A stretch of DNA of 64,000 nucleotides from Acidobacteriota bacterium. GTDB lineage: Bacteria > Acidobacteriota > Blastocatellia > Chloracidobacteriales > JADJPF01. A program made the position numbers and the translations under genes. The notes under the pieces are model-generated. The model ran no database searches, was not told the DNA's origin, and saw only the letters and a program-made list of their open reading frames with translations. The DNA is taken from assembly GCA_016213785.1 (NCBI GenBank), contig JACQZQ010000101.1:1-64000 (forward strand), written 5' to 3'. Positions within the stretch are counted from its first letter, which is position 1. Each line of letters starts with the position of its first letter. This document shows positions 1 through 64,000 of this stretch, one piece after another.

Positions 1-1278
1 GTTTGATTGTTCTGCTATATCGTTTACTGATGAGGTTATTTCTCCTATTTGGATTGTCTTTTCGCTTAGGTCTAAGATGTTTTCTGCTATTGTTTCTACT
101 TGGTCTTTTATCTTACTCATTGCTCCTACTACTTGTTCTAGCTCTTGTTGTCCTGTTTTAGAGATTTCTAAAGATTGTTCTGAAACATGTGCTACTGATT
201 TTGCTCTATCACTTGCTTGTTCAACTGTTGCTCTTATTTCATCAAGGGTTGTTGATATTTCTTGGATTGAGCTTGCTTGTTCTGTTATTACTGCGCTTTG
301 ATTTGTTGATACTGCTACTAGCTCCCCTGCTGCACTACTAAGAGTATGAGAGTTTTCTCTTAACTCTCTAATAATAGTACGTAGGCTATCAAGCATAGTC
401 TTAAATGTATTACCAAATACATCTACTGACGATTGAGGGTTTACTTCTACAGTTAAATTACCTTTTGCAATACTATCAGCTACTCTAGCCATATTTCTTA
501 AGTAGTCTGTCATTGTATTCATTGATTCAATTAGCCTACCAACTTCATCATTAGACTTCATTTTCATTGATTGGGGTAACTCGCCTCTAGATAGTTTTTC
601 TGCTGTTTCTACTGCTTCATTTATTGGTCGGGCAATGGCGTTAGAAATAATATAACCTATTAATATTGACATTGTTATAGCAATAGCTAATAGACCAATG
701 ATTAAGGTTCTTGAATTATTATAAAGCTCAGTACTTGCTGTACTGGCATCTTCCCCACCTTTTTTATTTAACTCTACTAATTTTAATAAATTAGCACTAA
801 ATTCATCAAATAATTGTTGTGATCTACCTCTAATTAAAGCCTTAGCTTCATCATTTTTATTTTGGCGAGAAAGAGCAATAATCTTATCATGTTCTTTTAA
901 GTACTCGTTCCATTTATCCTTAAAAGCATTATAGATTTGTCTTTCTTGATCAGATGAAATTAGTTTTTGATAAGCTTCGTCATTTTTATTAAAAACATTC
1001 ATAGCTTGCGCCATATTTTTTTCATAACCAGACATCTCTTCTTCGGTTAAAGATAAAATATGTTGCAATTCAGCAATACGAAAGTCTGATGTATTAGTAT
1101 TCATATCGCTAGTAAATGTAACAGAAGGCAACCAATTTGTTGAAATTTCAGCAGATTTATCATTTACTTGTTTTAGTTGCCAAGTAGAAAATAACCCTAA
1201 TACTACTAGTAACAGTGTAAGAATCCCAAAACCAAATATAAGTTTGGATGAGATTTTTAAGTTATTAAACCATTGCAT
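1..1278 (-). CDS. Methyl-accepting chemotaxis protein, 3' end cut by window edge
   Basis: A transmembrane chemoreceptor that would relay a periplasmic signal to CheA/CheW. The frame is open over 426 codons from ATG at 1278 to the window edge, so the C-terminus is missing. Visible order: TM1 about residues 10-33, a periplasmic helical segment about 34-188 resembling the 4HB_MCP four-helix-bundle domain, TM2 about 190-212, HAMP about 213-268, then a long helical signalling region ending in VNDIAEQSN, the start of the conserved MCP hairpin. AGGAG lies 8 bases upstream of the start. It is divergent from the small genes at 1.7 kb, and no che genes are in view. The family assignment is secure; the ligand is unknown. 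Confidence 0.93.
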   Translation of the reverse strand, partial: MQWFNNLKISSKLIFGFGILTLLLVVLGLFSTWQLKQVNDKSAEISTNWLPSVTFTSDMNTNTSDFRIAELQHILSLTEEEMSGYEKNMAQAMNVFNKNDEAYQKLISSDQERQIYNAFKDKWNEYLKEHDKIIALSRQNKNDEAKALIRGRSQQLFDEFSANLLKLVELNKKGGEDASTASTELYNNSRTLIIGLLAIAITMSILIGYIISNAIARPINEAVETAEKLSRGELPQSMKMKSNDEVGRLIESMNTMTDYLRNMARVADSIAKGNLTVEVNPQSSVDVFGNTFKTMLDSLRTIIRELRENSHTLSSAAGELVAVSTNQSAVITEQASSIQEISTTLDEIRATVEQASDRAKSVAHVSEQSLEISKTGQQELEQVVGAMSKIKDQVETIAENILDLSEKTIQIGEITSSVNDIAEQSN

Positions 1279-1732
1279 AGCTATGGCTCCTTTTAGTGAT
1301 TTTCAATCCTTAGTTTTATTGCTTAATAGAATGTAAAGATGGTGGAATATAAAAGCATTTTTAGTATATCACGAACTAAATAATTTTGGTCTTTCATAAT
1401 TAAAATATCTGTTAAATATCTTTCTCTAAACCCCTGTTTTATTTACACAAAACCTTAAAACGCATATAAAAATCATACTAAGAAATTTTACTAGGTATAT
1501 TAGGTAAACCTTATAGGACTTAGGTTTGATGTTTAAGGCTTTAATAAACTCCTACTAATTTATCCTACTAAATTGGTTTTGCAAAGTAATTAATGTTATG
1601 TATTTTAAGTAGTTTGGTGTTTGCTAGTGCTAAATAAGCTTTTCTTTCAGCTATTGCAGAGGCTAGAGTGGCTAGTTATACTTTTGCCTACCACCTTCTA
1701 TAATATTTAACAAACAAATTGGAGGGATTTTT
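1279..1732. other. Intergenic stretch, no gene seen
   Basis: About 450 AT-rich bases lie between the divergent chemoreceptor and the 63-residue membrane protein. I see no convincing open frame, tRNA or long inverted repeat. It must hold both divergent promoters, but I could not single one out with confidence. Confidence 0.5.
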
Positions 1733-1924
1733 ATGAGTAGTAAGCTTTTTTATGGTATGTTTGCGTTTACCCTAGCTTTTTTATTAGGTCTAATTGCTTA
1801 TTGGGCTGTAAATAAACAATATGTTTCTAAACATAGTTTTCATCAAACTTGCCCTAAATCTATAAATCAAAATACCAGTAATGGTCACAATAATCACAAT
1901 AATTACAATAATCACAATAAATAA
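1733..1924 (+). CDS. Small single-pass membrane protein with His/Asn-rich tail
   Basis: A 63-residue protein with no recognised family. Residues about 5-26 form one hydrophobic helix (FYGMFAFTLAFLLGLIAYWA). The rest is polar and ends in repeats of His-Asn-Asn and Tyr-Asn-Asn, encoded by about four copies of a 9-bp unit (cacaataat and a tacaataat variant, about 1884-1924). GGAGG about 7 bases before the ATG is a strong ribosome binding site, so translation is likely. The histidine cluster could bind metal, but that is inference. The next gene starts 15 bases downstream and also encodes an exported protein, so the two may be co-transcribed. Tail length may vary between strains because the encoding repeat is a microsatellite. 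Confidence 0.6.
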   Translation: MSSKLFYGMFAFTLAFLLGLIAYWAVNKQYVSKHSFHQTCPKSINQNTSNGHNNHNNYNNHNK

Positions 1925-1939
1925 ATTAAGTGAGTTAGT

Positions 1940-2494
1940 ATGAAAAGATCTATTATATTTTTAATGCTAGTTGTTTTACTTACATTGTCTTTAGTTCCTC
2001 AAAAAGCTACTTATGCTAATCTAGTGCAAAAGCCTAATCAAAAGCCTACTGTTCCTACAGGTTGGAAAGAGTATGTTTCTACTGGTGGTAATTTTGCGGT
2101 TTTGTTGCCAGCAGGCCAAGTTGCAGAAGAAAAGTCTCCTCAAATCCGTGTTAAATTAGATGTTGGGCCTAGAACCTATGGTGTAGCGCGTTTAGATGGT
2201 TTTAAGTTTGGAGAATCAGCCCAAGCAACAGTTGAAGGAGCAGCAAATGATTTTCTTACTACTGCCGAAGGAAGAGCTATAGATAAATTAAATACTCCTT
2301 TAGGTGGTTATCCTGGTGCTACAATAAAATTTGAAACAGCCGAACCTCCTGGAGTAACCGAAGCAAGATTTTATTTAGTAGGAAAATATATGTATGCAAT
2401 AATTGCTTTTACTCGAAATGGTAATAGCCAAGATGATGCTACTCGTTTCCTTAATTCTTTTCGATTATTAAATGATAAACCTAGCCCTAAATAA
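1940..2494 (+). CDS. Secreted protein of unknown function
   Basis: A 184-residue protein. Residues 1-26 are a clear Sec signal peptide (Lys-Arg, a hydrophobic core, then ATYA). The mature part is a compact mixed alpha/beta domain beginning GWKEYVSTGGNFAVLLPAG and ending in a LNSFRLL motif. That pattern (sticky-residue start, 'F.V..P' strand, terminal 'F..SF.l') resembles the PsbP/DcrB-like fold seen in many small exported proteins, but I would not name a family on this alone. It lies 15 bases after the His/Asn-rich membrane protein and 23 bases before the GNAT gene, so all may share one transcript. No catalytic motif is visible. Confidence 0.7.
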   Translation: MKRSIIFLMLVVLLTLSLVPQKATYANLVQKPNQKPTVPTGWKEYVSTGGNFAVLLPAGQVAEEKSPQIRVKLDVGPRTYGVARLDGFKFGESAQATVEGAANDFLTTAEGRAIDKLNTPLGGYPGATIKFETAEPPGVTEARFYLVGKYMYAIIAFTRNGNSQDDATRFLNSFRLLNDKPSPK

Positions 2495-2517
2495 ATAGTG
2501 GGCAGGTATTTACAATT

Positions 2518-3000
2518 ATGAAAATCCGATTAGCAACAAATCAAGACAAAGAACAAATTCAAAATGTTGTTTTTGGTGTTTTAGCTGAATATGGCTTAAA
2601 AAACGATCCTGAAGGAACAGATAAAGACCTAAATGACGTTGAAGCAAACTATATTGCTCCTGGTGGAATATTTGTAGTTCTAGAAAATGAAAATAACAAA
2701 ATAGTAGGAACAGGTGGTTTATTTTACTTAAGACCTGGGGTTTGTGAACTAAGAAAAATGTATTTGCTTAAAGAAACCCGAGGCAAAGGTGTAGGCAAGC
2801 AAATGATGGACTATTTGCTTGCTAAAGCACGCGAATTATCTTTTAAGCGTATTGAGTTAGAAACGGCTTCTGTGCTAGTAGAAGCAATTAGTCTTTATAC
2901 TCGCTATGGTTTTCGCCCAATAACTTGTAGCGATCATTTAGCCTCACGTTGTGATCAAGCCTATGCACTAGACTTAAATCCCTCCTCTTCTGACAAATAA
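2518..3000 (+). CDS. GNAT family N-acetyltransferase
   Basis: A 160-residue acetyl-CoA-dependent N-acetyltransferase of the GNAT fold. The acetyl-CoA pyrophosphate loop appears as ETRGKGVGKQMMDYLLAKA around residues 85-103 (pattern R-x-x-G-x-G/A), preceded by the beta4 strand CELRKMYLL and followed by the beta5 segment FKRIELETASV and LYTRYGFRPI. Length is normal for a single-domain GNAT. The substrate cannot be told from sequence; some relatives act on amino acids or small amines and others on proteins. The stop codon is 5 bases before the start of an HDAC-family deacetylase, so the pair are probably translated together. This pairing suggests, but does not show, opposing acetylation and deacetylation. 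Confidence 0.88.
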   Translation: MKIRLATNQDKEQIQNVVFGVLAEYGLKNDPEGTDKDLNDVEANYIAPGGIFVVLENENNKIVGTGGLFYLRPGVCELRKMYLLKETRGKGVGKQMMDYLLAKARELSFKRIELETASVLVEAISLYTRYGFRPITCSDHLASRCDQAYALDLNPSSSDK

Positions 3001-3005
3001 GGAAA

Positions 3006-3908
3006 ATGAAAGTATTTTATACGGATAAATACATAGTTGAACTACCAGATGGACATCGTTTTCCTATGAATAAATACCGTTTAGTTAGAGAGTCTTTACT
3101 AGAAAAAGGTATTCTAGCTATACAAGAACTATACGAGCCTGAAATAGTATCACCAGAAATAGTTACTCTAGCCCATACCCGTAAATATGTTGAATCAATT
3201 TGCAGTGGCACAATTGATTCTAAAGCAATGCGTAGAATAGGCTTTCCTTGGAGTCCATCCTTAGTTACCCGTTCACTTGCCTCTGTTGGGGGTGCACTTT
3301 GTGCAGCAAAAGTAGCGCTAGAAATAGGAATCTCTGGAAATTTAGCTGGTGGGACTCATCATGCTCTTATAAATGCTGGAGAAGGATTTTGTGTATTTAA
3401 TGATATTGCTGTTGTTATTCTGTACTTATTAAAACATAAGAAAATCCATCGTGCTGCGATTGTTGATCTAGATGTACATCAAGGTAATGGAAACTCAGCT
3501 ATTTTAGGAGATAGAAAAGAAGTTTTTATTTTTAGTATGCATGGGGAAAAAAATTACCCACTGCATAAAGTCCCTTCTACAATAGATATTGGGTTAGAAG
3601 ATAATACAAGCGATAACCAATATTTAGCTTTACTTGAAAATGCATTGCCAAAAGTCTTTGATTTTCAACCTGATATAGTTTTTTTTCAAGCAGGTGTTGA
3701 TCCGCTTAAGGAAGATACTTTAGGTCGCCTAGCTTTATCTAAAGAAGGTTTGGCAAAACGAGACAAAATAGTTTTATCTAATTGTAAAAAGCATAACATT
3801 CCTATTTCCTTAGCCTTAGGTGGGGGATATGCTAAACCTATTCAGCTAACAGTTGAAGCACATACCCAAACCTATAAAATTGCTAAAGAAATTTTTCCTA
3901 ATGCTTAA
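3006..3908 (+). CDS. Histone deacetylase family (AcuC/AphA-like) deacetylase
   Basis: A 300-residue zinc-dependent amidohydrolase of the arginase/HDAC fold. Catalytic features are intact: the paired histidines H118-H119 in GGTHHALINAGEGFC, the zinc ligands D156 and H158 in DLDVHQGNG, a third ligand D232 in AGVDPLKED, and the C-terminal transition-state tyrosine in GGGYAKP. Bacterial members remove acetyl or other acyl groups from lysines, polyamines or acetoin-pathway proteins; the natural substrate here is open. The compact length, close to the catalytic core alone, fits the short class IV-like bacterial group. It is preceded at 5 bases by the GNAT gene and overlapped at its stop by a possible 29-codon ORF. 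Confidence 0.92.
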   Translation: MKVFYTDKYIVELPDGHRFPMNKYRLVRESLLEKGILAIQELYEPEIVSPEIVTLAHTRKYVESICSGTIDSKAMRRIGFPWSPSLVTRSLASVGGALCAAKVALEIGISGNLAGGTHHALINAGEGFCVFNDIAVVILYLLKHKKIHRAAIVDLDVHQGNGNSAILGDRKEVFIFSMHGEKNYPLHKVPSTIDIGLEDNTSDNQYLALLENALPKVFDFQPDIVFFQAGVDPLKEDTLGRLALSKEGLAKRDKIVLSNCKKHNIPISLALGGGYAKPIQLTVEAHTQTYKIAKEIFPNA

Positions 3909-3990
3909 AATAGTTAACTTAATTTTGCTATTAATTAAACGAGTTGAAGAACAACAACGAGAATTAAATTTAATGTATAAAAAATCTTAA
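3901..3990 (+). CDS. Possible 29-residue ORF overlapping the deacetylase stop
   Basis: An ATG lying just before the deacetylase stop codon opens a 29-residue frame (MLKIVNLILLLIKRVEEQ then a polar tail). The overlap geometry would allow translational coupling, and the peptide has a short hydrophobic stretch followed by a charged helix. There is no independent ribosome binding site and no family resemblance, so this may be chance. Confidence 0.2.
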   Translation: MLKIVNLILLLIKRVEEQQRELNLMYKKS

Positions 3991-4021
3991 ATTTTTTGAT
4001 TACTCAAGGCGATTAGCTCTT

Positions 4022-4423
4022 ATGTCTGCTTATCCACTAGAACCTTATCTATTAAAACCAATACCAGAAATTCCTCCTGATCAAGTGGTAAAACACCAAG
4101 TTAATTCTCTAAAAAATAATAGTAAAAAAGGAGATGATTTAGGTATTGCAGCAGTTTTTATGTTTGCTTCTCCTAGCAATAAAATGTTTACAGGCCCTTT
4201 AGCAAGATTTATTAAAATGATAAAAAACCCTCTTTATGCACCTCTTTTAGATCATAAAAAAGCTTATTTTGGCCCAATGGTTATTGACGATGATAAAGCA
4301 GAACAGGTAGTTACTATAATTGATGAAAATAATAATTCAAATGTTTATGTTTTTCGCCTATCTAGACAAACTAAAGGTCATTATAGAAATTGTTGGATGA
4401 CAGATAGTGTATTAAGAAACTGA
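4022..4423 (+). CDS. Hypothetical protein, possibly DUF4864
   Basis: A 133-residue cytosolic protein without signal peptide. Its pattern is a helical start, then AVFMFASPSNKMFTGPL, FIKMIKNPLYAPLL, a strand AYFGPMVIDDDKAEQVV, and YVFRLSRQTKGHYRNCWMTDS. The order 'FASP...F.....F..M....Y..L......FG......V....Y...RQ..G.W' resembles my memory of the DUF4864 profile, a small NTF2-like domain. That assignment is tentative and needs a profile search. It stands alone in a short gap-flanked position between the deacetylase and the release-factor-like gene, on the same strand. Confidence 0.6.
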   Translation: MSAYPLEPYLLKPIPEIPPDQVVKHQVNSLKNNSKKGDDLGIAAVFMFASPSNKMFTGPLARFIKMIKNPLYAPLLDHKKAYFGPMVIDDDKAEQVVTIIDENNNSNVYVFRLSRQTKGHYRNCWMTDSVLRN

Positions 4424-4433
4424 AAAAAACTAT

Positions 4434-4459
4434 AGAAAGAAGTTTATAGAAAGAAGTTT
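4434..4459 (+). repeat. Tandem 13-bp duplication directly before a start codon
   Basis: The block tagaaagaagttta occurs twice in direct succession immediately before the ATG of the release-factor-like gene. The second copy carries the only purine-rich (AGAAAG) ribosome-binding candidate, so the duplication doubles the potential initiation region. Confidence 0.6.
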
Positions 4460-4822
4460 ATGGAAAAAATAGAAATACCAGAATCAGACGAAAAACTACT
4501 AGCAGAATGCCATGTAGAAACTTTTCGAGCTAGTGGAAAAGGCGGTCAACACGTTAATACTACCGATAGTGCAGTAAGAATAACTCATCTTCCAACAGGT
4601 ATTACAGCATCTTGTCAACAAGAACGCAGCCAACACCGTAATAAAGCAATGTGTTTAGCTAGATTACGAGAAAAACTTGCCCAATTAAACTATACTCCCC
4701 CTGAAAGAATACCTACGGATAAACCAAAGGCTATTAAAACACATGAGCATGAAAATAAAAAGCAGCAAAGTGAAAAAAAACGTACCCGAACTAAAAAAAT
4801 TAGCCTAAGTGAAGAAGACTAA
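4460..4822 (+). CDS. GGQ-domain peptide chain release factor paralogue (ArfB-like)
   Basis: A 120-residue stand-alone RF-1 catalytic domain. The peptidyl-tRNA hydrolysing GGQ is at residues 28-30 in [19 protein letters not shown], followed by the usual 'h.PTGI..scQ.eRSQ..N' block. It lacks the codon-recognition domains of RF1/RF2. The C-terminal 35 residues are very basic and probably disordered ([14 protein letters not shown]), like the tail with which ArfB (YaeJ) enters the empty mRNA channel of stalled ribosomes. A role in ribosome rescue is therefore likely, although members with this length are often annotated only as release-factor-like. The start is preceded by a tandem duplicated 13-bp leader. 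Confidence 0.85.
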
Positions 4823-4844
4823 AGAATTTCTATAGCTAGAGGTT

Positions 4845-4890
4845 CTAGCATACCCATAATAGAATAGTATTCTACTATAACTTATGCTAG
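4845..4890. promoter_or_regulatory. Nested palindrome between two genes
   Basis: An outer pair CTAGCATA / TATGCTAG encloses an inner perfect palindrome TAGAATA-G-TATTCTA (4860-4874). It lies 23 bases after the ArfB-like stop and about 110 bases before the hybrid kinase. It has no T-run like a classical terminator, so it could be an operator or RNA hairpin; function unknown. Confidence 0.35.
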
Positions 4891-4997
4891 CATAGTCGCT
4901 GTCAAAATTTTAAGTGCTTAAAATTATCTTTAAGTCATTAAGCTAGCGTTATATAAATACAAGCATTTGCCTTTTTCTAGCAATACAATATATTGTT

Positions 4998-6653
4998 ATG
5001 GACATAAAAGGGTTAATTAATATCTTAATTGTAGATGATAGTGAAGATAATTTAACTTTACTAGAAACCATCTTAGAAAATCCAGAATATAACATAGTCA
5101 AAGCTTCTTCAGGAAAAGAAGCACTAGTTTTTTTATCTAATATAGAATTTGCCTTAGTAATAATGGATGTGCAAATGCCTGGTTTATCTGGGCTTGAGGT
5201 AGCTAAAATAATTAAAGAAAACCAAAATATATCTGCAATTCCTATTATTTTTGTTACTGCTAATGCAAAACTCTCAAAAACAATATTACAAGGTTACAAA
5301 TCTGGAGCAGTTGATTATATTTTTAAGCCTGTTGACTCAGAAATTCTCTCTGCAAAAGTAGCAGTATTTGCCGAACTATTTAAGAAAAATAAAGAAGTAC
5401 AAATTGCTAAAGAAATTGCAATAAAAGCAAATGAATCAAAGTCTAAATTCTTAGCAATAATTAGTCATGAAATTCGCAGCCCTATTAGTAGTATTATTGG
5501 TTTAGCAGATTTGCTTTTAGATACAAAATTAAGCGATGAACAACGAAGTTACTCAAACTCTATAATTAACTCTAGCCAAAACCTACTATCTATAATTAAC
5601 GATTTGCTAGATTTTTCAAAAATAGATGCCAATAAATTAGAATTAGAAGAAACAGAGTTTAGCTTAATACAAATTATTGAACAATTAATAAGCTTGTTTT
5701 CATCTACCTTAAAAAATAAAAACTTAGAATTAGCCACCTTTATAAATCCTAATTTACCTTCTTTAGTAAAAGGCGATTCGGTAAGACTATACCAAATTTT
5801 AACTAACTTAGTTAGTAATGCCGTTAAATTTACTGAATTTGGCACTATTGCAATCTCTTCAAGCTTAGTGGAAGAAACCAAAACTCAAGTCTTAATAAAA
5901 TTTAGTGTAAGTGATACTGGAAAAGGTATTGTCAAAGCTAATCAAGCACTTCTCTTTGAGCCTTATATTCAAGAAGACTCTTCTATAAGCCGTAAATTTG
6001 GAGGCACAGGCTTGGGTCTATCTATATGTAAGAAACTAGTAACTTTAATGGGTGGTGAAATTTCTTTAGAAAGCGAAATTGATAAAGGAACTACTTTTTT
6101 CTTTACTGCTAAATTTCTTAAAATACTGCCCTTAAATGATAGCTCTAGTAATGAAACCCCTATTTTAAGTAATATATCTGCATTAGTTATAGGGGAAAGC
6201 TCGACTTTAGTTACTACACTAGTAAAACAGTTAAGAGTATGGGAAATAAATGCTAAACAAATAGAATCCATAGCAAAATTATTAGAATATTTAGCTAGCA
6301 ATTCTATTAATCAACATACTTCTACAATAGTTATTTGGAACATTAGTAATATTAATGATGAAATAATGGCTGAAATAACGGTTGTGTTAGAAGAAATTAA
6401 ATCTTTTCCTAATTTTCCAGCTTTGATTTTACTTATTCCTTTTTGGGAACAAAATTCTTTTCAAGAACTATCTCTTAGAGAACAAGACATTTATTTAACT
6501 AAACCTCTTCAGCCTTCTAAGCTACTTGAGCACTTCAAAAATTTAGCCTTAAGCTTAAAAACTCAATCTCCTAAAATAATTTCTAACCAAAGAGTGGCTA
6601 AATCTATTTCTAATAAAGCTCTTAATAAAATTAACTCCAAAATAAAATCTTAA
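4998..6653 (+). CDS. Receiver-first hybrid histidine kinase with degenerate C-terminal receiver
   Basis: A 551-residue soluble two-component protein with no sensor or membrane segment. Residues about 7-125 are a receiver (acidic pair D13-D14, phospho-acceptor D57 in DVQMPG, T87, K110). A helix leads to a HisKA domain with H157 in SHEIRSPISS, then an HATPase with N-box ILTNLVSNAVKF, G1 SDTGKGI and G2 GGTGLGLSI. After about residue 390 a second receiver-like fold follows (SALVIGESS ... YLTKPLQPSKLLEHF). It keeps the lysine, but the phospho-acceptor strand reads TIVIWNISN, so Asp is replaced by Asn. Autokinase output is expected to be gated by phosphorylation of the N-terminal receiver. No partner regulator is adjacent. 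Confidence 0.93.
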   Translation: MDIKGLINILIVDDSEDNLTLLETILENPEYNIVKASSGKEALVFLSNIEFALVIMDVQMPGLSGLEVAKIIKENQNISAIPIIFVTANAKLSKTILQGYKSGAVDYIFKPVDSEILSAKVAVFAELFKKNKEVQIAKEIAIKANESKSKFLAIISHEIRSPISSIIGLADLLLDTKLSDEQRSYSNSIINSSQNLLSIINDLLDFSKIDANKLELEETEFSLIQIIEQLISLFSSTLKNKNLELATFINPNLPSLVKGDSVRLYQILTNLVSNAVKFTEFGTIAISSSLVEETKTQVLIKFSVSDTGKGIVKANQALLFEPYIQEDSSISRKFGGTGLGLSICKKLVTLMGGEISLESEIDKGTTFFFTAKFLKILPLNDSSSNETPILSNISALVIGESSTLVTTLVKQLRVWEINAKQIESIAKLLEYLASNSINQHTSTIVIWNISNINDEIMAEITVVLEEIKSFPNFPALILLIPFWEQNSFQELSLREQDIYLTKPLQPSKLLEHFKNLALSLKTQSPKIISNQRVAKSISNKALNKINSKIKS

Positions 6654-6757
6654 TAAAGCAAAATTTGGGAACAAAAATTCTAAGTCTGGGTTCTAAGCTT
6701 TTATTCTAAATCTAAGTACTTTTTACAGCACAAAAATTAAATCTCAAGGAAAATGCT

Positions 6758-9700
6758 ATGGCCGCAACATTATCGCTTGTTAAAAGTAAAACTTTATCTA
6801 AAAACTATCATTACCTAATTTTTTCTATAGCCATTATTTTAATATTAATTTTTTCTAGCAATAGTTATGCTAATACTCAAGATTCTAAAGTACTTGAGCC
6901 TAATAAGCCTGTTGATCGCATCTTAAGTAACAAAGAACCTCATATTTATTCTATACCATTAAAAAAACAGGATTTTCTTGTACTAACAGTTGATCAATTA
7001 GGCATTGATATAATAGTTGAAGTTATTGACCCTAATGGACAAAAACTAGATGAGGTTAGTGATAATTCTAAAGGCCAAGAAGCTTTAGTAATGATTGCTG
7101 ATATGGAGGGTGATTATAAAATAAGGCTTATAGGTGTTGAAGATAAAAGTTTATCTGTTCCAACAATAGGCCATTATATAGTAAAAATACAAGAACAACG
7201 CCCATCAACCAAACAAGATAGAGCATTACTACAAGGCCGAGAGTTAGAAGTATTAGCTGAAATTGCATTTTCTCAAGGAATAAGAGAAAAATTTCTAGAA
7301 GCAATCAAAAACTATGAGCAGGCACTAGAACTTTTCCAAATAGCTGAAAATAAAAAAGAACAAGCTAAAGCCTTACGCGGTTTAGCCCTTTGTTACTACT
7401 CACTAAATGAAAATTTAAAGTCTATTGACTACTATGAAAAATCCCTTGCTATCTGGAAAGAACTAGGCGAACAATATAGCGTGGCTACTACCCTTCTAGC
7501 CATAGGTGGTGTTTATTATGTAATTGATGATTTTCAAACAGCCTTAAACTATTATGAACAATCGCTCCCGCTTTGGATAGAAGTAAAAAACCGCTATGGT
7601 GAAGGCTATACTCTTGCAGCTATTGGTAACGCAAAAGTTTCAACAGGAGATTATTTTAAAGCTATAGAGTGTTACTACCAGGCTATTGTTGCATATCAAG
7701 CAATAAACGAAATCAACGCCGAAGCATCTGCTCGTTTTAGCTTAAGTAATGCTTTTTATTTATTAGGGCAATATGATGAATCATTAAATAACTATCAGCA
7801 AACCCTAGATACATTTCGTAGTACTGGCGATAAAGAGGCCGAGGCTAACACTTTAGCTAGTATGGGTTTAGTCTATGCAGCACTAGAAAAGAAAGATGAT
7901 GCCTTAGATAGTTACAATAAAGCTATTGAAAAATATAAAGAAAAAAACATAGTTGTAGCAGAAGCCTTTACTCGCCTAGGCATTTCTTCTGTTTATCTTT
8001 TTGCTAAAGAATTTGATAAAGCTATTGATCAAGGGAATCAATCTTTAGATATTTTCCTAAAATATAATGACAAACGAGGCGAAGCCATTGCTTTAAGTAA
8101 TATTGGCCTAGTTCAATTTAATGCAGGAGAAAAAGAAAAAGCTAAAGAAAACTATCAAAAATCTTTAGATATTTTCCGAAGCCTTGGCTATCGTAGCGGT
8201 GAAGCAGCAATGCTCTATGGGCTTGCTAGCGTTGCAAGAGATACAGCTAATTTAGCTGAAGCAAAGACTAAAATTGAAGCAGCATTAAAAATTGTTGATT
8301 CCCCAACATTAAAAATCACTGAACAAGAAATTCGTGAGTTTAATTTTACTACCTTACGTAGTTATTTTGATCTTTATATTGATGTTTTAATGCAACTTAG
8401 TAAAACCAACCCTAATATGGGATATCAAAAACAAGCTTTTCAAGTTAATGAAAGAGCGAGAAACCGATTTTTACAAGATATTTTAACCAATATCCGCCCA
8501 ACAATTAACGATGTCTCACCCCAATTAATAGCACAAGAACGTAAGGTAAACCAATTAATTAGAAATAAAATTCGTAGCCAAATGAAACTACTTAGTGCTG
8601 ATTATAGCCCTCAACAGCTAGGAAATATTACTAGAGATTTAGAAAAATTTTCTGCTGAATATGAGCAAATACAAAAAGAAATAAAACAAAAAGCCCCTAT
8701 TTATGGGCAGTTAGTCTATCCTGATCCAATAGCTCTAAATGAAACACAAAAACTTTTAGATAAGGATACAATCCTACTTGAATATTGGTTAGGAGACCAA
8801 CATAGTTATCTTTGGGTAATTACACCAAATAAAGTTGAAAGCTTTGAGCTATCTAAAAAAGCAGAAATAGAAGATTTAGCTAGAAAGTTTCATTTATGTT
8901 TGTCTGCTCGTAATAGCCGAATAAAATATGAACAATCAAAACCTGTTAATCAGCGCCCTGCTGTAGCTGAGGCTGACCCTCTAGTAGAAGAACTTTCTAA
9001 TACCTTAAGCCAAATACTCTTAAAACCCATAGCAGACAAACTAGGAAAATCTAAACTCCTAATTGTAGGCGAAGGAGCACTTCATTTTATCCCCTTTGCA
9101 GCCCTAGTTGACCCAGTAGACGAAACTAAAAAAGTTCCTTTATTAATTGCCCATGAAATAAATATTCTGCCTTCTGCACACTCACTAACTTTACTTAATA
9201 GTTCAACTAGTAAAACAAAACTTTCAGAGCTAAAAGTAGCACTTTTTGCTGACCCAATACTTTCTGTAGACGATGAACGATTACAAGGAAAAGGCAAAAA
9301 ATCTAGACAAGAAAATGCAGTGGCAACAGACATATTAAAATCACTTAAAGACCCTGCAAGGCTTTCTGTAGAACTTGCCTATCGTGCTGCTGATGATACA
9401 GATGTCTTTAACAATAGCTATAGAATCCCTCGTCTACCATTATCCGACCTAGAAACTAAACAAATAACTACTACTTTAGGAAAGGAAAAAATTAAACAAA
9501 CCCTTGGAGATGCCTTTAACAGAGTATCTACATTTAATCCAGAACACTCTGACTATCAAGTAACTCACTTAAGTTCTTATGCTCTTATTAATAGTAAAAA
9601 CCCTGCCATATCAGGTATTGCTCTATCGCTTTTTGATAATGATGCTAAAGAACAGGATAACTTCTTAAAACTTAAAGACTTATATAATTTACCTTTCACT

Positions 9701-10009
9701 TCACAGCTTTTAGTTATAAGTGCTGGTGGAACAACTATGGGAAAAAATATTCGCTCAGAAGGCTTTTATGCTTTAACTCGGGGCTTAATTCATTCTGGTA
9801 CAAAACAAACTCTTTTAAGTCTTTGGACAATAAAAGATGAATCTAGGGTTGAACTAATGAGCCGATTTTATCAAGGACTAGCAAAAAACTTACAACCTGC
9901 TCAAGCCTTGCGAGCCGCACAAATAGCGATTTGGGAGCAAAAACGTTGGCAAGCTCCTTACTATTGGGCACCATTTGTTATAGTTGGAAATACCAAAAAT
10001 GATAAATAA
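6758..10009 (+). CDS. Secreted/anchored TPR protein with degenerate CHAT domain
   Basis: A 1083-residue protein. A hydrophobic segment about residues 18-38 is a signal peptide or anchor. Residues about 45-145 resemble a PPC-type beta domain (PNKPVDRIL ... EGDYKIRLIG). About 160-520 are at least eight tetratricopeptide repeats, then a helical linker and a C-terminal CHAT (caspase HetF-associated) domain ending YYWAPFVIVG. In the CHAT core, the usual HFATHG reads HLSSYA (Y941 at the histidine position) and the usual SACxT reads SAGGT (G990 at the cysteine position). It should therefore lack caspase-like proteolysis and act as a scaffold or binding module. The C-terminal ...SLWTIKDES... and RFYQGLAKNL signatures are otherwise well preserved. 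Confidence 0.9.
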   Translation: MAATLSLVKSKTLSKNYHYLIFSIAIILILIFSSNSYANTQDSKVLEPNKPVDRILSNKEPHIYSIPLKKQDFLVLTVDQLGIDIIVEVIDPNGQKLDEVSDNSKGQEALVMIADMEGDYKIRLIGVEDKSLSVPTIGHYIVKIQEQRPSTKQDRALLQGRELEVLAEIAFSQGIREKFLEAIKNYEQALELFQIAENKKEQAKALRGLALCYYSLNENLKSIDYYEKSLAIWKELGEQYSVATTLLAIGGVYYVIDDFQTALNYYEQSLPLWIEVKNRYGEGYTLAAIGNAKVSTGDYFKAIECYYQAIVAYQAINEINAEASARFSLSNAFYLLGQYDESLNNYQQTLDTFRSTGDKEAEANTLASMGLVYAALEKKDDALDSYNKAIEKYKEKNIVVAEAFTRLGISSVYLFAKEFDKAIDQGNQSLDIFLKYNDKRGEAIALSNIGLVQFNAGEKEKAKENYQKSLDIFRSLGYRSGEAAMLYGLASVARDTANLAEAKTKIEAALKIVDSPTLKITEQEIREFNFTTLRSYFDLYIDVLMQLSKTNPNMGYQKQAFQVNERARNRFLQDILTNIRPTINDVSPQLIAQERKVNQLIRNKIRSQMKLLSADYSPQQLGNITRDLEKFSAEYEQIQKEIKQKAPIYGQLVYPDPIALNETQKLLDKDTILLEYWLGDQHSYLWVITPNKVESFELSKKAEIEDLARKFHLCLSARNSRIKYEQSKPVNQRPAVAEADPLVEELSNTLSQILLKPIADKLGKSKLLIVGEGALHFIPFAALVDPVDETKKVPLLIAHEINILPSAHSLTLLNSSTSKTKLSELKVALFADPILSVDDERLQGKGKKSRQENAVATDILKSLKDPARLSVELAYRAADDTDVFNNSYRIPRLPLSDLETKQITTTLGKEKIKQTLGDAFNRVSTFNPEHSDYQVTHLSSYALINSKNPAISGIALSLFDNDAKEQDNFLKLKDLYNLPFTSQLLVISAGGTTMGKNIRSEGFYALTRGLIHSGTKQTLLSLWTIKDESRVELMSRFYQGLAKNLQPAQALRAAQIAIWEQKRWQAPYYWAPFVIVGNTKNDK

Positions 10010-10027
10010 GTAAGAAAACGTCTTAAG

Positions 10028-10099
10028 AAATCTCTTAAATCTCTTAAATCTCTTAAATCTCTTAAATCTCTTAAATCTCTTAAATCTCTTAAATCTCTA
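10028..10099. repeat. 9-bp tandem repeat (about 8 copies)
   Basis: The unit aaatctctt is repeated about eight times without interruption in the gap between the TPR-CHAT gene and the S41 protease. The preceding ttaagaaat and following aatctctaag look like decayed edges. It is a typical slippage-prone minisatellite and a potential strain-typing locus. No stem-loop forms. Confidence 0.9.
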
Positions 10100-10276
10100 A
10101 GCATAAAAGGTTTTCTTAAACCGTTTATATAGCTTAAGAGCTTAAAACTTATAATCTGCTTACTGTTTAGACATAAGCAAAAATCTTCTTATCATCAGCA
10201 TAATTGATATGCTATAGTTCAAATGCTTTTTTGCTCACTTCGTCAAAATATGTTTCTAGCATTTCGTGAGGACTTG

Positions 10277-11899
10277 ATGAAAAAAACTAGATATTTTACT
10301 TTAATGATTTTTGCAATAATCCTATTTGGAACTTTAGCAGGTGGTTTTTATGGACGCAAAGTTCAAGCTACTCCCCCAGGAGCAGAACAAATTAGAGCAA
10401 CTGATATAGAAAGTAGTTTTACTGAAGCTCTTAACATAGTTGAAACACACTATGTAGATGAAATTAAGCATGAAAATCTTACTAAAGCTTCTATTCAAAA
10501 CATGCTCCGCACTTTAGATCCTCACTCTAATTACTTTGATAGTAAAGAGTTCCAAGAATTACAAAGCGAACAACATAGTCAGTTTTTTGGTATTGGAGTA
10601 ACAATTAATCGTCGTAATAATCGGGTATTTATTCTTTCTGCTATTAAAGGTACACCAGCAGAACAAGCAGGTTTGCGCTATGGAGACGCTATTCTAAAAG
10701 TAAATGATAAACCTGCTATAGAATGGTCAACTCAAGAAGTATTAGAACATGTTCGCGGGCCAAAAGGCGAACCTGTAGAAATTGAAGTAGAACGCGCAGG
10801 AGTCCCTAAACCTCTTACTTTTAAGATAGTTCGAGATGCCGTTCCTCTACCATCTATTCGCAACTCTTATATGATTAAACCTGGTGTAGGCTATATTGCT
10901 TTAGTAGGAGGCTTTAATCACACTACAGAAGATGAATTACTTCAAGCTATGGAAAGTCTTAAATCTCAAGGTATGAAATCTATGGTTTTAGACTTGCGTA
11001 ATAATCCAGGAGGTCTTCTTACTCAAGCAATTAAAGTGTCCAATGTGTTTTTACAAAAAGGGCAAAGCGTTGTTTCTGTTAAGGGTAGAGATAAAGCTAT
11101 AGAATCAAGAGTCTATGAAGCTACTAATTCTAACCCTGAAGATATCCCATTAGTTATTTTAATTAATCGTAGCACTGCTTCTGCTTCAGAAATTGTTGCT
11201 GGTGCAGTTCAAGACCATGATCGAGGCATAATTGTTGGTGATAGCAGTTTTGGTAAAGGTCTAGTCCAAACAGTTTTTAGACTGCCTTATGGCTCTGGAC
11301 TTACGCTTACTACAGCTAAATATTACACCCCTAGTGGGCGCTTAATTCAACGTGATTATTCAGGGCTATCATTCTACGAATATTACACTAGACATTTTAA
11401 GAAAGACGGAGCTAAAGAGCCTGTAGGCGAAAAACATCGAACCGACTCTGGCCGAGATGTTTATAGCGGTGGTGGTATTAAACCAGATGTAGAGGTTAAA
11501 CTATCTGAATTTACCACTATAAAAGCAAAATTATTTAATGCAACATTTGCTTTTGCTAGAGAACTTACTACAGGGCTTGTACCAGGACAATCACAATTTA
11601 AGATAAACCGTACAACCTTTAATCATAAGCTAACAGAAGATGAATATGTAATAAATGATAAGGTTGTGGCTGCCTTCCAAACTTTTATAGCAAATAAACC
11701 TGACTTTAAGGTAACTGATGCTCAACTTAATGAAAATTTAGATTATGTTAAACGTAGAATTCGAGAAGAAGTTGTTACTGCTGCTTATGGAACAGAAGTC
11801 GGGACTCAAGTGCTTTTAGAAGGCGATGAACAAACATTAAGAGCTATTAATGAACTTCCTAACGCTAAACAATTAGCAGAAGCTAGAAATAGAAAGTAA
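10277..11899 (+). CDS. C-terminal processing peptidase (S41 family) with PDZ domain
   Basis: A periplasmic serine protease of the CtpA/Prc type that trims C-termini of exported proteins. The ATG at 10277 is preferred over the upstream ATG at 10223: it has GAGGA 4 bases upstream and begins a clean signal anchor (KKTRYFTLMIFAIILFGTLA). Order in the 540-residue product: signal anchor 1-25, N-terminal helical region, PDZ about 80-170 (FFGIGVTI ... AEQAGLRYGDAILKVN), and S41 protease core with catalytic serine in RSTASASEIVAGA and lysine in SSFGKGLVQT. It is monocistronic, ending at a strong hairpin shared with pilT. Confidence 0.92.
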   Translation: MKKTRYFTLMIFAIILFGTLAGGFYGRKVQATPPGAEQIRATDIESSFTEALNIVETHYVDEIKHENLTKASIQNMLRTLDPHSNYFDSKEFQELQSEQHSQFFGIGVTINRRNNRVFILSAIKGTPAEQAGLRYGDAILKVNDKPAIEWSTQEVLEHVRGPKGEPVEIEVERAGVPKPLTFKIVRDAVPLPSIRNSYMIKPGVGYIALVGGFNHTTEDELLQAMESLKSQGMKSMVLDLRNNPGGLLTQAIKVSNVFLQKGQSVVSVKGRDKAIESRVYEATNSNPEDIPLVILINRSTASASEIVAGAVQDHDRGIIVGDSSFGKGLVQTVFRLPYGSGLTLTTAKYYTPSGRLIQRDYSGLSFYEYYTRHFKKDGAKEPVGEKHRTDSGRDVYSGGGIKPDVEVKLSEFTTIKAKLFNATFAFARELTTGLVPGQSQFKINRTTFNHKLTEDEYVINDKVVAAFQTFIANKPDFKVTDAQLNENLDYVKRRIREEVVTAAYGTEVGTQVLLEGDEQTLRAINELPNAKQLAEARNRK

Positions 11900-11925
11900 A
11901 AGTATTTATTTTTTAGAATATAGTT

Positions 11926-11966
11926 AAAGCCAATCTGACTTAAATTCTAAAAGTTAGATTGGCTTT
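11926..11966. terminator. Bidirectional terminator between S41 protease and pilT
   Basis: A 16-base near-perfect inverted repeat (aaagccaatctgactt / aagttagattggcttt) with a 9-base loop has A/T runs on both sides. It lies 26 bases after the protease stop and 45 bases before the convergent pilT stop. Confidence 0.85.
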
Positions 11967-12011
11967 TTAATTTATGTAGATAATAGATTGAAAAATAAAC
12001 AGTCCAAGTAA

Positions 12012-13091
12012 TTATGCACCTTCTAGGGTAAGTGCGCGTTCAAAGTCTCCAATGCTAGAAGCAGCAGCCTTAGCTACTTGAATACTTAATTTTCCTTCAT
12101 GGTAGAGTTGTAAAAGGTGTTGATCAAAACTTTGCATACCATAATGATCTCGGCCTCTTTCCATATGTGCATTAATTTCATTAGTCTTTTCTGGGTTTTT
12201 AATACAATCTTGAATTGCATGAGTTGTACGCATAATCTCTACTGCTGGAACTCGACCATTGCCGCTTTTATGAGGAAGTAAGCGTAGGGAAATAATTGCG
12301 CCTAGGTTTTCTGCAATACGATAACGTACAGAAGTATGTTCTTCTGCTGGATAAAAACTTAGTAAACGTCCTATAGTTTTTTGTACGTCTGTAGTATGAA
12401 TAGCGCTCATTACTAAATGACCTGTTTCTGCTGCACGTAGAGCAGTATCAAAAGTCTCTGCATCACGAATTTCCCCTACCATAACCACATCGGGGTCTTG
12501 ACGTAGTGCTGTTCTAAGAGCATCTCTAAAAGTGCGAGTATCTTCGCCTATTTCTCTTTGAGTAATTACAGCCTTTTGATTTTTATAAAGAAATTCTATT
12601 GGATCTTCTATAGTTACCACATGTACTTTACGATTACGGTTTATATGCTCAATCATTGCAGACATAGTAGTGGATTTACCATTTCCAGTTGCTCCAGTTA
12701 TTAAAACTAGTCCTCGGGTAAGATCTGCAATATCGGCTAGAGTAGGAGGTAGGCTTAAATTTTGAAATGTACGGGCTTCAATTGGAATTGCACGCAAAAC
12801 AACAGCAAAAGTACCTCGTTGTTTAAAGACATTAGCACGAAATCGTCCTGCACCTTCAATCCCATAAGAAATATCTCTCTCTACAAACTCATCATAATCG
12901 TGTAAGCGCTCATTTTTTAGTAAAATACGGGCTATAGATTCAGTGTCAGCAGAAGTCAAAACTTCATATTTTACATCCATTAGCGCCCCATTATAGCGAA
13001 ATAATGGTACACTTCCTGATTGAAAGTGAATGTCAGAAACACCACTCTTAACAGCCATAGTTAAAATTCTATCTAGAACTTTCTTTTCCAT
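12012..13091 (-). CDS. pilT: Type IV pilus retraction ATPase, PilT/PilU family
   Basis: A 359-residue hexameric secretion-type ATPase that would power pilus retraction. Visible: an N-terminal PAS-like domain, Walker A GATGNGKS at residues 133-140, the Asp box around IEDPIEFLY, Walker B region DPDVVMVGEIRDAETF, and the His box GHLVMSAIHT. The C-terminal end (FDQHLLQLYHEGKLS) lacks the AIRNLI motif of strict PilT and is closer to PilU, so which paralogue it is remains open. No pil structural genes are in the window. It is monocistronic between the shared terminator and the atpE terminator. Confidence 0.92.
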   Translation of the reverse strand: MEKKVLDRILTMAVKSGVSDIHFQSGSVPLFRYNGALMDVKYEVLTSADTESIARILLKNERLHDYDEFVERDISYGIEGAGRFRANVFKQRGTFAVVLRAIPIEARTFQNLSLPPTLADIADLTRGLVLITGATGNGKSTTMSAMIEHINRNRKVHVVTIEDPIEFLYKNQKAVITQREIGEDTRTFRDALRTALRQDPDVVMVGEIRDAETFDTALRAAETGHLVMSAIHTTDVQKTIGRLLSFYPAEEHTSVRYRIAENLGAIISLRLLPHKSGNGRVPAVEIMRTTHAIQDCIKNPEKTNEINAHMERGRDHYGMQSFDQHLLQLYHEGKLSIQVAKAAASSIGDFERALTLEGA

Positions 13092-13177
13092 GTGGCCTAG
13101 CCTTTCCTAAATATGGGGATTTTCCATTCTTTTGTGAAGATATTACTTTCGCATAATCGCTTTTTTCAATCAAGAGA

Positions 13178-13213
13178 AAAGCCAGCAATCTACTAAAAAG
13201 CAGCGCTGGCTTT
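13178..13213 (-). terminator. Terminator downstream of atpE
   Basis: Read on the minus strand, AAAGCCAGC ... GCTGGCTTT forms a 9-bp stem followed by TTCTCTT, 25 bases after the atpE stop. It separates the F0 genes from pilT. Confidence 0.65.
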
Positions 13214-13237
13214 ATTAAAAATTTTACTTGCCTGCAA

Positions 13238-13537
13238 TTAACCTTGTAATAGTACTGTTACGAAGGTTAAAAGGACTAGTGTTTCGATAAGGGCTAGACC
13301 AAGAATCATCATAGTAAAAATACGTGGGCCAGCACCTGGATTGCGTGCAGTACCTTCGCAAGCGGCTGCAATAGCTTTTCCGTCACCTAATGCACCACCA
13401 AATGCAGCAATAGCTACAGCTAAAGCACCTAGTTTTAGAGCAGGAGCAGCAGCACCATCACCTTGAGCTAGTGTTGTTCCTGCAACTGACATCATCATTA
13501 AAGCAACTGACAAAAGTCTAATAAGTTTAAATTTCAT
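13238..13537 (-). CDS. atpE: ATP synthase F0 subunit c with N-terminal signal-like extension
   Basis: A 99-residue proteolipid forming the rotor ring. Residues 1-24 look like a cleavable signal peptide ([24 protein letters not shown]). Helix 1 ([24 protein letters not shown]), the polar loop ARNPGAG and helix 2 follow. The ion-binding carboxylate is the Glu in [10 protein letters not shown]; the residue after it is Thr, and the helix-1 position facing it is Asp in GDG. Glu-Thr is compatible with Na+ binding, but GDG also occurs in proton-type rings, so the coupling ion is uncertain. A GAGGAG ribosome binding site is present. It is separated from atpB by 308 unusual bases. Confidence 0.93.
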
Positions 13538-13845
13538 CGTTTTCTCCTCTTGAATTGAGTGTTTGTAGGTTTAGATTAAGTAAAGATCAAAATTAGAGGC
13601 TAGGCTTTTCAGTTGCGGGTATGATTACGCTTTCAACACCCGGTAAACACTTGACACCGTACAGCAAGGCTCCAGACAGTGCGAAATAAAGCTAAATTTA
13701 TAAAATTGCAAGTCTGAAAAACTTTACCTCAAAGAACAAATATAAAAAGCCACAATATAGTAGATATAGAGCTATGTCTCTATATTAGAGCTATGTCTCT
13801 ATATTAGAGCTATGTCTCTATAGTTAAGTATAAATATAAAAATCA
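13538..13845. other. Gap between atpB and atpE: GC-richer islet plus hairpin repeats
   Basis: About 13,590-13,690 is clearly richer in G+C than its surroundings. On the minus strand it contains an inverted repeat CGGGT...ACCCG and a frame of about 32 codons with no ATG start. Upstream of it (13,765-13,822) are three tandem 19-bp hairpin units. An mRNA leader or processing region for atpE is possible; no gene is supported. Confidence 0.4.
13765..13822. repeat. Three tandem 19-bp hairpin units
   Basis: The unit tagagctatgtctctatat is repeated three times. Each copy contains TATAGAG / CTCTATA around a 6-base loop, so each can fold on its own. It lies just after the atpB stop on the minus strand, inside the F0 transcript. 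Confidence 0.85.
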
Positions 13846-14706
13846 TTAGTGTGCTTTTGCGTGGTGATCGCCATGATCATCGTGGTGATCGTCGTGTGGT
13901 ACTGTTTCACTTAAGTAAACACAAGAAAGCACTACAAATATAAATGTCTGTACAAATGATACAAAGACAGCTAAAACAAGTAAGCCTGATGGTAGTAATA
14001 TTGGAACAAGACCACCAACAATATCTGCTATCTGTTCATCAGCATAAATATTAACAAAAAGCCTTAGTCCTAAAGTAAAGGGACGAAAAGCATTACTAAT
14101 TATTTCTACTACAAAGATAAGCATTGCAAAGGCAATTAAAAAGCCTTTTAGCAGGTCTGGGCCACCCATAAAGTGTTTTAAGTAACCTACACCTTGTTGC
14201 ATAAAGCCTCTAGAAATATAATATAGAAAAGATACTATACCTAGTGCCCAAGTAACGTTAGTACTAGCAGTAGCGGCTTTTAGTCCTGGAATAATACCCA
14301 TTAAATTTGAGATAAGAATAAAAATAGCAAAAGAGCCTATAACTGCTAAGTAGCGACGACCATAAGGATTTCCAACTATTTGATCTAATAGATCTCTTAC
14401 TTGTAAAACAATACCTTCTACAATTTGTTGGCGGTTTGATGGATTATCTACTGAAAGTTTGCCCCGAAATAAGTAAAGCCCTACAGTACAAAGTAGTACA
14501 GAAATAACCACTAGTGTAATATGTTCTGGAATAGCATTATGTGGATCGCCTTGCCAGTTAGGGTTAATATTTTTCATTATTGCTTCTTGGATAGGATAAA
14601 CAACAGGGCCAAGTATATGATTAACTTGCTCTGCAATCCAAACTACATGATGGCCGCCTTTATCTTCTTTAGCTGCTTCTTCTGCCCAAAAAAACATTGT
14701 TAGCAT
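13846..14706 (-). CDS. atpB: ATP synthase F0 subunit a
   Basis: A stator subunit forming the half-channels next to the c-ring. The frame extends to a TTG at 14712, but ATG at 14706 has AGGA at good distance and is preferred, giving 286 residues. Five to six membrane helices are visible, and the essential arginine lies in FTLGLRLFVNIYADE. The C-terminus carries an unusual histidine/aspartate-rich tail (DDHHDDHGDHHAKAH), possibly cytoplasmic metal binding or just a soluble tail. It is preceded by atpI (60-base gap) and followed by atpE. Genes for subunits b, delta, alpha, beta, gamma and epsilon are not in the window, so the atp genes are split. Confidence 0.93.
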   Translation of the reverse strand: MLTMFFWAEEAAKEDKGGHHVVWIAEQVNHILGPVVYPIQEAIMKNINPNWQGDPHNAIPEHITLVVISVLLCTVGLYLFRGKLSVDNPSNRQQIVEGIVLQVRDLLDQIVGNPYGRRYLAVIGSFAIFILISNLMGIIPGLKAATASTNVTWALGIVSFLYYISRGFMQQGVGYLKHFMGGPDLLKGFLIAFAMLIFVVEIISNAFRPFTLGLRLFVNIYADEQIADIVGGLVPILLPSGLLVLAVFVSFVQTFIFVVLSCVYLSETVPHDDHHDDHGDHHAKAH

Positions 14707-14766
14707 TAACAAGTCCTTTCATTTACTAATATAATAAAAGCTTAAAAAATCTATCATAGAGAGCTA

Positions 14767-15213
14767 TTATTTTTGAAATAGCACTGAGCTAATTTGTGTT
14801 ATTGCTTCAAGCATTACTGCACCAACAAAAGAAAGTAACCCTATAGTAATACCAAGAGTTAGCTCTCTGCCACTTAGACTAGCGGAGGTTAAAAGAGTAA
14901 GGAAAATAAGTAGCCATCTAAAAATAAACCTACGAACTGCTCCTAGCCCTTTAGGTGCTTCTTGGCCTTGAGTTACATCTAGTAGAATGCTCTTTAAGCT
15001 GCTATATAACCAACGGTAATTAATATAAGAAAGTATTGTCCCAATAGTGACACCAAAAGCAAACCGTTTGGTTCCAAATAAAAATGCAAATAGCACAAAC
15101 AAAATAATTGAAATAATAATGTTTTTCTCAAGTCTCTTCTCAACTGCTTGAGGTGCAGTTAAGATTGATTCTATATTGTTTTCTTCAGTATTATCTTTAG
15201 ACACAGTAGACAT
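14767..15213 (-). CDS. atpI: ATP synthase subunit I-like membrane protein
   Basis: A 148-residue protein with a charged N-terminal 30 residues and four predicted membrane helices (about 30-50, 52-70, 92-112, 118-138). Position directly before atpB and the four-helix layout match the AtpI/Unc-I family, which assists c-ring assembly and may transport Mg2+. Sequence conservation in this family is low, so the call rests largely on gene order. It is probably the first gene of the atpI-atpB-atpE transcript and is divergent from rplM. Confidence 0.75.
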   Translation of the reverse strand: MSTVSKDNTEENNIESILTAPQAVEKRLEKNIIISIILFVLFAFLFGTKRFAFGVTIGTILSYINYRWLYSSLKSILLDVTQGQEAPKGLGAVRRFIFRWLLIFLTLLTSASLSGRELTLGITIGLLSFVGAVMLEAITQISSVLFQK

Positions 15214-15305
15214 AAAAAAACACTATTTTATATAAGCTGGCAATCATATAATGGATTTATCACCATTGTCTAGCCGTCTTTGGCAAAAAGACTGACAACT
15301 TATGC

Positions 15306-15334
15306 TTGACAGCAACCAGTATTTTTCTTATCCT
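15306..15334 (+). promoter_or_regulatory. Sigma-70-type promoter for rplM operon
   Basis: A perfect -35 hexamer TTGACA (15306-15311) is followed after exactly 17 bases by TATCCT (15329-15334). It sits about 40 bases before the rplM start. A second TATAAT at 15247-15252 upstream lacks a good -35. Confidence 0.7.
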
Positions 15335-15377
15335 TTCCGTTCGTCCCTTTACGTCCTTTTGGAGATTTTTCAAGCTT

Positions 15378-15848
15378 ATGTCAACACTTTCAACAAATTT
15401 CCCAAGCGGGAAAAACTTAGAAGCTTCACGCAAGTGGTATGTAGTTGATGCAACTGGATTAACAGTTGGTCGATTAGCATCAAATGTAGCAATGATTTTA
15501 ATGGGAAAAAATAAACCTAGTTATACTCCATTTTTAGATACTGGAGACCATGTAATCATTGTAAATTCAGAAAAAGTTATTTTTTCTGGTGATAAATGGC
15601 AAGACAAACTCTATCGCCATCATACGGGCTGGCCTGGCGGCTTAAAGCAAATTTCAGCAAAAGATCTTTTTGCAAAACACCCTGAGCGAATCTTAGAATA
15701 CGCAGTTGCAGGAATGTTACCCAAAAACAAACTAGGTCGTGCAATGGTTAAGAAATTATGTGTTTATGTTGGCCCAGATCATCCACATCAGGCACAAAAA
15801 CCCGAAAAGTTAGCAGTAAAAATGCAAGCACCTCGTCGTCGCGCCTAG
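15378..15848 (+). CDS. rplM: 50S ribosomal protein L13
   Basis: A 156-residue large-subunit protein. ATG at 15378 is chosen over the frame opening at 15306, because that upstream part coincides with the promoter and does not resemble L13. Family landmarks: [18 protein letters not shown] near the start, [17 protein letters not shown], the [11 protein letters not shown] loop, [13 protein letters not shown], and [11 protein letters not shown] at the end. A GGAG lies about 13 bases upstream, somewhat far. The ribosome binding site, rather than the protein, is the weak point of this start. rpsI follows after 50 bases, as in most bacteria. Confidence 0.96.
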
Positions 15849-15898
15849 AGTTTATTTAATAAAATAAATACTGTAAAAAGTATAATGAGGAGAAAAAA

Positions 15899-16294
15899 GT
15901 GGCAGAAACTGTACAAAACTACGGTACAGGCCGACGTAAAACCGCAGTTGCGCGAGTTTTTATTCGTCCTGGTCAAGGTAATATTACCGTTAATAAAAGA
16001 TCCTTAGAAAGCTATTTCCCAAACGAAACACATAGAATGATTATTTGTCAGCCACTAGCTTTAACTGATACAAATGGTAAATTTGATATTCTAGTTAATG
16101 TTCATGGTGGAGGGGTTTCTGGTCAAGCAGGTGCAGTGCGTCATGGCATAACTCGCGCTCTTATGGATTTTAATTTGGAACTTCGCCGTAAGCTTAAAAA
16201 AGCTGGCTTTGTTACTAGAGATCCACGTGTTAAAGAGCGTAAGAAATATGGACAAAAAGGCGCTCGTAAACGCTTCCAATTCTCAAAACGCTAA
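15899..16294 (+). CDS. rpsI: 30S ribosomal protein S9
   Basis: A 131-residue small-subunit protein whose C-terminal tail reaches the P-site tRNA. The start is GTG, fixed by GAGGAG 6 bases upstream. Landmarks are [18 protein letters not shown] near the N-terminus, [21 protein letters not shown] in the middle, and the very basic end [16 protein letters not shown], with the invariant terminal Lys-Arg. It is co-transcribed with rplM. A structured spacer separates it from rpsB. Confidence 0.97.
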
Positions 16295-16312
16295 AAATTT
16301 TTTATCTCACTG

Positions 16313-16399
16313 GCTACAAGCGCGAGTTGCCATTTTTATATGGTGTTGCTGGGCTTGTAGCTTTAGGCTTAAACTCGCAAACCTATTAGGAGGGCAACT
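16313..16399 (+). promoter_or_regulatory. Putative rpsB leader with competing stems
   Basis: Three pairings cover the rpsI-rpsB spacer: GCTACAAG (16313-16320) with CTTGTAGC (16354-16361); GCGAGTT (16322-16328) with AACTCGC (16372-16378); and AGTTGCC (16325-16331) with GGCAACT (16393-16399). The last would bury the stretch between the AGGAGG site and the TTG start. Stems two and three are mutually exclusive. This fits an S2-responsive autoregulatory leader, known in principle for rpsB in other bacteria; the structure here is my own reading. Confidence 0.45.
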
Positions 16400-17241
16400 T
16401 GTCTGTTGGAGTAACTATGAAAGAGTTGCTTGAAGCTGGTGTACATTTTGGTCATCAGGTCAGGCGATGGAATCCAAAGATGAAAGACTATATCTTTGGT
16501 GAACGTAATGGAATTTATATTATTGATCTACAAAAAACTCAACGCCTCTTTAAAGAAGCTGTAAAGTTTGTTACACAAGCTGCGTCAGAGGGTAAAACTT
16601 TTCTTCTTGTTGGTACAAAACGCCAAGCCCAAGAAGCAATTGCCGAAGAAGCTCTTCGCTGTGAACAATACTATGTTAATCAACGCTGGTTAGGCGGGCT
16701 TTTAACAAACTTCCAAACTATCCAACGCTCAATTAGACGACTAAAAGACCTTGAATCAATGGAAACAGATGGTCGCTTTGATGCTTTACCAAAAAAAGAG
16801 GTTATTCAATTAAAGCGCGAACGTGATGCCTTGGAAAAGAATTTAGCTGGAATTAAAAATATGGCTAAACTTCCCGATGTCATATTTATTATTGATTCTA
16901 AAAAAGAAGAAATAGCTGTTCGTGAAGCTAATAGATTAGGTATTCCTATTGTAGCTATAGTTGATACTAACTGTGATCCAGATGGTATTGATTATGTTAT
17001 TCCTGGTAATGATGATGCCTTAAGAGCAGTAAGACTTTTTACTTCAAAGATTGCTGATTCAGTTATTGAAGGTCGGCAAATGGGTATAGGTAAAGAAGAG
17101 CCAACAGAAGTTGCCGTTGCTGCTGCAACTGCTTCAGGTAGATCAAATAGTCAATCTGTTTCTATTCAACAAATTGAAGCCCGCTATTTAGGCGAAGATG
17201 CTGAAGATGAAGATGTTAGCGAACAAGAGGATAATAAATAG
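16399..17241 (+). CDS. rpsB: 30S ribosomal protein S2
   Basis: A 280-residue small-subunit protein. The start is TTG, supported by an ideal AGGAGG 6 bases upstream. It gives [20 protein letters not shown], the expected S2 N-terminus; the internal ATG would remove the beginning and lacks a site. Further landmarks are [31 protein letters not shown] and [25 protein letters not shown]. The C-terminal 40 residues are acidic and probably disordered ([13 protein letters not shown]). tsf follows at 45 bases, the classic S2-EF-Ts pair. Expression is probably controlled by the folded spacer before it. Confidence 0.97.
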
Positions 17242-17286
17242 ATTATTTTGTTAACTAGAGTTTAGTTAAAATTTTGGAGGTCTTAA

Positions 17287-17949
17287 ATGGCAGAAATTAC
17301 AGCATCAGCAGTCAAGGCTTTACGTGAAAAGACTGGCGCTGGAATGATGGAATGTAAAAAAGCATTAACTGAAGCCCAAGGTGATGAAGAAAAAGCAATA
17401 GATATTTTGCGTAAGCAAGGTTTAGCCTCTGCTAAGAAAAAAGAAGGCCGTGTAGCCGCAGAAGGCGTTGTAGGCTCTTATATTCATATGGGTGGTAAAG
17501 TTGGAGTTTTAGTAGAAGTTAATTGTGAAACAGACTTTGTTGCTCGTGGCGATGTATTCCAACAATTTGTTAAAGATGTTGCAATGCATGTTTGTGCTGC
17601 TGAACCCCGTTATGTAAGCAAAGATGAGGTTCCAGAAGAAGTTTTAGAAAAAGAGCGTTCAATTGTTCGTGAACAAGCCTTAAACGATGAAAAGAATAAA
17701 AATAAACCTCAAGCCGTTATTGATAAAATTGTAGAAGGTAGAATGTCTAAGTTTTATTCTGAGATCTGTTTACTAGAACAACAATTTATTAAAGATAATG
17801 AAGTTACTGTAGGCGCTTTATTGCAACAAATGGTTTCTAAAATTGGCGAAAACATTCGTATTCGTAGATTTGTCCGTTTCAAAATGGGCGAAGGCATAGA
17901 GAAAAAGAAAGATGATTTTGCCAGTGAGGTTGCCGCCGCACTGAAATAG
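17287..17949 (+). CDS. tsf: Translation elongation factor Ts
   Basis: A 220-residue nucleotide exchange factor for EF-Tu. The N-terminal UBA-like module is clear ([25 protein letters not shown]), followed by the TDFVA motif in [14 protein letters not shown] within the core. Length is that of the short EF-Ts form with a single core repeat, as in many non-proteobacteria, rather than about 280 residues. TGGAGG lies 8 bases before the ATG. It is co-transcribed with rpsB and ends at a strong intrinsic terminator. Confidence 0.97.
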
Positions 17950-17953
17950 TTCT

Positions 17954-17984
17954 AAAAACGCCCCTCTTAATGAGGGGCGTTTTT
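17954..17984 (+). terminator. Intrinsic terminator after tsf
   Basis: AAAAACGCCCCTC / GAGGGGCGTTTTT forms a perfect 13-bp stem with a 5-base loop and T-run, 4 bases after the tsf stop. pyrH therefore needs read-through or its own promoter. Confidence 0.9.
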
Positions 17985-18027
17985 TTATGTCTGCAATTAG
18001 ATATTTTTATTTATTAAAGGTAATTAT

Positions 18028-18756
18028 ATGCCAGCAACAAAAGCTGCTTATAAGTGTATTTTGCTAAAACTCAGTGGTGAAGCGCTAATGGGTGATCGTG
18101 GTTATGGAATTGACCCAAAAGTAGTTTTTAGCATTGCTCAAGAGGTTAGAGAAGTACATGCATTAGGGGTAGAAACTGCCTTAGTCGTTGGTGGGGGAAA
18201 TATATTTCGTGGTGTTGCTGCATCAACTGCTGGTATGGATCGCTCTTCTGCTGATTATATGGGAATGTTAGCTACTGTAATTAATGCTCTAGCTCTTCAA
18301 GATGCTTTTGAAAAAACAGGCATTCCTACTAGAGTACTCTCAGCTATTGAAATGAGAGAGGTCGCTGAACCTTTTATTCGCCGTCGTGCCTTACGTCATC
18401 TAGAAAAAGGCCGTATAGTCATTTTTGCTGGTGGTACAGGCAACCCATACTTTACAACTGATAGTGCCGCAGCTTTAAGAGCCTTAGAAATCAAGGCTGA
18501 CGTTATTCTTAAAGCAACTAAAGTTGATGGGGTTTACACAGGTGATCCAGTAAAAGATCCTAATGCTAAACTGCTTTCTTCGGTTTCTTTTCAACAAGTT
18601 TTAGAGCAAAATCTACAAGTTATGGATACTTCTGCTATTGCCTTATGCAAAGATAATAACTTACCCATTAGAGTTTTTAACTTACGTGTACAAGGGAATA
18701 TAGTAAAAGTTGTTCGTGGAGAAAATGTTGGTACTTCAATTAGTACTAATATTTAA
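18028..18756 (+). CDS. pyrH: UMP kinase
   Basis: A 242-residue amino-acid-kinase-fold enzyme that phosphorylates UMP to UDP. Landmarks are the phosphate loop [27 protein letters not shown], the UMP-binding block [39 protein letters not shown], and [10 protein letters not shown]. All catalytic lysine/glycine positions appear present. Length is normal. It follows the tsf terminator and precedes frr by about 100 bases, the common rpsB-tsf-pyrH-frr order. Confidence 0.97.
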
Positions 18757-18859
18757 GCCAAGGTAAAACCTATTTAAGAGCCTATTATTTTGTATTAAAT
18801 ACTTCAAATTTTATCTTAAATTATGGGCAGAAAAATTTTCCCATTGAAAGGAAGCCTTT

Positions 18860-19417
18860 ATGCTCAAAGATGTTATAAAAGACGCTAAAACCCGTATGGA
18901 TACAGTAGTTGAAGATGCCAGACGGAAACTATCAACCGTTAGAACAGGACGTGCTTCTGTAAATATACTTGATAATATTTCAGTAGAATACTATGGCACA
19001 CCAACACCTCTTACCCAAGTAGCAAATGTTAGCGCTCCCGAAGCCCAACTTCTTACAGTTCAACCTTGGGATCCTTCAATATTAAACTTAATAGAAAAAA
19101 CTATTCGTTCATCTGATCTAGGACTTAACCCTAGTAATGATGGTAGGGTGATACGCATTCCTATCCCTCCTCTTAATCAAGAACGACGCAAACAACTAGC
19201 AAAAATGGTTCGAGATATTGCTGAAGATCACCGAACAGCAGTGCGTAACATTCGACGAGATTCTAATGAGCATTTGAAAAAACTACAAAAAGATAAAAAA
19301 ATAACTGAAGACGATGAGAAAAATGGTTTAGAAGAAACCCAAAAACTAACCGACTCTCATATAGAAAAAATTAATGAAGTTGCTAAGAATAAAGAACATG
19401 AAATAATGACAGTATAA
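18860..19417 (+). CDS. frr: Ribosome recycling factor
   Basis: A 185-residue tRNA-mimicking protein that splits post-termination ribosomes with EF-G. Two domains are evident: the three-helix body, including [20 protein letters not shown] and the C-terminal helices rich in Lys/Glu, and the small beta domain [23 protein letters not shown]. The arginine-containing hinge [16 protein letters not shown] is intact. A GAAAGGA site lies 8 bases before ATG. It is the last gene of the translation cluster and ends at a hairpin terminator. Confidence 0.97.
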
Positions 19418-19443
19418 AAATCTATAGCAACTAGTTTTACAAA

Positions 19444-19474
19444 AATAAAGGTAGCCTTTAGGGCTGCCTTTATT
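19444..19474 (+). terminator. Intrinsic terminator after frr
   Basis: AATAAAGGTAGCC / GGCTGCCTTTATT pairs over 13 positions (one G-U) with a 5-base loop, followed by a T-run, 26 bases after the frr stop. Confidence 0.88.
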
Positions 19475-19637
19475 TTTTAAACTTAAGATAAATTCCATAT
19501 CTATTATCTCTCACCCCTATCCCTACTTCTCCTGTGAATGCACCGACGACTAAGTTTTCACTGCGTTCAAACTGTAGTCGCGGCTTCATTGTCCACAACT
19601 TATGCAAAGTGCCATAAATTGAGAGAATGACCGGCAT
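19470..19637 (-). other. Weak 55-codon frame in the GC-rich islet
   Basis: An ATG at 19637 opens a 55-residue frame on the minus strand ending inside the frr terminator (MPVILSIYGTL ... FTGEVGIGVRDNRYGIY). Without an in-frame TGA upstream it would extend further (KLVGGNDHEAYVG). The codon choice is unlike neighbouring genes. It could be a fragment of a foreign gene or a chance frame in a repeat. Confidence 0.15.
19547..19580. repeat. Hairpin with CGACTA/TAGTCG stem, copy A
   Basis: CGACTA-AGTTT, an 11-base loop, AAACT-G-TAGTCG: two stacked stems with one bulged G. The same outer stem and bulge recur at 19,899-19,929. Confidence 0.7.
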
Positions 19638-19898
19638 CCTCGGTACGTAGCGGGAACTTCAGCCCACATACGCCTCGTGGTCGTTTCCGCCGACGAGTTT
19701 ACGAAAATTAAGTATCTATTATTAATACAAATAAATAGGATTTTGTTTATTTATTTGTTTTTATTTCAATTTGGTCGTGCTAACACTTTGTGCTGCCGTG
19801 CCATTTGCAACTTTAGCAAATAGATACTCTTTTTTCAATTTATTTTTTGTTTTTATTTCGATCATTAAGCACTTTCGTGCTTTGCCTTGCTTGTCTAG

Positions 19899-19929
19899 CG
19901 ACTAATTTGGCACGAGCCAAATGTAGTCG
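19899..19929. repeat. Hairpin with CGACTA/TAGTCG stem, copy B
   Basis: CGACTA-ATTTGGC, loop ACGA, GCCAAAT-G-TAGTCG: 13 paired bases with one bulged G. Outer stem and bulge match copy A exactly, while the inner stem and loop differ. Confidence 0.75.
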
Positions 19930-19990
19930 TAGGATGCGCAACGCTTAAGATTACTCAATATTGGTAATTAGTGATGTAGGAGTGAGGTTA

Positions 19991-20167
19991 ATGCTTCAAG
20001 TTAGACTTGCTAGTTTTGTGCTTAAACTATTATTTGTATTTATTGCCATATGCTTTGTTTTTTCTATTCCTAATGAAGTTCTAGCTCAATGTTTACCGCC
20101 AGAAGCCACTGTTTTAGAAGGGAATGGAGATTTTGCTTTTACAGCAATAGTTCAAGGCTTCATCTAA
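19991..20167 (+). CDS. Very small secreted protein, possibly truncated
   Basis: A 58-residue product from ATG 19991. GGAGTGAGG lies just upstream; a TTG start at 19961 would add ten residues but is less likely. Residues about 1-34 are a signal peptide (long hydrophobic core, ending VLAQ), leaving only about 24 mature residues, CLPPEATVLEGNGDFAFTAI.... This is too short for a folded domain, so it may be the surviving 5' end of a longer gene whose remainder was lost, or a secreted peptide. It follows the hairpin islet, itself a likely rearrangement scar. No family recognised. Confidence 0.4.
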   Translation: MLQVRLASFVLKLLFVFIAICFVFSIPNEVLAQCLPPEATVLEGNGDFAFTAIVQGFI

Positions 20168-20189
20168 AAGAATTCTATACAAAATGTTG

Positions 20190-20609
20190 TTACTTGGGTC
20201 GATACCAAACTCTGATAATTTGATGCCAAGCAGTAGTTTGATTTGTAATTAAACAAGTATCTCCAGAACCATGTTCTCTGGTAGAAAAAATATTAGGTAA
20301 TACTAAAGTCTCGATGTTTATTATATTAACATCATTGACTTTAGTCCAAACATTTACCGATTTAACTAGATTAGGAAAAGGTTCAAATTCTAATATTTTT
20401 TCCTCTGGTTTATATTTCAATAATTTAGGCAAAAAATCCTTATACACTATTGCGTTTCCAAAACTTTCATTGTGGTCAATTTCATTCATTTCATCATTAT
20501 CAACTTGGCAACGAAAACAAATATTCGTATTAGGATCAAACTGATCAGATTGATGGCACACTTCACATCTTCCTGGTAAGGATGTCGTTTTTATTTCAAT
20601 TTTCTTCAT
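20190..20609 (-). CDS. Hypothetical protein with N-terminal zinc ribbon
   Basis: A 139-residue protein with four cysteines in the pattern CEVC ... CFRC (residues 15-36), typical of a structural zinc ribbon. The rest is an alpha/beta stretch of unknown kind with TREHGSGDTCLITNQ near the end. No signal peptide or membrane segment. It is short and of no recognised family. Its 5' end overlaps by 14 bases the decayed permease remnant, so it probably arrived or was exposed by the same rearrangement. Confidence 0.5.
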   Translation of the reverse strand: MKKIEIKTTSLPGRCEVCHQSDQFDPNTNICFRCQVDNDEMNEIDHNESFGNAIVYKDFLPKLLKYKPEEKILEFEPFPNLVKSVNVWTKVNDVNIINIETLVLPNIFSTREHGSGDTCLITNQTTAWHQIIRVWYRPK

Positions 20610-20895
20610 AAATTATTATTCTCAGTAATAAATTTAACCTCACAATCAATTTTATCAAATTGGGAAAATTACTACTTTGATAAAGTGCATAACTAGCAAT
20701 CAAAGCTACGGCCATTAGTAAACTAGGAATAATTAAAAAAGTTATAGGGTCTGTTGGGCTAACACCACAAAGAAAATCTGACATTAAATGGCTTATTGCA
20801 AAGGCTATTGCAGTTCCTAAGCTTATCCTTATAGAAGTTAGTAATAATCCTCTACCAACAATAAGTTTTAATATGTCTAGCTCTTTAGCGCCCAA
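20596..20895 (-). pseudogene. Remnant of an ADOP/MacB-type permease C-terminus
   Basis: The translated frame reads ALGAKELDILKLIVGRGLLL, then ISLGTAIAFAISHLM, FLCGVSPTDPITFLIIPSLL and MAVALIASYA. This is the tail of FtsX-like permeases of the MacB/ADOP group, which normally continue with ARRA..DP..ALRYE. Here the frame is stopped just upstream (TAA about 20,929) and diverges after ASYA into unrelated residues, so both ends are broken. Only a TTG could start it. It is a dead fragment; complete ADOP permeases are about 800 residues and abundant in Acidobacteria. Confidence 0.75.
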
Positions 20896-20951
20896 GGCTA
20901 TTAGCTGAGCGCTTTTAAGAGCAAAGACTTAAAATCTACTTACAAATGTAA

Positions 20952-23840
20952 TTACTTAGCTCGTGTTAAACTCCTAGCAATAGAAAGCTTACCATCAGGA
21001 TTTTTTATTGTTAATTGTACAGTTACTCCTTTAGTAATAAGTTTCTTTAAGGTTTTGCCTGTTATTGAACCACCTTTTTTCTTTGCTACAGTAAAACGAG
21101 TTCCAGTAGTATCAAACATTAAAGGATATTCATCCATACCATTTACTATTATCACTGCCCCCATTTGAATAAAAGAATCAGGAGAGTCAACTAAAATAGT
21201 ACCTTTAAGAAAAACAGGGTTTTTAATTACTGGTAGGTTTGTTCCTGTTGGTTGAGAGCCGCTACTATTTTGCCCATTACCAAAAAAAGTACTTACACTA
21301 TAAACAAAGTTATTTGAAGAGCTTTTACTTGTATTTACACGATCAACAAAACTTGTATCATTTGCACCTAAAGTAGCAACTAGGTTTTCATCTTTAACTA
21401 GGTCTTTTTCTGTTAATTGTGGCTGACCTTCTGCGGGTTGAGGCAATCGATAAAGCTTAAATCCTGCTATATCAGAATCGGCTAAAGTGTGGATTTTTCT
21501 TAGTTCTTGTGCTTTAGAAGGATTCTTTAACTCTACAGCAAGAACTTTAACATTTTGAGGTGGAGCAATAGCTCCTGTTTGTGGAGGATCAAAACTAATC
21601 AAAACTTGTAAGGCTGAAACACGTGCTATTAAAGTAATAGGCTGAGTAACAACTACACTACCTGCCTTGCCCATAACCATAATTGAATAGGTTCCAGCAG
21701 GAGTATTACTATTAGTCACTGCTGTAATTGAGGTGTTAGCGCCTGGAGTCAAACTAGATTTAGCAAAATTGATTTGAATATTAGGATCAGGAGAACTAGC
21801 GCTTAGTTCAACAGTTTGATTAAAACCATTACGCCCTACAACCCCAATTGTAAACATTGCAGCATCTCCAACAACTATATCTTGTGTATTTGGAGCAATT
21901 GCAAGTGAGAAAGCTTCTTGTGGTGCTGGAGTAACAGTTAAAACAAAATCAGCAGTTTTAATTAATGCCCCTGAAGTACCTATAACTCTAATATTATAAT
22001 TGCCTGGGGCTGTAGTATTAGCTGTGGTAATGGTTATAGACACATTATCACCAGGTTTAGCGCTACTTGGAGCAAACCCAATTTGTATAGAGGTTTCTGC
22101 AACCTCAGCCCTTAAAGCTACTAAATCACTAAAACCATTTTGGCCTTGTATATCTAGGTTAAGTGATGTGGCCTTACCAGCAGAAACACTCTGTTGATTA
22201 GGTCTAACTGCAAGGGTAAAGTCTCCTAAGTTTGGTTTAACCGTTAAATTAAATGTAGCAGTTTTGGTAATTCCTCCACCTGTAGCTGAAATTGTAATTA
22301 AATAATCTTTTGGCTCTGTTGTTGGGCTAGTAGTAAGAGTAATTGTAGATGTGGTACTTATTCCTATTGTATTAGCGGAAAGACTTACTTGAATTAAATT
22401 TTGTGGCGAGCTAGCGGTTAAAGCTACTTGTTCATTAAAACCATCTCTAGGATTAATACCTACAGTAAAACTTGCTTTTTGACCAACAGTAATGCTTTGT
22501 GATGTTGGGTTAAGAACTAGATCAAAATCATTTTTTACTACAAGCCTAAATATTGCAGTACGCTGCAAGCCATTAGCCATCCCAATAACATTAATATCAT
22601 AATTACCGGCTAAAGTATTAGCACTAACATTAACATTAATATTAGCTAGTGAGCCTGGAGCAATACCTGGTACACTACTTGTAGCTGTAATATTAGGGTT
22701 AGAAGTATTAAAGGATAAAACCACTATGTCGCTAAACCTATTTAAGGCATTGACTCCAACAGAAAAGCTAACAGGTTTTCCTGGAGAGGTTTCTAAATTG
22801 GCAGGGTTTAGCATTAATGTAAAATCTGGTGCTGTTGTTACAGATACCATAGCAGTAGCGCGTTTTTCTACTACTCCTCCTCCTATTGAACTAGTGCCTA
22901 TAATTGTGACTGGATAATTTTTTGGAACAGTGCTTCGGCTAGTAGAGATACTTAAACTAGAAGTTCCTGAGCCAGATATTGAGTTACTACCAAGAAAAGC
23001 TGTGAGTTCACTTTCTACTTTTAGATTTACTGTACCTTCAAATCTATTTAAGCCTAAAACACTAACCACGAGTTCTGTTTGTTCGCCCGCAGGTAAAGAA
23101 ATAGAACCTGGAATAAGATTTAACATAAAGTCTGGCAGTGGTCTTACATCAACAGTAACAGAAGTAGTTTGAGCAACCGAGCCTGGCGAACTTGCTACAA
23201 TATTTACTACATAAGACCGAGCAATGGTGTCAGGAGGAACACTAACAGTCATATTTGTTGTTCCAGGGGTGGTAATAGTGCTATTACCAAAAGTAACATT
23301 TAATTGGCTATTAGCATTAAGCGAGACATTAAGCCTAGCACCAGTAGCGGTATTTGCTGAGACATTAAATACTGCATTTGTACCAGGAGTTACTTGTAGA
23401 GTCGAGGGTGAAGCAGTAAGTGTAAAGTTTTGTTGAGGAACAGTTATGGTTACAGAAGCAGAGCGTGTTAATTGACCTCCTGAGGCGCTAATATTAACCG
23501 TATAATTACCTGGAGCAGTTGAAGAGGTAACTGATACTGTCATAGTCACATTTCCAGGAGGATTTAAAGAATTTGGAGAAAAGCTAACAGAAATTCCATT
23601 TGCAGAGCCTCCAGAAAAATTTACTGTAGCGTTAAAAGGCCCTTGTTTAGTTACAGAAATAGTAAAACTTACTGATGAACCTGCTTGGATAGTAGCTACA
23701 GGTGGGCTAACGCTTATTGAAAAATCTGGTGCGGTTTGGGCTAGAACTTCTTTGCTAGCAAAATGTGAAAGTATTGCAACAAATATGCTTAAAATAATAA
23801 GCTTATATATTTGAGTGCGAATTATTGGTAATAACAACAT
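20952..23840 (-). CDS. Secreted protein with seven Ig-like repeats
   Basis: A 962-residue exported protein. Signal peptide about 1-34 (ends KEVLA-QTAP). Then come seven consecutive beta-sandwich repeats of about 100 residues, each with the pattern DF.L...P......G....F...V....F...V.L....P....S...........G.Y...V.G. They occupy about residues 36-735. A different C-terminal part of about 225 residues holds a fibronectin-like stretch (FKLYRLPQPAEG ... NFVYSVSTFFG) and a beta-rich end. AAGGAG precedes the ATG. Such proteins are adhesin or surface-display modules; no catalytic site or cell-wall anchor is visible. Repeat divergence suggests old duplication. Monocistronic and divergent from hisB. Confidence 0.85.
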   Translation of the reverse strand: MLLLPIIRTQIYKLIILSIFVAILSHFASKEVLAQTAPDFSISVSPPVATIQAGSSVSFTISVTKQGPFNATVNFSGGSANGISVSFSPNSLNPPGNVTMTVSVTSSTAPGNYTVNISASGGQLTRSASVTITVPQQNFTLTASPSTLQVTPGTNAVFNVSANTATGARLNVSLNANSQLNVTFGNSTITTPGTTNMTVSVPPDTIARSYVVNIVASSPGSVAQTTSVTVDVRPLPDFMLNLIPGSISLPAGEQTELVVSVLGLNRFEGTVNLKVESELTAFLGSNSISGSGTSSLSISTSRSTVPKNYPVTIIGTSSIGGGVVEKRATAMVSVTTAPDFTLMLNPANLETSPGKPVSFSVGVNALNRFSDIVVLSFNTSNPNITATSSVPGIAPGSLANINVNVSANTLAGNYDINVIGMANGLQRTAIFRLVVKNDFDLVLNPTSQSITVGQKASFTVGINPRDGFNEQVALTASSPQNLIQVSLSANTIGISTTSTITLTTSPTTEPKDYLITISATGGGITKTATFNLTVKPNLGDFTLAVRPNQQSVSAGKATSLNLDIQGQNGFSDLVALRAEVAETSIQIGFAPSSAKPGDNVSITITTANTTAPGNYNIRVIGTSGALIKTADFVLTVTPAPQEAFSLAIAPNTQDIVVGDAAMFTIGVVGRNGFNQTVELSASSPDPNIQINFAKSSLTPGANTSITAVTNSNTPAGTYSIMVMGKAGSVVVTQPITLIARVSALQVLISFDPPQTGAIAPPQNVKVLAVELKNPSKAQELRKIHTLADSDIAGFKLYRLPQPAEGQPQLTEKDLVKDENLVATLGANDTSFVDRVNTSKSSSNNFVYSVSTFFGNGQNSSGSQPTGTNLPVIKNPVFLKGTILVDSPDSFIQMGAVIIVNGMDEYPLMFDTTGTRFTVAKKKGGSITGKTLKKLITKGVTVQLTIKNPDGKLSIARSLTRAK

Positions 23841-23995
23841 ATAATCAATCTCCTTAAACTAACCACAAATACTAGACCTACTTACCGGGCTAACATAAGG
23901 CTAATTTATTGTTAATTATAGCTTAGATGGGTGGTGTGGAGATAGTTAGAAATATTTTAGCAATAAAAAATGACATACATAGATAGTTATTGCTC

Positions 23996-24040
23996 AATCA
24001 GATATTTTTTAATCAGGTATTTTTCAATCAGGTACTTTTT
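23996..24040. repeat. Three tandem 15-bp repeats upstream of hisB
   Basis: Units aatcagatatttttt, aatcaggtatttttc and aatcaggtacttttt follow each other directly, about 85-130 bases before hisB. They could be regulator sites on one helix face spaced 1.5 turns apart, or plain slippage. Confidence 0.7.
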
Positions 24041-24123
24041 ATATGTGGTCTTTAATATGATAAAATGCCTCACTTTATAAAACCTTACAATTTTTAAGAA
24101 AAGACTTAGGTGAAAAATAATAA

Positions 24124-24714
24124 ATGGCTCGACAAGCAAATGTAACCCGAAAAACTAAAGAAACTGATATAAAAATTAGCTTAAACCTTGATGGGCAAGG
24201 TAGTTCAGAAATTTCTACAGGAATAGGTTTTTTTAACCATATGCTAGAACTTTTTGCTCGTCATGGCCTTTTTGACTTAAAAATTAATTGTCAAGGTGAT
24301 TTACATATTGATGACCATCATACAGTAGAAGATACTGCTATAACTCTAGGTAGGGCTTTTGCTGAAGCTTTAGGAGATAAGACAGGAATTGAACGCTATG
24401 GAGTTGCTTATGTGCCAATGGATGAAACACTTGTTAGAACTGTGGTTGATTTATCTGGGCGTGCGTTTTTAGTTTATGAGGCAGCAGCAGTAAGACCTAT
24501 AATTGGTAATTTTGCTGTAGAGCTATCAGAACATTTTTGGCATTCATTTGCTGATGCTATTAGGGCTAATATCCATATTCAGTTACTTTATGGACATAAC
24601 CAGCATCATATTCTAGAAGCAGTTTTTAAGTCTGTAGCTCGTGCTCTTTCAGGTGCAACTAGACCAAACCCACGTGTTCAAGGCATTTTATCTACAAAAG
24701 GAACTTTAAGCTAG
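24124..24714 (+). CDS. hisB: Imidazoleglycerol-phosphate dehydratase
   Basis: A 196-residue monofunctional IGPD that dehydrates imidazole glycerol phosphate in step six of histidine synthesis. The duplicated metal-binding motifs are present: FNHMLELFARHGLFDL, DDHHTVEDTAI, SEHFWHSFADAIRANIH and GHNQHHILEAVFKS. No fused phosphatase domain is present, unlike the enterobacterial bifunctional HisB. It is the first gene of a hisB-hisH-hisA cluster. Confidence 0.97.
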   Translation: MARQANVTRKTKETDIKISLNLDGQGSSEISTGIGFFNHMLELFARHGLFDLKINCQGDLHIDDHHTVEDTAITLGRAFAEALGDKTGIERYGVAYVPMDETLVRTVVDLSGRAFLVYEAAAVRPIIGNFAVELSEHFWHSFADAIRANIHIQLLYGHNQHHILEAVFKSVARALSGATRPNPRVQGILSTKGTLS

Positions 24715-24730
24715 AAGAAAGGTAAGACTA

Positions 24731-25348
24731 GTGATTACAATAATTGATTATGGTGTAGGGAATTTACGTAGTGTAGAAAAAGCTTTTGCTGCTATGGATA
24801 TAAAAGTACAAATAAGTAGTGATAAAGAAGTCTTAGAAGAGGCTGAAGCTTTGGTGTTACCCGGAGTTGGGGCTTTTGGGGATGCAATGCTTTCATTAAA
24901 AACAACTGGCTTTGATAAGTTAATTATTAAAGCAGCTAAAGAAGGAAAGCCTATTTTAGGGATTTGTTTAGGGTTTCAACTTCTTTTTGAAGAAAGCGAG
25001 GAATTTGGTACTCATAAAGGCTTAGGGCTTCTTGCTGGAAAAGTCATTCGTTTTCCAGAAAATGATTTAAGTGTTCCTCATGTTGGTTGGAACCAAATCC
25101 ATAAAACTTATAATCACCCTCTTTTAAGTGATATTTCTAGCAATACTTATTTTTACTTTGTTCATTCTTTTTATGTACAACCTAGTTTAGAGAGTGATTT
25201 AATTGCTTCAACTAGTTATGGAATAAATTTTAGCTCGATTGCTGGTAGAGATAATGTTGTTGGAGCACAATTTCATCCAGAAAAAAGCCAACTATCAGGT
25301 TTAACTTTACTAAAAAATTTTGCAACTAGGATGGTAAATAAATGTTAA
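24731..25348 (+). CDS. hisH: Imidazole glycerol phosphate synthase, glutamine amidotransferase subunit
   Basis: A 205-residue class I glutaminase that supplies ammonia to HisF. The start is GTG with AAAGG 9 bases upstream. The triad is intact: Cys in GICLGFQLLFE, His and Glu in GAQFHPEKSQ. The oxyanion strand reads LPGVGAFGDAM. hisF, its obligatory partner, is not in this window. The 3' end overlaps hisA by 7 bases, so translation is coupled. Confidence 0.96.
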   Translation: MITIIDYGVGNLRSVEKAFAAMDIKVQISSDKEVLEEAEALVLPGVGAFGDAMLSLKTTGFDKLIIKAAKEGKPILGICLGFQLLFEESEEFGTHKGLGLLAGKVIRFPENDLSVPHVGWNQIHKTYNHPLLSDISSNTYFYFVHSFYVQPSLESDLIASTSYGINFSSIAGRDNVVGAQFHPEKSQLSGLTLLKNFATRMVNKC

Positions 25349-26067
25349 TTCTTCCAGCAATTGACTTAAAAAATGGCTGCTGTGTTCGTCTTAGCCAAGG
25401 AGAAAAAGAAAAAGTAAAAGTCTATGATCAAGACCCATTAAGTGTTGCAGCTAGTTTTTTAGATTCTGGTGCAGAAATGATTCATATTGTTGATTTAGAT
25501 GGAGCTTTTTCTGGGACTATTACAAAAAATCTAGAAATTGTCCGCCGTATAGTGCTAGAACTAAAGGCTTTAGTAGAGTTTGGCGGTGGAGTTAGAGATG
25601 AAAAGACTTTAGAGCTTTTGCTTGAAATAGGCGTTTCTAGAGTTATTCTAGGAACAATTGCTATAGAAAACCCTAAAGTTCTTAATTTATTAGCCAAAAA
25701 ATATGCTAAGCATTTAGCTATTGGTATTGATGCTCGCGACGGGATGGTAGCTACTCAAGGATGGGAAAAAACTACAGAAGTAGAGGCTATTTCACTAGCT
25801 AAACAGGTAAAAGAAATTGGTATAGAAAGAGTAATTTATACTGATATTGCTCAAGATGGGATGTTACAAGGCCCAAATCTTAAAATGACTCAAAAACTTG
25901 CTCAAACAAGTAAACTTAAAATTACGGCTTCAGGGGGAATAGGTAAACTAGACGATATTAGCGACTTAAAAGCTTTAGAAAAAGATGGAGTTGATAGCTG
26001 TATTATTGGTAAAGCTATTTATGAAAAAAGATTTACCCTAACTGAAGCTATAAATGTTGCTAAGTAA
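25342..26067 (+). CDS. hisA: Phosphoribosylformimino-5-aminoimidazole carboxamide ribotide isomerase
   Basis: A 241-residue TIM barrel that isomerises ProFAR to PRFAR in step four of histidine synthesis. Catalytic aspartates sit in LPAIDLKNGCCVRLSQG and GIDARDGMVATQGW. The phosphate loops read EFGGGVRDEKT and ITASGGIGKLDD. I call HisA rather than HisF because of KNGCCVRL and the GW after ATQ. It overlaps hisH by 7 bases and closes the visible his cluster; hisG, D, C, I, E and F are elsewhere. Confidence 0.95.
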   Translation: MLILPAIDLKNGCCVRLSQGEKEKVKVYDQDPLSVAASFLDSGAEMIHIVDLDGAFSGTITKNLEIVRRIVLELKALVEFGGGVRDEKTLELLLEIGVSRVILGTIAIENPKVLNLLAKKYAKHLAIGIDARDGMVATQGWEKTTEVEAISLAKQVKEIGIERVIYTDIAQDGMLQGPNLKMTQKLAQTSKLKITASGGIGKLDDISDLKALEKDGVDSCIIGKAIYEKRFTLTEAINVAK

Positions 26068-26203
26068 GCTATAACTACTAATAGATTGCATAGATAAGCT
26101 ATTGAAAACAGTAGTGTTAAGAAATTCTTTATCACTTTGTTGCAGCTAAAGCTAAGACTATGGTAGAGTTTTACTAATCCTCCTATAAAAAAGCAAAAAT
26201 ATT

Positions 26204-29200
26204 ATGGCTGTTCAACAAATAAAAGCCTACGTTGAGGTTCAATCCCCTGCTCAACTAACACAATTCAAAGGAGTTAGTGGAGATGTAGTGGTAAGGGCTT
26301 ATCAACTTAACTGGCGTTTAAGGGAAAATATTGGCAATTTACTGGCTGCCCTAGCAGGACAGCGCGGCCCTTATTTGATTACTGGGCAAAAAGGTGTTGG
26401 TAAAAGCCATTTACTTGCATTAATTAGAGCTTTAGTTACTTCTCCTGGTCTTTCTAATGCACTTAGAGATCCCGCCATAGTTTCATCTGCTGGTAAGCTA
26501 GCGGATGAACATTTTTTCCCCATTGAATTAGAAATTACCTCTGAAGAACCTACAAATCTTTTAGACCTACTTAGAGAAGAATTAGCAACACGTGAAAATA
26601 GCCCTCTTATATTTACTGATGCTGAATGGGAAAGTACTAGTTTTGACTCTAGAATCTTTAGACTAATTAAGTCTAAGTTAAAACCTGGAACCATAATAGC
26701 TCTATTTATTGATGGGTTATCTATTCCTATGAGAGCTAATAAAAGGCTCCAAACACAGCTAGTTCATTGGTTAAATCGAATGTCTGAGCATTTTCGTGAT
26801 CAATTTCAAAGCCTAATTATTACTCTAGACGATGATATATTAGCAGAAGTTGCCGACGAAATACTTACTAAATTCAAAGCTGAAAAAATCCATCCATCTA
26901 ACCTAAGAGATATTGCTGATAGGTTTATTTTGAAAAAAAATGATCAGCAACGTCAAGAAATAGGGTATCTCTATGGAGAGATTGTTAGGTTAATGCCTCA
27001 ATTTGCTTGGTCTAGAGATGATTTTATTGCGCTCTTCCCCATTCACCCAGCAGTTTTAGAAGTAGCTTCTGGATTAAGGATGTATTCAAAAAGCTTTTCT
27101 TTACTTGGTTTTATTGGCTCATCAGCTTCTAAAGCCACTAATCGTAGAGGATTAAATTTATCTGCATTAGATGAGCTTTTTGATGCCTTTGAATTTGATT
27201 TAAGAAAAGATGATTATCTATCAGGAATTTTTGCTGCCTATGATTCAATAATACAAACAGGTATCCCAAAACTAACTGGTTTTGATGAGAAAATGTGGGC
27301 TAAGCTAGTTCTTAAAGCCCTATTTTTATTCTCTTTAGCTAATAAACCCGTTACAGCTAGTAAGTTAGCTGATTCTGTCCTGCTTTATGATGACCGTGAT
27401 TTTACTGTTGCAGTTAAACGTATAAATGCAATTATTGATTGTTTTCTTAAAACTACTCCAGACATATTAGAAGTTATAGGTGATGGTAAAAATGCAACTT
27501 ATCGTTTCCTTATTAAAGCATTACGTTCACCTCAAGATATAATCCTAGAATATGTTGAAAGAATAGCTGATACAGATAATGGGCTTGCAGAAATATTAGT
27601 CACTGTTGGAGGAGAATTTTTCTCTGATTGGGCATTAAAATTAGGCGAAACCTTAAGAACAGAATTAACAGTTTCATGGCGTAACACTACTAGGTATGGA
27701 ATATTAAAAGTAGGAACAGATGTTGAACTTTTTCCTATTAACACAAATCCTAGCCCTAGCCCAATAACAAATTTAGCTCTTGGAGTAGATTTAATAACCC
27801 CAGATTTAAGTGATGATGAAGAACTTTTACCAATAGATTTACTTGTAGAAGCACAAACTGGAGAATATCAATTAAACCCAACTTGTGAATGGGACTGGCA
27901 AATATGTTTAATCCCTCTTAATTATGAAATTGGAATAGATATTCCTTATTTTAACCCACCTACTTTAATTTACTGGATACCTGATACTCCAACTAAAGAA
28001 GATATAATAGTACTTAAGCAAGCTTTAGTCTTAAGGCTTGAAAGAGAGCAGTTAACACAAGAAAAAATTAATTGTTCTCAAGAGCAAGAAAAAATTGATC
28101 TTCAGGTACAAGAAATATTTCAACGTCTTTATGTTGATAATGGAAAATTTATTAATCCTGGGTCTGAAAGACCTATCTTAATTTTTCAATCTGTTATTGC
28201 AGGTTCAACAGTAGCAGAAATGCTTTCATTTTTATTAGCAGAGTCTCTCTTAATACGTTACCCAGAACATCCCAATTTTGCTCTAGAGTTAAATGAAAAT
28301 GAAATAGAAATTTTTGCTAAAAATCTTTTTGCTAAATTAGATCCATATTCAGAAATAACTCAAGCTTGTGCAGAAAACTATGCTCTAGCACTAAAACTAG
28401 TGTCTATTTCTAGTGCAAGTGGACAATATGAAATAGACATAGAAGATAATCCTTTTGTTAATGAAACACTTAGGGCACTTAATGATTTAGAGTCTGGGGC
28501 AAGCCTACCTATACAGCACTTATATGCAAAGCTACGAGCAGAACCTTTTGGGCTAAAATCTATACCACAAAAATTAATATTGTATGCTTTAGTCTCACAA
28601 TGGCGTATAGAACTTACTTCCGAACTAAATAGCGATGTTTTAACTGCTTCTAATTTAGCCAATGAAGAAAATTTTAGCCATTATACTCATATTCGTATAC
28701 CTACTACTATTACTCATCCCCCTAAAGTTTTAGCAGAATGGTTTTCTCTTTTAACTGCTCAAGAAACTCCTATAGATTTAATTAACCCTACAAGTAGACA
28801 AGAAATTTGTGATGCACTAAGGGTTTGGCAAGAAAACTGGGTTAATTTAGCGATTGCTGACAGGCTAGAAAAATTACCTGTAGATGGAGTAACTACTAGG
28901 TTATGGCAGATGGTTGTTTCTTGTCGTCGATACTTTGATGCGGCTAGTAGTGCAGTAACTAGTTTATTAAATGAAGATATAGCTGTAGAAACAGCACTAT
29001 GCCAAATAGTAGATAGTTTTGGAGCAAAAGATACTGTCTATTTCCATGCAGTTAATGAGTTAACTATTTTAGTTAATTTTTTAGAATGGCTTCCTTTTTT
29101 CTTAGGAACAAAAGATTATATTTTATCTGCTGAACGTACAAATGATAGCCAAATAGAAGCGGAAAGAAATGAGCTTATAGCTTTTCTAGATCAATCTCAA

Positions 29201-29905
29201 AGACTTTTTGATGAAGAAAAACGCCAGCGCTATGAAACAGTTTATAAAAGCTTTCAAAGTCGCTATATAGATTTTTACGCTACCTTGCATGATAATTTAA
29301 TGTCCCCAACACAAATAACTGAGCTAGAAGAAATATTAAATAGCGATAAATGGCGTACTTTTGAGCTTATGTCTCAGCTTAATATTGCTAGCCAACATTA
29401 TTATTTAGTGGCTTTAGAAATAGTTGGTAATATTAAAGTCTCTATCTGTCAACTCCCTGTAAAAGAATTACTACAAGCTCAAAGCGTATGTAACTGCTCT
29501 TTTAGAATCAATCGCAGAGTAGATGTTAAGGTTTCTTTAGAAGTCTTAAAAAACCTTATTGACCAAGCAACTACTTATCATCAACAATTACTAACTCAAT
29601 ATAAAGTAAAACTTAAATCTTTAACTGATATAGAAGAAGAGGAAAAAAAGAAAATAGAGTCTCTGTTTTCTTCTTTCTTTAACGGAGAAGCACGTAAATT
29701 AACTTTATATGGAGTAGAAAGACTTAATAACATACTAGATACCACATTAAAATCTAGTGTTGGCCTTCTACCAGCAGTTAAATTAAATAATAAAATGACT
29801 AAACAAGACCTTAAAGATCGTTTTGAACGCTGGCTAGAAAGCTTACCTGATGAACCAGGACTTTCACTTGATTTTTCTAACCGGAGAGATTTAATTGATG
29901 AGTAA
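26204..29905 (+). CDS. Large P-loop ATPase resembling BrxC/PglY (DUF6079)
   Basis: A 1233-residue cytosolic protein. Walker A GQKGVGKSHL at 61-70; Walker B-like strand IIALFIDG at 164-171, where the usual following Glu is Gly; a sensor-like strand SLIITLDDD around 203. Then come an AAA+-like helical lid, the segment LFPIHPAVLEVASGL, and about 800 further residues, mostly helical, ending in coiled-coil-like charge (TDIEEEEKKKIESLF). Length, 'P-loop with GKSHLL' and the 'FPIHP' segment resemble BREX/Pgl BrxC-PglY (DUF6079) ATPases as I remember them. No BREX methylase, PglZ or BrxL is nearby. It is followed by a coupled DUF2520 gene (8-base overlap). Confidence 0.6.
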   Translation: MAVQQIKAYVEVQSPAQLTQFKGVSGDVVVRAYQLNWRLRENIGNLLAALAGQRGPYLITGQKGVGKSHLLALIRALVTSPGLSNALRDPAIVSSAGKLADEHFFPIELEITSEEPTNLLDLLREELATRENSPLIFTDAEWESTSFDSRIFRLIKSKLKPGTIIALFIDGLSIPMRANKRLQTQLVHWLNRMSEHFRDQFQSLIITLDDDILAEVADEILTKFKAEKIHPSNLRDIADRFILKKNDQQRQEIGYLYGEIVRLMPQFAWSRDDFIALFPIHPAVLEVASGLRMYSKSFSLLGFIGSSASKATNRRGLNLSALDELFDAFEFDLRKDDYLSGIFAAYDSIIQTGIPKLTGFDEKMWAKLVLKALFLFSLANKPVTASKLADSVLLYDDRDFTVAVKRINAIIDCFLKTTPDILEVIGDGKNATYRFLIKALRSPQDIILEYVERIADTDNGLAEILVTVGGEFFSDWALKLGETLRTELTVSWRNTTRYGILKVGTDVELFPINTNPSPSPITNLALGVDLITPDLSDDEELLPIDLLVEAQTGEYQLNPTCEWDWQICLIPLNYEIGIDIPYFNPPTLIYWIPDTPTKEDIIVLKQALVLRLEREQLTQEKINCSQEQEKIDLQVQEIFQRLYVDNGKFINPGSERPILIFQSVIAGSTVAEMLSFLLAESLLIRYPEHPNFALELNENEIEIFAKNLFAKLDPYSEITQACAENYALALKLVSISSASGQYEIDIEDNPFVNETLRALNDLESGASLPIQHLYAKLRAEPFGLKSIPQKLILYALVSQWRIELTSELNSDVLTASNLANEENFSHYTHIRIPTTITHPPKVLAEWFSLLTAQETPIDLINPTSRQEICDALRVWQENWVNLAIADRLEKLPVDGVTTRLWQMVVSCRRYFDAASSAVTSLLNEDIAVETALCQIVDSFGAKDTVYFHAVNELTILVNFLEWLPFFLGTKDYILSAERTNDSQIEAERNELIAFLDQSQRLFDEEKRQRYETVYKSFQSRYIDFYATLHDNLMSPTQITELEEILNSDKWRTFELMSQLNIASQHYYLVALEIVGNIKVSICQLPVKELLQAQSVCNCSFRINRRVDVKVSLEVLKNLIDQATTYHQQLLTQYKVKLKSLTDIEEEEKKKIESLFSSFFNGEARKLTLYGVERLNNILDTTLKSSVGLLPAVKLNNKMTKQDLKDRFERWLESLPDEPGLSLDFSNRRDLIDE

Positions 29906-30728
29906 AAGCCTTTGTGTTGCTATAGTTGGGCTTGGTAGAGTGGGAAACACACTAGCTTTTTTACTTAAAGAAATAGGATATCATATAGAAACAGTTATTG
30001 GCCGTAACTCTCAGCAAACCATTAAAGCTTTTGAGGCTTGGCAAACAGATTATTTTACTTTAACAAGCGAGCCTAGCTGGAATTTCCCTCTCCCTGATTT
30101 ATTATTTATTACAACCCCTGATAATGTAATTTCAAATATCGTTAGCCGCCTAGCTACTTATAAAACAGATCTTTGGCAAAAAACTATTGTTTTTCACTGC
30201 GCAGGTGCTCTTAGCTCACAGATACTACTACCTTTAGCCAAACTAGGAGCTAGTGTAGGCTCAATACATCCATTAAAAAGTTTTGCTCTACCTATTAAAT
30301 CTATAACAGAAATAGAAGGAATTTATTGGTGTATTGAGGGAGATGAAAGAGCTAAAACATTTGCTGAGCATTTAGTTAAACTTACAAAGGGTAAATCTGT
30401 TGCTATTGAGCCTAATAAAAAAGCCTTATACCATGCTGCGGCAGTAATGTCTTGTGGACATTTAGTAGCGTTACTAGATTTAAGCCTAAAAATGTTGATT
30501 GAATGTGGTATTAGCCAAGAACAGGCTAAAGAAATGTTACTACCATTAATTGAAGGAACTATTAAAAACTTTGCAACTAAAACACCCTCACAAGCCTTAA
30601 CAGGCCCTTTTGCACGAGAGGATTACCAAACAGTTAATCAACATTTGCAAGCACTAAAAAAGTTGCCAGAAGATTACTTAACAGTTTATTCTTTACTTGG
30701 TCGTCATAGCCTAGCAATAAAACCATAA
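29898..30728 (+). CDS. Rossmann-fold DUF2520 oxidoreductase-like protein
   Basis: A 276-residue protein. ATG at 29898 (GGAGAG 10 bases upstream) is chosen over TTG at 29895. The N-terminal NAD(P)-binding loop VAIVGLGRVGNTLAFLL is clear, and the strand LLFITTPDNVI follows as in ProC and F420-dependent reductases. Then GSIHPLKSFA and a helical C-terminal domain with LYHAAAVMSCGHLVALLDL. This is the DUF2520 layout, ketopantoate/pyrroline-carboxylate-reductase-like, with unknown substrate. The start overlaps the ATPase stop by 8 bases, so the two are translated together. Confidence 0.85.
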   Translation: MSKSLCVAIVGLGRVGNTLAFLLKEIGYHIETVIGRNSQQTIKAFEAWQTDYFTLTSEPSWNFPLPDLLFITTPDNVISNIVSRLATYKTDLWQKTIVFHCAGALSSQILLPLAKLGASVGSIHPLKSFALPIKSITEIEGIYWCIEGDERAKTFAEHLVKLTKGKSVAIEPNKKALYHAAAVMSCGHLVALLDLSLKMLIECGISQEQAKEMLLPLIEGTIKNFATKTPSQALTGPFAREDYQTVNQHLQALKKLPEDYLTVYSLLGRHSLAIKP

Positions 30729-30774
30729 GCATTAGAAAATATTGAAAACCTATATTTAGCTTGGAGGATTTTAA

Positions 30775-31266
30775 ATGTATAAAAGAAACTCTCATTGCTC
30801 TTTTTGTGGAAGTGCTTTTAACCCTAATGATGCTTGGCCTCGCAAATGTAGTAATTGCCAAAATACCACTTTCCTTAACCCAACTCCCGTTGCTGTAATA
30901 CTGCTTCCAGTAGATGATGGACTTTATACAATTCGTAGAAATATTGAACCTAAAAAAGGGCAATTAGCCCTACCAGGGGGCTATATTAATTTAGGTGAAT
31001 CTTGGCAAACAGCCGCAGCAAGAGAGCTTTATGAAGAATCAGGAGTTAAAATCGAAGCCTCAGAAGTAACACTTTTTAATGTTTTAAGCGCACCTGATGG
31101 AACAGTCTTAATTTTTGGTCTAGCTAAAGCACGCTCATCAAAAGAAATATCAGAATTTATCGAAAGTGAAGAAAGCACCGAAGCTTTGATTATAAAGGAG
31201 TTTCAGGACTTAGCCTTCCCTCTTCATACACAAGTAGTTAAGGACTTTTTTTCTAAAGAAAAGTAA
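30775..31266 (+). CDS. Nudix hydrolase with N-terminal zinc ribbon
   Basis: A 163-residue pyrophosphohydrolase. A zinc ribbon CSFCGSAFNPND ... CSNCQNT occupies residues about 7-31. A Nudix domain follows with a complete box GYINLGESWQTAAARELYEESGV (split: G-x5-E-x7-REL-x-EE-x-GV). The architecture resembles the C-terminal half of NADH pyrophosphatase NudC, but the SQPWPF-type specificity motif is not seen, so the substrate is open. GGAGG lies 8 bases before the ATG. It follows the DUF2520 gene by 46 bases on the same strand. Confidence 0.9.
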   Translation: MYKRNSHCSFCGSAFNPNDAWPRKCSNCQNTTFLNPTPVAVILLPVDDGLYTIRRNIEPKKGQLALPGGYINLGESWQTAAARELYEESGVKIEASEVTLFNVLSAPDGTVLIFGLAKARSSKEISEFIESEESTEALIIKEFQDLAFPLHTQVVKDFFSKEK

Positions 31267-31390
31267 GGCTTAAAAATAATCCAAAATAGTAAATTAGGCT
31301 AACTGGTAATTAAGATATTAGGCTATTATTACTATACATATTCCTCTAATTTTAGTATCAATAAAATCTAGTATCAATAAAAGGTAAAAA

Positions 31391-32956
31391 ATGTCTTTTG
31401 ACTATGACTATATAATTATTGGCTCAGGTTTTGGTGGTAGCGTTGCTGCTCATAGACTTGCAGAAAAAGGCTATCGTGTAGCAGTACTTGAATGTGGTAG
31501 ACGCTACCGAAACCAAGATTTTCCTAAAAGCAATTGGAATGTACGCAAGTATGTTTGGGCACCACAACTAGGAATGTATGGAATTATGCGTTATACCTTA
31601 CTTCCAGATTTACTAGTAGTTAGTGGCTCTGGCGTAGGTGGTGGAAGCCTAGTCTATGCTAGTACTCTTTATATTCCAAAAGATGCTTTTTTTGAAAGCG
31701 AACAGTGGAAAGGGATTAAGGATTGGAAAAAAGAGTTGATGCCTCATTACCATACAGCAGAAAAAATGCTTGGAGTAGTTGATTCAACTTTCCTTGGCCC
31801 TGCTGATGATGCATTAAGGCTTTGTGCAAAAGATATTGGCAAAGAACATACTTTTAGATCTACTCGAATCGGTATATTTACTGGTGAACCTGGTAAAACT
31901 GTTCCAGATCCTTTCTTTGGCGGTAAAGGGCCAGAGCGGACTGGTTGCACATTATGCGGTGGATGTATGGTTGGTTGTAGACATGGAGCTAAAAACAGTC
32001 TAGATAAAAATTATCTTTACTTTGCAGAAGCAGAAGGTGCAAAAGTCTTTCCTGAAAGAACAGTTGTTGATGTAGCACCCATTGCAGGCGGTGGTTATCG
32101 TGTAACTAGCCATTTAAGCGGTGCTTGGGTAAATAAAGACCCTCAAGTTTTAACCTCAAGAGGCGTAGTTTTTTCAGCAGGTGTATTAGGAACTATGAAA
32201 CTTCTTATGGATTGTAAACTTAGAGGATCATTACCTAATTTATCAGATGAGCTAGGGAGATTTGTTCGTACTAATAGCGAGTCTGTACTAGCAGTTACAG
32301 CAAGAAATAAAGAGAAAGACTACTCAAAAGGCGTGGCTATTGCCTCAAGTATCTTTCCTGACGAACATACTCATATTGAAATGGTAAGATTTCCTGCTGG
32401 ATCAGATATTAATACATTTATGTTTATCTATTTAACTGCTGATGGGTCAAAACTTACACGACCATTAAAGTTTTTATCTAATATTGCTAAACACCCTGTA
32501 GACTTTTGTCGTAGCATTTGGCCTTTTGACTGGGCAAAACGTAGCACAATAGTTTTAGCTATGCAGACTTTAGATAATTCAATTAGGTTAATTCCTAAGC
32601 GGGGCTTGGGTGGTTCTATAAATCTTATAACTGCTCAAGAACATGGAGAACCTAACCCTAAATATATTCCTGTTGCAAATGATATAACTAGGCGCTTAGC
32701 TGAAAAAATTAATGGCATTCCTAAATCTTCATCAACAGAAGTTCTTTTAGGATGCCCTGTTACAGCCCATATTCTAGGAGGTGCCTGTATTGGTGAAAGC
32801 CCTAAAACAGGTGTAATTGACCCTGAAGGTCGTGTCTTTGGCTATGACAATATGTATGTTTGTGATGGCTCAATGATTACTGGAAATGTAGGAGTTAATC
32901 CTTCACTAACAATTACAGCACTCTCTGAGTATGTAATGAGTCATGTTAGGGCTTAA
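31391..32956 (+). CDS. GMC-family FAD oxidoreductase, cholesterol-oxidase-like
   Basis: A 521-residue flavoenzyme. The FAD-binding GxGxxG is IIGSGFGGSVAAHRL at the start, followed by SGSGVGGGSLVYASTLY. A cysteine cluster CTLCGGCMVGC lies near residues 187-197, as in the ChoD-like subgroup, followed by RHGAKNSLDKNYL. The C-terminal catalytic His and Asn are in PVTAHILGGA and GNVGVNPSLTI. Members oxidise sterols or other alcohols; the substrate here cannot be fixed. No signal peptide. It is monocistronic and converges on the amine-oxidase-like gene with a shared terminator. Confidence 0.9.
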   Translation: MSFDYDYIIIGSGFGGSVAAHRLAEKGYRVAVLECGRRYRNQDFPKSNWNVRKYVWAPQLGMYGIMRYTLLPDLLVVSGSGVGGGSLVYASTLYIPKDAFFESEQWKGIKDWKKELMPHYHTAEKMLGVVDSTFLGPADDALRLCAKDIGKEHTFRSTRIGIFTGEPGKTVPDPFFGGKGPERTGCTLCGGCMVGCRHGAKNSLDKNYLYFAEAEGAKVFPERTVVDVAPIAGGGYRVTSHLSGAWVNKDPQVLTSRGVVFSAGVLGTMKLLMDCKLRGSLPNLSDELGRFVRTNSESVLAVTARNKEKDYSKGVAIASSIFPDEHTHIEMVRFPAGSDINTFMFIYLTADGSKLTRPLKFLSNIAKHPVDFCRSIWPFDWAKRSTIVLAMQTLDNSIRLIPKRGLGGSINLITAQEHGEPNPKYIPVANDITRRLAEKINGIPKSSSTEVLLGCPVTAHILGGACIGESPKTGVIDPEGRVFGYDNMYVCDGSMITGNVGVNPSLTITALSEYVMSHVRA

Positions 32957-32979
32957 AAAATTATGACTTAATTTTTCCT

Positions 32980-33022
32980 GCCTAAGAGTAATTAACAGTA
33001 CAAGTTATTTGTGCTCTTAGGC
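32980..33022. terminator. Bidirectional hairpin between convergent genes
   Basis: GCCTAAGAG (32980-32988) pairs with CTCTTAGGC (33014-33022) across a 25-base loop. It sits directly against the stop of the minus-strand gene. A probable shared terminator, though the loop is long. Confidence 0.5.
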
Positions 33023-34657
33023 TTAAATTATTGACTTAAATTTTAAATTACGTGAAGTTAAAATTTCTTCTGCTACTCTAACACCTTGATAAAAAGCCTC
33101 TTCAAATAGAGCAACTCCGCTTAAATCAGCATGTGCAAAATGAATATTACGAAAGGGTTTTGCAGCCTCAAATCTTGATTTATTCCAGATAAAATCTGGG
33201 TGTGGCCTAACCATCGCATGTCCCCAACGCATTATGTCAATTTGTTCTGTTAAAGTGTAAATATCAGGATGAGCTTGAGAAATATCTGTTAATGCTACAT
33301 CAGCCCAACCTTGCCAATCTGTTGATAAAAGCTTTTTTCTTGCAACATTTACATCTAGCTCGGTAATAGGATAATAGTAAGTAAAAATAGTTGCACCATA
33401 ATCTAAGCCTCTTTGATGAGTTGCAACTACATAACCTAGCGATTTGCTTTCATAAAAAACATTATCCCAACAAAGCGGATATGACGCTCTAATTTGACTA
33501 GGGCGATCTCGAAGAAAAAGATTGGCTACCATCCAAGCCCCATACTGAAAGGCTTCAACATGTTTAGGGGGATTATCGCGATAGGGGCGAATAATATAAT
33601 TAGTTAAAAAATGTGGTGCTGCAAAAATTACTTGCTCAGCACGAAATCCAAAAGCTTGACTTGTATTTTGATCAAAAGTAGTTATCTCTACTTCTAGCTC
33701 TTTAATAGGGTTTATTTCTAGTGCTGCTAAGCCTAGGCGTACTTTGTCTTTAACTTGACTATAGAGATAGTTTGCAAGTCGTCCATTGCCTTCAGGCCAA
33801 GTAATTAAAGGCTGTGCAGTAGCGCCAGGTTTAGCCATTCTAGAAGCAAAATAAAAAATCCCTGCCCAAGCGCTTGTTGTTTCTATACTTGAGCCATAAT
33901 CATCTCTACAAGAATAATCTACAAGCCAACGCAACCTAGGAGATGTCCAGTTGTAACGCTTAAGCCAAGTAGACATACTAATTTTATCTAGGTCAGTAAC
34001 TTCTACATCATCTGAAACTTTTGCCATAGGAATAGTAAAAGCTCTACGCCCTTTAGAATCTTGCCACTCTACCCATCGATCTATTTCTTTTTGAAAAGCC
34101 TTAAACTCTGCTAAGTCTTTTTCGCTTGCTCCTGCATAAAGATAAAGTCCTTCATACCAGCGCCCACGAAAAAATAATCGTTCTTCAGGATCACGGCAAA
34201 GATATTGTTCTGCCACAATGGGCTGACCTTGATTATCTTCACCTTCTAGAATTCCCATCTCATTAAAAAGCTCTAAAAGTGCAACATTTTCTTTCATAGG
34301 AGCAGGCACATAATGTGCGCCCCAAGGATAAGAGACTAATTTTGATTCTCCACTACGAGCCGTACCACCTGGAGTTTTTTCTAGTTCAATTAAAATAAAA
34401 TCTTCAAACCCAAGTTTTTTAAGTCTCCAAGCCGCAGATAGCCCAGCTATGCCACCGCCTACAATAACTATTTTGATATTTTTCCAATTATCTAAAGCAG
34501 GTTCTAGTTTTAGTCCATCGCGGATTTTATGGCCTAATTCCTGAGAAGTATTAATAATTTCACCTTTTGGAAATTGTGGAGTTGGGTTTTGACAAGCACT
34601 TAAAGCTAAAGGGCTACTTAGAAAGGCTGTTAAAATTTCTCGTCTGGTAAATTTCAT
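33023..34657 (-). CDS. FAD-dependent amine-oxidase-like lipoprotein
   Basis: A 544-residue flavoprotein. The N-terminus has a twin-arginine start (TRREIL) and a lipobox LALSAC with Cys22, so it is probably exported and lipid-anchored. The FAD-binding motif is IKIVIVGGGIAGLSAAWRL at 61-79, with the second glycine-rich stretch KTPGGTARSGESKLVSYPWG. A C-terminal FAD segment reads IHFAHADLSGVALFEEAFYQG. The fold is that of amine oxidases/protoporphyrinogen oxidases. Position last in an operon with a spermidine-synthase-like enzyme makes a polyamine substrate plausible but unproven. Confidence 0.85.
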   Translation of the reverse strand: MKFTRREILTAFLSSPLALSACQNPTPQFPKGEIINTSQELGHKIRDGLKLEPALDNWKNIKIVIVGGGIAGLSAAWRLKKLGFEDFILIELEKTPGGTARSGESKLVSYPWGAHYVPAPMKENVALLELFNEMGILEGEDNQGQPIVAEQYLCRDPEERLFFRGRWYEGLYLYAGASEKDLAEFKAFQKEIDRWVEWQDSKGRRAFTIPMAKVSDDVEVTDLDKISMSTWLKRYNWTSPRLRWLVDYSCRDDYGSSIETTSAWAGIFYFASRMAKPGATAQPLITWPEGNGRLANYLYSQVKDKVRLGLAALEINPIKELEVEITTFDQNTSQAFGFRAEQVIFAAPHFLTNYIIRPYRDNPPKHVEAFQYGAWMVANLFLRDRPSQIRASYPLCWDNVFYESKSLGYVVATHQRGLDYGATIFTYYYPITELDVNVARKKLLSTDWQGWADVALTDISQAHPDIYTLTEQIDIMRWGHAMVRPHPDFIWNKSRFEAAKPFRNIHFAHADLSGVALFEEAFYQGVRVAEEILTSRNLKFKSII

Positions 34658-34680
34658 TTTACTATTTTACTATTGCTCTA

Positions 34681-36183
34681 CTATTGATAGCGCCGCCATT
34701 CAGACTCATAGTAACGAACTAAAATCTGATTATCTAGTCGATTAATTTCTACTGCAACAGCGCTAGTATCAGCAGAAAGAGTAAAAAGCGATACAAGCGT
34801 TTCATCGTTTAGAAAACGTAAGTTTTTAGGGGCTTGTTTAGGTATTTCAAAATCACCTACTTTAGCAAGTGCAAATCCCCAAACACCAAAAGCAGGAACA
34901 GCAGTTTGATAGGGTTTAACTGAAAAACCTGCTGCTTCAATAGTTCTAACAATACACCAATAAGACGTTCTAGCAAAAAGTGGTGAAGTACATTGAACTG
35001 CAACTGTTCCACCTTCATTTAAGGATTTTCTTAATAAACGATAAAATCTTGTGCTATAGAGTTTACCTAAGGCAAAAGTATTTGGATCAGGGAAATCTAT
35101 AATAACTACATCAAATTTCTCTGTTATATCCTCTAACCAAATCATTGCATCTTGATTAATAACTTTTACTCTAGGGTCAGAAATTGATTTATCATTAAGC
35201 TCAACTAGCATTGGAAAATTAGCAGCAAGTTGTGTCATAGCTGGATCTAAATCAACTAAAGTGACTGACTCAACATCCTTAGATTTAAGAATTTCTCTTA
35301 AACCAAGTCCATCACCTCCGCCAAGAACTAAAACTTTTTTTGGTTTGCCAAAAAGCACCATTGCAGGATGAACCAAAGCCTCATGGTAGCGATATTCATC
35401 AGCAGAACTAAATTGCAAATTACCATTAAGAAAAAGCTGAAAGCCTGCACGACTTTTTGTAACAACAATTCTTTGATAAGAAGATGTACGAGAATAAATA
35501 ATATCATCTGCAAATAAATTATCTTCTGCAAGAGAAGTTATTTTATTTGCTCCAATTAAACCAATTAAGAGTAAAATAGCCACAATTATTGCTTTGATAC
35601 GTAGTAGGGTTAAACCTTTTTTTATTAAAGGCTCTAACGTCCAAGTAGCCCAAAATCCTATACCAACATTAAGTAAGCCAAATACTAAAGAGGTACGAAC
35701 AAGCCCTAGTTTAGGGACAAGAAATAGTGGAAACATTAATGAAGCAACTAATGCACCGATATAATCAATAGTTAAAACTCTAGAGACTAGATCCTTAAAA
35801 TCTAATTGATCTTTAAGTATTCGCATCAGTAGAGGTAATTCTAGACCTACTAATACACCAATTAAAAACACTACTAAGTAAAGAATTATATGAAAGTAAC
35901 TTAAGCGGGCAAAGCTAAGAAATAGAATAGGGGCAGAAAAGCCACCAAGAATTGCTACAGCGATCTCGATTTCTATAAATTTTTGTGCTAGATCCTTTTC
36001 AATAAAGCCTGAAAGCCAAGCACCTACTCCCATTGCTGAAAGATAAATGCCAATAATTAAAGAAAACTGAGTAACTGAATCACCTAAAACATAGCTAGCT
36101 AATGTACCAGCAAGTAGTTCATAAACAAGGCCACAAGTAGCTATAATTAGTACATTAAGAAAAATTATTGAGGTTCGGATCAT
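34681..36183 (-). CDS. Membrane-bound spermidine-synthase-like aminopropyltransferase
   Basis: A 500-residue fusion. Residues about 5-215 form seven hydrophobic helices; residues about 225-440 are a spermidine synthase domain. Active-site features are intact: NGNLQFSSADEYRYHEALVH at 253-272, the AdoMet/dcAdoMet loop VLVLGGGDGLG, acidic D311, and the catalytic-type Asp in VVIIDFPDPN. The final 60 residues are a small tail. Enzymes with this layout are annotated as membrane polyamine aminopropyltransferases; true product unknown. No AdoMet decarboxylase (speD/speH) is in the window. It lies 3 bases after the DUF350 stop and 23 bases before the amine-oxidase gene. Confidence 0.88.
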   Translation of the reverse strand: MIRTSIIFLNVLIIATCGLVYELLAGTLASYVLGDSVTQFSLIIGIYLSAMGVGAWLSGFIEKDLAQKFIEIEIAVAILGGFSAPILFLSFARLSYFHIILYLVVFLIGVLVGLELPLLMRILKDQLDFKDLVSRVLTIDYIGALVASLMFPLFLVPKLGLVRTSLVFGLLNVGIGFWATWTLEPLIKKGLTLLRIKAIIVAILLLIGLIGANKITSLAEDNLFADDIIYSRTSSYQRIVVTKSRAGFQLFLNGNLQFSSADEYRYHEALVHPAMVLFGKPKKVLVLGGGDGLGLREILKSKDVESVTLVDLDPAMTQLAANFPMLVELNDKSISDPRVKVINQDAMIWLEDITEKFDVVIIDFPDPNTFALGKLYSTRFYRLLRKSLNEGGTVAVQCTSPLFARTSYWCIVRTIEAAGFSVKPYQTAVPAFGVWGFALAKVGDFEIPKQAPKNLRFLNDETLVSLFTLSADTSAVAVEINRLDNQILVRYYESEWRRYQ

Positions 36184-36186
36184 TTT

Positions 36187-36423
36187 TTAACCAAGAATTG
36201 CAGCCGATAAAATCAAAGCTATGCCAATAATGACAGAACCTATTACAATTCCTAATGAAGTATTTTGATCTTCCTCTATTTCTTTACGAATAGAAAAAGG
36301 ACAAACCTTAATAATAATAAAAAAAGCTAATCCAAATAAAAGCATCCCCAATAAAGCAAATAGTAAAGCGTTAACAAATGGTAATAACATTAGATCATTT
36401 GGATTGATAAAAGATAGTAACAT
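36187..36423 (-). CDS. DUF350 small membrane protein
   Basis: A 78-residue protein with two membrane helices (about 16-38 and 55-77) around a short charged loop (CPFSIRKEIEEDQNTSLG). This hairpin layout with the acidic loop matches DUF350, known from neighbourhoods of DUF4178, polyamine synthases and PspA-type stress genes. Its ATG overlaps the previous stop by one base (TAATG), so it is translationally coupled to the 61-residue gene. Function unknown; a channel or anchor for the neighbouring synthase is inference. Confidence 0.8.
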   Translation of the reverse strand: MLLSFINPNDLMLLPFVNALLFALLGMLLFGLAFFIIIKVCPFSIRKEIEEDQNTSLGIVIGSVIIGIALILSAAILG

Positions 36424-36608
36424 TATTTTCCCCCTTGGTAGCCAGAATGCCAGAAATGAAATGACCGATACCCACCCGGTGATTGTCGAACACTAGGAGG
36501 AATTACTTCCCGCTTATTATCGCCATATTCCCAGCCATTAAACCCAGTTAAGGCATAAAGCAAAACTATTAAACCACCAAAAATTAAATACACTTTTTTT
36601 GCATTCAT
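36423..36608 (-). CDS. Small single-pass membrane protein with GYRSFHFWHSGYQGGK tail
   Basis: A 61-residue protein: one membrane helix (about 6-24) and a short tail rich in Gly, Tyr, His and Trp (SPGGYRSFHFWHSGYQGGK). I do not know a named family, but a similar aromatic-glycine tail accompanies DUF350/DUF4178 genes in other genomes as far as I recall. It is coupled to DUF350 through TAATG and lies 33 bases after the DUF4178 gene. The tail could face the periplasm or cytosol; orientation cannot be told. Confidence 0.6.
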   Translation of the reverse strand: MNAKKVYLIFGGLIVLLYALTGFNGWEYGDNKREVIPPSVRQSPGGYRSFHFWHSGYQGGK

Positions 36609-36641
36609 ATAAAAACTTATAGATAAATAAAATTAATAAAA

Positions 36642-38585
36642 TTATTGACTACTATCATCATTGCTATATGTTTTATTAAGATTAAATGGACTATCCGCCC
36701 AACGTTTTGATTCAAAACTACTCTTCTTAATAAGAACATAGATGGGAATTATTAAGAGTAACAACAAAATTATTAAAGGGTGCCAGGCACGTGATATACC
36801 CTGACGAATTTCAATAGAAAGCCCTGCGTCTTCCTGCCATTTACTCCATTGAGATTCTAAGCGTAAGGTATATTTACCTGCTGGTAGTGAAGAAAGAAAC
36901 ATAGTTGATTCTGTACTACCCTCACTCCAAGACTCTCCATCATCTACACCGTGATAGTACTCTATAGGCATAGAAAAACTTTGTACAAGTCCAGTCTCTT
37001 CATTAATAAGATCGCCTTCAAAATAAAACCAAGCATTATCAACACCTGATTTAGCAACTACATAAAGGTTTTTTCTAGCAGCTAACTCAAAAGGTTCAGA
37101 AAAAATTATTTGAGTAGAGTCAGTAGCATTAGCAAGTTTTGGTAAAACATAGTTTTTAGAAAAAACTACATTACTACTGCTAGTGATTGCAAAAAACACC
37201 CAAAGCATTAGAGTAATTAAACTAAATACTCCCCAATAAATTAAGATTTCGTTTCCTACACCTGTGTAGGGTTGTGTTGGGCCTACATCAAAAGGTTCAG
37301 CTAAAGACCCAGCAGGAAGATTAAATGCTTTTTCTACTTGTTCTTTAGGAATATAGGTTCCAAGCGACCAATTAACTTCATTAGGGGACATTTCTTCTGA
37401 AAGCATTAAGGGAGGAGCAATAAAATCTGTAGCATCTACCATTTCCCCTACAGCGACTTTCCAATAAAATTCACCTGCAACATAATCAACAACTGCCCGC
37501 CCATAATCAAACATCTTAAAGGTTTTATCAGCAAAAGTAGCTTCACCAATTAATTTACTTACTGTTACTGTACCTGGAGGTAGCGGTTTAACATAGTTCC
37601 AATGATTTTTGTTAACAACTAACCAATGAAAACCGGCTTCTGGGTGATAGAGTAAATATTCTTGCCAAGGATAGCGAATATTATCAACCCAAACGCTACG
37701 CTCAACAAAACCTAGCAATTTCATTTTCTTACCTTCAAACTCACCTTCTAAACCAAGTGCAATAAGAGGTTTAAGAGGCTGAAGTTTAGGCAGATCAAGA
37801 TACTTTAACTTACCTTGAGTAACATCTAGAAATGACCCACAATTAGGACAAGTCATCCTCTCAGTTTTATCTGGGACTTGAATACTTAAAGGGCCTCGGC
37901 ACTGTGGGCAGTCAAGTTGCAGTGCCTTAACTTGACGTAGTTCTTGTTCCTTAACAACACCTGGAGGAAAACCAAGCTCTTTTAATGGGACTTCGCGACC
38001 TACATAAACTGTTGGAGGCAAGTCACCATAATCAATTGTGGCAAACAGAGCTTGCTGACCAGAAAGATCTGAATACGGATATTGCCTATTAGGTATAAAG
38101 CGATAAGGAATTTCGCCTTTAGCCGAAAGTGCTGTAGCCATACCCTTTTCAGCAACCATTAAACGTGCAACATCTGGAAGGCTAACACTCTGGCCGACAA
38201 CTAATTGATCATAGGTAGGTAATTGAGTTGGATTAAGTAGAGGGGTTTGAAAAGTAACATAGAAGCGACCCTGGGCTTCAGCAATCCATCCCCAACGGCC
38301 ATCATCAAAAGCGGCATACCATTCATCCCAAATTCCACCCGCTGGATGTTTCATTTGGGCGCGTCCAGTTAGTTCAAAGCCTACATTTTTATAAATACCT
38401 TTTAACCCAATATCTAATGGTGAGTCAGTTTCAGTAAGGTCAGCAACTTTTCCAAGATCTTCTAAATTGCGATCGCCTCGGGCTAAGGCCGAGTTACAAT
38501 ACTCACAGATTGCAACTATTGAGGTGCTAACATTAAAAATAACAGGGGCACCGCATGCAGGACAAGAAGCCTGAACTGGACTCAC
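36642..38585 (-). CDS. DUF4178 protein with two zinc ribbons and membrane segments
   Basis: A 647-residue protein opening the operon. Zinc ribbon 1 is CPAC ... CEYC (residues 8-30). A DUF4178 beta block follows (about 58-200; WDEWYAAFDDGRWGWIAEAQG). Zinc ribbon 2 is CPQC ... CPNC (about 225-250), then a second DUF4178-like block (about 272-400; YPWQEYLLYHPEAGFHWLVV). A membrane helix about 450-470, an external beta domain with SLPAGKYTLRLESQW, and a last helix about 605-625 complete it. DUF4178 is unassigned but recurs with DUF350 and polyamine synthases. The protein looks like a sensor or scaffold spanning the membrane. It is the first of five same-strand genes ending in the amine oxidase. 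Confidence 0.85.
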   Translation of the reverse strand: MSPVQASCPACGAPVIFNVSTSIVAICEYCNSALARGDRNLEDLGKVADLTETDSPLDIGLKGIYKNVGFELTGRAQMKHPAGGIWDEWYAAFDDGRWGWIAEAQGRFYVTFQTPLLNPTQLPTYDQLVVGQSVSLPDVARLMVAEKGMATALSAKGEIPYRFIPNRQYPYSDLSGQQALFATIDYGDLPPTVYVGREVPLKELGFPPGVVKEQELRQVKALQLDCPQCRGPLSIQVPDKTERMTCPNCGSFLDVTQGKLKYLDLPKLQPLKPLIALGLEGEFEGKKMKLLGFVERSVWVDNIRYPWQEYLLYHPEAGFHWLVVNKNHWNYVKPLPPGTVTVSKLIGEATFADKTFKMFDYGRAVVDYVAGEFYWKVAVGEMVDATDFIAPPLMLSEEMSPNEVNWSLGTYIPKEQVEKAFNLPAGSLAEPFDVGPTQPYTGVGNEILIYWGVFSLITLMLWVFFAITSSSNVVFSKNYVLPKLANATDSTQIIFSEPFELAARKNLYVVAKSGVDNAWFYFEGDLINEETGLVQSFSMPIEYYHGVDDGESWSEGSTESTMFLSSLPAGKYTLRLESQWSKWQEDAGLSIEIRQGISRAWHPLIILLLLLIIPIYVLIKKSSFESKRWADSPFNLNKTYSNDDSSQ

Positions 38586-38659
38586 AATTTGCCTCGCAAA
38601 TAGAAAAATTTTTATTAGGAATAAAGATAATGCTAATTATACTGTCTTGGCTTTTCTAA

Positions 38660-39682
38660 TCAAGCAGTTCGACGCAATAGATAAACAAAAAGTGGTGCAC
38701 CAATTAGTGCTGTAATTGCCCCTACAGGTAATTCTCTAGGAGATATTATAGTTCTTGCCAATGTATCAGCTAAAAGCAAAAGGCTTGCTCCAAGTAAAGC
38801 AGATGCAGGAATTAATAACCGATGGTCACTAGAAAAAGCCATACGAATAATATGAGGGACGATTAAGCCTATATAGCCTATCGATCCTACGACTGCAACA
38901 GTTGCACCTGTTAAAAGTGAAGCCAAAAGATAAATAATAATTTTTATTCTCTCAACAGCTACGCCTAGACTTAAGGCGCTTTCTTCCCCTACCATAAGCA
39001 AATTAAGAGAGCGCGAAATTAAAAAAATTATTACTATTGAGACAAGATTCGTTAATAATACGCTAAAAAGTAATCTACTATTACTATTACTAAGATCGCC
39101 CATTAACCAAAAAGCTATACCTTTTAGTTTAGAACTACTTGCAACAGTTAATAAAAAAATAATAGCTGCCCATAAAAACGAAGTAGTAATTACACCTGCT
39201 AAAATTAATCTATCGGTTGATGTGCCTCTTTGTCCTTGTCCAAGAACATAAACAATAAAAATAGTTAAAGCTGCGCCAATAAAAGCCCCTAAAGGCTGAC
39301 TAAAAGGAAAAGATTCTATAAAAACAATTGATAAAACTGCTCCAAGAGCAGCACCGCTTGATACGCCTAAAACATAGGGTTCTGCTAAAGGATTGCGAAG
39401 AAGTGCTTGAAGTGCTGCACCTGCAACAGAAAGCGAAGCACCTGCAATTATAGCTAAAATGGCTCTAGGTAGTCTTATGGTAAAAAGAATTGTTTCTAGC
39501 TCAATTGATAGTCCGCTTGGTTTTCCCAATAAGTAATTTAGAGTAGCAGCAAAAGTTAAATGTGAGGGGATTTTTTCGCTACCATAAAGTAAAGCTATGG
39601 CAAATGAGAAAACAAGTAAAAGGGCTAAACCAACTAGACTTGTGACAAAGAATTGTGGAGTTAAATAAGGCTTTTTCTTCAA
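38660..39682 (-). CDS. FecCD/BtuC-family ABC transporter permease
   Basis: A 340-residue permease with about ten membrane helices for import of vitamin B12, heme or siderophore-iron. Conserved blocks include RLPRAILAIIAGASLSVAGAALQALLRNPLAEP and GSIGYIGLIVPHIIRM. The start is TTG, immediately after the stop of the binding-protein gene (TAG-TTG) and served by AAAGGA 9 bases upstream. No ATPase gene (BtuD/FecE-like) follows; downstream is only a 75-base gap and the DUF4178 gene, so the ATPase must be encoded elsewhere. Confidence 0.92.
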   Translation of the reverse strand: MKKKPYLTPQFFVTSLVGLALLLVFSFAIALLYGSEKIPSHLTFAATLNYLLGKPSGLSIELETILFTIRLPRAILAIIAGASLSVAGAALQALLRNPLAEPYVLGVSSGAALGAVLSIVFIESFPFSQPLGAFIGAALTIFIVYVLGQGQRGTSTDRLILAGVITTSFLWAAIIFLLTVASSSKLKGIAFWLMGDLSNSNSRLLFSVLLTNLVSIVIIFLISRSLNLLMVGEESALSLGVAVERIKIIIYLLASLLTGATVAVVGSIGYIGLIVPHIIRMAFSSDHRLLIPASALLGASLLLLADTLARTIISPRELPVGAITALIGAPLFVYLLRRTA

Positions 39683-40597
39683 CTATTTTTCCTTTTTATG
39701 AAAGATTTTTGCCATTTCTTCAAGTCCATCAATAATTCTAGGGCCAGGCCGTAAGATTAAATCCCCATCTATTTTGTAAGTTTTTCCATTGACTACCGCT
39801 GGTGTAACCTCTAAACCTTTTGGAAGCAAAGCCTTGGCGCTTTCTCTATCGCTAGTATCAAAATTATGATCTCCAGGCGATAAAATAATATCTGGAGCAC
39901 GAGCAATAACACTCTCAACGCTATAAGCAGGCCATTCTGCTGCTACATCATCAGAAATAGACTTTCCACCTGCTAAATTAATTAAATCTGTTACAAAAGC
40001 AGGTTTTCCTGCTGTAATTAAAGGTTCAGTTCCTACTATAAAAAATACTTTTGGAGGTGTTTTTTCCTGATTTTGTTTTTTTACATTTTCTAGTCGTGCT
40101 CTTAAGGATTCTACTAGACTTCTTGCTTGAAGTTTATGACCAGTAATTTGACCTACTAGCTCAATGGAATTAAGCACCCCTTCAACAGATTGAGATTTAA
40201 TAACAAATACAGCAATCCCAACTTCTGAGAGCTTAGCCATAAATTGTTCAAGCTGGCTTGCAGTACTAATAAGCACTAAATCAGGCTTAAGAGAAATTAT
40301 CATCTCTAGATTTGGATGTAAGGTATCACTTACTTGTGCAATTTTTGCTGCTTGAGAGGGGTAATTACAATAAGAAGTTACTCCTACAACCCTTTCACCT
40401 AAGCCCAAAGCAAAAAGTATCTCTGTAATACTTGGAGCTAAAGAAACTATTCTTTTAGGCTCAGTATTAATCTTTACTTCTCTTCCAATCTCATCTATAA
40501 CAATTTGGCCGTTATTTTTATCAGTCTCTTGTTTTGGTATTTGTTGACAAGCAAATAAGTTAAAAAGTAAAAAAAGAATTAGAATTTTTGTTTTCAA
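39683..40597 (-). CDS. BtuF-like periplasmic binding lipoprotein
   Basis: A 304-residue class III substrate-binding protein. It has a lipoprotein signal with lipobox LFAC (Cys17) and a typical start PKRIVSLAPSITEILFALGLGERVVGVTSYCNYP. The second lobe has ITGHKLQARSLVESL and AGGKSISDDVAAEWPAYSVE. The 'SYCNYP' motif after the first lobe is common in cobalamin binders, so B12 or a related corrinoid is the best guess, iron chelates the alternative. I looked for a cobalamin riboswitch upstream and saw none. Paired with the permease in one transcript. Confidence 0.88.
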   Translation of the reverse strand: MKTKILILFLLFNLFACQQIPKQETDKNNGQIVIDEIGREVKINTEPKRIVSLAPSITEILFALGLGERVVGVTSYCNYPSQAAKIAQVSDTLHPNLEMIISLKPDLVLISTASQLEQFMAKLSEVGIAVFVIKSQSVEGVLNSIELVGQITGHKLQARSLVESLRARLENVKKQNQEKTPPKVFFIVGTEPLITAGKPAFVTDLINLAGGKSISDDVAAEWPAYSVESVIARAPDIILSPGDHNFDTSDRESAKALLPKGLEVTPAVVNGKTYKIDGDLILRPGPRIIDGLEEMAKIFHKKEK

Positions 40598-40840
40598 GAT
40601 ATTTCCTTTTTAAAAAAATCTAAGAAAGGATTTTAATAAAGATTTGCTGGTCTTAAAAACCCAATCCCCAATTTAACTGGTAAAAATTCCCCTTAAGGAC
40701 TATTTAAGGTTTATTTTAAGGTTTATTAAAAATATTATTGGCAAGCATTCTAGACTGGCATATTTATTGCAGTCAAAATAATAGAAAATTTTTTATATTT
40801 TAATCCTAACCCTTAAAATGAGGTTCAAAAAACTATAATT

Positions 40841-41830
40841 ATGGAAATTAAAAGAATTGCTGTTTTAACAAGTGGTGGAGATGCTCCTGGTATGAATGCG
40901 GCTATTCGGGCTGTAGTAAGGACAAGTTTAGATAAAGGTTGGATGCCATTTGGCGTTTATTATGGGTATTCGGGTTTAATGACTCATAATATTTCCCCTC
41001 TAGGTGCACGCGATGTAGGCGGAATTATGCAACAAGGAGGAACAATGTTAGGAAGTGCAAGATGTCCTGAAATGCGCACAGAAGAAGGATGTAAAAAGGC
41101 TTTAGCCACCTTAGAACATCATAATATTGATGCTTTAGTAGTTATTGGAGGCAATGGAACACAAACTGGGGCTTATGCTTTATCTCAATTAGGAATGCCT
41201 GTTGTTGGAGTGGCCTCTACTATTGATAATGATCTTTATGGCTCAGATATAACAATTGGTGTTGATACAGCGCTAAATATTGCCTTAGAAGCTATTGATC
41301 GTTTAAAAAATACAGCTTCTTCTTTACATAGAGCTTTTTTAGTTGAAGTAATGGGACGTAAATGTGGGTACTTAGCGTTAATGGCTGGAATTGCTGGAGG
41401 TGCTGAGGCAATAGTTATCCCTGAAGCTGAATTTACCCCTGAACAAGTAGCCGAACAAATGCGCAATAGCTATAACCGAGGTAAACAACACGCTATTATT
41501 GTTGTGGCTGAGGGAGCACAAAATAATGCAGAAAAATTAATCCATTATTTTAAAGAACATGGTAAAGAATATGATGGTAGCTATGGTTTTGACCTTAGGC
41601 TTACTACATTAGGGCATGTTCAAAGAGGCGGTATTCCTCAAGCCTTTGACAGGCTTTTAGCAACACGCTTAGGTGCAGCAGCAGTAGAATGTTTAAGTAA
41701 AGAACAAACAGGTGTTTTAGTTGGATGGATTAATGGAAAAGTAGGAACTACTCCTTTATCAGAAGTAGCAGGTAAAACCAAACAAATCGATACTAAATTA
41801 TTAGACTTAGCAAATATTTTATCACTATAG
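40841..41830 (+). CDS. pfkA: 6-phosphofructokinase
   Basis: A 329-residue glycolytic kinase. Phosphate loop AVLTSGGDAPGMNAAIRA is intact, and the substrate/catalytic block STIDNDLYGSDITIGVDTAL carries T127 and D129. EVMGRKCGYLALM and RLTTLGHVQRGG form the fructose-6-phosphate site. The ATP-site motif usually GGDGS reads GGNGT (N105). This replaces the Mg-ATP aspartate, while the glycine typical of ATP use rather than PPi use is kept. I recall GGNGS/T as normal in one PFK clade, so this is probably a functional variant. Monocistronic. Confidence 0.94.
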   Translation: MEIKRIAVLTSGGDAPGMNAAIRAVVRTSLDKGWMPFGVYYGYSGLMTHNISPLGARDVGGIMQQGGTMLGSARCPEMRTEEGCKKALATLEHHNIDALVVIGGNGTQTGAYALSQLGMPVVGVASTIDNDLYGSDITIGVDTALNIALEAIDRLKNTASSLHRAFLVEVMGRKCGYLALMAGIAGGAEAIVIPEAEFTPEQVAEQMRNSYNRGKQHAIIVVAEGAQNNAEKLIHYFKEHGKEYDGSYGFDLRLTTLGHVQRGGIPQAFDRLLATRLGAAAVECLSKEQTGVLVGWINGKVGTTPLSEVAGKTKQIDTKLLDLANILSL

Positions 41831-41851
41831 CAAACTTAGATAGCAAACTTA

Positions 41852-41886
41852 GCCTTGAAAGGCTTTTGTTAAAAGCTTTTCAAGGC
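41852..41886. terminator. Bidirectional terminator, pfkA / HEAT-WD40 gene
   Basis: A 16-bp stem (GCCTTGAAAGGCTTTT / AAAAGCTTTTCAAGGC, one G-U pair) with a 3-base loop lies between the convergent stops; A/T runs flank both sides. Confidence 0.85.
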
Positions 41887-41912
41887 ATTAAAAAAATTAA
41901 AACATCAAAAGC

Positions 41913-44390
41913 TTAACTAGCAAGTTCAATTTCAAACTCGCCTACTTCAATTTGATGAAGAGTATCTTTACTATTCTCAATTTTATTACGCCAACGCATT
42001 AGGGATGCAATAAATTCAAACTCTTTACGACTAGAATTAGATATATTATTGCTCTTAAGCATTTTTTCTGCCCAAGCTAAGTCAGCAACCGTTGTTTGGC
42101 GTGCAGGTAGATGAGAAAGTAATATTGATTTCAAGTTCCATGTACGTAAAGTATTATCCCGACTACCGCTTACTAAAGTTTGACCATCTTGGCTTAAGGC
42201 TAAACAAGTGACCCAATTAGTATGACCTTCTAAGATCTTTAATTCTAGTTGATTAGCTGTAGCCCAAAGTCTAATGGTTCCATCCCAACTAGCACTAATT
42301 AATGTACGTCCATCTGTATCAGGGATTAGGGCAGTGATTCTATCTTTATGCTTATCTAATTTTTTTAGTACTTTACCATCAGATAAATTCCATAAGCGAA
42401 TAGTTCTATCAACACTACCACTAAAGAGAGTCTGACCATTTGAATTTAGAATTAAACTATGAATAAGTCCTTGATGGCCTTTAAGAGTTTTTAGCTCACG
42501 ACCATCAGAGAGTTGCCATAGTTTTATAGTATTATCACCACTACTACTAGCTAATATTTTTCCATTACTACTAAAAGTTAAACAACGAACTAAGCCTCTA
42601 TGTCCTTCTAGTGTTTTAATTGGAGCACATTCTGGAACAGTCCAAAGTTTAATAGAATGATCGGCAAGTCCCCCACCGCTAGCTAAAACATGACCATCAG
42701 GACTAAAATTTAATGACCAAATAGAACCAGCATGTTCTTTTATTTCTTTTAGCTCGTCTCCACCAGGTAAACTCCAAAGCTTAATACCATTATCTAAACT
42801 TCCGCTAGCTAGTAATTTTGCATCCGGGCTAATAGCTAAACAATTAACCTCATCTGTGTGACCTGTTAAGGTCTTACGTAGTGTCCCAGCAGGTAAATCC
42901 CAAAGCTTTAAGGTTCCATCTGCACTTCCACTAATTAGTGTTTTACTATCAGGAGTAATAGCTAAGCAGTTTATTGCGCCATTATGTGCATCTTGTCCAA
43001 TTAAAGTTTTTATTTCTTTACCAGAAGAAAGATTCCAAATTCTAACGCTATTATCTAGACTTCCACTAGCTAGTAAAGCCCCATCAGAGCTAATGGCTAG
43101 ACAATTAATTACATCTGTATGGCCTTTTAATACATTACTTGAAGTGGAATTAGGGTCAACAGGATCACATTTTTCTGCTAAAGAAAGTAACTCTTCATAG
43201 CTAAGTTTTTCATCTGCACGAGGTTTCCACCCAGAGTTTTTCATCTTAAAGAGTACTTGTTTACTCCAACGTGGAGGAGCCTCTTGAGCTAGGCGTAAGA
43301 TGTCGGCACGTTGTTGGCTAGCGCTTACAGCCTCAAGTAAAGTCTCCCATTCTTTACTAGTCATATCTGCAAGTCGTTGACGTTTACGTTCTACTTTAAT
43401 GGGTTCTTCTAAACTATAGCCCTTTTGTTTAGCTTTTATAGCAATTCTATCTTGTAATATTGGGTCTGATTTTTGATTAATAGTGCGTAAAACTCTTTGA
43501 TTAGAATCTAGGGCTTCATATTTTTCCCATTGCTCGCTAAAGAAATAAAAAAGTATTTTTTGCTCTTCATCTTTTGGGCTATAACCTGCATCAATTACGG
43601 CTTCACGGGCAGTTTTATTTTCTTTTTCTAAAACAAGTGTACAAATAGCTTCTTGCGTTTCTATATTTTTTAGTTGTCGTAATGCAGCTTTAGCATTTTT
43701 AACAACATCCTCATCAGAATCAGAACAGGCTTTTAGTAGAGGGTCTATAACACTTGGGCTACCTTTTGCAACAACATCAATTTTCCCACATTTTAGAGCG
43801 GTTAAAATCTGTGCTTCTACTGGTTGACGAGCTACATAGTTTTTTTGCGAAATAATTTGTCCTAAATAACTATCTCGTTCTTTTATCCATTTAATACATA
43901 AAGCATCAATAGCATCTGAGTTTTGTAGTTTAGCTAAATTTTCTCTAGCTTGATTTACAACCTCACTATCACTATCTCGGGTAAGTTCTAAAAGGGCTTC
44001 AAAGATTTCAGCCCCACCTTTTGATAAGATCTCTACTTTACCAACTTTTAACGCAGTTAAAACACGTAAGCGGGGTGGATTTGAAGCTATCCAACTAGTA
44101 TTAACAATTAGTTTAGTTAGTTCAGAATGTCGAGAGGAAGCCCAATCAGTACAGACCGCATCAATACATTTTTGGTCAGTCATTTGTTTTAGGGCTTCTA
44201 GAGCAGCGCTACGTACTTGTGCATCTGTACTTTCGGCTAGAGCTTGAGCTAAGAGCGAAGCAGCCGAAGCATCTTGAGCTTGAAGAGCTTGAGCAAGCTC
44301 TGTTACGGCTTTACGTCGTTGCCATCCACCAATTAAGGGAGTTGTGCTATAAAGCTTTTGTTTTAATTCTTCTAATTTTCCTCTTTCCAT
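41913..44390 (-). CDS. HEAT-repeat and WD40-repeat protein
   Basis: An 825-residue cytosolic protein. Residues about 15-290 are helical HEAT-like repeats (for example DAQVRSAALEALKQM, DSEVVNQARENLAKL, DEDVVKNAKAALRQL). About 290-420 is a linker. About 423-755 are eight WD40 repeats, each with GH ... LA.S.DG..LASGS.D..I.LW. Eight rather than seven blades suggests an eight-bladed propeller or an imperfect closure. The last 70 residues are helical. No enzymatic domain is present, so it should be a scaffold for protein complexes; partner unknown. Monocistronic and divergent from the TPR-REC-DUF4388 gene. Confidence 0.88.
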   Translation of the reverse strand: MERGKLEELKQKLYSTTPLIGGWQRRKAVTELAQALQAQDASAASLLAQALAESTDAQVRSAALEALKQMTDQKCIDAVCTDWASSRHSELTKLIVNTSWIASNPPRLRVLTALKVGKVEILSKGGAEIFEALLELTRDSDSEVVNQARENLAKLQNSDAIDALCIKWIKERDSYLGQIISQKNYVARQPVEAQILTALKCGKIDVVAKGSPSVIDPLLKACSDSDEDVVKNAKAALRQLKNIETQEAICTLVLEKENKTAREAVIDAGYSPKDEEQKILFYFFSEQWEKYEALDSNQRVLRTINQKSDPILQDRIAIKAKQKGYSLEEPIKVERKRQRLADMTSKEWETLLEAVSASQQRADILRLAQEAPPRWSKQVLFKMKNSGWKPRADEKLSYEELLSLAEKCDPVDPNSTSSNVLKGHTDVINCLAISSDGALLASGSLDNSVRIWNLSSGKEIKTLIGQDAHNGAINCLAITPDSKTLISGSADGTLKLWDLPAGTLRKTLTGHTDEVNCLAISPDAKLLASGSLDNGIKLWSLPGGDELKEIKEHAGSIWSLNFSPDGHVLASGGGLADHSIKLWTVPECAPIKTLEGHRGLVRCLTFSSNGKILASSSGDNTIKLWQLSDGRELKTLKGHQGLIHSLILNSNGQTLFSGSVDRTIRLWNLSDGKVLKKLDKHKDRITALIPDTDGRTLISASWDGTIRLWATANQLELKILEGHTNWVTCLALSQDGQTLVSGSRDNTLRTWNLKSILLSHLPARQTTVADLAWAEKMLKSNNISNSSRKEFEFIASLMRWRNKIENSKDTLHQIEVGEFEIELAS

Positions 44391-44731
44391 GTATGTCGAT
44401 AACCTCAGGCAGAATCTAGTACTTGCTAGGAAGATTTGGGAGAAAACTTTATCACGAACTTAGCTATAACCATAGGATTAATTGGCGTAAAAAGACAAAT
44501 AATTTACCTTTAATATATAAGCAGATCAATATAGGTTGTGCTTTTATTTATATTGCTAAGTTCAGAAATTGCTATTTTACTTTTTTACGGAAAACTTAAT
44601 ATAAAATTATACTAATTAATTAAGAATTTATATTCTCAAAATTGCTAATTAATTGACGCTACTGCCTTATGAGGTTTATTATTGCATAAAAATGTTTTTG
44701 TTTTGACTGTTTTCTATAGGGAGATCTTACT
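44391..44731. other. Divergent intergenic region
   Basis: About 340 AT-rich bases between the HEAT-WD40 gene and the TPR-REC-DUF4388 gene. One promoter-like pair on the plus strand is TTGACG (44653-44658), 17 bases, TTATTA (44676-44681). No open frame or strong hairpin otherwise. Confidence 0.45.
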
Positions 44732-46333
44732 ATGGCGTTATTTGATAAAGTCTGGCAGCAAATGAACACTCGCTTAGACCAAGCAAAAGTCAACCGAGAG
44801 ATTGAGCGCCTTCGCCAAGCTCTCTATATCAACCCTAATGACACTGAAGCACTGCGTCAGTTAGGAACTCTTTTTCAAACTTCTAATATGGTAGAAGAAG
44901 CCATAGAAACCTTTATACGTCTAGCAGATCTTTATCAAAACGCTAAACAATATGATTTAGCGCTAGCCTATTATCGTAAGGTAGAAAAGTTAGGAGATAA
45001 TGAAAGACGCGCCTCAATCCTTAAAGAAATTGAACGTATTCACCATGGATTAGGCCAGTTTGAAGATGCATATCGAACCTGCCGCCAAATTGCTGAAGTC
45101 TATTTAGCAATGAATCAAAAAGAAGCCGCTCGTGGCTTTTTCTCTTCACTTCCTACTTTTGGAGAAAAAGACGAACTCTATAGAAAAGAATTAAGAGAAA
45201 TGATAGGGGTAAGAGATGAAGCTTGGGCACAAGGAGCAAAGGGGACTTGGGTAGAAGAACAGCCCCGCGCAACTAGCCCAGGCTTAGCACCACTACCTGG
45301 TTATCCTGTTTCTCGTGCCAAAGTTGGAGTTACTCAAGAGGAACAAATAGCATTTGCTGACTTAAGTATTTTAGTAGTAGATGATGATCCTAATATTTGT
45401 TTACTTCTTAGCACAGCAATTAAAAACTTAAGCTGTCAGGTAATTACAGCCAATAATGGAATGGAAGGAGTAGATAAAGCTTTAAGATTAAGACCAAATA
45501 TTATTATTTCCGATCTACTTATGCCTAAAATGGATGGCAGCCAATTCTTTAAGAAATTACAAGAATATCCTGAAACACAGACTATCCCTTTTGTTTGTTT
45601 AACTTCACGTGGTCAAGAAGAAGAAAAAATAGCTGCACTTGAAAGAGGAGTAGAAGATTATTGGGTTAAACCCTTTAGTATTGCAGAAATTACTATGCGT
45701 ATAAAGAAACTCCTACAAAAACAACTCCAAAATGTTCAAACTAATTATAATGCTACAGGAACAGGACAAGTAGAACTGGCAGGAAACCTAGGCGAAATGA
45801 CCCCATCAGATTTACTACGTTTTTCTGAAGCTAAACGTAAAAGCGGTATATTACAACTTAAAAGTGGTGAGGTAGAAGGCTCAATCTTTTTCCAAAACGG
45901 CGAGATAGTTGACGCTCAATATATGAATTTAATGGGCGAACCTGCCCTACTTTCACTACTTAACTGGAATTCAGGGACTTTTACTTTTCAATCTCAATAT
46001 ATTTCTGTTCCTCGTACCATTGTTTCAAGCATTGATGAGATTTTATCTAGGATGATGCAACAATATGATGAAGAATATTACTTAACAGAACAACTTCCCC
46101 ATCCTTCTTTAACTCTGGTATTAACACAGGCTTTTTATGAAGCTTTACAAACAACCCGTTTTCCCCGCTCTGTAGATCGTCTAATGATTCTTTTTGATGG
46201 TAGTCATCCTTTAGGCGAATGTTTAGAACAACTCCGTGGAGATACAGACGCAATACGTTTACTTGTAGAGTTATATCGCCAAGGTTTAGCTGTTGTTTAT
46301 AATTATGCCTATTATCAACAACAACAACAATAA
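44732..46333 (+). CDS. TPR - receiver - DUF4388 regulator
   Basis: A 533-residue signalling protein. About 30-150 are TPR-like helices (PNDTEALRQLGTLFQTSNMV; LALAYYRKVEKLG). A receiver follows at about 211-330, with acidic D217-D219, phospho-acceptor D261 in ISDLLMPKMDG and K313 in WVKPF. About 348-450 is DUF4388 (GNLGEMTPSDLLRFSEAKRKSGILQL ... FFQNGEIVDAQY), known as the PatA-type N-terminal domain of gliding and twitching regulators. The C-terminus ends in five glutamines. A role in surface motility or polarity is plausible given pilT in the window but not shown. Its stop overlaps the first possible ATG of the next gene. Confidence 0.88.
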   Translation: MALFDKVWQQMNTRLDQAKVNREIERLRQALYINPNDTEALRQLGTLFQTSNMVEEAIETFIRLADLYQNAKQYDLALAYYRKVEKLGDNERRASILKEIERIHHGLGQFEDAYRTCRQIAEVYLAMNQKEAARGFFSSLPTFGEKDELYRKELREMIGVRDEAWAQGAKGTWVEEQPRATSPGLAPLPGYPVSRAKVGVTQEEQIAFADLSILVVDDDPNICLLLSTAIKNLSCQVITANNGMEGVDKALRLRPNIIISDLLMPKMDGSQFFKKLQEYPETQTIPFVCLTSRGQEEEKIAALERGVEDYWVKPFSIAEITMRIKKLLQKQLQNVQTNYNATGTGQVELAGNLGEMTPSDLLRFSEAKRKSGILQLKSGEVEGSIFFQNGEIVDAQYMNLMGEPALLSLLNWNSGTFTFQSQYISVPRTIVSSIDEILSRMMQQYDEEYYLTEQLPHPSLTLVLTQAFYEALQTTRFPRSVDRLMILFDGSHPLGECLEQLRGDTDAIRLLVELYRQGLAVVYNYAYYQQQQQ

Positions 46334-46374
46334 TGGTGGTTAATTTCTTATCGTTAACTCTTATCGTTAAATTT

Positions 46375-47766
46375 ATGAGCCTAATTAATAAATTAAAAAA
46401 AATTGTTGGAGCAAATAATGTTTTATCTGACCCAACAGAACTATTAGTTTATGAGTGTGATGCCCTAACAACTCATAGATCCTTGCCTAAAGCAGTAGTC
46501 CTTGTTTCTTCTACAGATCAAGTGTCAAAAACTATAAAAATACTTAATCAAGAAAATGTACCTTTTACTGCAAGAGGTGCTGGTACAGGTTTATCAGGCG
46601 GAGCATTAGCGCTTGAGGGTAGTATTATTATTGAAATGGCAAAAATGAATCGTGTATTAGAAGTTAATTATATGGATCGCTATGCCATAGTAGAAACAGG
46701 GCTTATTAACATTAATCTTACTCGTAGAGTAGAAACCTCAGGCTATTTTTATGCACCAGACCCGTCTAGTCAAACAGCCTGTACAATAGGCGGTAATATT
46801 GCAGAAAACGCTGGAGGCCCACATTGTCTTAAATATGGCTCTACAGTAAACCATATTCTTGCCTTAAAAGTAGTATTACCATCTGGTGAAGTTACTATGT
46901 TAGGTAGTCAAGGCATAGATACAATTGGTTATGATTTAGTAGGGCTTTTTGTAGGTTCAGAAGGGACTTTTGGAATAGCTACAGAAGCAACTGTAAGACT
47001 GCAACGTTTACCTGAAACCGTTAAAACTCTAATGGTAGATTTTCTTAGTACGGAAGAAGCAAGTCGAGCAGTTTCTTCAATTATTGCTGCTGGAATACTA
47101 CCTTCTGCTTTGGAAATGATGGATATTGTAACGGTTCAAGCTATTGAAGCATCGGTTTTTGCTTCGGGTTTGCCAGTAGATGCTGCGGCTATAGTTATAA
47201 TTGATCTTGATGGTTTAATAGTAGATCTAGAAGTTGAAACTGAAAGAGTAAAACAAATTTGTCTTAACCAAGGTGCTCGTAGTGTTCAAATTGCCCGCGA
47301 TCAAACAGAAAGATTAAAAATTTGGGCTGGGCGTAAAAGTGCTTTTGGTGCAATGGGGCGTATTAGCCCAGATTTAATGGTACAAGATGCTGTAATTCCT
47401 CGTAGCAAATTACCTATAGTTTTAGCCAAGGTTTATAGTATCGCTAAAACATATAATCTACGTATTTCTAATGTTTTTCATGCAGGAGATGGAAATCTTC
47501 ATCCTAATATTAGTTATGATGGAAGAGATAAGGATGAAGTTAGTAGGGTAAAAACTGCGTGTCGTGAAATTATGGAACTTTGTGTTGGTGTTGGAGGCTC
47601 AATTACTGGTGAACACGGTGTAGGAGCAGATAAAATTGATTATATGTCTTTAATTTTTTCAGAAAATGACCTTAAAACAATGCTTAGTATAAGAGATTGT
47701 TTTAACCCTAAACAGCTGGCTAATCCTAAAAAAATGATTCCTTCTCTACGGTGTAGAGCATATTAA
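46375..47766 (+). CDS. glcD: FAD-linked oxidase, glycolate oxidase subunit GlcD type
   Basis: A 463-residue flavoenzyme oxidising 2-hydroxy acids. ATG at 46375 (MSLINKLKKIVG) fits the family start. The open frame reaches ATG 46333, which overlaps the previous stop, so coupling from there is an alternative. FAD-binding PCMH elements: FTARGAGTGLSGGALAL, DPSSQTACTIGGNIAENAGGPHCLKYG and GLFVGSEGTFGIATEATVRL. The C-terminal lobe has VFHAGDGNLHPNISYD and GEHGVG. glcE and glcF are not adjacent, so it may act alone as a D-lactate/glycolate-type dehydrogenase. It ends at a strong terminator. Confidence 0.9.
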   Translation: MSLINKLKKIVGANNVLSDPTELLVYECDALTTHRSLPKAVVLVSSTDQVSKTIKILNQENVPFTARGAGTGLSGGALALEGSIIIEMAKMNRVLEVNYMDRYAIVETGLININLTRRVETSGYFYAPDPSSQTACTIGGNIAENAGGPHCLKYGSTVNHILALKVVLPSGEVTMLGSQGIDTIGYDLVGLFVGSEGTFGIATEATVRLQRLPETVKTLMVDFLSTEEASRAVSSIIAAGILPSALEMMDIVTVQAIEASVFASGLPVDAAAIVIIDLDGLIVDLEVETERVKQICLNQGARSVQIARDQTERLKIWAGRKSAFGAMGRISPDLMVQDAVIPRSKLPIVLAKVYSIAKTYNLRISNVFHAGDGNLHPNISYDGRDKDEVSRVKTACREIMELCVGVGGSITGEHGVGADKIDYMSLIFSENDLKTMLSIRDCFNPKQLANPKKMIPSLRCRAY

Positions 47767-47777
47767 AAAATTAAAAA

Positions 47778-47801
47778 AACCCAGCTTTTTAGGGCTGGGT
47801 T
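47778..47801. terminator. Bidirectional terminator, glcD / AP2 gene
   Basis: AACCCAGC / GCTGGGTT is an 8-bp stem with an 8-base loop (tttttagg), preceded by A-runs. It lies 11 bases after the glcD stop and 40 bases from the convergent AP2 gene. Confidence 0.8.
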
Positions 47802-47841
47802 ATAGGCAACTTGATAAACTCAATAAACAATAAGGTTTTTA

Positions 47842-48312
47842 TTAAACACTTGCCATGGATTCTAAAATTCTAGGCTCAATGGTTTTACCATAAATTTCTC
47901 TCTCTTTTTTCTTTCTAATTCTATAAGCTTTTAGAAAAGCTTTTTCCTCGCCATATCTATCAATTGAAACAGAGGTACGCTTAATTACACCTGGAGTTGG
48001 GTTCCAATTGACTTCATAGACCTCACGACCCTCTTTAACTTTTCTTACAACACCTACTACACCAGTTTTGTTCTTTGGACTATAGGTAACAACTTTTCTA
48101 TCTGTTCTTGGCTTGCCTATGTCTTTTTCTAGGCAATTACGATGGCGAACTGCTTTAGTTAAAGCTCTTTCTGAGCCTCCATTTTTTTCATCGCTGAAAA
48201 ATTTAGAATACATTTTGCCATTAAACCATACTCTTACATACCAACCATGAGTATGATTTGCATCTTGGTCAATGCGACTAATCCCTTTATATTTGTTTTT
48301 TTCTAAACTCAT
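47842..48312 (-). CDS. Protein with two tandem AP2-like DNA-binding domains
   Basis: A 156-residue basic protein. Residues about 8-68 (KGISRIDQ ... HGWYVRVWFNGKMYSKFFSDEKNGGSERALTKAVRHRN, read in pieces) match the AP2 pattern of a three-stranded sheet (GWYVRVW, KMYSKFF) plus helix. Residues about 82-145 repeat it (GVVGVVRKV, YEVNWNP, KRTSVSI, EEKAFLKAYRIRKKKE). No nuclease or integrase domain is attached, unlike the usual bacterial AP2 fusions with HNH homing endonucleases. It could be a small transcription factor. A 26-bp perfect palindrome lies in the divergent promoter region upstream. Confidence 0.7.
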   Translation of the reverse strand: MSLEKNKYKGISRIDQDANHTHGWYVRVWFNGKMYSKFFSDEKNGGSERALTKAVRHRNCLEKDIGKPRTDRKVVTYSPKNKTGVVGVVRKVKEGREVYEVNWNPTPGVIKRTSVSIDRYGEEKAFLKAYRIRKKKEREIYGKTIEPRILESMASV

Positions 48313-48676
48313 ATCTTCTCCCTAATTAAAACTTTTCTTAACAAAACTAACTATACTTACTAGGCAATTCTTCTCCCGTAAGTAGAGGCAACAATTCATT
48401 AGTTGTTTGTTTGTCTTTTGATTCTAATAAAAAAACCCTATTTATCCTAGAAATTTATTAAATTTTTATTAAGATTTTCCCGGTTTTTAAATATAAATAT
48501 TTTTATATAAATTTCAGGTTATAAAGATAGTGGGGAAATTTCCCCACTATCCATAAGAAAACCTTTCTAAGTCTTTAAGTATGGCTATAAGCTCAAGCAT
48601 AAGTCTTTCTTATTCTATGAATTAACTATTAAGGCACAAAGATTGCGTTAAGCCTTTCTTAAGAAAGTGAGGTATT
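48313..48676. other. Divergent intergenic region with 26-bp palindrome
   Basis: About 360 AT-rich bases between the AP2 gene and the P-type ATPase. The only standout is the palindrome at 48526-48551. No frame is supported. Confidence 0.6.
48526..48551. promoter_or_regulatory. Perfect 26-bp palindrome
   Basis: GATAGTGGGGAAA / TTTCCCCACTATC is a perfect inverted repeat with no spacer, about 125 bases upstream of the P-type ATPase start. With no loop and no T-run it looks more like a dimeric regulator's operator than a terminator. Confidence 0.55.
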
Positions 48677-51439
48677 ATGGGCAATCTATATAAAATAAGT
48701 ATTGAGGGGCTAATTAAAGAACTTCATACGGATCTAGCGAGCGGGTTAAGCACAAAAGAAGCAAATGAACGATTAAAAAAATATGGTTATAATGAGTTAA
48801 CAGAACAAAATATTAAAAGCCCTTGGGTAATTTTATGGGAACAACTAACAGCAACTATGGTACTTGTACTTATTTTTGCTGCTATTGTTTCAGCTTTTCT
48901 AGGAGATTATAAAGATGCTATTGCAATTATGGCAATAGTTATACTTAATGCCCTGCTAGGCTTAAACCAAGAATTTAAGGCAGAAAAAGCTATTGCAGCA
49001 CTAAAAAAACTTGCTGTTCCAAATGTAAAAGTACGCCGTGATAATCTATTACAAGAAATTTCTGCACGTGAGCTTGTAATAGGCGATATAGTTATGCTTG
49101 AGGCTGGAAATATACTCCCTGCTGATTGTCGAATTAGCGAGAGTGTTAATTTACGTGTCCAAGAGTCAGCTTTAACAGGAGAATCTGAAGCTGTTGAAAA
49201 AGATGCTAAGTTTTTTACCACCAGCGATTTACCCATCGCAGATCGTTGTAATATGCTTTATATGGGAACAGTTGTTACTTATGGTAGGGGCCAAGCAATT
49301 GTTACCGACACAGGTATGAACACTGAGCTTGGGCGTATTGCAACAATGATTCAAACGGTTGATCGCGAGCCTACACCCCTTCAACGTAGACTTGATCAAG
49401 TAGGGCGAAGTTTAATCATAGCCATTACTATTTTAGTTGTAATTATTTTTGCCTTAGGTTTACTGCGTGGTGAAGAATTAAATTTAATGCTACTTACAGG
49501 AGTTAGTTTAGCTGTAGCAGCCATTCCTGAAGCTCTTCCTGCTGTTGTCACAATTACTCTAGCCTTAGGCGCACAACGAATGCTTAAACGCCACTGCTTA
49601 ATTAGAAAGCTTCCTGCTGTAGAAACTCTAGGGTCAATTACAGTAATTTGCTCTGATAAAACAGGAACTTTAACAGAAAACCGTATGACGGTTACATCAT
49701 TAAATATAATAGGCCAAAATATTGATCTAACTAAAGAATCTACTAGACTTGAGCTTTTAGAAAACCCCGCAGCCTTATTATTAGTGGGTGCAACTCTTTG
49801 TAATGATGCCGTATTAAACCCTAGTAATGGTGAAAATATTACTGCTACAGGTGATCCAACAGAAGCGGCTTTAGTTGTTGCAGCAGCAAATCAAAACTTA
49901 TCAAAACCTTATCTAGAAACTGTTCTACCCCGTATTTCAGAAGTTCCTTTTGATTCTGAACGTAAAAGAATGACCACAGTACATAAACTAGCTACACCAG
50001 AATCAACAGACCCATTAACCCAACTTATAGCTGAAAAAAGCCTTATAAATAAAAACTCGCCCTTTATTGCTTTTACCAAAGGTGCTGTAGATGGGTTACT
50101 TCAAGTGACAGCAAATGTTTTAAGAAAAGGAAGAGTAGAAAAATTAACCGATGAGCTTAGAAAAGAGATTATAGAAGCCCATAACCAAATTACTCAAAAG
50201 GGCAAACGTGTTTTAGGAGTCGCTTTTCGCACAGTTGCAGAAGATTTATTAGCTAATAATTTAACAGCAATTGAGCAAGAGCTAACATTTGTAGGAATGT
50301 TGGCAATGATTGATCCAGCCCGCCCAGAAGTAAAAAATGCAGTATTAACCTGTAAGACTGCTGGTATTCGCCCTATTATGATTACAGGTGATCATCCTCT
50401 TACTGCCCAATATATTGCTAAAGAGCTAGAAATTTCTAAAGAAGGGCTGATTTTAACTGGTCAAGATTTAGACAAACTTTCTTTAGATGAACTTACTAAA
50501 GCAGTTAATGAAGTTTCAATTTTTGCTCGTGTTGCACCTGAACATAAGTTAAAGATTGTTCAAGCTTTACAAAATAATGGGCAAGTGGTTGCAATGACTG
50601 GAGATGGTGTAAATGATGCACCTGCACTGAAAAAAGCTGATATTGGTGTTGCAATGGGAATTACTGGAACAGATGTTTCTAAAGAAGCTTCAGATATGGT
50701 TTTAATTGATGATAATTTTGCAACTATAGTTGCGGCTATAGAAGAAGGCCGTGTTATCTATGACAATATAAAGAAGTATATTAAACAAACACTTACGGGA
50801 AATTTAGGTGCCATTTGGGTAACACTTTTTGCACCACTTTTAGGAATGCCTATTCCTATGTTACCACTTCAAATACTTTGGCTTAATCTTGTAGCTGATG
50901 GTTTGCCTTCAGTAGCCCTAGGTCTTGAACCCGCAGAACAAGACACTATGCGCCGACCTCCAAACTATCCTAATGAAAGCATCTTTAGCCGAAAAGTCAT
51001 TGTACAAATACTTTGGGGAGGAATTCTTATAGGAACTGTACTTTTAGGGGTAGGTTATTTTTATTGGAGTAAAAATAGCCCTGTTTGGCAAACAATGGTA
51101 CTTACAACAATAATTTTCTCTCGTATGAGTTTAATTATGGCTGTACGCTCTTCAAAAGCTTCTCTTTTTCAAATAGGGATACTTTCTAATAAACCTCTTT
51201 TAGGTGCTGTAAGTCTAACTATTTTAATGCAATTAGCAATAATTTATGTACCCTTTTTACAAAACTTTTTTGGCACAGTAGCACTTTCACTAACAGATCT
51301 TGGTATTGGTGCAATTTTAAGTTTAGTAATATTTGTTGGAATAGAGATTGAAAAATGGGTTTTAAGGACAAAAAATGATGAGACTCTTCCAAAATCAGAA
51401 CATAGAAATTTAATTGTTGGTCTACCTACAGGACTCTAA
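48677..51439 (+). CDS. P-type cation (Ca2+-type) ATPase
   Basis: A 920-residue P2-type ATPase exporting a divalent cation, probably Ca2+. Phosphorylation motif [12 protein letters not shown] with D327; TGES-loop [11 protein letters not shown]; M4 with [19 protein letters not shown]; hinge [23 protein letters not shown] read in pieces; M6 [16 protein letters not shown]. The N-terminal cation-ATPase segment is present ([19 protein letters not shown]). Full length. No heavy-metal binding domain. It is monocistronic; a palindrome upstream might regulate it. Confidence 0.95.
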   Translation: [920 protein letters not shown]

Positions 51440-51461
51440 AAAATAAAGTATTAAAAAAGCT

Positions 51462-51489
51462 AAAAGGGAGCTTTGTTAAGCTCCCTTTT
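51462..51489. terminator. Bidirectional terminator, P-type ATPase / M43 protease
   Basis: AAAAGGGAGCTT / AAGCTCCCTTTT is a perfect 12-bp stem with loop TGTT, followed by Ts on the plus strand and preceded by As. Confidence 0.9.
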
Positions 51490-51516
51490 TTATTATCAAA
51501 CTTTTTACTTAGTAAA

Positions 51517-52479
51517 TTATTTACCAAAACGGTAGGTGGTAAACATTGAATCCATACGAGCATCTTGACCTGATGTAAATTGGAACATACAAGAATCGTC
51601 TGAGTAATCCATAAAGTTAGTAATAGGATCATTACCAGTAGCAGAGCAGGTATTGCGGCCTGTTGGGCAACCACTAGCTGGGCTAGCTTCGGCTGGTGTA
51701 TCAGAAACAAAGTCACCGCCAGTTGTTGAACAGCCACCTTGGAATGTGTGATATAAACCCATCCAGTGACCTACTTCGTGTGTTGCTGTATCGCCTAGAT
51801 TGTATGGTGCTGCGCTTCCGCCTGGGACGCTGCTATAAAGTATAACGACACCGTCATCTTTAGGATTGCCTGTATATGACCAAGGGAATGTGGCATAACC
51901 AAGAAGGCCGCCACCTGGGCTATTAGTGTAGATGTTAAGATCGTCTGCTGTACCTTTACGTAAAGCATTTTTCATTTGATTTTGGGCTGTTGTACCTGGG
52001 CCAGCAGCATACCAAGTAGAATTGGTAGTACGGTCAACACTAACTAAATTAAAACTATAGCCCCAAGCTGCATAAGCGTTGTTTAGTACGTTCATTTGGT
52101 TAGTAATCATAGTTGATGTAATATCACCATTACTAACACCTGTGCCTCTTCTAATTACGTGGAAATAAACATTAATTGTTGCGCCTGTTACATTAGGAGA
52201 AATTTTTGATGCTTCTAATAAATCTTTTTGGAAATTACGCTCAATTTGTTTCATATCACTAGAATTTAAGTGATTAGCACAACGTCTTCCGCTTTCAATA
52301 AAGGCTCTTTGATTGACATACTCAACATCGCCTAAAGTGAATGGGAGAAGAGATTGAACATCTTCATCACCTTTGCTTAAAGGCTCAGTTTGAGGTTGTT
52401 GACCAATTACTAAAGAAAGTAAATTAAAGCTTAGTACTATAGCTGCAATCATTAAGAAGCTGATTCTACTCTTTTTCAT
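51517..52479 (-). CDS. Secreted M43-type zinc metalloprotease
   Basis: A 320-residue metzincin. Signal peptide about 1-26. A short propeptide-like part (SGRRCANH with a free cysteine, perhaps a cysteine switch) precedes the catalytic domain from about residue 100. Zinc site HEVGHWMGLYH at 234-244 with H234, H238, H244 and E235 as base; Met-turn in NFMDYSDDSCMFQF. This is the pappalysin/cytophagalysin (M43) arrangement. No C-terminal secretion or binding domain. AAAGGA precedes the start. Monocistronic with a long empty region upstream. Confidence 0.92.
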   Translation of the reverse strand: MKKSRISFLMIAAIVLSFNLLSLVIGQQPQTEPLSKGDEDVQSLLPFTLGDVEYVNQRAFIESGRRCANHLNSSDMKQIERNFQKDLLEASKISPNVTGATINVYFHVIRRGTGVSNGDITSTMITNQMNVLNNAYAAWGYSFNLVSVDRTTNSTWYAAGPGTTAQNQMKNALRKGTADDLNIYTNSPGGGLLGYATFPWSYTGNPKDDGVVILYSSVPGGSAAPYNLGDTATHEVGHWMGLYHTFQGGCSTTGGDFVSDTPAEASPASGCPTGRNTCSATGNDPITNFMDYSDDSCMFQFTSGQDARMDSMFTTYRFGK

Positions 52480-53123
52480 GTTATTTTCCTTTATTGAAAG
52501 ATTTTATTAAGATTTTTGGTGTGTGCTTTTATATAAGGCAACTTGAAGGCCATAAAATAACTTTTTCCGGTAAAAGATCCAAAAAATATACAATTTATTG
52601 ATAATACAGCTAGTTACTTCTCTTAACCGCTAACCTATTGTATTATCTATAAATTAAAACAGATGCTTATAAAGTATGCAGTCCAAAAGTAGTTTTTTCT
52701 TTCTTTAGGCTAATTAGTTATCTTATAGATAATTAAGAAGTTAGATAAATTAAAAATTTTCCATTAGTTAAAAATAAGCCTTTAGCAAGCCCATTTTACA
52801 AGCATTTTAAGCTTATTAGCTATTTAGTTAAATTAGTTAAAATTTTAGAGTTTTTAATACTTGCTGCATAGTTAGTATACATTTAGGTTTATATAGATTT
52901 TATTAAATTTCCTATAAGTTATGTATTTCTAAATAAATAAAAGCCCTTGAACATCTACTTTACACAGTTTTGTTAAATAAGTTTACAGTTAATTTTCTTA
53001 GGTTAATTAGGTAGGGTATAAGATAAATAATAGCAGCATCTCTATTAATATTTCCTATAGGTTTTAACATCAATAGAAATGCTGCTATAAAATTTTTAAG
53101 TCTCTATAAATTAAAGGCGCTAA
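52480..53123. other. Longest non-coding stretch of the window
   Basis: About 640 strongly AT-rich bases between the protease start and the boxB stop. I see no frame, tRNA or repeat apart from the terminator at 53,030-53,088. It must carry the protease promoter on the minus strand; no clear -35/-10 pair was found. Confidence 0.5.
53030..53088 (-). terminator. Terminator downstream of boxB
   Basis: ATAGCAGCATCTCTATT pairs with AATAGAAATGCTGCTAT (one mismatch) around a 25-base loop, 36 bases after the boxB stop. The long stem and position fit a terminator, though the loop is large. Confidence 0.5.
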
Positions 53124-54533
53124 CTACGCAAAACGCACATATTCAAAATCTAAAGGCTTGTTATTAATGCCTTTAGCAGGAGGAGCAATCCAATTAGCCA
53201 TTTTACCGTGCTCATAAACTGGTTTCATTAGTGATTCTACATAATCGTAATCTTCTTTTGTAGGTAGCCAGTCTGATTTCTTAGTTTCATACTCTTCTTT
53301 AGAAAGTAGATTTCCTTGAGGGTCAAAGGCAAAGCCTGAATAAACCCCGATATTTCTATTAAAGCGTTGTGATGGAAGGCTTAAGCGATTACTTAAGCCT
53401 AGTTTCTCAAGTGAATCATTCCATCTATCTAAAGCACGTTCACAATCTTCTTTATAAGCATCTCGAAGTACTAAATTCATAGCTCTACGTAAAGGAATAT
53501 CAGTATTAGAAAGTCTTCCTTCATTGCTAACAACCTCAAAATTATAAACATCTTCTAGTGCAATATGGTCTTTATAGCGCTTAGGATCTGCTTCACGAAA
53601 ACGTCCCTTTAGTCCTGCCCCAAAGAAGGTTGCAGCATTAGAAGAATCTTCACCACCAAAGAGATCAAGTGAGGCTGTATACCATTCATTAATATATTTT
53701 TGAATAATATTTAGAGGGATTGCGCCTAACTCACGTACATCCTCGCTTTTAGCTTCTTTCATTAGCTCTCCAGTACGTTTAACAACTCTGCCTACGCCCA
53801 TTTCACCAACAAAAAGATGGTGTGCTTCTTCAGTAAGCATAAATTGTGTAGAGCGTGCTAGAGGGTCAAAACCGCTTTCAGCAAGGGCTGCAAGCTGATA
53901 TTTACCATCGCGATCAGTAAACATTGTAAAACAGAAAAATGCTAACCAATCATTCATTGGTTTATTAAAGGCACCAAGGATCCTTGGTGTATCAGGGTTT
54001 CCACTACGACGAGTAAGTAAATCTTCGGCTTCTTCACGGCCATCACGGCCAAAGAATTGATGTAGTAAGTAAACCATTGCCCAAAGATGACGGCCTTCTT
54101 CTACATTTACTTGAAAAAGATTGCGTAAGTCATAAATACTAGGAGCAGTTTTTCCAAGTAGGCGTTGTTGTTCAACTGATGCTGGCTCAGTATCGGCTTG
54201 AGTAACAATAATTCTACGTAGTTCCTTACGAAATTCACCTGGTACTTCATTCCATATAGGTGAGCCAATATGGTCGCCAAAATGAATAGTTCGTTCAGTA
54301 GGAGGAGTTAAGAAAATACCCCAGCGATAATCTGGCATTTTTACATAGTCAAAATGTGCCCAACCGCCTGCTTCAACGCTAACGGCTGTACGAAGGTAGA
54401 TATCATCTTTTTGGAAACCTTCAGGCCCCATTTCCACCCACCATTGAATAAAATTAGGTTGCCATTGTTCTAAAGCACGTTGTAAGCGTTTATTATCAGA
54501 AAGATTTACATTATTAGGAATTTTTTCAAACAT
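53124..54533 (-). CDS. boxB: Benzoyl-CoA 2,3-epoxidase subunit BoxB
   Basis: A 469-residue di-iron monooxygenase subunit that forms 2,3-epoxybenzoyl-CoA from benzoyl-CoA and O2. ATG at 54533 (GGAGG 11 bases upstream, inside the end of boxC) is preferred over the in-frame TTG at 54551. Carboxylate/histidine iron ligands are visible as VEEGRHLWAMVY and TEEAHHLFVGE. The family blocks KMPDYRWGIFLTPPTERTIHFGDH (read in pieces) and FFGAGLKGRFREADPKRYKDH are present. The reductase subunit gene boxA is not in the window. It is coupled to boxC: the boxC stop is 2 bases before the ATG. Confidence 0.95.
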   Translation of the reverse strand: MFEKIPNNVNLSDNKRLQRALEQWQPNFIQWWVEMGPEGFQKDDIYLRTAVSVEAGGWAHFDYVKMPDYRWGIFLTPPTERTIHFGDHIGSPIWNEVPGEFRKELRRIIVTQADTEPASVEQQRLLGKTAPSIYDLRNLFQVNVEEGRHLWAMVYLLHQFFGRDGREEAEDLLTRRSGNPDTPRILGAFNKPMNDWLAFFCFTMFTDRDGKYQLAALAESGFDPLARSTQFMLTEEAHHLFVGEMGVGRVVKRTGELMKEAKSEDVRELGAIPLNIIQKYINEWYTASLDLFGGEDSSNAATFFGAGLKGRFREADPKRYKDHIALEDVYNFEVVSNEGRLSNTDIPLRRAMNLVLRDAYKEDCERALDRWNDSLEKLGLSNRLSLPSQRFNRNIGVYSGFAFDPQGNLLSKEEYETKKSDWLPTKEDYDYVESLMKPVYEHGKMANWIAPPAKGINNKPLDFEYVRFA

Positions 54534-54535
54534 TT

Positions 54536-56152
54536 TTAAGTTCGCCTCCAATCAAATTCAGGACTACCAGGTTTTCCATACATTACTAATGCACCTCGTT
54601 CGCCTACAGCATTAGGACGTTGGAAAATCCAATTTTGCCAAGCCGATAAACGGCCAAATATTTTTGTTTCTAATGTTTCTGGGCCAGCAAATCTTAGACT
54701 TGCTTCTAGCCCTGTTAAGGCATCAGGTGAAAGAGATGCACGTTCTTCAATTGCTACTCTTACCTCATCATCCCAATCAAGCTCATCAATTGCTAAAGTT
54801 ACAAGTCCTGATTCTTCAGCTTGTTGGGCGCTAAAGGGTTCGCTTTGCTTTAGTACTTCGCTAACTCGCTCGCTTTCACCAAGAAGTTTTGTAGCTAAAC
54901 GAGTAAGTCCATTGCCCATTGGCATAGAGCCTTTATTAAATGATGTTATAGCTACTTCTGTGCTAGTTAACATATAAGCCCGGTCTGAGGCTAGAGCTAA
55001 TTCTAAAAAGCTACCTGCAAAACAAGAGCCTTCATCAACAATAGCAAAAAGGCTTTTAGCAGAAACATCAAAACGCTTTAATACACGTTTCACTAATAAC
55101 ATTACTTCATTAACAAACCAATTATCACGACGCAAAAACATTTCTTCTTCAAGTTGAATGACTTTATTAAGTTCGCCGCGAGTGTGGAGAACGATTAAAC
55201 CTGTTTCTGGATAATTAAATCTTAGTTGAAGTAGAGCATCTTCTAGTTCACGAAAAGTTCTTAAAGGATACCAATCTGCGCCTAGCACTGTTGGGTCATC
55301 TGGGATTGCTTGAATTTCTTTAGGGCCTTCAATTTCTAAATGAGCTACTCTTTCTTCTGGCCCAAAAGTTACTTTTACATATTTATAGGAAATTTCCTTT
55401 TCTGAAATTTTAGGTGAGAGTGGGTCAAGTAAGATCCCTTTGCGTTCTGTATGACCTTCTCCTGCTAATTCTTTAGCTCTTTGAGCAACACATTCATTAA
55501 ATTTTGAAGCAGGAAACACGCCATCTACTAAATTCCAATCTACTGCACGTTGACCTTTAATGCCTTCTGCCAATGTTACAAAAATATCTGCACGATCTCG
55601 GCGAACCATACGCTTATCAACTAAACGAGTAAGCCCACCTGTACCAGGAAGTACACCTAAATAGGGAACTTCAGGAAGACTTACGGATGAACGTCGGTCA
55701 TCTACTAGGTAAATTTCTTTGCAAGCTAAAGGAAGTTCATAACCACCGCCGCTAGCAATACCATTTAATGCAGCAATATAAGTCTGACCGCTATTTTCTG
55801 TAGCATCTTCAATAGCTAAACGGGTTTCATTAGTGTATTTACAAAAATTAACTTTGAAGTTATGCGTAGATGTCCCTAACATAAAAATATTAGCGCCTGC
55901 TGAAAAAATTCCATCACGCTTGCTAGAAACAACTACTACAGAAACTTCTGGGTGTTCAAAACGTAAGCGATTTACTGCATCAGCAAGTTCGATATCTACA
56001 CCTAAATCATAAGAATTTAGCTTAAGTGCATAACCAGGACGAAGAGGTTTATCTTCTCTAATATTAAGTCCAATGGTTGCTATCGCTCCATTTATTTCTA
56101 GTTCAATATGGTGATAGCGGGAAGGGTGCGTTTCAAAATTGATAGGTTGCAT
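54536..56152 (-). CDS. boxC: Benzoyl-CoA-dihydrodiol lyase BoxC
   Basis: A 538-residue ring-cleaving enzyme of the crotonase superfamily that opens epoxybenzoyl-CoA with water, releasing formate. Two crotonase-like halves are visible: IFSAGANIFMLG with AALNGIASGGGYELPLACKE, and the C-terminal half with FAIVDEGSCFAGSFLELALASDRAY and FNKGSMPMGNGLTRL. Length is characteristic of BoxC and excludes ordinary enoyl-CoA hydratases. AAGGTGA lies 9 bases upstream of ATG. It is the first gene of boxC-boxB, divergent from the BoxR-like regulator. Confidence 0.95.
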   Translation of the reverse strand: MQPINFETHPSRYHHIELEINGAIATIGLNIREDKPLRPGYALKLNSYDLGVDIELADAVNRLRFEHPEVSVVVVSSKRDGIFSAGANIFMLGTSTHNFKVNFCKYTNETRLAIEDATENSGQTYIAALNGIASGGGYELPLACKEIYLVDDRRSSVSLPEVPYLGVLPGTGGLTRLVDKRMVRRDRADIFVTLAEGIKGQRAVDWNLVDGVFPASKFNECVAQRAKELAGEGHTERKGILLDPLSPKISEKEISYKYVKVTFGPEERVAHLEIEGPKEIQAIPDDPTVLGADWYPLRTFRELEDALLQLRFNYPETGLIVLHTRGELNKVIQLEEEMFLRRDNWFVNEVMLLVKRVLKRFDVSAKSLFAIVDEGSCFAGSFLELALASDRAYMLTSTEVAITSFNKGSMPMGNGLTRLATKLLGESERVSEVLKQSEPFSAQQAEESGLVTLAIDELDWDDEVRVAIEERASLSPDALTGLEASLRFAGPETLETKIFGRLSAWQNWIFQRPNAVGERGALVMYGKPGSPEFDWRRT

Positions 56153-56208
56153 CAGTTCTCTTTCACCTTAAAAAATTTTTAAGTTATTTTTTGGATTTTG
56201 TGGCTTGA

Positions 56209-56237
56209 ATAATACATTCTCTTTTTATTAGAATCAA
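56209..56237 (-). promoter_or_regulatory. boxC-boxB promoter
   Basis: On the minus strand, TTGATT (56237-56232), 17 bases, TATTAT (56214-56209). The predicted start would leave about a 50-base leader before boxC. Confidence 0.6.
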
Positions 56238-56266
56238 GCAAAATAATGCTACTTTTTTTAATGATA

Positions 56267-56286
56267 TGCAGTATAATGCGTTTTTA
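56267..56286 (+). promoter_or_regulatory. boxR -10 element with adjacent TGCA
   Basis: A perfect TATAAT (56272-56277) ends only 8 bases before the boxR ATG (56286), so the transcript would be leaderless or nearly so. TGCA (56267-56270), the core recognised by BzdR/BoxR-type repressors as I recall, directly precedes the -10, as expected for autorepression. The -35 is weak. Confidence 0.5.
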
Positions 56287-57179
56287 TGATAGAAATAATT
56301 AATGAAAAAAATAATATTGATGAAACAGCCTTGCTAGCTCGTCTTGGTCAACGCATCAGAAATTTACGTAAGCAACAAGGTTTAACAATTAAAGAGCTAG
56401 CAAGTAAAACAGGTTTAAGTTTAAGATTTCTTTCACAGTTAGAGGCTGGAGAAGGAAATATAGCCTTAAGTAGACTTGCATATATTGCTAATGCTCTAGA
56501 AATTCGACTTTCAGAGCTTTTGCTTGAAGTAGAAGAAACTCATAGTAAATCTGATAGGTTGCGAACAGAAATTGATACACTATTAGTAAATTGCAATGAA
56601 AATGAATTAATGTTTATAAAACGTGTAGTAAATTTAGCTTTAGGCCAGCATCAACAAAGCGCAATAGCCTTACTTGGATTACGTGGCGCAGGAAAAACTA
56701 CTATAGGGAAAAAACTAGCAGCTAAACTTACTGCTCCTTTTTGGGAGCTTGATGAAAAAATTGAAGATATGGCTGGGCTAAACTTATCTGAAATTTTTGC
56801 ATTGCATGGAGAAACCTATTATCGACGTTTAGAAACACAAGCTCTAGCAGAAGTGCTTAGTCGTTCACAATTAGCTATTATTGCTTTACCTGGAGGAATT
56901 GTTAATAACCTTGAGGCTTTTTCTCTCACTAAGCAACATTGCTTAACCATTTGGCTAAAAGCTAAACCAGAAGACCATATGGAAAGGGTTCTTAAACAAG
57001 GGGATCGCCGTCCAATGGCTAACCGCCCTAATGCAATGGCTGAGCTTAGAACAATTCTTGCAAGTCGCGAGCCTTTCTATAAAGAAGCAAACCTTTCTAT
57101 TGATACTTCTCTGCTTGGAATTGATAAAAGTGTAGATAGCATATTATCAGAACTAGCCCCTTTAGGATGGATCAAATAA
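56286..57179 (+). CDS. boxR: BoxR/BzdR-type regulator: HTH plus shikimate-kinase-like domain
   Basis: A 297-residue regulator. Residues about 18-80 are an XRE-type helix-turn-helix (RIRNLRKQQGLTIKELASKT, LSLRFLSQLEAGEGNIALS). A linker of about 40 residues leads to a shikimate-kinase-like P-loop domain with Walker A GLRGAGKTT at 131-139, LFALHGETYYRRLETQAL-type helices and LALPGGIVN-type strand. This fusion is the hallmark of BzdR/BoxR, which sense benzoyl-CoA and repress benzoate genes. Divergent placement beside boxC-boxB strongly supports that role. Its start is nearly leaderless. Confidence 0.93.
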   Translation: MIEIINEKNNIDETALLARLGQRIRNLRKQQGLTIKELASKTGLSLRFLSQLEAGEGNIALSRLAYIANALEIRLSELLLEVEETHSKSDRLRTEIDTLLVNCNENELMFIKRVVNLALGQHQQSAIALLGLRGAGKTTIGKKLAAKLTAPFWELDEKIEDMAGLNLSEIFALHGETYYRRLETQALAEVLSRSQLAIIALPGGIVNNLEAFSLTKQHCLTIWLKAKPEDHMERVLKQGDRRPMANRPNAMAELRTILASREPFYKEANLSIDTSLLGIDKSVDSILSELAPLGWIK

Positions 57180-57308
57180 GTTAATTTACCTAAGCATTCA
57201 ATTTCAGGAGTAATTTTAGGAGCTAAACTAAGCGTAGTATTTCCAAAGCGAGCAGTACAATTAATCCTTGCTTTTATGCTAACTATTTCTGGAATAAAGC
57301 TACTTTAG
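57180..57308 (+). pseudogene. C-terminal remnant of a TauE/SafE-type permease
   Basis: Immediately after the boxR stop and in its frame, the sequence reads SGVILGAKLSVVFPKRAVQL then ILAFMLTISGIKLL and TAG. This is the typical C-terminal helix pair of TauE/SafE (sulfite/organic anion exporter) proteins, which end 'GA.L......lr..f...l...g..ll'. No start codon or N-terminal part exists, so only the last about 40 residues survive. The remaining bases up to 57,507 contain nothing I can support. Confidence 0.65.
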
Positions 57309-57507
57309 GAAATCTATTTTTATTAATTTTTATTAGTGGTAACTTTAATTTTAAGGTATTAGACAATTCCGATTGCTGAAGTTTTTATTTAAAGCTAATC
57401 TGAGTCTTTACTAAATCTTAACAATTTAATTAAATTAATTAAAAACAATTCTTTCTTAAAACAAACTTTATACTCTTTATATATTGAAAGGAATTTTGCC
57501 GTAAGTT

Positions 57508-58059
57508 ATGAAAAAAAGTCTTCTTTTTTTAGCTTTAATTGCTATTTTTTCTATTGGATGTAACCAACCAAATAACACTCAACCCGCTCAAACAGAGCAA
57601 AAAACTGCCAAAGCCAGCCCCCCCTCAACTGAAACTACTTCAAATACAAGCTCTAGTTCTGAGACTATAAGTAGCGAAGTAATTAAGCGAGGCGCTGCAT
57701 TAAGTGGTTCTACAGTTGTTCAAGTAACTCAAGTAATGGAAAGTCCTAAATCCTATGAAGGTAAAACTTTAACTGTAGAAGGCCAAATAGCCCGAGTATG
57801 TCAAGCAAAAGGCTGTTGGATGGAATTAACAGAAAAAGAAGGTGATCCTGGAATGAGAATTACATTTAAGGATTATGGTTTCTTTGTTCCAACAGACTCA
57901 CAAGGGAAAAAAGTAAAGGCTGAGGGCAAAGTAGAACTAAAAGTTTTACCTAAGGATGAAGTGGAGCATTACGTAAGTGAAGGAGCAAAATTAAAAGTTA
58001 ACTCTGATGGAACATCTAATACTGTTAGCTTAGTTGCTAGCGGGGTAGAAGTTTATTAA
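57508..58059 (+). CDS. DUF4920 lipoprotein
   Basis: A 183-residue lipoprotein: signal peptide with lipobox SIGC (Cys18), a disordered Thr/Ser/Gln-rich spacer (about 20-60), then a compact beta domain beginning KRGAALSGSTVVQVTQVMESP. The core YEGKTLTVEGQIARVCQAKGCWMELTE is the DUF4920 signature: an OB-like fold with a CxxxGCW motif that could bind metal or form a redox pair. Homologues lie near copper or redox genes in some genomes, but nothing here confirms that. It ends at a good terminator and is alone. Confidence 0.85.
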   Translation: MKKSLLFLALIAIFSIGCNQPNNTQPAQTEQKTAKASPPSTETTSNTSSSSETISSEVIKRGAALSGSTVVQVTQVMESPKSYEGKTLTVEGQIARVCQAKGCWMELTEKEGDPGMRITFKDYGFFVPTDSQGKKVKAEGKVELKVLPKDEVEHYVSEGAKLKVNSDGTSNTVSLVASGVEVY

Positions 58060-58098
58060 CTAAGCAAGCCTCCTTATACTTTAATAACTCAAAATTTC

Positions 58099-58123
58099 AA
58101 AGCCGCTTAAATTAAGCGGCTTT
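58099..58123 (+). terminator. Intrinsic terminator after the DUF4920 gene
   Basis: AAAGCCGCTTAA / TTAAGCGGCTTT with an immediate T-run, 40 bases after the stop. Confidence 0.88.
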
Positions 58124-58175
58124 TTACTCCAAACAAATAAATTATAGTTTTTTTATCTTAAAAGGAGTTTTATTT

Positions 58176-60521
58176 GTGTATAAAAAATTATTTTATTTCT
58201 CTCTTTTGATATTAACTATTTTTACTATAACAACTAATTCATTAGCACAATTTAATACAGGTCGTAATGTTGAAAAGCTTGCTAATTTTAATCCTGGTTC
58301 TGCTCCTTATAGCGATGTATATTTTAGTGATGGTCGTGCTTATATAGGCGGCTATGATAATGGAAAAGTTCATATAGTAGATGTAAAAGACGACCAAAAT
58401 ATAAAGCTTTTAGGTACTTATCAACCTTCCATTTCTGGTGCAGGAATCTTAGACCTTCAAGCAAGAGGAAATTTTCTTTTTTGTGCTCTATCAGACGTAG
58501 GCTTTACCATTGTTGATGTAAGTAATCCTGCTAAACCTCAAGAAATAGCTGTTTATAGCCTAAACCTACCCTTAGGAGTACATGACTTATTTGTTAAAGA
58601 CAACTTTATTTATCTTTGTGATAATAATTTTCGTGATAGTAAACTACATATTGTTGATATTTCAGACCTTCGTCGTCCTAAATTTGTTACCACATTAAAA
58701 TCTAATGGTGGAACGCATGATCTTACAGTTATAGATAATATTGCTTATATTGCTAATTTAAGCGGTGGTTTTCGTATAGCTGATTTTACTAATCCAGCTA
58801 AACCTATAGTATTAGCTGATCATAATTATTCAGGCTCATTTACACATAACATTTGGCCTTCTGAAGACAAAAAGACTGTTTTTACTACAGATGAAACTTG
58901 TGGAACAGGCCATTTAAGAGCTTTTGATATAAGTGACTTAAAGAATATTCGTCAAATAGGTGAGTATAAAGTTAATGATGCTTCTGATAGCATTATTCAC
59001 AATGCTATGGTAGTTGGTAATTTTGCTTATATATCATACTATAAGCGTGGCTTACGTATAGTTGATGTTTCTGATCCCAAGAATATGAAGGAAGTAGGAA
59101 ACTTTGAGACTTGGGATGGAAAATCAATTTTTAACTCTCGATGTTTTGAAGGTGCTTGGGGCGTTTTTGCAGAAGCAAATGGTCGAGTCTATATTAGTGA
59201 TATTAGCACTGGAATTTGGGTTTTTAAGTTCCAGTTAGTACAAGATAATAGCCCTGTAGGAGAAATTCTCTTCCCTAAAGGTAATGAGGTTTTTGGTCAA
59301 GGGGAAAAAGTACAAATAGAATGGTCAGCTAGCGATGACCAAGGCATTACTAATCAAGAATTAGAGCTTTCTATTGATGGTGGTAATACTTATAGTCCAA
59401 TAGCTACAAATCTAAACGCTACAGCAAGAAACTTTGCCTTTAACCTACCAAATATAACCACAGATAAAGCTAAGTTACGCCTTATAGTAGAAGATGGAAA
59501 GAATGCTGCTATTAAAGTTGAAAGTACTGGGCTATTTCAAATAGTTGCTGATGCACCTCCAAGCATTAAAGTGCTTTCTCCTAATGGAGGCGAGACTTTT
59601 TCACCTAATGATATGCTAATAATAAAATGGAAGTCTTCTGATGACCGTCGTTTAGTTAGCCAAAAGGTTGAGTTTTCATTAAATGGTGGAACTACGTATA
59701 ATTCTGTAGCTGAACTAACAGGAGAAGTCCAGCAATTTGCCTTTAAGCTACCTGCTCTAAACTCTAACCAAGCTTTAGTAAGAATTAGTGTTAGCGATGG
59801 TGTCAATCAAATAGTTTCCGATACAAACGATAGGGTTTTTCAAATTTCAGATGATCGCCTGCCACAGGTAAAAATTCTTTCTCCTAATGGAGGCGAGCAA
59901 TTTATTGTTGGTCAACAAATTCAAGTAAGTTGGCAATCTACTGATGATAAAGGGCTAAGAAGCCAATCAATAGAATTTTCTTCTAACTCAGGTGTAACTT
60001 TTACTGAGTTAGCTAAAGTAGGTGGTAGTGTTCAAAACTTTACCTTAAATATACCTTCTGTACTATCTAAGGTTTGTCGTTTGCGTATTACAGTTGATGA
60101 TGGAAATAATCCATCTGTTTCTTCAACTAGCGAAAGTGATTTTGCTATCTTTGAGTTTATCCCAAAAGTAGAAAGACTTTCACTTAAGTCTCTTAATTCT
60201 GATAAGTTAGTTATAGATCTTGACCCAGACTCAATACATAATCACAATAGAATTAGCCCACTACACGAAGGCGGGGAAGAAACAGTAGAAGGCTTTATAG
60301 TTGAAATATTAATCCAAGACAAATTTATTGCTTACAGTGAACAACCTAAGCTTAATGAAAAGACAGGTAGATTAGTTACTAAAGGTAAGCTTGGAAACGG
60401 ACTAACCACCCGACAAGCTTTTCCAGAAGGACAGCAAGTAACTGTTAGGATAATAGATGATCATGGGGCTAAAACCCTAGTAAATGTAATAAGAAACGGG
60501 AAAGACTTTCAAATTAAATAG
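58176..60521 (+). CDS. Secreted LVIVD-repeat propeller with three Ig-like domains
   Basis: A 781-residue exported protein. The start is GTG with AAGGAG 8 bases upstream. Signal peptide about 1-24 (ends LAQ). Residues about 40-360 carry LVIVD-type repeats (VHIVDVKDDQNIKLLGTY, FTIVDVSNPAKPQEIAVY, LHIVDISDLRRPKFVTTL, LRIVDVSDPKNMKEVGNF), a beta-propeller as in choice-of-anchor proteins. Residues about 365-665 are three repeats opening with LSPNGGE.F..G....I.W.S.D, an Ig-like module of extracellular proteins. The last 110 residues are unassigned. It probably acts at the surface or outside the cell; no enzyme motif. Confidence 0.88.
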   Translation: MYKKLFYFSLLILTIFTITTNSLAQFNTGRNVEKLANFNPGSAPYSDVYFSDGRAYIGGYDNGKVHIVDVKDDQNIKLLGTYQPSISGAGILDLQARGNFLFCALSDVGFTIVDVSNPAKPQEIAVYSLNLPLGVHDLFVKDNFIYLCDNNFRDSKLHIVDISDLRRPKFVTTLKSNGGTHDLTVIDNIAYIANLSGGFRIADFTNPAKPIVLADHNYSGSFTHNIWPSEDKKTVFTTDETCGTGHLRAFDISDLKNIRQIGEYKVNDASDSIIHNAMVVGNFAYISYYKRGLRIVDVSDPKNMKEVGNFETWDGKSIFNSRCFEGAWGVFAEANGRVYISDISTGIWVFKFQLVQDNSPVGEILFPKGNEVFGQGEKVQIEWSASDDQGITNQELELSIDGGNTYSPIATNLNATARNFAFNLPNITTDKAKLRLIVEDGKNAAIKVESTGLFQIVADAPPSIKVLSPNGGETFSPNDMLIIKWKSSDDRRLVSQKVEFSLNGGTTYNSVAELTGEVQQFAFKLPALNSNQALVRISVSDGVNQIVSDTNDRVFQISDDRLPQVKILSPNGGEQFIVGQQIQVSWQSTDDKGLRSQSIEFSSNSGVTFTELAKVGGSVQNFTLNIPSVLSKVCRLRITVDDGNNPSVSSTSESDFAIFEFIPKVERLSLKSLNSDKLVIDLDPDSIHNHNRISPLHEGGEETVEGFIVEILIQDKFIAYSEQPKLNEKTGRLVTKGKLGNGLTTRQAFPEGQQVTVRIIDDHGAKTLVNVIRNGKDFQIK

Positions 60522-60553
60522 TTTTAATACTATTTAATACTATTTAATTTTAG

Positions 60554-60593
60554 AGACTCGTTTATAAGACTTTATGGTTTTATAAGCGGGTCT
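60554..60593 (+). terminator. Terminator after the LVIVD protein
   Basis: AGACTCGTTTATAA pairs with TTATAAGCGGGTCT (two G-U pairs), loop about 12 bases, then TTTT. It lies 32 bases after the stop. Just before it, tttaatacta is tandemly repeated. Confidence 0.75.
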
Positions 60594-60769
60594 TTTAATT
60601 TTAGATAAATCATTAGCTATTTTATTTATAAATAACCTAACATTTCTTATAACCGATTTTGTCAAAATCTGGTTGCATTACTTATTTACTTTTTTATAAT
60701 TAATTGCTAATTTGCTTTTCTAGTATTATAAAAACTCAAAGCCCCATAATTCCCCATAATTTATTAATT

Positions 60770-61117
60770 ATGATAAAAAAAGAAGAGCTTATAAAACAAG
60801 CTGAAAAGTTTATTAGACAAAATAGCCTCACTCAAGCAATAGAAATTTATTCAGATATAGTTAAACTCTACCCTAAGGATTTAACGGCTATTAATGCTTT
60901 AGGGGATCTTCAAGTACGTATTAATAATATAGAGGCAGCTAAAGAAATTTTTAGCCATCTTGCTAAAGAATATTCTAACCAAGGTTTTTATGAAATAGCT
61001 ATAGCAATATACAAAAAATTACTTAAACTATCTAATGATAGTATTGCTATAGGAACTCAACAGATCTTTCTGATATATTGCACAGTCCTGAGCTTGATTC
61101 TGAAAAAGGTTTTATAA
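60770..61117 (+). CDS. TPR protein, N-terminal part of a split locus
   Basis: A 115-residue product from ATG 60770, the first start that gives a clean helical N-terminus; the frame is open further upstream. About 5-90 form two to three TPR-like hairpins (KKEELIKQAEKFIRQNSLTQ; DLTAINALGDLQVRINNIEAA; FYEIAIAIYKKLLKL). After residue about 95 it becomes unlike TPR (QQIFLIYCTVLSLILKKVL) and stops. The next frame (-1) is open from 61042 and continues into a GGDEF-like domain. A single-base deletion or frameshift therefore seems to have split one TPR-GGDEF-like gene; two coupled genes are the alternative. Confidence 0.6.
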   Translation: MIKKEELIKQAEKFIRQNSLTQAIEIYSDIVKLYPKDLTAINALGDLQVRINNIEAAKEIFSHLAKEYSNQGFYEIAIAIYKKLLKLSNDSIAIGTQQIFLIYCTVLSLILKKVL

Positions 61118-61767
61118 CACCTAGCAATACAAAAGATTTTGATTTACTTAATAAACAAGAGATAAGAATACCACTATACGCATTAGATACATCAGATACG
61201 CTAGAAGTGCTAGATTTTGTAAAGCCTTATATACCTAGCAAAGAAAGGTTAGAGACATCAAGTTTTACAAATCTTCCCTCCCAATTTGATCAGTTAAGCA
61301 AATTTTCAGATAGAGCAACCAATGAGTTTTTATCAGACAAAGATCTAGAAAAAGCTCTAAAAAATGAATGGCGCCGTGCTATAAGAAATAATAAACCTAT
61401 TTCCTTAATTCTTTTTGAGCTACAAAATAATAGAAAGGAAAAAGAAACATTAGAAAAAAATAAAACTCTTTTAATGTTAATAAAACAATATTTATTTCGA
61501 GTTGGAGATTTAGTTGTTATATATGAAAATAACCTAGTAGTAATCCTCTTACCAGATACAGCAGATTATGGGCTTAAAGCTGTGATTAGCCGTTTAATTA
61601 AAGCGATCAAAGTTGTTTACACACAATGTATTGGAGAAGATTTTTACTTAAGCATTGGACAAGCAACAGCATATCCTGAGCGAAAATCAGATCCAGATTC
61701 TTTAATGTCATTAGCAAAAGAGTCTTTAAGAAAGCAAACTAGTCAAAATCTAGCTTTAATGCTTTAG
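61078..61767 (+). CDS. Degenerate GGDEF-like domain, C-terminal part of the split locus
   Basis: A 229-residue frame beginning at a TTG inside the end of the TPR frame; open without start back to 61042. About residues 95-229 follow the GGDEF fold: EWRRAIRNNKPISLILFELQ, FRVGDLVVIYENNLVVILLP, DFYLSIGQATAYP and SLMSLAKESLRKQ. But the signature loop is YENNLVV where GG(D/E)EF is expected, and the metal-binding FDID reads FELQ. Cyclic di-GMP synthesis is therefore unlikely; it could be a degenerate receptor. No convincing ribosome binding site for the TTG. Confidence 0.6.
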   Translation: MHSPELDSEKGFITPSNTKDFDLLNKQEIRIPLYALDTSDTLEVLDFVKPYIPSKERLETSSFTNLPSQFDQLSKFSDRATNEFLSDKDLEKALKNEWRRAIRNNKPISLILFELQNNRKEKETLEKNKTLLMLIKQYLFRVGDLVVIYENNLVVILLPDTADYGLKAVISRLIKAIKVVYTQCIGEDFYLSIGQATAYPERKSDPDSLMSLAKESLRKQTSQNLALML

Positions 61768-61863
61768 AGAATTTAAGTAAAAATTTCTTATTCAAACTTT
61801 ACCGAAAAAAATTTTACTCCTAAAGAATAGAAAAAGTTGGGAACTAGCTAATAGGTTGTTTCG

Positions 61864-62472
61864 TCATAAATGTTGACTAGATAGCCAAGTGAAATAGTCT
61901 CGTAGTTGAATTAAAGCTTTTCCACGATGACTTACAAGGGCTTTTTCTTCTTGGCTTAATTCAGCAAAGGTCTTTGACAAAGGTATATACTCAAAAATTG
62001 GATCATATCCAAAACCATTTTCTCCACGAGGAGTAAAAATTATTTGGCCTTGAGTGCTAGCGCTAAATGTCTTCTTTATACCATCACCTACTAAAGCTAA
62101 ACAACAAACAAATTGTGCGGTTCTTTTTTCTAAAGGAACTTCTCTTAGTTCATGCAAAAGCTTTTCATAGCGCATTTTATCAGAAGCATTTTCTCCAGCA
62201 TAACGAGCAGAATAAAGCCCAGGCGCACCATTAAGTATATTTACCATTAAACCAGAGTCATCGCTTAAAGAAAGTATTTTAGTTTTTTGGAAATAATGTT
62301 GAGCTTTGATAAGAGCATTTTCCTCAAATGTAGTGCCTGTTTCCTCTACATCCTCTATGGGAGAAAAGTTATTTAAGTTTAATATTTCTAAGTTAGTAGT
62401 AGCTAATAATTTTTCTAGCTCTAAAATTTTACCTGGATTTTTTGTTGCAACTAGAAGTTTAGAAACCTTCAT
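61864..62472 (-). CDS. rdgB: XTP/dITP pyrophosphatase, RdgB/HAM1
   Basis: A 202-residue house-cleaning enzyme that hydrolyses non-canonical purine nucleotides such as dITP and XTP. Landmarks are VATKNPGKILELEKLL at the N-terminus, EETGTTFEENALIKAQHYF, the catalytic acidic loop LSDDSGLMVNILNGAPGLYSARYAG (read in pieces), FGYDPIF and SHRGKALIQL. All expected residues appear present. Monocistronic on the minus strand, divergent from rpoD. Confidence 0.95.
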   Translation of the reverse strand: MKVSKLLVATKNPGKILELEKLLATTNLEILNLNNFSPIEDVEETGTTFEENALIKAQHYFQKTKILSLSDDSGLMVNILNGAPGLYSARYAGENASDKMRYEKLLHELREVPLEKRTAQFVCCLALVGDGIKKTFSASTQGQIIFTPRGENGFGYDPIFEYIPLSKTFAELSQEEKALVSHRGKALIQLRDYFTWLSSQHL

Positions 62473-62517
62473 CTAATTTCCTCGAAAAAGAAATATATAA
62501 TTTTCTACATATAAAGA

Positions 62518-62546
62518 TTGACAATATTGCTAATTACATATATTTA
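62518..62546 (+). promoter_or_regulatory. Candidate distal rpoD promoter
   Basis: TTGACA (62518-62523), 17 bases, TATTTA (62541-62546), plus strand, in the divergent rdgB-rpoD gap. Confidence 0.45.
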
Positions 62547-62646
62547 ACAGGCCATCAAAATATATAACTAAAGAATTTTGAATCCAAACATTAACATGCC
62601 TGCCCAATTAAAAACAAATATAAATCGAAATTATAGCGTAAACTAG

Positions 62647-62676
62647 TTGCTCAATATGAAATATTTGTGATATAAT
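62647..62676 (+). promoter_or_regulatory. Candidate proximal rpoD promoter
   Basis: TTGCTC (62647-62652), 18 bases, perfect TATAAT (62671-62676), about 110 bases before the start. The resulting leader contains a small hairpin CCTCA/TGAGG (62745-62762). Confidence 0.55.
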
Positions 62677-62785
62677 GCATTTGGTCGTGTCGGGTATTAT
62701 TTTTACATTAAAAAATTGTAAAGGCAAATAATTAAAAAACATAACCTCACAAAAAGCTGAGGATAACGGGAAGGATCGAAACACT

Positions 62786-64000
62786 ATGAGAACAAATCTT
62801 GATGACAAGATGTTAGAGACTGACCTAGATTCGTCGGGGGGCGAAACTATGGTGTCTGGCATCGATTTGGAGAAGTTTCTCGCCGAAATTGACTCTGCTT
62901 CTGATGAACAGAGCGATTTTTGGGTAGAAGAAACTGAACCTCCAGAAATAATAGAAGAAGATTTAGAAGTTGGCATTTCAGGTCGTCCTGAACTTGGAGT
63001 TGATGCTGATAAATCTTTAGACGCTATGACTTTGTATTTACGAGAAATGAGTAACGTAAGCTTACTTACTCGTGAAGATGAAGTTAATATAGCAAAACGC
63101 ATTGAACGAGGCTCTAGAAAAATGGAAAAAGCTCTATCTCGTTCTTTAGTAATGGCAGAAGACTTAGAACAACTACTTTACCTACTTAAAAAAGGTGAAA
63201 TTTCTATTCGTCAAGTTATTGATACTTCTGATTCAGAACTTGATGATATTACAGCAGAGAATGAAAATAATTATTTAGAAGAAACCATTACAGAACTTAA
63301 AAAATCCGTAGACTTACTTAAAGAAGTTAGAAAGGCAAGCGAGAAAGTTTCTCAGGATAAACGTTCTAAGTCCTCTGCAAATATACGTAAGATTCGCCGT
63401 AAGCGAATAGAATTAAGTAAGCAAATTCGTAAAATTTGTTTTTCTTCAGAAATTAAACGTAGTTTTATTGGTTCTATTCAAAAAATAGTCTCAGAAATTG
63501 AAAGAGATGAAAGAGTTATAGCAGAAGCTACTCTTTTACTAGAAAGTATTGAAAATAAAGAGCAAGACAAAAAACCTACTCGTAGTAAAAAGCTTACTTT
63601 CTCTGATGAAGACTTACGTAAAAAAATAAGAGCAGCTAAACGCCATCTTACAGAACTAGAAAAGCGATACTTAAGTAATTCCTTGGAAATTAAAAGAAGC
63701 TTGCGTCAAATCCTCCAAGCTGATGCTCAAGCTGCTGAAGCTCGTAAAGAAATGATTGAAGCTAATTTACGCTTAGTTGTTTCTATTGCTAAAAATTATA
63801 TTAATCGTAGTCGAGGCCTTCAATTTGCTGACTTAATCCAAGAAGGCAACATTGGCCTAATGCGTGCAGTAGAAAAATTTGATTACCGTAGAGGTTATAA
63901 ATTCTCTACCTACGCTACTTGGTGGATTCGTCAAGCTGTTACCCGTGCTATTGCTGACCAAGGCCGTACTATTCGCGTACCAGTACATATGGTAGAAACA
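62786..64000 (+). CDS. rpoD: RNA polymerase primary sigma factor, 3' end cut by window edge
   Basis: A sigma-70 factor, open over 405 codons to the window edge. ATG 62786 with GGGAAGGA upstream. Residues about 1-75 are an acidic, low-similarity start, shorter than a standard region 1.1. Region 1.2 begins at about 80 ([21 protein letters not shown]); about 105-330 is a long charged non-conserved region. Region 2 is complete ([60 protein letters not shown]), and region 3 starts at [11 protein letters not shown]. Regions 3 and 4 lie outside. The first 40 codons use GC-richer codons (TCG TCG GGG GGC; CTC GCC) than the rest. Confidence 0.95.

Follow-up and report, generated by a model that had tools for sequence, protein, structure and literature searches.

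Csx29, the TPR-CHAT protein of type III-E CRISPR (Craspase), is built from two caspase-like halves. CHAT1 is a pseudo-caspase and, along with the N-terminal domain and the TPR, contacts Cas7-11, while catalysis takes place in CHAT2 (PMC10028731). In HetF, another CHAT protein, the putative active site is needed for function (PMC8406250). Pseudo-forms of caspase-like proteins are already known, both as the CHAT1 half of Csx29 and as pseudo-orthocaspases: among 9,994 bacterial orthocaspases, 858 are missing at least one residue of the catalytic dyad, typically by an HC->YS replacement (PMC6426788), and deletion of a pseudo-orthocaspase in Synechocystis alters survival under oxidative stress (PMC7889975). 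In humans, the pseudo-caspase FLIP(L) acts on caspase-8 (PMC7586951). In the open-access literature, to which our search was limited, we came across neither a description of a dead CHAT2 domain nor a study of Acidobacteria CHAT proteins, nor one on the function of the exported TPR-CHATs of Acidobacteriota, of which single genomes of the class hold up to ~65. Here, we report a TPR-CHAT protein that has lost both dyad residues, encoded in the window, i.e., the whole stretch of 64,000 nucleotides analyzed from a Blastocatellia contig of the Acidobacteriota.

The open reading frame at 6758-10009 has exact boundaries and encodes 1083 amino acids. The Pfam CHAT profile (PF12770) matches residues 745-1078 with E=1.6e-50 and 172.6 bits against a curated cut-off of 24, covering profile positions 2-289 of 289, and many TPR matches are found besides. 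The GC1/2/3 values of the gene (0.49/0.33/0.19) are similar to those of the neighbor genes and represent a normal coding composition. The parts of the gene are as follows, with the boundary between the two CHAT halves being approximate.

6758..10009, + strand: gene of the predicted TPR-CHAT pseudoprotease, 1083 aa (open reading frame, Pfam CHAT and TPRs, coding-type GC)
6758..6871, + strand: predicted Sec-type signal, aa 1-38, possible cleavage after SYA (A38) (sequence reading; helix 17-31 in the model; relatives start alike)
6905..7204, + strand: N-terminal beta domain, ~aa 50-149, PPC-like at most (AlphaFold2 strands 52-149, pLDDT mostly 90+)
7211..8296, + strand: TPR superhelix, aa ~152-513 (Pfam TPR families; AlphaFold2 helical hairpins)
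8735..9067, + strand: CHAT1-like half, ~aa 660-770 (Foldseek; near-invariant positions at 660-744)
9068..9991, + strand: CHAT2 half, the former catalytic half, aa ~771-1078 (Pfam CHAT; Foldseek)
9578..9580, + strand: codon TAT, Tyr941 replacing the catalytic His (alignments)
9725..9727, + strand: codon GGT, Gly990 replacing the catalytic Cys (alignments)

The His motif reads THLSSYA (Y941) and the Cys motif reads VISAGGT (G990). These two residues align with the catalytic His and Cys in all five alignment sets, i.e., paralogues of the same genome (MAFFT), 29 relatives from other genomes (MAFFT), HMM-based CHAT alignments, a 182-domain MAFFT alignment, and a diverse 18-row set; their placement in the active site rests on sequence alignment. 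The flanking motifs H937, S988, LTRG, SLW, and YYWAPF align without ambiguity. The whole protein was also checked for an alternative Cys nucleophile: its Cys residues are at 212, 305, and 714 only, leaving none in the catalytic half past residue 714, and this, together with the unambiguous alignments, rules out a displaced dyad. Sequencing error is rejected as a sufficient cause, since 30 further near-invariant positions differ, mostly conservatively. The claim of the earlier note that both protease residues are lost is thus borne out, and no intact His/Cys was found elsewhere in the active site. The catalytic His and Cys of a CHAT cysteine protease (clan CD peptidase) are both absent; with both gone and no Cys to substitute, cysteine-protease activity by the known mechanism is impossible. 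Loss of this activity is as sure as sequence can make it, and the window protein is best classed with the CHAT fold family as a catalytically dead protein rather than as a CHAT protease.

Structural modeling agrees with the membership in the fold family. The full-length AlphaFold2 model (47 sequences, mean pLDDT 83.8, pTM 0.75) consists of a hydrophobic helix (17-31), strands (52-149), a long superhelix of TPRs (152-513) and, after linker helices, the CHAT region with its two halves. A separate model of the last 445 residues has a mean pLDDT of 84.3 and a pTM of 0.86, and in Foldseek it matches Csx29/TPR-CHAT best (E=2e-11, an alignment spanning >420 columns), followed by separases (separase protease domain, E=9e-9). 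The window protein as modeled has the separase/Csx29-like fold of the CHAT family, and its CHAT1-like half is the positional equivalent of the Csx29 pseudo-caspase half. At the N terminus, the export signal suggested earlier holds as a prediction, with clear n, h, and c regions by sequence reading, the hydrophobic helix at 17-31, and SYA|N at 36-38; it is common to the relatives. The PPC-like domain suggested along with it stands only as a beta domain: its strands have pLDDT mostly above 90, but the PPC profile (PF04151) has no match in the window protein, and of 25 relatives eight give a weak, sub-threshold one (best E 0.011). Both N-terminal features, signal and beta domain, are general traits of the expanded exported TPR-CHAT family, active members included, so that they say nothing special about the dead copy.

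Such losses are rare and clustered. The class sample comprises 182 distinct CHAT domains drawn from 56 genomes; His/Cys is present in 175, one is a fragment lacking the His stretch, and six are missing one or both dyad residues. Five of these six are in the genus of the window (three in the window genome, two in one sister species), and all five have His->Tyr, which is one C->T change and hence an easy route. Dead CHATs amount to 5/25 in the genus vs 1/156 elsewhere in the class (Fisher p=2e-4); please note that this p-value is a guide only, the sample having been picked by similarity and profile score with orthologous pairs counted twice, and that the CHAT sets are near complete only for genomes G000 (the window genome) to G003 and G005. 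Of 84 other CHATs from GTDB contigs, 83 are H/C, though this set is biased because one of the search patterns included the His. Genome G005 (same order, 8.3 Mb), an extreme case of CHAT family expansion, has ~65 CHAT matches, and 56/56 domains with both positions readable are H/C. The other dead copies are the following, G001 being the sister species.

G000 contig C57:90673-94116: L022, exported TPR-CHAT, Y/C (FATYG / SNC); orthologue L104 on G001:C498, Y/C
G000 contig C76:50953-54177: L031, distant subfamily, apparently exported, Y/N; orthologue L113 on G001:C467, Y/N
G143 contig C458: L118, Pro in place of the catalytic His and loss of the Cys motif, from a different family within the class

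The C57 and C76 dead CHATs are kept under purifying selection in the genus. Between the window genome and the sister species, the CHAT-part dN/dS (Nei-Gojobori) of the Y/C orthologues is 0.18 and that of the Y/N orthologues 0.22, both within the range of intact-dyad pairs (about 0.11-0.32), from which it follows that the genus does keep dead CHATs. A search of 158 class genomes found orthologues of the two proteins in the sister species only. The earlier note proposed to look for conservation of the double loss among close homologues; the answer is divided, as the window copy is without an orthologue while these two other dead CHATs are conserved in the sister species. The dyad loss of the C76 protein is probably independent of that in the window, given that the two proteins are only ~20% identical in the CHAT region. 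A single origin of the window Y/G and C57 Y/C losses is neither shown nor rejected (AU p=0.27).

We consider it probable (roughly 0.6) that the window protein is a lineage-specific exported TPR-CHAT pseudoprotease that serves as a non-cutting binding or regulatory module in the cell envelope. The main rival to this reading, which we hold to be rather unlikely, is a decaying duplicate, i.e., constraint was lost after duplication, the dyad went with it, and the gene is en route to a pseudogene with no present function. What speaks for decay is first of all the isolation of the gene. Neither the sister species nor the 162 class genomes searched yielded an orthologue, the best relatives in the latter reaching ~39% identity over part of the protein, and a GTDB contig scan using patterns from the window protein gave none either; the sister genome is 87% complete, which makes the absence there likely, not certain. 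The gene lies together with a histidine kinase gene in a block that has no counterpart at either syntenic flank, the left flank being syntenic to sister contig G001:C464 up to 3905 (78% DNA identity) and the right flank to a different contig, G001:C323, from 10188 onward (84% DNA identity).

3906..10187, no strand assigned: block not matched at either of the two syntenic flanks of the sister species (alignments to G001:C464 and G001:C323)
4998..6653, + strand: receiver-histidine kinase hybrid, 104 bases upstream of the window gene (Pfam Response_reg, HisKA, HATPase_c)

Decay is also in line with the rate of change. The window branch is the longest of the subfamily (1.97 vs median 0.61), and in a wider tree it is 1.93 vs a median of 0.51, with one more distant row longer. 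The window protein retains the fewest near-invariant CHAT positions, 81/113 (72%) vs 82-100% in H/C relatives, so that the earlier statement that the flanking motifs are well kept holds only in part. Relaxed selection would give such a long branch and so few kept positions too. A TPR-CHAT gene with intact H/C in the same genome (L023, G000 contig C117:5909-8998) carries an in-frame TAA and is possibly a pseudogene or an assembly error, so decay may happen in this family. On the other hand, the frame of 1083 codons is intact with normal three-position GC, many of the 32 changed positions are conservative substitutions, the model is confident, and purifying selection acts on the genome's two other dead CHATs. 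Furthermore, the drop in near-invariant positions lies in the catalytic half: the CHAT1-like stretch 660-744 keeps 15/17 of them, as active paralogues do, and is not relaxed, while residues 745-1083 keep 62/92. Within the latter, lost positions amount to 7/13 in the two dyad motifs vs 23/79 elsewhere (p=0.11), a trend only.

The neighborhood, scanned up to ~18 kb, contains acetyltransferase, HDAC-like, histidine kinase, S41 protease, T2SSE/PilT-like, ATP synthase, and ribosomal genes, with the histidine kinase and the S41 protease adjoining the window gene. No CRISPR, Cas7-11, or gasdermin gene is among these scanned neighbors, in keeping with the earlier separation of the protein from CRISPR- and gasdermin-linked CHATs, and a search of a defense-system library with the window protein gave essentially TPR matches only. 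The kinase has no orthologue in the sister species, and its partial matches, up to ~47% identity, are typical of kinase domains. A conserved link with a histidine kinase was considered and rejected: none lies beside the other two dead CHATs (ORF starts by eye), and this one is without a sister orthologue. No conserved partner gene of the window protein was found. As separate observations, the C-terminal 170 residues of the kinase resemble, on visual inspection, a degenerate receiver that lacks the phospho-Asp, and its G+C of 0.289 is below that of its neighbors; a small ORF at ~4450-4850 with a GGQ motif resembles a release-factor-type peptidyl-tRNA hydrolase. A perfect 9-base tandem repeat (AAATCTCTT, 7.9 copies) occupies 10028-10098, downstream of the CHAT stop and ahead of the S41 gene, with the synteny break (10188) following ~90 bases later, and a perfect 19-base tandem repeat (2.9 copies) is found at 13767-13822.

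Coming back to the non-cutting envelope module, it is likely that the window protein retains some job: its frame is unbroken, the parts of a binding type are conserved, and other dead CHATs are demonstrably kept in the genus. This job, we infer, would be binding in the envelope without cutting, performed by the TPR and CHAT1. In such a scenario, an active exported TPR-CHAT of this lineage would have given rise to the window protein, its former catalytic half evolving faster. The TPR superhelix and the pseudo-caspase CHAT1 half may bind a partner, and the dead CHAT2 half may hold a ligand or substrate uncut or take the place of an active paralogue. The effect could be to damp or to scaffold active TPR-CHAT proteases of the same cell; the scaffold role proposed in the earlier note is likewise something that we infer. 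Our data suggest that the genus has turned some TPR-CHAT proteases into binding or regulatory proteins. A wider proposal is possible, though we put it forward tentatively: that the genus has repeatedly and independently converted exported TPR-CHATs by His->Tyr with or without loss of Cys, keeping several as envelope binders or regulators that control or counterfeit active CHATs in the same cell. Active, half-dead (Y/C), and fully dead (Y/G, Y/N) copies are available side by side in this genus, and naturally dead copies maintained by selection would show that some of what the family does requires no cutting.

In a more specific arrangement, the dead protein would not act alone but form a pair with an active TPR-CHAT paralogue and turn its activity on or off, in the manner of FLIP(L) and caspase-8. 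The window genome offers candidates, as eleven of its CHAT domains keep H/C and several belong to the same exported subfamily, and FLIP(L) itself is a precedent; Csx29, however, acts as a single subunit in complex with another protein, and we regard allosteric pairing as improbable. It is a sub-case of the binding/regulatory reading and indistinguishable from it here. That the protein is still an enzyme by another nucleophile or chemistry is very improbable, for although Y941, S988, T992, and H937 still provide some polar residues around the pocket, active members also have S988 and H937, conserved beside the real dyad, so these two are not new nucleophiles, C->G leaves no side chain, and the loop after G990 (residues 992-997) is of low model confidence.

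Compared with known systems, the window protein is nearest to the exported TPR-CHATs of Acidobacteriota (Blastocatellia-type) and the cyanobacterial TPR-CHATs (PF12770), with which it shares the predicted signal, TPRs, and CHAT at ~28-40% identity; the acidobacterial members of that comparison set have the beta domain as well. The difference is in the dyad, which is Tyr/Gly here and His/Cys in 175 of the 182 CHAT domains. Csx29 is the best structural match, with the same TPR and two-half CHAT fold, but its CHAT2 is active (H615/C658, PMC10028731) and only its CHAT1 half is a pseudo-caspase; it is cytoplasmic and Cas7-11-bound, and its N terminus is a three-helix bundle instead of the predicted beta domain. 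Separase (peptidase C50) has the same fold, and of the 25 family members aligned, 11 give a weak match to Pfam C50, but it is eukaryotic, active, and not exported. The transmembrane anti-sigma factor DdvA (PDB 8rot/8rw5), a protein with a CHAT domain, matches the CHAT part in fold (E=4.4e-6) and by sequence profile (E=5e-7); it was rejected as a precedent for a dead CHAT, as its ATHG and AAC motifs are kept and its dyad appears intact. The pseudo-orthocaspases have likewise lost the dyad with Tyr at the His position and been kept over evolution, a likeness in the way of working only: they have a caspase p20 domain, are spread over large groups, and carry Ser for Cys, whereas the dead CHATs of this genus are genus-limited and, where the Cys is replaced, carry Gly or Asn, and no Peptidase_C14 match is found in the window protein up to E=0.5. 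CHAT joins those caspase-like groups that have members with Tyr in place of the catalytic His, and repeated conversion within the genus, if true, would be the CHAT counterpart of the pseudo-orthocaspases and FLIP.
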